A stretch of DNA of 12,028 bases from Deltaproteobacteria bacterium. Its GTDB lineage: Bacteria > Myxococcota_A > JAADFL01. The notes below the pieces were generated by a model, which worked only from the letters and a program-made list of their open reading frames with translations, was not told where the DNA came from and did no database searches. Location: the NCBI GenBank assembly GCA_013152945.1, contig JAADFL010000215.1, positions 1-12,028 of the forward strand, read 5' to 3'. The position numbers and the translations under genes are program-made. Shown piece by piece: positions 1 to 12,028 of this stretch. Within the stretch, counting starts at the first letter, position 1. Each line of letters opens with the position of its first letter.

Positions 1-772
1 CAGTACAGTGCTTTTCCCATGTCTTTACCAGGATATCTCCACCACAACCTGTTTTGCTGCACTCGTACTCCTGCCACGAGTCACAGACATGATCAGGAAG
101 ATAAAACACGTGATTCGCTGTGTCACAGCATTCACCTGTAGTGCAAACCCTGGTATCCGTATCGGTGTCCGTATCAGTATCAGTGTCTGTATCCGCGTCT
201 GTATCAGTGTCAGTATCAGTGTCAGTATCCAGGTCAGTATCAGTGTCTGTATCCGTATCAGTGTCTATATCAGTGTCTGTATCTGTATCAGTGTCTATAT
301 CAGTGTCCGTATCTGTATCAGTGTCAGTATCTGTATCTGTATCAGTGTCTGTATCTGTATCAGTGTCTGTATCTGTATCAGTGTCTGTATCCGCGTCTGT
401 ATCAGTGTCCGTATCAGTGTCTGTATCCGTGTCTGTATCAGTGTCTGTATCCGTGTCTGTATCAGTGTCTGTATCCGTGTCTGTATCAGTGTCTGTATCC
501 GTATCCGTATCCGTATCAGTGTCTGTATCGCCTACGCATTTCCTTCTGCAGTACCCGTCAGTACAACACTGTTGGCCGGCCGGGCAGTTATGGCCGGAAT
601 CGTCACACTTGAATCTGGTGGCAGTGTAGTCCACGCCCTTGCAGGAGATGCATGACAGAGACATGACCACCAGTAGGGGCACCGGAAAATAGAACCATGA
701 AAAAGCCATCGAGACTGCAACATGCTTGCAGTGCCGTATGGAAAATCCAAAACCGCGATTGTTTTCATCCAT
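1..772 (-). CDS. Cys-rich exported protein with (Asp-Thr)n linker, 3' end outside window
   Basis: The frame is open from 772 to the left edge (257 codons), so the C-terminus is missing. The ATG at 772 has an AGGAG (783-787) 10 nt upstream; an in-frame ATG at 709 has no clear ribosome site. Residues 22-44 form a hydrophobic export signal ending at Cys41/Cys44. The lipobox is imperfect (no Leu at -3), so lipid attachment is possible but unproven. Residues 56-79 are a small Cys module (CPAGQQCC, then GYC and KC). Residues 82-207 are 63 Asp-X dipeptides. A second Cys-rich domain begins at about 207 (VCTTGECCD, then single Cys and a CGG) and continues off the window. Proteins with this plan are common in Myxococcota-type genomes and are generally taken to be secreted or surface-exposed. 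The function is unknown. The gene lies 161 bp downstream of the TIG lipoprotein on the same strand and may have its own promoter. Confidence 0.85.
   Translation of the reverse strand, partial: MDENNRGFGFSIRHCKHVAVSMAFSWFYFPVPLLVVMSLSCISCKGVDYTATRFKCDDSGHNCPAGQQCCTDGYCRRKCVGDTDTDTDTDTDTDTDTDTDTDTDTDTDTDTDTDTDTDTDTDTDTDADTDTDTDTDTDTDTDTDTDTDTDTDTDTDTDIDTDTDTDTDIDTDTDTDTDTDLDTDTDTDTDTDADTDTDTDTDTDTDTRVCTTGECCDTANHVFYLPDHVCDSWQEYECSKTGCGGDILVKTWEKHCT
152..529 (-). repeat. Hexanucleotide coding repeat encoding 63 Asp-X dipeptides
   Basis: Read on the minus strand, this is 63 hexamers of the form GAY-NNN with no interruption. Asp (GAT or GAC) is kept at all 63 sites. The second codon is Thr in 58 units (ACA, ACT, ACG and ACC all occur), Ala in two (192-198 and 390-396 area), Ile in two (266-268, 296-298) and Leu in one (230-232). 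A 24-bp higher-order period is visible at about 409-500. The result is a highly acidic, probably extended linker between two Cys-rich domains. Plus-strand frames read as Val-Ser runs and are shadows. Confidence 0.95.
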
Positions 773-825
773 GCCCAATAATCTCCTACCCATGTTTATC
801 CGCGTACCGTATTTTATGGAGCATG

Positions 826-853
826 AATATACACAATGTCAATGTCACGGCAA
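826..853 (-). promoter_or_regulatory. Candidate promoter for the Asp-Thr repeat gene
   Basis: On the minus strand there is a TTGCCG (848-853), a 16-bp spacer and TATATT (826-831). This would give a leader of roughly 45 nt before the ATG at 772. A perfect TTGACA also lies at 837-842, but its best downstream -10 (TAAAAT) is 20 bp away. The rest of the 773-933 gap is AT-rich and holds no strong hairpin with a T-run, so no convincing terminator for the upstream lipoprotein gene was seen. This is a match to consensus only. Confidence 0.3.
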
Positions 854-933
854 ACCCGGTCCGGTAATAATCGAGAATAAAATATCTAATAATTTTTTAG
901 ACGGTTAAACAGGACCAACCCAAATATTTACTA

Positions 934-3093
934 TTACTGGATCATGACCACCTTGTTTTCCATGAAACATGACACATAGGCCCTGGATCCATTCTTTGAG
1001 AAAGCCAACGTGAATGCACCGGCACAAAGCGGGACAGAAGCCCCAATCTGGGTATTGGAAGCCGTATCGTACCTGTACAGCTTCGATGCTCCTCCATTAC
1101 TCGTATCCACACATGTTATATAGATTTGGGTTCCATCAGGAGTCTTTGCAAGTCCGTGGGCCCGGCATCCGGGAATACTGATCCACGTAGACAACTTGCC
1201 CAAAAGGTGGTTGTACTTGGACACCCTTTCAGCTCCTTCCCCGAAATCAGCAGCATAGGAAGTGACTCCATCCGGACTTAGTGCAACACCCTTTAGATCA
1301 GTCCCAAGCGGTGTTGAATTTTTAACCTTTTCATTCTCCATGTCAAAATAAACCAGGTAACTCTTGTCATCATCGCTCGTGCCTGTAAGAACCATTCGAT
1401 CACCGGCATCAGAGAAATCCAGGTAGTTCTGGCTTACTACGAGCTTGGATCCAAGCTTGATCTCCAGGTCGCCCAAAAGGGAATGAGTGGGATCGTCCTC
1501 GAGTTTTGTCAAATCTATCCTCGTGAGCTTTGCGCTGTTGTTCTTGAGAACGACTGCAATATTGCCGGTCGGATCAACACCGATTTGTTCCGGGCCGCCC
1601 AAAGCTTGTATGGGATCGGAGTACATGCAGTTGTCAGGGTTGGCTACTGTCTTTGTTTCATCCAGAATCCACACCTGCTGTGACCTGGTGTTCGTGACCA
1701 GCACGAACTTGCCGTCAGGCGTGGTTGCAACACCTGTCGGTTCCAGGGCCACGGGAATAGTGGAAACAACCGCACCGCCCGGGTTTGCAGGCAACTTGTC
1801 ACCATCAATAACCAAAACGCTGTCCGTGCCCTGGGCTGCAACGTAAACGTGTCGATTGTCCGCGCTCACGGCCAGGCCTGCCGGGGCCGCGCCGTTTCCA
1901 AGGTCTACCGTAGCCGCTACAGTGCCTGAGGCCGGGTGTCCCTCGGTTACTGTAAAGCTGTCGGCGCTGGAAGCATTTTGGCCGCCCACGCTAACTGAAA
2001 TGGGACCGGTCTTGGCGCCCTGTGGGACCTTGACGACAAGGCGATCCGTTTCTACCACCAGCAAATCGTCCGATGGCACCTGGGCGCCCTGGAAAGACAC
2101 CTGGTTGTTTGCAGGAGTATCGGCATCGAAGTTTGATCCATACACTGTCACCCGTTCGCCGATAAAACCACTTACCGGAAAAAACGAATCAATCGTTGGG
2201 GGACCGATAATCTCGAAATCATCTTCGCTCTGACCGCTCTGGTCGCCCACCTGGACCTCTATCGGCCCGGTTGTTGCGCCCACAGGCACAGTGGTCTTTA
2301 TCTCAGTCGTACTTCCTGTACCGTCCGGAGCCGCAACTCCGTTGAAGCTCACCTTGTTCGGCACAAGGGCTGAATCCGAAAAATTATAGCCTTTTATGGT
2401 CACCTCTGTTCCTGCGACTCCCTTTTTAGGATCGAATTCCTTTATTGAGGGCGCGTCCGTAACCTCGAAGTCGTCATCTGACATTGCCTCGCCCTTCGGC
2501 GTCTTGACGGAAATGGGCCCCTTGCCCGAAGCATTCTCCGGCACCCGCACCAACAGCCTATCTCTCGAATCCGATACTTCCAGGACCAATGCAACCAATC
2601 CTTCATCGATATTGCCGTCCTTGTCCCTCACATGGAATCTTACCTCGTTGTCATCGATGGCTGGAGCAAAGTTTGCGCCGCCAATTTCCACCCTGGACCA
2701 AACAGGACCTGCCGCTGGTGTAAAACCGGTAATCTGCGGCAACTCGAGTTCCGCCTCTTCGTACGGTCCGTCATCCGCAGACTCCTGTATTGCGTCAGTC
2801 TCAGCATCAGCTTCCACCAATTCCGGGGCCTCGGGCACCACGCACTTGTGATCAATACAGAATTCGCCGTCACCCTTGCATTCCTGGTCGTTTGCGCATT
2901 CTCCGCGAAGGCACATGTTTTTCTCCGAGCAATAATAACCCGGGGGACATCGCAATTGCGTTTCGACATCATTTTCCGCATCGGTTACCATTGGAGCACA
3001 AGGAAAGTTCATGCTGTCAAAGTTGTAACTGCAACCTGAAGCCAAGCTCATTGCCGCAACAATCATAGTCAATCCAGCCTGTATGGAGCGCAT
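934..3093 (-). CDS. Lipoprotein with Cys-rich module, three IPT/TIG domains and YVTN-like beta-propeller
   Basis: 719 aa. The start at 3093 has GGGAGGA (3102-3108) 8 nt upstream. Residues 1-20 are a signal peptide ending in a lipobox-like LASGC, with Cys21 as the likely lipidated residue. Residues 32-85 form a Cys-rich segment (CPPGYYC, then CLRGEC, C, FC and KC), followed by an acidic linker to about 118. Three IPT/TIG immunoglobulin-like domains follow at about 119-212, 215-296 and 299-384. Each opens with a P-x-I-x-x-F-x-P-x-x-G pattern and has a G-x-N-F turn, and each of the first two ends near a DDFE motif. Residues 388-719 show repeating blades of the YVTN/lactonase-like propeller type (HVYVAAQGTDSVLVID; blades with SPDG or TPDG turns). 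Such architectures bind proteins or glycans at the cell surface; no catalytic residues can be assigned. The gene is second in an operon: its ribosome site overlaps the upstream stop codon, which suggests translational coupling. The 5' Cys module resembles that of the neighbouring Asp-Thr protein. Confidence 0.9.
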   Translation of the reverse strand: MRSIQAGLTMIVAAMSLASGCSYNFDSMNFPCAPMVTDAENDVETQLRCPPGYYCSEKNMCLRGECANDQECKGDGEFCIDHKCVVPEAPELVEADAETDAIQESADDGPYEEAELELPQITGFTPAAGPVWSRVEIGGANFAPAIDDNEVRFHVRDKDGNIDEGLVALVLEVSDSRDRLLVRVPENASGKGPISVKTPKGEAMSDDDFEVTDAPSIKEFDPKKGVAGTEVTIKGYNFSDSALVPNKVSFNGVAAPDGTGSTTEIKTTVPVGATTGPIEVQVGDQSGQSEDDFEIIGPPTIDSFFPVSGFIGERVTVYGSNFDADTPANNQVSFQGAQVPSDDLLVVETDRLVVKVPQGAKTGPISVSVGGQNASSADSFTVTEGHPASGTVAATVDLGNGAAPAGLAVSADNRHVYVAAQGTDSVLVIDGDKLPANPGGAVVSTIPVALEPTGVATTPDGKFVLVTNTRSQQVWILDETKTVANPDNCMYSDPIQALGGPEQIGVDPTGNIAVVLKNNSAKLTRIDLTKLEDDPTHSLLGDLEIKLGSKLVVSQNYLDFSDAGDRMVLTGTSDDDKSYLVYFDMENEKVKNSTPLGTDLKGVALSPDGVTSYAADFGEGAERVSKYNHLLGKLSTWISIPGCRAHGLAKTPDGTQIYITCVDTSNGGASKLYRYDTASNTQIGASVPLCAGAFTLAFSKNGSRAYVSCFMENKVVMIQ

Positions 3094-3107
3094 TGCCCTA
3101 TTCCTCC

Positions 3108-4535
3108 CTAATGCCTGAATCCTGCCCCGAAAATGACCCCTCCGTCCAAGGTGGGAACCGCAAACAGCCTCAAGTCACGGATCCCCCCTTTGTCAAGCAA
3201 AGACCATTCATGCCTTTTCTTCTCCTCCTTCTCCTTCTTTTCCTCCCTGCCGGAAAAGGCGAGCCAGAAAAGAACGGATGAAGATGCTGCAATGGCCCCA
3301 CCGATAGGAACAAGAATGTTTCCAAGCAGTGCTTGCCTGTCAATGGTGTCACGGAGCTGCTCATGGTATGTCGGATCATTCACCTGGAACGGTGTACCCT
3401 TGTAATTGTCGACATTCTTGTTCGCCATGAAGTAGAAGGCACTACCGGTTGCAGCAACCGCAACACCTGCGCCAAGTACAATCCATGCCCATGCCTGGGA
3501 GATATTTTCCTTTTTCTTATTCTTGTTCTTTTTGCCGATTTTCACCAACCTATCCGAATATTGCACGGATTCACCGGGAGAGGATGCTTCCGCACCGTTT
3601 TCAGGTTCTTCAGCAGAATTCACCTGGTTCGTCTCCCCTGAAGCATTACCTTTGACATTCAAGGAAAGTGATTCACCCATGTCACCCGAGAGATCAAGAA
3701 CCTTGGCGCCATCTTCTCCAACCCCAAGCAACTTGGTAATTACATCCGACACTCCAGTAAATACATCACCCTCTTCATCAAGTTCCTTGTGTGCCGAATT
3801 GTTGATGGCACCAATGGAGGGATCGATCTCATTCATCTTGAAGACCAGTGCATCCCCTGTCCGATACAATTTCGTGGTGTAAATATGGCTTAGTCCCAGG
3901 TCCTTTGCAAAACTGCATAGGCATGAAACATCAGAGCCACATCCGAAAAATTGAGCCGCCCCTCCCTTGCCCAGTTCATTCTCCACGTCGGCCTTTGTCA
4001 TGAACTTGTACATGTGCCTCTTTTCGAATCCTTCGTAAATTGCACCCTGGACCGCTGCACCCAGTTCCGGGTCTACATCTTCCGCCTTGAGCGGCACTAT
4101 ATATATTCTGGGTAGTTCGCCCTGGCTGTTTTCCTGACTTGTCCCTCCAGGCATTGGCGATGTTTCCTCAGTCGCCGGCCCGGAAGTTTCTTCACCCGGA
4201 GGTGGAGACTGATTCTCTTGTATATCAAGGTACTTCGCCGGCACCCATCCGATTGATCCGTCGGGAGTCCGTATCTTGGCAGCCCTGCCCTTCACCAGGA
4301 GCACATCAACCCGCTCTCCCTCGAAAAGTTCTCCAACCTCGGGTGCTCTCCTGGTCGGTCTTTCCCTGACGACCAGCTTCTTTGTGTTGACCACCACCCC
4401 GGTTCCAATTACATCGTCCCCCGGGTCACTGCCGGCAAAAACCTTTCTTGGCACCAAACCCACAAACAAGATCACGGCAAGGAATAAAGCGACCCGTGCC
4501 AATGCATCTCTATTCAGCGATAATTTACTCCCCAT
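3108..4535 (-). CDS. SH3b-domain envelope protein with sensor-like domain and C-terminal membrane hairpin
   Basis: 475 aa, start at 4535 with GGAGGG (4543-4548) 7 nt upstream. Residues 14-34 are hydrophobic and end in VFA-GS, like a cleavable signal peptide. Residues 46-103 match a bacterial SH3 domain (LVVRERP, then GWVPAKYLD). A Pro/Glu/Ser/Thr linker (105-140) leads to a domain at about 142-270 that begins RIYIVPL and contains FGCGSDVSCLC followed by LGLSHIYTTKLYRTGDALV. This resembles the periplasmic CsgG/FlgO-like domains common in Myxococcota, in which a CG-x-D-x-x-C motif precedes a beta-rich half. Residues 348-371 and 402-428 are likely membrane helices, each flanked by Lys-rich stretches (335-343 and 430-442). 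The domain calls are by eye and the biological role is unknown. It is the first gene of the operon with the TIG lipoprotein, 14 bp apart, so the two probably act together in the envelope. Lys-rich flanks on the predicted outer side are odd for a simple topology. Confidence 0.85.
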   Translation of the reverse strand: MGSKLSLNRDALARVALFLAVILFVGLVPRKVFAGSDPGDDVIGTGVVVNTKKLVVRERPTRRAPEVGELFEGERVDVLLVKGRAAKIRTPDGSIGWVPAKYLDIQENQSPPPGEETSGPATEETSPMPGGTSQENSQGELPRIYIVPLKAEDVDPELGAAVQGAIYEGFEKRHMYKFMTKADVENELGKGGAAQFFGCGSDVSCLCSFAKDLGLSHIYTTKLYRTGDALVFKMNEIDPSIGAINNSAHKELDEEGDVFTGVSDVITKLLGVGEDGAKVLDLSGDMGESLSLNVKGNASGETNQVNSAEEPENGAEASSPGESVQYSDRLVKIGKKNKNKKKENISQAWAWIVLGAGVAVAATGSAFYFMANKNVDNYKGTPFQVNDPTYHEQLRDTIDRQALLGNILVPIGGAIAASSSVLFWLAFSGREEKKEKEEKKRHEWSLLDKGGIRDLRLFAVPTLDGGVIFGAGFRH

Positions 4536-4590
4536 TCAAATGCCCTCCGGCCGAAATACGGCGAAGCCCTGATAGTCAGATACTCTCTGG

Positions 4591-4619
4591 ATACTAGAAA
4601 AGGCAAGGACTGTTGTCAA
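4591..4619 (-). promoter_or_regulatory. Sigma70-type promoter of the SH3b-TIG operon
   Basis: Reading the minus strand, TTGACA (4614-4619) matches the -35 consensus exactly. It is followed by a 17-bp spacer and TAGTAT (4591-4596), four of six matches to TATAAT. Transcription would start near 4584, leaving a leader of about 50 nt before the ATG at 4535. The leader holds a small GCCG-TATTT-CGGC hairpin just ahead of the ribosome site. The promoter sits in the 113-bp gap after the methyltransferase stop, so the operon can be expressed independently of that gene. Confidence 0.65.
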
Positions 4620-4648
4620 AATGTTAGTGCTTGCAAGGTCCAGGCAAG

Positions 4649-5257
4649 TCACCTGTCTACGTACAGGTTGACCCTTTCCACGTTTTCATCCTTGCTAGCC
4701 AAAAGAATGTAATTCGATGAATCCAGGAACTCGGCATCGTGAACATCGAAACCGGCCCGTTCGAGCAGTGCATGGGCATCGCCCCTGGCCAATCTCATTT
4801 TCTTGGGCGGTGGAAAGCCGTCTTCAACCTTTCTCCAGTCCACCAAGAGTAAACCGGCATTCATTTTCAACAACCGGTTGACTTCTCCAAGGAATTTTGC
4901 AACTCGTTTTATGGAGAAAAAGGTATAGCACAATATTCCAAAGTCAAACTCCCCGGACCGTTCGGAAAGGATGAAATCCTTTTGCTCCACTATTTCCAGC
5001 CAATCAGGCAAACTCTTCTTCCTGATGTTCGCGAGTCTGCTCGAGTCGTTACCGACCGCCAAAACACGACCGGATTCCCCGACTATCTCGGCTGCATTCA
5101 TGGCGTATTCACCATCGAGGCCGCAACCGAAATCAACAACTGTCAGGCCGGGGCCAAGCCTGGCTCGTTTTAATAATTCATACGGATCGGGCATGGGCCG
5201 GCCCTTGTTTCTCATGTGCGATGCCATACCTGTTTTGTGTCGTCCTTTCCCTGCCAT
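4649..5257 (-). CDS. Class I SAM-dependent methyltransferase, substrate unknown
   Basis: 202 aa from the ATG at 5257, chosen because GGGAG lies about 8 nt upstream and the residues before the SAM motif then have family-like length. The frame is also open to a TTG at 5344 (231 aa) and an ATG at 5326. A TTGACA at 5357-5362 with a weak -10 (TAGGAA) would favour the shorter form. Motif I is VVDFGCG (40-46). The second strand reads GRVLAVG (63-69): the acidic residue that normally follows this strand and binds the ribose is Gly, with Asn-Asp just after it. Strand 4 is EFDFGILCY (103-111) and strand 5 is GLLLVDW (135-141). A Rossmann-fold methyltransferase is clear. The substrate cannot be read from sequence, and the altered SAM pocket raises the possibility of weak or changed activity. 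The gene is divergent from the spermidine-synthase-like gene, with a 126-bp gap shared by both 5' ends. Confidence 0.8.
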   Translation of the reverse strand: MAGKGRHKTGMASHMRNKGRPMPDPYELLKRARLGPGLTVVDFGCGLDGEYAMNAAEIVGESGRVLAVGNDSSRLANIRKKSLPDWLEIVEQKDFILSERSGEFDFGILCYTFFSIKRVAKFLGEVNRLLKMNAGLLLVDWRKVEDGFPPPKKMRLARGDAHALLERAGFDVHDAEFLDSSNYILLASKDENVERVNLYVDR

Positions 5258-5383
5258 TTGAAATCTCCCGTCAGCGTTCACTCCTATCGACAACAGCCAT
5301 CTCTCCTTACGAAGAGATAATTTCATCCTTGATTTTCCTAACAACTATTCAGAACATGTCAAGATGGATTATTATTCGGCACC

Positions 5384-7708
5384 ATGAAGGCTGTAGTGAA
5401 GGACAAAGCCCAAAGACCACTCGCGATGTCATTTACGGCATTGTTCACCCTCGGGCTTCTGGCCGCCATAGTGCAAATCCTGATTATACGGGAATTACTC
5501 GTAGTATTCGGTGGAAACGAGGTGGTTTTCGGGCTCTTCTATTTTTCATGGTTTGCGGGAATCACGCTTGGAGCATATGCGGGAATAAAGCTCACAAGGA
5601 AACTTGTAGGCCAAAGCAAACTCGCCCTGTCGTTTACTCTCATTTTATCCATGCTCTGGTTACTTTCAGGTGCGGTAATATTGGCCCTTCGAACATCCTT
5701 TTCATGGCTTATGCAGGTCTTGCCCGGCGGCATGCCGGGACCGGCGGCACTGGCGGGTGTGTCTGTTCTTTTTGTTATTCCACCTGCAATGTTGATAGGA
5801 GCATTGTTTCCGTTAGGAAGCAGTTTCCTGGACCAAATAGGTATCGATTCCTCCACGGGCGCGGCCTACTGGATGGAAGGAACAGGAGCGGCTGCAGGCG
5901 GGTTGATTGCTACATTCGTAATGGTTCCTTTCTTAGATCCAATATCGAGCCTCATGACCTGCGGTATTTTTTCATCTTTTCTATTCCTGTTGCTCCCGTC
6001 ACGATTCGGCAGGGCGAGGCTGTCTGCAGCTTTCTTCTTATCGGCGGCTTTGCTCCTTTTTTTCAGCGGTTACTCAAAGAAGATAGACAACCAAGCCTAT
6101 GTCAGCCAATGGAAAAGCAGGCACAAAAACATGACACTGGTCAAGCAGGTACAAACACATTACCAGTTTCTCCAGCTCGGCAAGTTGTCGGACCAGTATA
6201 CGCTCTTCGCAGACGGCCTTCCTGTTTCATCATTTCCGGACCAATATGCTCCCCCCATGCTGGCCAATCTTTACATGTGCGAGCACCCATCACCGAAAAG
6301 GGTGCTGATTATAGGCGGCCTTTCCGCGCAACTCGTAACCACTACCCTGAAATATTCGATCAAGAGCCTCGATGTGGCCGAATTGGATCCTGGATTGGTG
6401 CGTCTGATCCGCCCATACCTGGGGGAAAAGGACAGAACCGCCTTGAAGGATCCAAGAGTCAGGCTCATACTCAAAGATGGACGGAGATTGATAAAACAGG
6501 TTGCACCGCAATCATATGACCTGGTCATCGTCTCGGTGCCACAACCTACGACCGCCATGCTGAACAGGTACTATACTGTTGAGTTCTTCGAGGAAGTCAG
6601 AAGAGCCCTGGCAAAACCCGGCGTGTTCGTCATTACAATGCAAGGTTATGCAAATTACCTGGACGAACCTACATCCGGCATGGTCGGCCCAGTATACCGC
6701 GGCCTCTCCAGGGTTTTTCCTTCCGTGGTAGTAACTGGGACGGAGGTATTGCACATATTCGCTGCAACCGGCAGTGGTATCATTACATCAGACCCAAAAA
6801 TCTTAGGTGATCGTTGGGATGCCAGAAACATCAACTCTGATGTTTTTTCAAGGTATCATTTTTCCATCTTCTTCCCCCCGGGGCGAAGAGCCCAGGAAAA
6901 CATGAAAGCGGTTGAAAGGGCGGCAGCGCTCTCCCCGGCCAATAAGGACACGAAGCCGCTGTCATACCTCTTCGGGCTGGTCAGGTGGGAACAGATATTC
7001 GGGGGAAGCAATTTGGCCGGCATGGTATCAAAAGCCCTGTCCATTCCCGGTATTTTCTATTACATGGCAGTCCTATTGTTGGTATTCGCAACCATGTTTT
7101 TCTATCGTACCAACGCTCCTGCCCTATCAATAATCAGTGTTGCATCTTCCGGCTTTACAGGCATCTCCCTAAGCATGGCCATACTGTATTCCTACCAGGT
7201 TGCAAGAGGCCTGGTGTACAGCGAAATCGGATTGATAGTTGCAACATTCATGGCCGGAATCGCAATCGGGGGTGGATTGTCCAACCGGTTGATCGTAACA
7301 AGACCGAGCCTTCGGCTGGCACGCATGAGACAACTCGCACTCTCGGTATCAATGCTCGGCGCCCTGGGTGTCGCTTCCGGCCTTTTCTTACCATGGTTAC
7401 AGTCTAAACTTGAAAATCCTTTCCCTTTTCTTTTTCTCTCCCTGGCCGCTGGGGCGGCACTAGGTTCGATTTTCCCAATCGCAGCAGCTCTGACCGGGGA
7501 TTCCGGCAAAAATGCCGGTTGGACGGCAGGGGCACTGGATGCGGCGGACAACCTGGGGGCATTGATAGGCGGGGCATTGACAGGTGTGATCTTGCTCCCC
7601 CTGCTTGGCCTGTCCGGCGTATGCATACTGTCTGGAACAGCTTGCCTGGTACCCGGAGCATTAATAAGCGTGTTCGGCTTCAGTATTGACAGAACACACC
7701 GGCATTAA
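5384..7708 (+). CDS. Polytopic membrane protein with spermidine-synthase-like domain
   Basis: 774 aa. About seven membrane helices (roughly 16-228) precede a soluble domain (about 229-545), and a second set of about seven follows (556-766). The soluble part has the aminopropyltransferase fold signature: HPSPKRVLIIGG (301-312), VAELDP (331-336), DGR (365-367), YDLVIVSVPQP (378-388) and NRYYTVEFF (394-402). Two key Asp of true spermidine synthases are missing: the GGGDGG loop reads GGLSAQ, and the catalytic Asp after strand 4 is Ser384. Glu333, which should hold the nucleoside ribose, is kept. A standard putrescine aminopropyltransferase is therefore unlikely; membrane-fused members of this family have no firmly known reaction. 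The two membrane sets share motifs in the same order. The ATG at 5384 has no clear ribosome site; an ATG at 5426 (residue 15) is an alternative. ffh follows after 35 bp, so the two are probably co-transcribed. Confidence 0.85.
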   Translation: MKAVVKDKAQRPLAMSFTALFTLGLLAAIVQILIIRELLVVFGGNEVVFGLFYFSWFAGITLGAYAGIKLTRKLVGQSKLALSFTLILSMLWLLSGAVILALRTSFSWLMQVLPGGMPGPAALAGVSVLFVIPPAMLIGALFPLGSSFLDQIGIDSSTGAAYWMEGTGAAAGGLIATFVMVPFLDPISSLMTCGIFSSFLFLLLPSRFGRARLSAAFFLSAALLLFFSGYSKKIDNQAYVSQWKSRHKNMTLVKQVQTHYQFLQLGKLSDQYTLFADGLPVSSFPDQYAPPMLANLYMCEHPSPKRVLIIGGLSAQLVTTTLKYSIKSLDVAELDPGLVRLIRPYLGEKDRTALKDPRVRLILKDGRRLIKQVAPQSYDLVIVSVPQPTTAMLNRYYTVEFFEEVRRALAKPGVFVITMQGYANYLDEPTSGMVGPVYRGLSRVFPSVVVTGTEVLHIFAATGSGIITSDPKILGDRWDARNINSDVFSRYHFSIFFPPGRRAQENMKAVERAAALSPANKDTKPLSYLFGLVRWEQIFGGSNLAGMVSKALSIPGIFYYMAVLLLVFATMFFYRTNAPALSIISVASSGFTGISLSMAILYSYQVARGLVYSEIGLIVATFMAGIAIGGGLSNRLIVTRPSLRLARMRQLALSVSMLGALGVASGLFLPWLQSKLENPFPFLFLSLAAGAALGSIFPIAAALTGDSGKNAGWTAGALDAADNLGALIGGALTGVILLPLLGLSGVCILSGTACLVPGALISVFGFSIDRTHRH

Positions 7709-7743
7709 CTATATCGTTTGCTCGAGTTGAACGAGGAGCTGAA

Positions 7744-9300
7744 ATGTTAGAAACCCTGAGCAAAGGATTCCGTGCCGCCAAGAGAAAACTTTCAGGTGTC
7801 GCTGAAATTCATGAGGATGACATAGACGAGGCCTTACGTGAAGTAAGGATGAGCCTGCTCGAAGCCGATGTAGACTTTAAAGTAACGAAGAATTTCCTGA
7901 ACAGGGTGAGGGAAAAGGCCGTCGGCGAGGTCGTAAGACTGTCCGCCAAGGCCAAGAACAGGAAAGTCAAGGTAACACCGGCCGAACATTTCATCTCAAT
8001 CTGCAAGCAGGAGCTGGAACATCTCATGGGACCGGTCGATACTTCCCTGAACTATGAAAGACATGTCTCGGCCATCATGATGGTGGGCCTTCAAGGTTCA
8101 GGTAAGACCACTACTGCAGCCAAGCTGGCCAGGTTCATAAGGGATTTTCAAGCCAGGAAGCCCATACTTGTGGCTGCCGACGTGTATCGGCCGGCGGCAA
8201 TCGACCAGTTGAAGGTTCTCGGGGAACGTCTCGGTGTACCGGTTTACTACGAAGATTCGGGTGACCCCATAGGAATATGTTCCAGGGCACTCGAAACAGC
8301 CAAGGACAAGGGCTGTGACACGGCTATCTTCGATACTGCCGGCCGGCTGGCCATAGATGACACATTGATGAACGAATTGGAGAAGATACAGGAGAAGACA
8401 TCTCCGGAAAACATACTTCTCGTAAGCGATGCAATGATTGGTCAGGATGCGGTCCGCACAGCATCTGAGTTTAACAGGAGATTGGAACTCACCGGTTTCA
8501 TACTTACCAAATTGGATGGTGATGCAAGGGGAGGAGCCGCCCTGTCAATAAAGGAGGTGACAGGCAGACCCATAAAGTTCATTGGAATGGGCGAGGGCCT
8601 GGACCAGCTCGAAGAATTCAGGCCGGATGGCCTTGCATCAAGGATCCTGGGCCTGGGCGACATCGTGGGATTGATGCAGGACTTCGAGTCCGTTGTCGAC
8701 GCGGAAAAGGCTGAAAGAGATGCAATGCGCATGCTCCGGGGAAGGTTTACGATGGATGACTTCCTGGAGCAGATCCGCACACTCAAGAAAATGGGATCGT
8801 TGAGTGACCTGTTCGAAAAGCTTCCCATGTTTCCGGACGGTCTACCTGAAGGAATGGCAGTGGACGATACCCAGCTATTGAAAATCGAGTCCATAATACA
8901 GTCCATGACAAAAAAGGAACGTTTGAAACCGGAAATCATAGATCCCAGCAGGGTTGTTAGGATAGCTACCGGATCAGGCCGTAAGGTACAGGATGTTGAA
9001 GAACTGCAACAACGTTTTCTGGCCATGAAGGAAATGATGTCCGCCATCGGTACACAGCCCGGTCTCCTCTCCAAGATTCCCGGTTTCAAACAACTGGGGC
9101 AAATAGGCCAACTTCGCAAGATGCTCAAGCAAAAAGGTGGAAGGCAGCCCATGCCCCTTGGCATGGAAGATGATGGCAATTTTCCTGCAGGGCCGAGGCC
9201 CAAGACCGACGAAGAGAGGAAAAAGGCTAAAAAATTTCGAAAAAAATTAAAGGAACAGAGACGAAAGTCAAAAAAGAAAAAGAAAAAAAAGAAAAAATAG
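7744..9300 (+). CDS. ffh: Signal recognition particle protein Ffh (SRP54)
   Basis: 518 aa; GAGGAG (7733-7738) lies 5 nt before the ATG. Ffh binds 4.5S/SRP RNA and the signal sequences of nascent membrane proteins, and with the FtsY receptor delivers ribosomes to the translocon. The N domain (1-105) contains ALREVRMSLLEADVD. The G domain carries G1 GLQGSGKTTT (115-124), DVYRPAA (146-152), G3 DTAGR (197-201) and G4 TKLDGDARGG (255-264). The M domain (about 300-440) is Met-rich and has the RNA-contact segment SRVVRIATGSG (402-412) followed by VQDVEEL. All essential motifs are present. The usual length is about 450 aa; the excess is a C-terminal tail (about 478-518) that becomes almost pure Lys/Arg and ends in ten consecutive Lys. 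The 3' end is A-rich (9228-9298). No rpsP (S16) follows, unlike the arrangement in many proteobacteria, and no SRP RNA gene was recognised nearby. A 5-bp hairpin at 9314-9327 has no T-run and is not a convincing terminator. Confidence 0.98.
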   Translation: MLETLSKGFRAAKRKLSGVAEIHEDDIDEALREVRMSLLEADVDFKVTKNFLNRVREKAVGEVVRLSAKAKNRKVKVTPAEHFISICKQELEHLMGPVDTSLNYERHVSAIMMVGLQGSGKTTTAAKLARFIRDFQARKPILVAADVYRPAAIDQLKVLGERLGVPVYYEDSGDPIGICSRALETAKDKGCDTAIFDTAGRLAIDDTLMNELEKIQEKTSPENILLVSDAMIGQDAVRTASEFNRRLELTGFILTKLDGDARGGAALSIKEVTGRPIKFIGMGEGLDQLEEFRPDGLASRILGLGDIVGLMQDFESVVDAEKAERDAMRMLRGRFTMDDFLEQIRTLKKMGSLSDLFEKLPMFPDGLPEGMAVDDTQLLKIESIIQSMTKKERLKPEIIDPSRVVRIATGSGRKVQDVEELQQRFLAMKEMMSAIGTQPGLLSKIPGFKQLGQIGQLRKMLKQKGGRQPMPLGMEDDGNFPAGPRPKTDEERKKAKKFRKKLKEQRRKSKKKKKKKKK

Positions 9301-9679
9301 GAGGAAAATATTCGCCTTCCATAAGGCCCTAAAAATGCCGTCCTGTGCTTCTCTGGTTTCATGATTCTCCCCTAATTTCATCCAGCCCGTTGAACACAAG
9401 CAATAGATCGGCACAGGGGTTCAGGATCCTGTCACAGGTCATTCATTTTGGAATCTCTTTACACTTTTCTAAATAAGAGTGGTATTAATCGGAATTGATA
9501 GGTTCATTAAAAACCGGGGTATGAACTATGGATGCAATGATTTTGGAAAGAAAAGTTGTAAAAAAAGATCGAAACCAACTGTTCCATGAAGTCTCTTCCG
9601 GCTTCGTGCGAACCAGAAAAATCAACCAATAGATGGCAAAAAATTTGACTTGCAAGTCATTGAAAGAGAGGTAAATACC
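9301..9679. other. 379-base gap without a convincing gene
   Basis: It holds a short hairpin (GCCTT-CCAT-AAGGC, 9314-9327), a 10-bp palindrome CAGGATCCTG (9422-9431) and weak promoter-like words (TTTACA at 9458-9463 with TATTAA 19 bp on). There is also a 34-codon frame from an ATG at 9528 to a TAG at 9630-9632 with only a GGGG-type ribosome site, and a perfect 14-bp palindrome at 9646-9659. The leader of the heptad-repeat gene presumably lies at the right-hand end. No tRNA or SRP RNA signature was recognised. Confidence 0.6.
9646..9659. promoter_or_regulatory. Perfect 14-bp palindrome upstream of the heptad-repeat gene
   Basis: TGACTTGCAAGTCA equals its own reverse complement. It lies 20 bp before the ATG at 9680 and just ahead of the AGAGAGG ribosome site. 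It could be a dimeric-repressor operator, which is the simplest reading of a gapless palindrome. A hairpin in mRNA would have almost no loop and is less likely. No second copy was noticed in the window. Confidence 0.4.
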
Positions 9680-11017
9680 ATGAGCAACCAAACAAAAACA
9701 GAAGATTGCCTTCCCACTATTGAGAAGATCCTGGCAGTGGCAAGTAAAGGCAGCAATGCCGCAGTCAACCTGGTGGAGCTGGTCCGGCGTGGCCATGAGT
9801 TCGAAGAGGAAAAAGCCGATCTTGCCATGGAACAACATGATTTAATGATCAACCTTGTGAAAAACTCTGAAAAACGAAACGAGATGGCCCAGCAACGCAC
9901 CGAGTGCTCTTTACAGCTTGTGAAGTGCGCCAATGTACGTACTGACTTGGCTGAAAAGCGTACCGCACTTTCCAACCGATTGGTGAACAACTCAGACCGC
10001 CGTACGGATTATGCTGAAAAACGCACGGAAATGATGCAGAAACAGACCAAGTTGTCCACAAAAAACATGGAGATGGCTCAAAAACGGACAAATTTTGCCA
10101 CACATCGTACTGAACTTGCCGAACATCGAACCAAGCTCGCAGACAATCGCACCGAGCTCGCGAATGGACGCACCGAGCTTGCAAACAAACGAACCAAGCT
10201 TGCAGACAAGCGCACCGAGCTCGCAAATGGACGCACCGAGCTTGCAAACAAACGAACCGAACTTGCAAACAAACGAACCGAACGGGCTGAATACCGCACA
10301 AAACTCTCCCAAAATCGAACCGAACTCGCCGACAAACGAACCGAACTTGCAAACAAACGCACCGAACGGGCTGAATACCGCACAAAACTCTCCCAAAATC
10401 GAACCGAACTCGCGGACAAGCGCACTGAGCTTGCAAATGGACGCACCAAGCTTGCAGACAAACGAACCGAACTTGCAAACAAGCGTACCGAACGGGCTGA
10501 ATACCGCACAGAACTTTCCAAAAATCGCACCGAGCTTGCGAGCAAGCGCACTGAACGGGCTGAATACCGCACAGAACTTTCTAAAAATCGCACCGAGCTT
10601 GCGGACAAACGAACCGAGCTCGCAAATGGACGCACCGAGCTTGCAAACAAGCGCACTAATTTATCAACCAAGCGTACAGGGTTGGCAAAAGGCAGGAATC
10701 ACCTGGCCGGCCTGCGAACACACCTTTCATGTTACCGAACCCTGCTGGCCAAGGAAAGAACCATGTTGGCAATCATACGCACAGGCCTGGCATTGATTGC
10801 TTTTGGAACAGGCCTGATGCGATATTTCGGCTTCGGTCTCTGGACCATCCTGGACGTTACGCTCGTATTGATTGGGGTCACCATGCTGGCTTATGCCTGC
10901 CGCAAATACCTGGCTACGTACCGGGATGATTCCCGCTTGTTGAAGCTGCTCGAAAAACGCCTCGGAAAAATAGAAGAATTTGTCGACATGGAGGCGACTT
11001 TACCGGAAAAGGAGTAA
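9680..11017 (+). CDS. DUF202 membrane protein with giant Arg-Thr heptad-repeat domain
   Basis: 445 aa from the ATG at 9680, preferred because GAGAGG lies 9 nt upstream; a TTG at 9650 would add ten residues. Residues 1-50 are non-repetitive. From residue 59 to 367 every seventh position (59, 66, 73 ... 367) stays in one phase. Arg-Thr occupies 38 of these 45 heptads, typically R-T-E-L-A-x-K. The final units (RTHLSCYRTLLAKERTMLA, ending at 364) are the DUF202 signature and lead directly into two likely membrane helices (about 366-384 and 388-407). A cytoplasmic-looking helical tail (416-445) follows. DUF202 (YidH-like, related to the membrane part of eukaryotic Vtc polyphosphate polymerases) normally has only a few such heptads. 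Expected form: a long, possibly coiled-coil helix on the cytoplasmic side, anchored in the inner membrane; up to about 46 nm if fully helical. The function is unknown. The gene stands alone, convergent with a histidine kinase 57 bp downstream. Confidence 0.9.
   Translation: MSNQTKTEDCLPTIEKILAVASKGSNAAVNLVELVRRGHEFEEEKADLAMEQHDLMINLVKNSEKRNEMAQQRTECSLQLVKCANVRTDLAEKRTALSNRLVNNSDRRTDYAEKRTEMMQKQTKLSTKNMEMAQKRTNFATHRTELAEHRTKLADNRTELANGRTELANKRTKLADKRTELANGRTELANKRTELANKRTERAEYRTKLSQNRTELADKRTELANKRTERAEYRTKLSQNRTELADKRTELANGRTKLADKRTELANKRTERAEYRTELSKNRTELASKRTERAEYRTELSKNRTELADKRTELANGRTELANKRTNLSTKRTGLAKGRNHLAGLRTHLSCYRTLLAKERTMLAIIRTGLALIAFGTGLMRYFGFGLWTILDVTLVLIGVTMLAYACRKYLATYRDDSRLLKLLEKRLGKIEEFVDMEATLPEKE
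10100..10666 (+). repeat. 27 tandem 21-bp units encoding RT heptads, with 84-bp and 63-bp higher-order copies
   Basis: Residues 141-329 of the DUF202 protein are 27 uninterrupted 21-bp units. Superimposed on this, the marker GAACGGGCTGAATACCGCAC recurs starting at 10280, 10364, 10490 and 10553. The spacings are 84, 126 and 63 bp, all multiples of 21. The 84-bp pair is nearly identical at DNA level, so block duplication has occurred on top of single-unit expansion. Third-position changes (CGA/CGC, CTT/CTC, GCA/GCC/GCG) distinguish many units and the frame is never broken, which suggests selection on the protein sequence. Confidence 0.93.
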
Positions 11018-11074
11018 TATCGCCTCATTACGGCTTTTAGAAAATTGATTTTAATTGATTCAATCGAGGACGAT

Positions 11075-12028
11075 TTAATTGGGATGTCTTCTCTTATGCG
11101 ATTTTAGCAACACCCTGAAAACAGCTCCCCCGGCTCGCCCGCTATCCACTTCGACCTTGCCCCCGTTCAACTCGACAAGCCGCTTCACTATGGCCAGGCC
11201 AAGCCCCACGGATCCCCTGGACCTGCCTGAAACGTACGGCTCGAAAATCTTCTCCCTGTCCGAGTCTGCAACGCCCTCCCCTTCGTCCTCCACCTCTATC
11301 ACCTGCCAGCCCGCTTCCTTCCCGGAGACCGCGAGACGAATAGTACCGTTTTCAGGGGAATGCCTGACTGCATTTGCAACGAGATTGTCCAAGGCCTGGG
11401 CTATACGGTGCGAATCCACTTCCGCCGGTTCAAGCTCTTCTTCAATATCAATGTCCACCTTGATGCCCTTGCCGGCCCCTGAAAGTTCAGCAGTACGCCC
11501 CGCGGACCTGGCCAGGTCGCCAAGCTTTACCGGTTCGCGCCTTATCGAGAATTCACCCTGGTCAAGGGCCGCCAAATCAAGGATATCCCTGATGAGAGTG
11601 CCCATCATGGAAGCCTCTTGACTGATTGACTCAAGGTAATCGGCTTTCTTTTTTTCGTCCAGCTTGGCCCAGTAGACCTCGAGAATTTCAGCGGCATTGC
11701 CTATGGCGCTCAACCTGTTTTTCAGGTCGTGGGAACACACAGCCAGAAAATCACCCATTGCCCGGTTGCTCTTTTCGAGCTTCTCATTGGCCTCGGCGAG
11801 CTTGTGGTTCAACAGGTCGACCCTTGCACTGTACCTGGACATTTTTCTCCGGTTCTTGTCCATTAGTGCTGTTGCCAAGACACCCACGGCAAGTGAAGAA
11901 AAGACTGACAGGAAGCCGATGGCCATGTCGATGTTGGTACTGGAATACATGAAAAGTGCAATCCAGTATGCTATCGCGATCGGCAAGGTAAAAAGCAGGA
12001 ATTCAACCATGGTGAACGGCACGAAAAG
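11075..12028 (-). CDS. Membrane sensor histidine kinase, 5' end outside window
   Basis: The frame is open through the right edge. A GTG at 12022 and an ATG at 12010 are possible starts, but codons before them are also hydrophobic, so the N-terminus is probably cut off. Numbering from 12022 gives 315 aa. Membrane helices lie at about 6-26 and 32-54, followed by a linker helix (60-90). The HisKA segment has the phosphoacceptor His98 in SHDLKNRL; the Pro usual at His+5 is Arg. The ATPase domain has the N box DNLVANAVRHS (212-222), G1 DEGEGV (246-251), the F box FEPYV (260-264) and G2 GSVGLGLAIVKRL (270-282). All catalytic boxes are intact, so it should autophosphorylate. No large periplasmic sensing domain is visible in the part present. 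No response regulator lies in the window, so its partner is unknown. It is convergent with the DUF202 gene, with a 57-bp gap and no clear bidirectional terminator. Confidence 0.92.
   Translation of the reverse strand, partial: LFVPFTMVEFLLFTLPIAIAYWIALFMYSSTNIDMAIGFLSVFSSLAVGVLATALMDKNRRKMSRYSARVDLLNHKLAEANEKLEKSNRAMGDFLAVCSHDLKNRLSAIGNAAEILEVYWAKLDEKKKADYLESISQEASMMGTLIRDILDLAALDQGEFSIRREPVKLGDLARSAGRTAELSGAGKGIKVDIDIEEELEPAEVDSHRIAQALDNLVANAVRHSPENGTIRLAVSGKEAGWQVIEVEDEGEGVADSDREKIFEPYVSGRSRGSVGLGLAIVKRLVELNGGKVEVDSGRAGGAVFRVLLKSHKRRHPN

Follow-up and report, generated by a model that had tools for sequence, protein, structure and literature searches.

A DUF202 membrane protein with a long arginine-threonine heptad rod and a probable link to two-component signalling

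The locus described here raises the question of what a small membrane domain might do when the helix that leads into it is preceded by a very long run of heptads headed by arginine and threonine. To our knowledge DUF202, although widespread, has no known function outside the yeast VTC channel. The analysis suggests that the rod protein, previously undescribed, probably acts as a membrane stalk or channel linked to signalling: a literature search, with subscription journals outside its reach, found no description of such rods, of the related 3+2 arrays or of their kinase link, and nothing relevant on the Desulfovibrio tmc-operon or on the module as a whole.

The heptad rod and its membrane domain

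The window, the whole stretch of 12,028 nucleotides that was analysed, contains a rod-DUF202 gene with an ATG start (9680..11017, forward strand, as are all of its parts) that encodes 445 residues plus a stop. The protein begins with a mostly helical cap that contains no RT heptads (residues 1-58; 9680..9853), followed by degenerate heptads that are in phase with the rest (residues 59-135; 9854..10084; LVKNSEK, QTKLSTK, NMEMAQK and others) and by a rod core of 29 consecutive heptads of the RTxLAxx type (residues 136-338; 10085..10693). The DUF202 domain, PF02656 (residues 353-414; 10736..10921), comprises TM1, which is continuous with the rod helix (about residues 364-383; 10769..10828), and TM2 (about residues 388-408; 10841..10903), and a basic, amphipathic C-terminal helix (residues 409-439; 10904..10996) would lie on the cytoplasmic side, judging from receiver (REC) fusions in relatives. 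The R-T signature heptads RTLLAKE RTMLAII RTGLALI directly abut TM1.

All 38 RT dipeptides of the protein, which lie between residues 73 and 367, are in one phase (mod 7), and the in-phase count never exceeded 7 when the protein was shuffled 20,000 times. Residues 59-373 make up 45 heptads, 38 of which begin with RT, exactly as the sequence-only reading had counted them; the unbroken RT run consists of residues 136-338 plus 346-373, with a single RN heptad at 339. That reading had also described a one-phase array entering a DUF202 domain with two membrane helices, with which the open reading frame, the Pfam match and the hydropathy profile (membrane stretches at about 361-383 and 383-408) agree. 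The mismatch to the DUF202 profile over residues 340-410 that it had named as evidence against itself is absent, the match at residues 353-414 having an E value of 3.8e-10 and a score of 40.5 bits, the curated cut-off being 23.4; nor do the rods of homologues align to an unrelated coiled-coil family, but to the DUF202 signature heptads. Membership of DUF202 is firm, and no second DUF202 was found in the 4.84 Mb of the source assembly searched, the one in the rod gene being the sole representative. ATG14, FBF1 and SMC (Pfam, NCBIfam) were rejected as kin, being composition matches below the cut-off.

Heptad positions 1, 2, 4, and 5 of the window protein are conserved (entropies of 0.67, 0.77, 1.59, and 0.96 bits), with Arg, Thr, Leu, and Ala or Ser, respectively, to give an R-T-L-A face, whereas positions 3, 6, and 7 are variable (2.08, 2.94, and 2.70 bits) and mainly occupied by Glu, Asn, Lys, Asp, and Gln, with E/K pairs; this division is common to the other four groups of proteins. 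On a coiled-coil wheel the four conserved positions are contiguous, with Arg and Ala central. The pattern hpphhph, with an interface at a, d, e, and g, is that of type-2 coiled coils, which form α-helical barrels in designed peptides (PMC8503928), and positions 1, 2, 4, and 5 of the rod fit d, e, g, and a of this pattern. The rod shares with the designed barrels (PMC8503928) the conservation of these four interface positions but has Arg and Ala, respectively, at positions d and a in place of Leu/Ile; it is also natural, membrane-anchored and about ten times longer. A natural, Arg-centred coiled coil of such length would be new to coiled-coil design.

Related rods

About 37 related rods, of roughly 12 to 40 heptads, were found in Desulfobacterota, Acidobacteriota, Myxococcota, Zixibacteria, and Gemmatimonadota, and every one of them keeps its phase relative to the membrane helix. 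A scan of about 85,000 species genomes with a degenerate DNA pattern that combined eleven R-heptads with TM1 gave 23 loci, all of them true DUF202 rods, and further rods in Desulfobacterota and Acidobacteriota came from searches with a profile of 97 columns (A1); within the phylum of the source genome, the profile search found rods in 4 of 377 genomes, counting that of the window. Peptide-pattern scans of genome contigs gave no relatives, the patterns being situated in repeat or private regions, and the matches to a four-heptad DNA pattern in the same phylum were for the most part 21-bp tandem repeats that are unrelated to the rod and lie in other frames. No rod relative was present in the viral contigs scanned, and tblastn against phages and plasmids returned coiled-coil noise together with two true DUF202 loci.

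The relatives fall into group a (Desulfobulbaceae and others), with 12 R-heptads and a response-regulator receiver domain fused behind TM2; group b (Desulfofervidaceae, Desulfohalobiaceae, Desulfonauticus and kin), with 22-38 heptads; group c (Syntrophaceae, Myxococcota, Zixibacteria and others), with 20-31 heptads, which contains the nearest kin of the window protein; and group d (Acidobacteriota, Gemmatimonadota), with 13-27 heptads. It should be noted that the rods of L044, L046, L049, L056, and L060 are shortened by contig ends or a frameshift. The window protein, with 44-45 heptads, is the longest found, but its source is a draft assembly of 218 contigs, in which the repeat number could err by whole units. 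Lengths differ between relatives by whole heptads with a constant phase to TM1, and in L047, L054, L061, L052, and L118 the rod starts with an LIxLAEKxNELAxxRT motif that resembles residues 59-135 of the window protein. Ordinary members of DUF202, among them E. coli YidH and proteins from Leptolyngbya and Neorhizobium, share with the rod the profile match and the R-T-x-L-A heptads that enter TM1, but have only about 3 heptads in register (some 10-11). The rods form a subfamily of DUF202 proteins whose pre-TM1 helix is extended by whole heptads. With respect to the distribution of long forms, the count across homologues places long rods in several phyla, and the DUF202 tree (87 rows, 80 columns), being weakly resolved, is compatible with a single long-rod origin but cannot show one.

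Several individual loci have features of their own. On a Leptolyngbya plasmid (L041, 3959-5401), a DUF202 domain with about 11 RT heptads is fused to a multi-TM segment resembling a transporter of the bile-acid/sodium-symporter type, in a cluster that holds three more DUF202 genes and DUF1622; on a Neorhizobium plasmid (L042, 3540-8420), a DUF202 gene with 10 heptads is situated beside arylsulfatase genes and DUF1622, which therefore accompanies DUF202 in both. In Desulfothermus (L049, 2540-3397), the upstream portion of the open reading frame carries the repeat in another frame, the rod being cut by a frameshift or by an error in the assembly. In genome G178, the Myxococcota rod gene (L018, 1-1053, forward strand) is convergent with a gene resembling an arsenite efflux transporter of the ACR3 type.

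Two-component genes and 3+2 arrays

The rods of group b and the DUF202 arrays described below are followed by genes for a HAMP-type histidine kinase and then a stand-alone receiver, and the gene order rod, kinase, receiver is found in L050, L053, L056, L060, L123, and L125. In one lineage, receiver and rod form a single fusion protein, a Rosetta-stone link that was found in eight loci (L043, L045, L048, L051, L055, L058, L059, and L063); next to the fusion genes of group a is a gene for a PPDK_N/PEP-utiliser protein of about 854 residues. Several rods of Acidobacteriota are adjoined by a kinase and preceded by a cytidylate-kinase-like gene. When the kinase of the L050 rod operon was used as query, its best match was the DUF202-adjacent kinase in 9 genomes from two phyla, against a background of 25-42 HisKA genes per genome. 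A single family of HAMP histidine kinases, together with receiver proteins, is co-encoded and co-inherited with both the rods and the arrays. The arrangement of a HAMP histidine kinase with a stand-alone receiver is shared with single-domain receiver (CheY/DivK-like) systems, but the candidate target here is a DUF202 membrane assembly rather than the flagellar motor or a transcription factor.

The arrays are operons that encode one protein with three DUF202 domains followed by one with two, in all eight cases in which both genes are in hand (L124, L126, L127, L129, L130, L131, L132, and L134). Each domain has about six R-heptads ahead of TM1, the first heptad of the third domain beginning with T. 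The N terminus is MshEN-like, kinase and receiver genes lie downstream, and a histidine kinase accompanies the array in all array loci. In L126, Pfam identifies an N-terminal MshEN domain in both proteins, and the fold match for the three-domain protein is also MshEN, of the c-di-GMP-binding type. The MshEN domain led the fold list for the array model, and VTC chains were not among the rows listed, which is not evidence against a shared fold.

At the locus itself the situation is different. An orthologous HAMP kinase with a receiver is absent from beside the DUF202 gene of the window; the gene convergent with it encodes a membrane histidine kinase (HisKA plus HATPase_c; 11075..12022, reverse strand) that was dropped as a candidate partner, not being an orthologue of the rod-operon kinase by the L050 query. 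Such a neighbour has about a 2% chance of occurring, and for this reason carries little weight. No histidine kinase adjoins the group c rods in the loci seen, although a REC-SpoIIE gene is near one of them (L118), so that for the window protein the two-component link is drawn from the subfamily at large. The best match to the L050-type kinase over its full length is located away from the rod gene both in group c and in the window genome. In the latter it lies on another contig (G000 contig C63, 1-6417; L162), in a cluster encoding a receiver, this HAMP kinase, a second receiver, a TauE/SafE permease and a Cytidylate_kin2-like protein; the cluster is likely to be the partner module of the window rod. 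The kinase homologue in L165 is surrounded by TauE, Alph_Pro_TM, Cytidylate_kin2, and PPDK_N, and L164 and L166 have similar open reading frames.

Candidate assemblies of the rod and the age of the array

In yeast VTC, the polyphosphate channel is formed by five TM1 helices, its wall includes Lys24 and Arg31 of Vtc1, Lys622 and Arg629 of Vtc4, and several residues of Vtc3, and it is narrowest at Arg31, Arg629, and Arg709 (PMC9911596). In the deposited chain of Vtc1, VEPK(24)VFFANER(31)TFLSWL, Arg31 corresponds to the Arg in the ERT signature of DUF202 and Lys24 lies one heptad before it; Arg353 and Arg360 of the window protein are in register with Lys24 and Arg31. The Arg column of the rod continues the pore-lining register of VTC in the N-terminal direction, which is a statement about register only. 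It should be recognized that a profile of the C-terminal region searched against the PDB did not retrieve Vtc1, giving unrelated chains, mostly sodium channels, with E values of 0.1 or worse, and that a fold search with the model of the window protein gave no significant match, the VTC chain 9umg_A ranking 31st (E 0.66); the basis of the link to Vtc1 is membership of DUF202 together with the alignment of the signature. The window protein and the Vtc1/Vtc3/Vtc4 complex (PDB 7ytj, 8i6v, 9umg) have in common the DUF202 domain and the heptad register of their basic residues, which in VTC line the channel of five TM1 helices, but differ in that the window protein has no polymerase domain, has two TM helices in place of the three of Vtc1, and carries a very long, probably cytoplasmic, extension.

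The reading that we prefer, and to which we give about an even chance of being correct, is that of a cytoplasmic, probably pentameric, coiled-coil stalk with inward-facing Arg, mounted on the DUF202 membrane domain and working with a two-component module. Since receiver fusion places the C terminus in the cytoplasm and there are two TM helices, the chain would be N-in/C-in and the rod a stalk that reaches up to about 46 nm into the cytoplasm. DUF202 units, probably five, would stand side by side with Arg (d) and Ala (a) inward, and the Arg column would extend the basic ring around the VTC pore of five helices; the 3+2 helices of equal length in the array operons are suggestive, by analogy, although not proof, of a pseudo-pentamer like that of VTC (3 Vtc1, Vtc3, Vtc4). 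The assembly would be the membrane partner, and probably an output, of a module that includes a HAMP histidine kinase, a stand-alone receiver, a TauE/SafE permease, a cytidylate-kinase-like protein, a PEP-utilising protein and Usp, and phosphorylation of the receiver might alter its state, for example by gating. The pentamer, the lumen and the gating are elements that we infer, and the lumen could conduct anions, hold bound anions, or be closed. A more specific proposal, a five-fold, Arg-lined α-helical tube of up to about 46 nm that leads into the DUF202 pore and is gated by the kinase and receiver, acting as a novel type of anion conduit or an anion-filled mechanical stalk, is speculative and, taken as a whole, unlikely. 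The rods and 3+2 arrays make it possible to test whether bacterial DUF202 proteins are pentameric with a VTC-like basic lining and whether they are under two-component control, and direct genetic and biochemical handles are available in the fusions of receiver and rod and in the conserved operons of DUF202, kinase and receiver genes.

A simpler arrangement, in which the rod is a dimeric or trimeric cytoplasmic spacer or scaffold with no lumen or channel that sets the distance between the membrane and a partner such as a kinase or receiver, is possible, if somewhat unlikely. The repeat would then be kept for its length and stiffness, with Arg providing salt bridges between helices, and this would be consistent with the E/K pairs on the variable face, with receiver domains fused at the opposite end in some members, and with lengths that vary freely by whole heptads among close relatives (38 in L123, 30 in L125, 36 in L137, and 27 in L053). 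However, Arg at the center of the conserved face would be costly for the core of a dimer, and the five DUF202 domains encoded by array operons, with their six-heptad helices of equal length, and the pentameric state of the VTC DUF202 domains are further points against it.

The AlphaFold2 model of the window protein contains helices at residues 26-148, 157-248, and 259-383, the last of which runs from the rod into TM1 with good confidence, and its breaks, near residues 150 and 253, make a folded-back bundle possible in place of a straight stalk. That the rod is a three-helix bundle of helices of about 100 residues is nevertheless improbable: the breaks (149-156 and 249-258) have pLDDT values under 50 in a model with a pTM of 0.32, the heptad phase and R-T-L-A pattern continue uninterrupted across both, and such a bundle could not be kept in relatives of 12 to 38 heptads.

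The sequence-only reading had envisaged a membrane-anchored helix with an Arg stripe that might bind polyphosphate, nucleic acid or acidic lipid. In its favor are a net charge of +33 over 308 residues of the rod and the inclusion in the DUF202 family of the VTC polyphosphate channel, the pore of which is lined in a matching heptad register. We regard a polyanion-binding arm of this kind as an improbable explanation. An exposed Arg stripe that grasps polyphosphate is not supported, since Arg is in the middle of the conserved R-T-L-A face, which should be buried, and the outer, variable face is a mixture of Glu, Lys, and Asn; genes for polyphosphate, DNA or lipid functions were not recurrent neighbours of the rods in the loci examined. 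Polyphosphate in particular is unlikely as the ligand because the source genome has neither the VTC polymerase domain (PF09359), in a search with positive controls, nor PPK1 (PF02503). What the gene context indicates is two-component signalling.

The rod contains an 84-bp tandem unit, equivalent to four heptads, in 2.3 copies at 94% match (10248..10437, forward strand), as well as an exact repeat of 53 nt, and tandem duplication has thus occurred within it. The divergence at third codon positions between units spaced by four heptads is 0.58, as compared with 0.17 at positions 1 and 2, a 3.4-fold excess; the amino-acid pattern therefore predates the duplications still visible, and, with long rods present in several phyla, the array is taken to be old and maintained by selection, not freshly expanded. 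The earlier proposal that the whole rod arose by duplication of the DUF202 signature is borne out to the extent of these internal repeats, and growth from the signature itself is plausible, although the tree cannot be rooted to show the origin. That the rod is a neutral product of slippage with no function, as the 84-bp unit at 94% identity might by itself suggest, is very improbable in view of the excess of third-position changes and the retention of phase and of R-T-L-A in long rods of several phyla.

Two other genes of the window have unusual repetitive sequences. At positions 2-793 (reverse strand), a probable lipoprotein contains an Asp-Thr dipeptide tract of about 100 residues, whose tandem DNA repeat has long open frames on the opposite strand also. 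Directly upstream of the rod gene (7744-9300, forward strand) is the gene for Ffh (SRP54), which has an unusual poly-lysine tail, KSKKKKKKKKKK.
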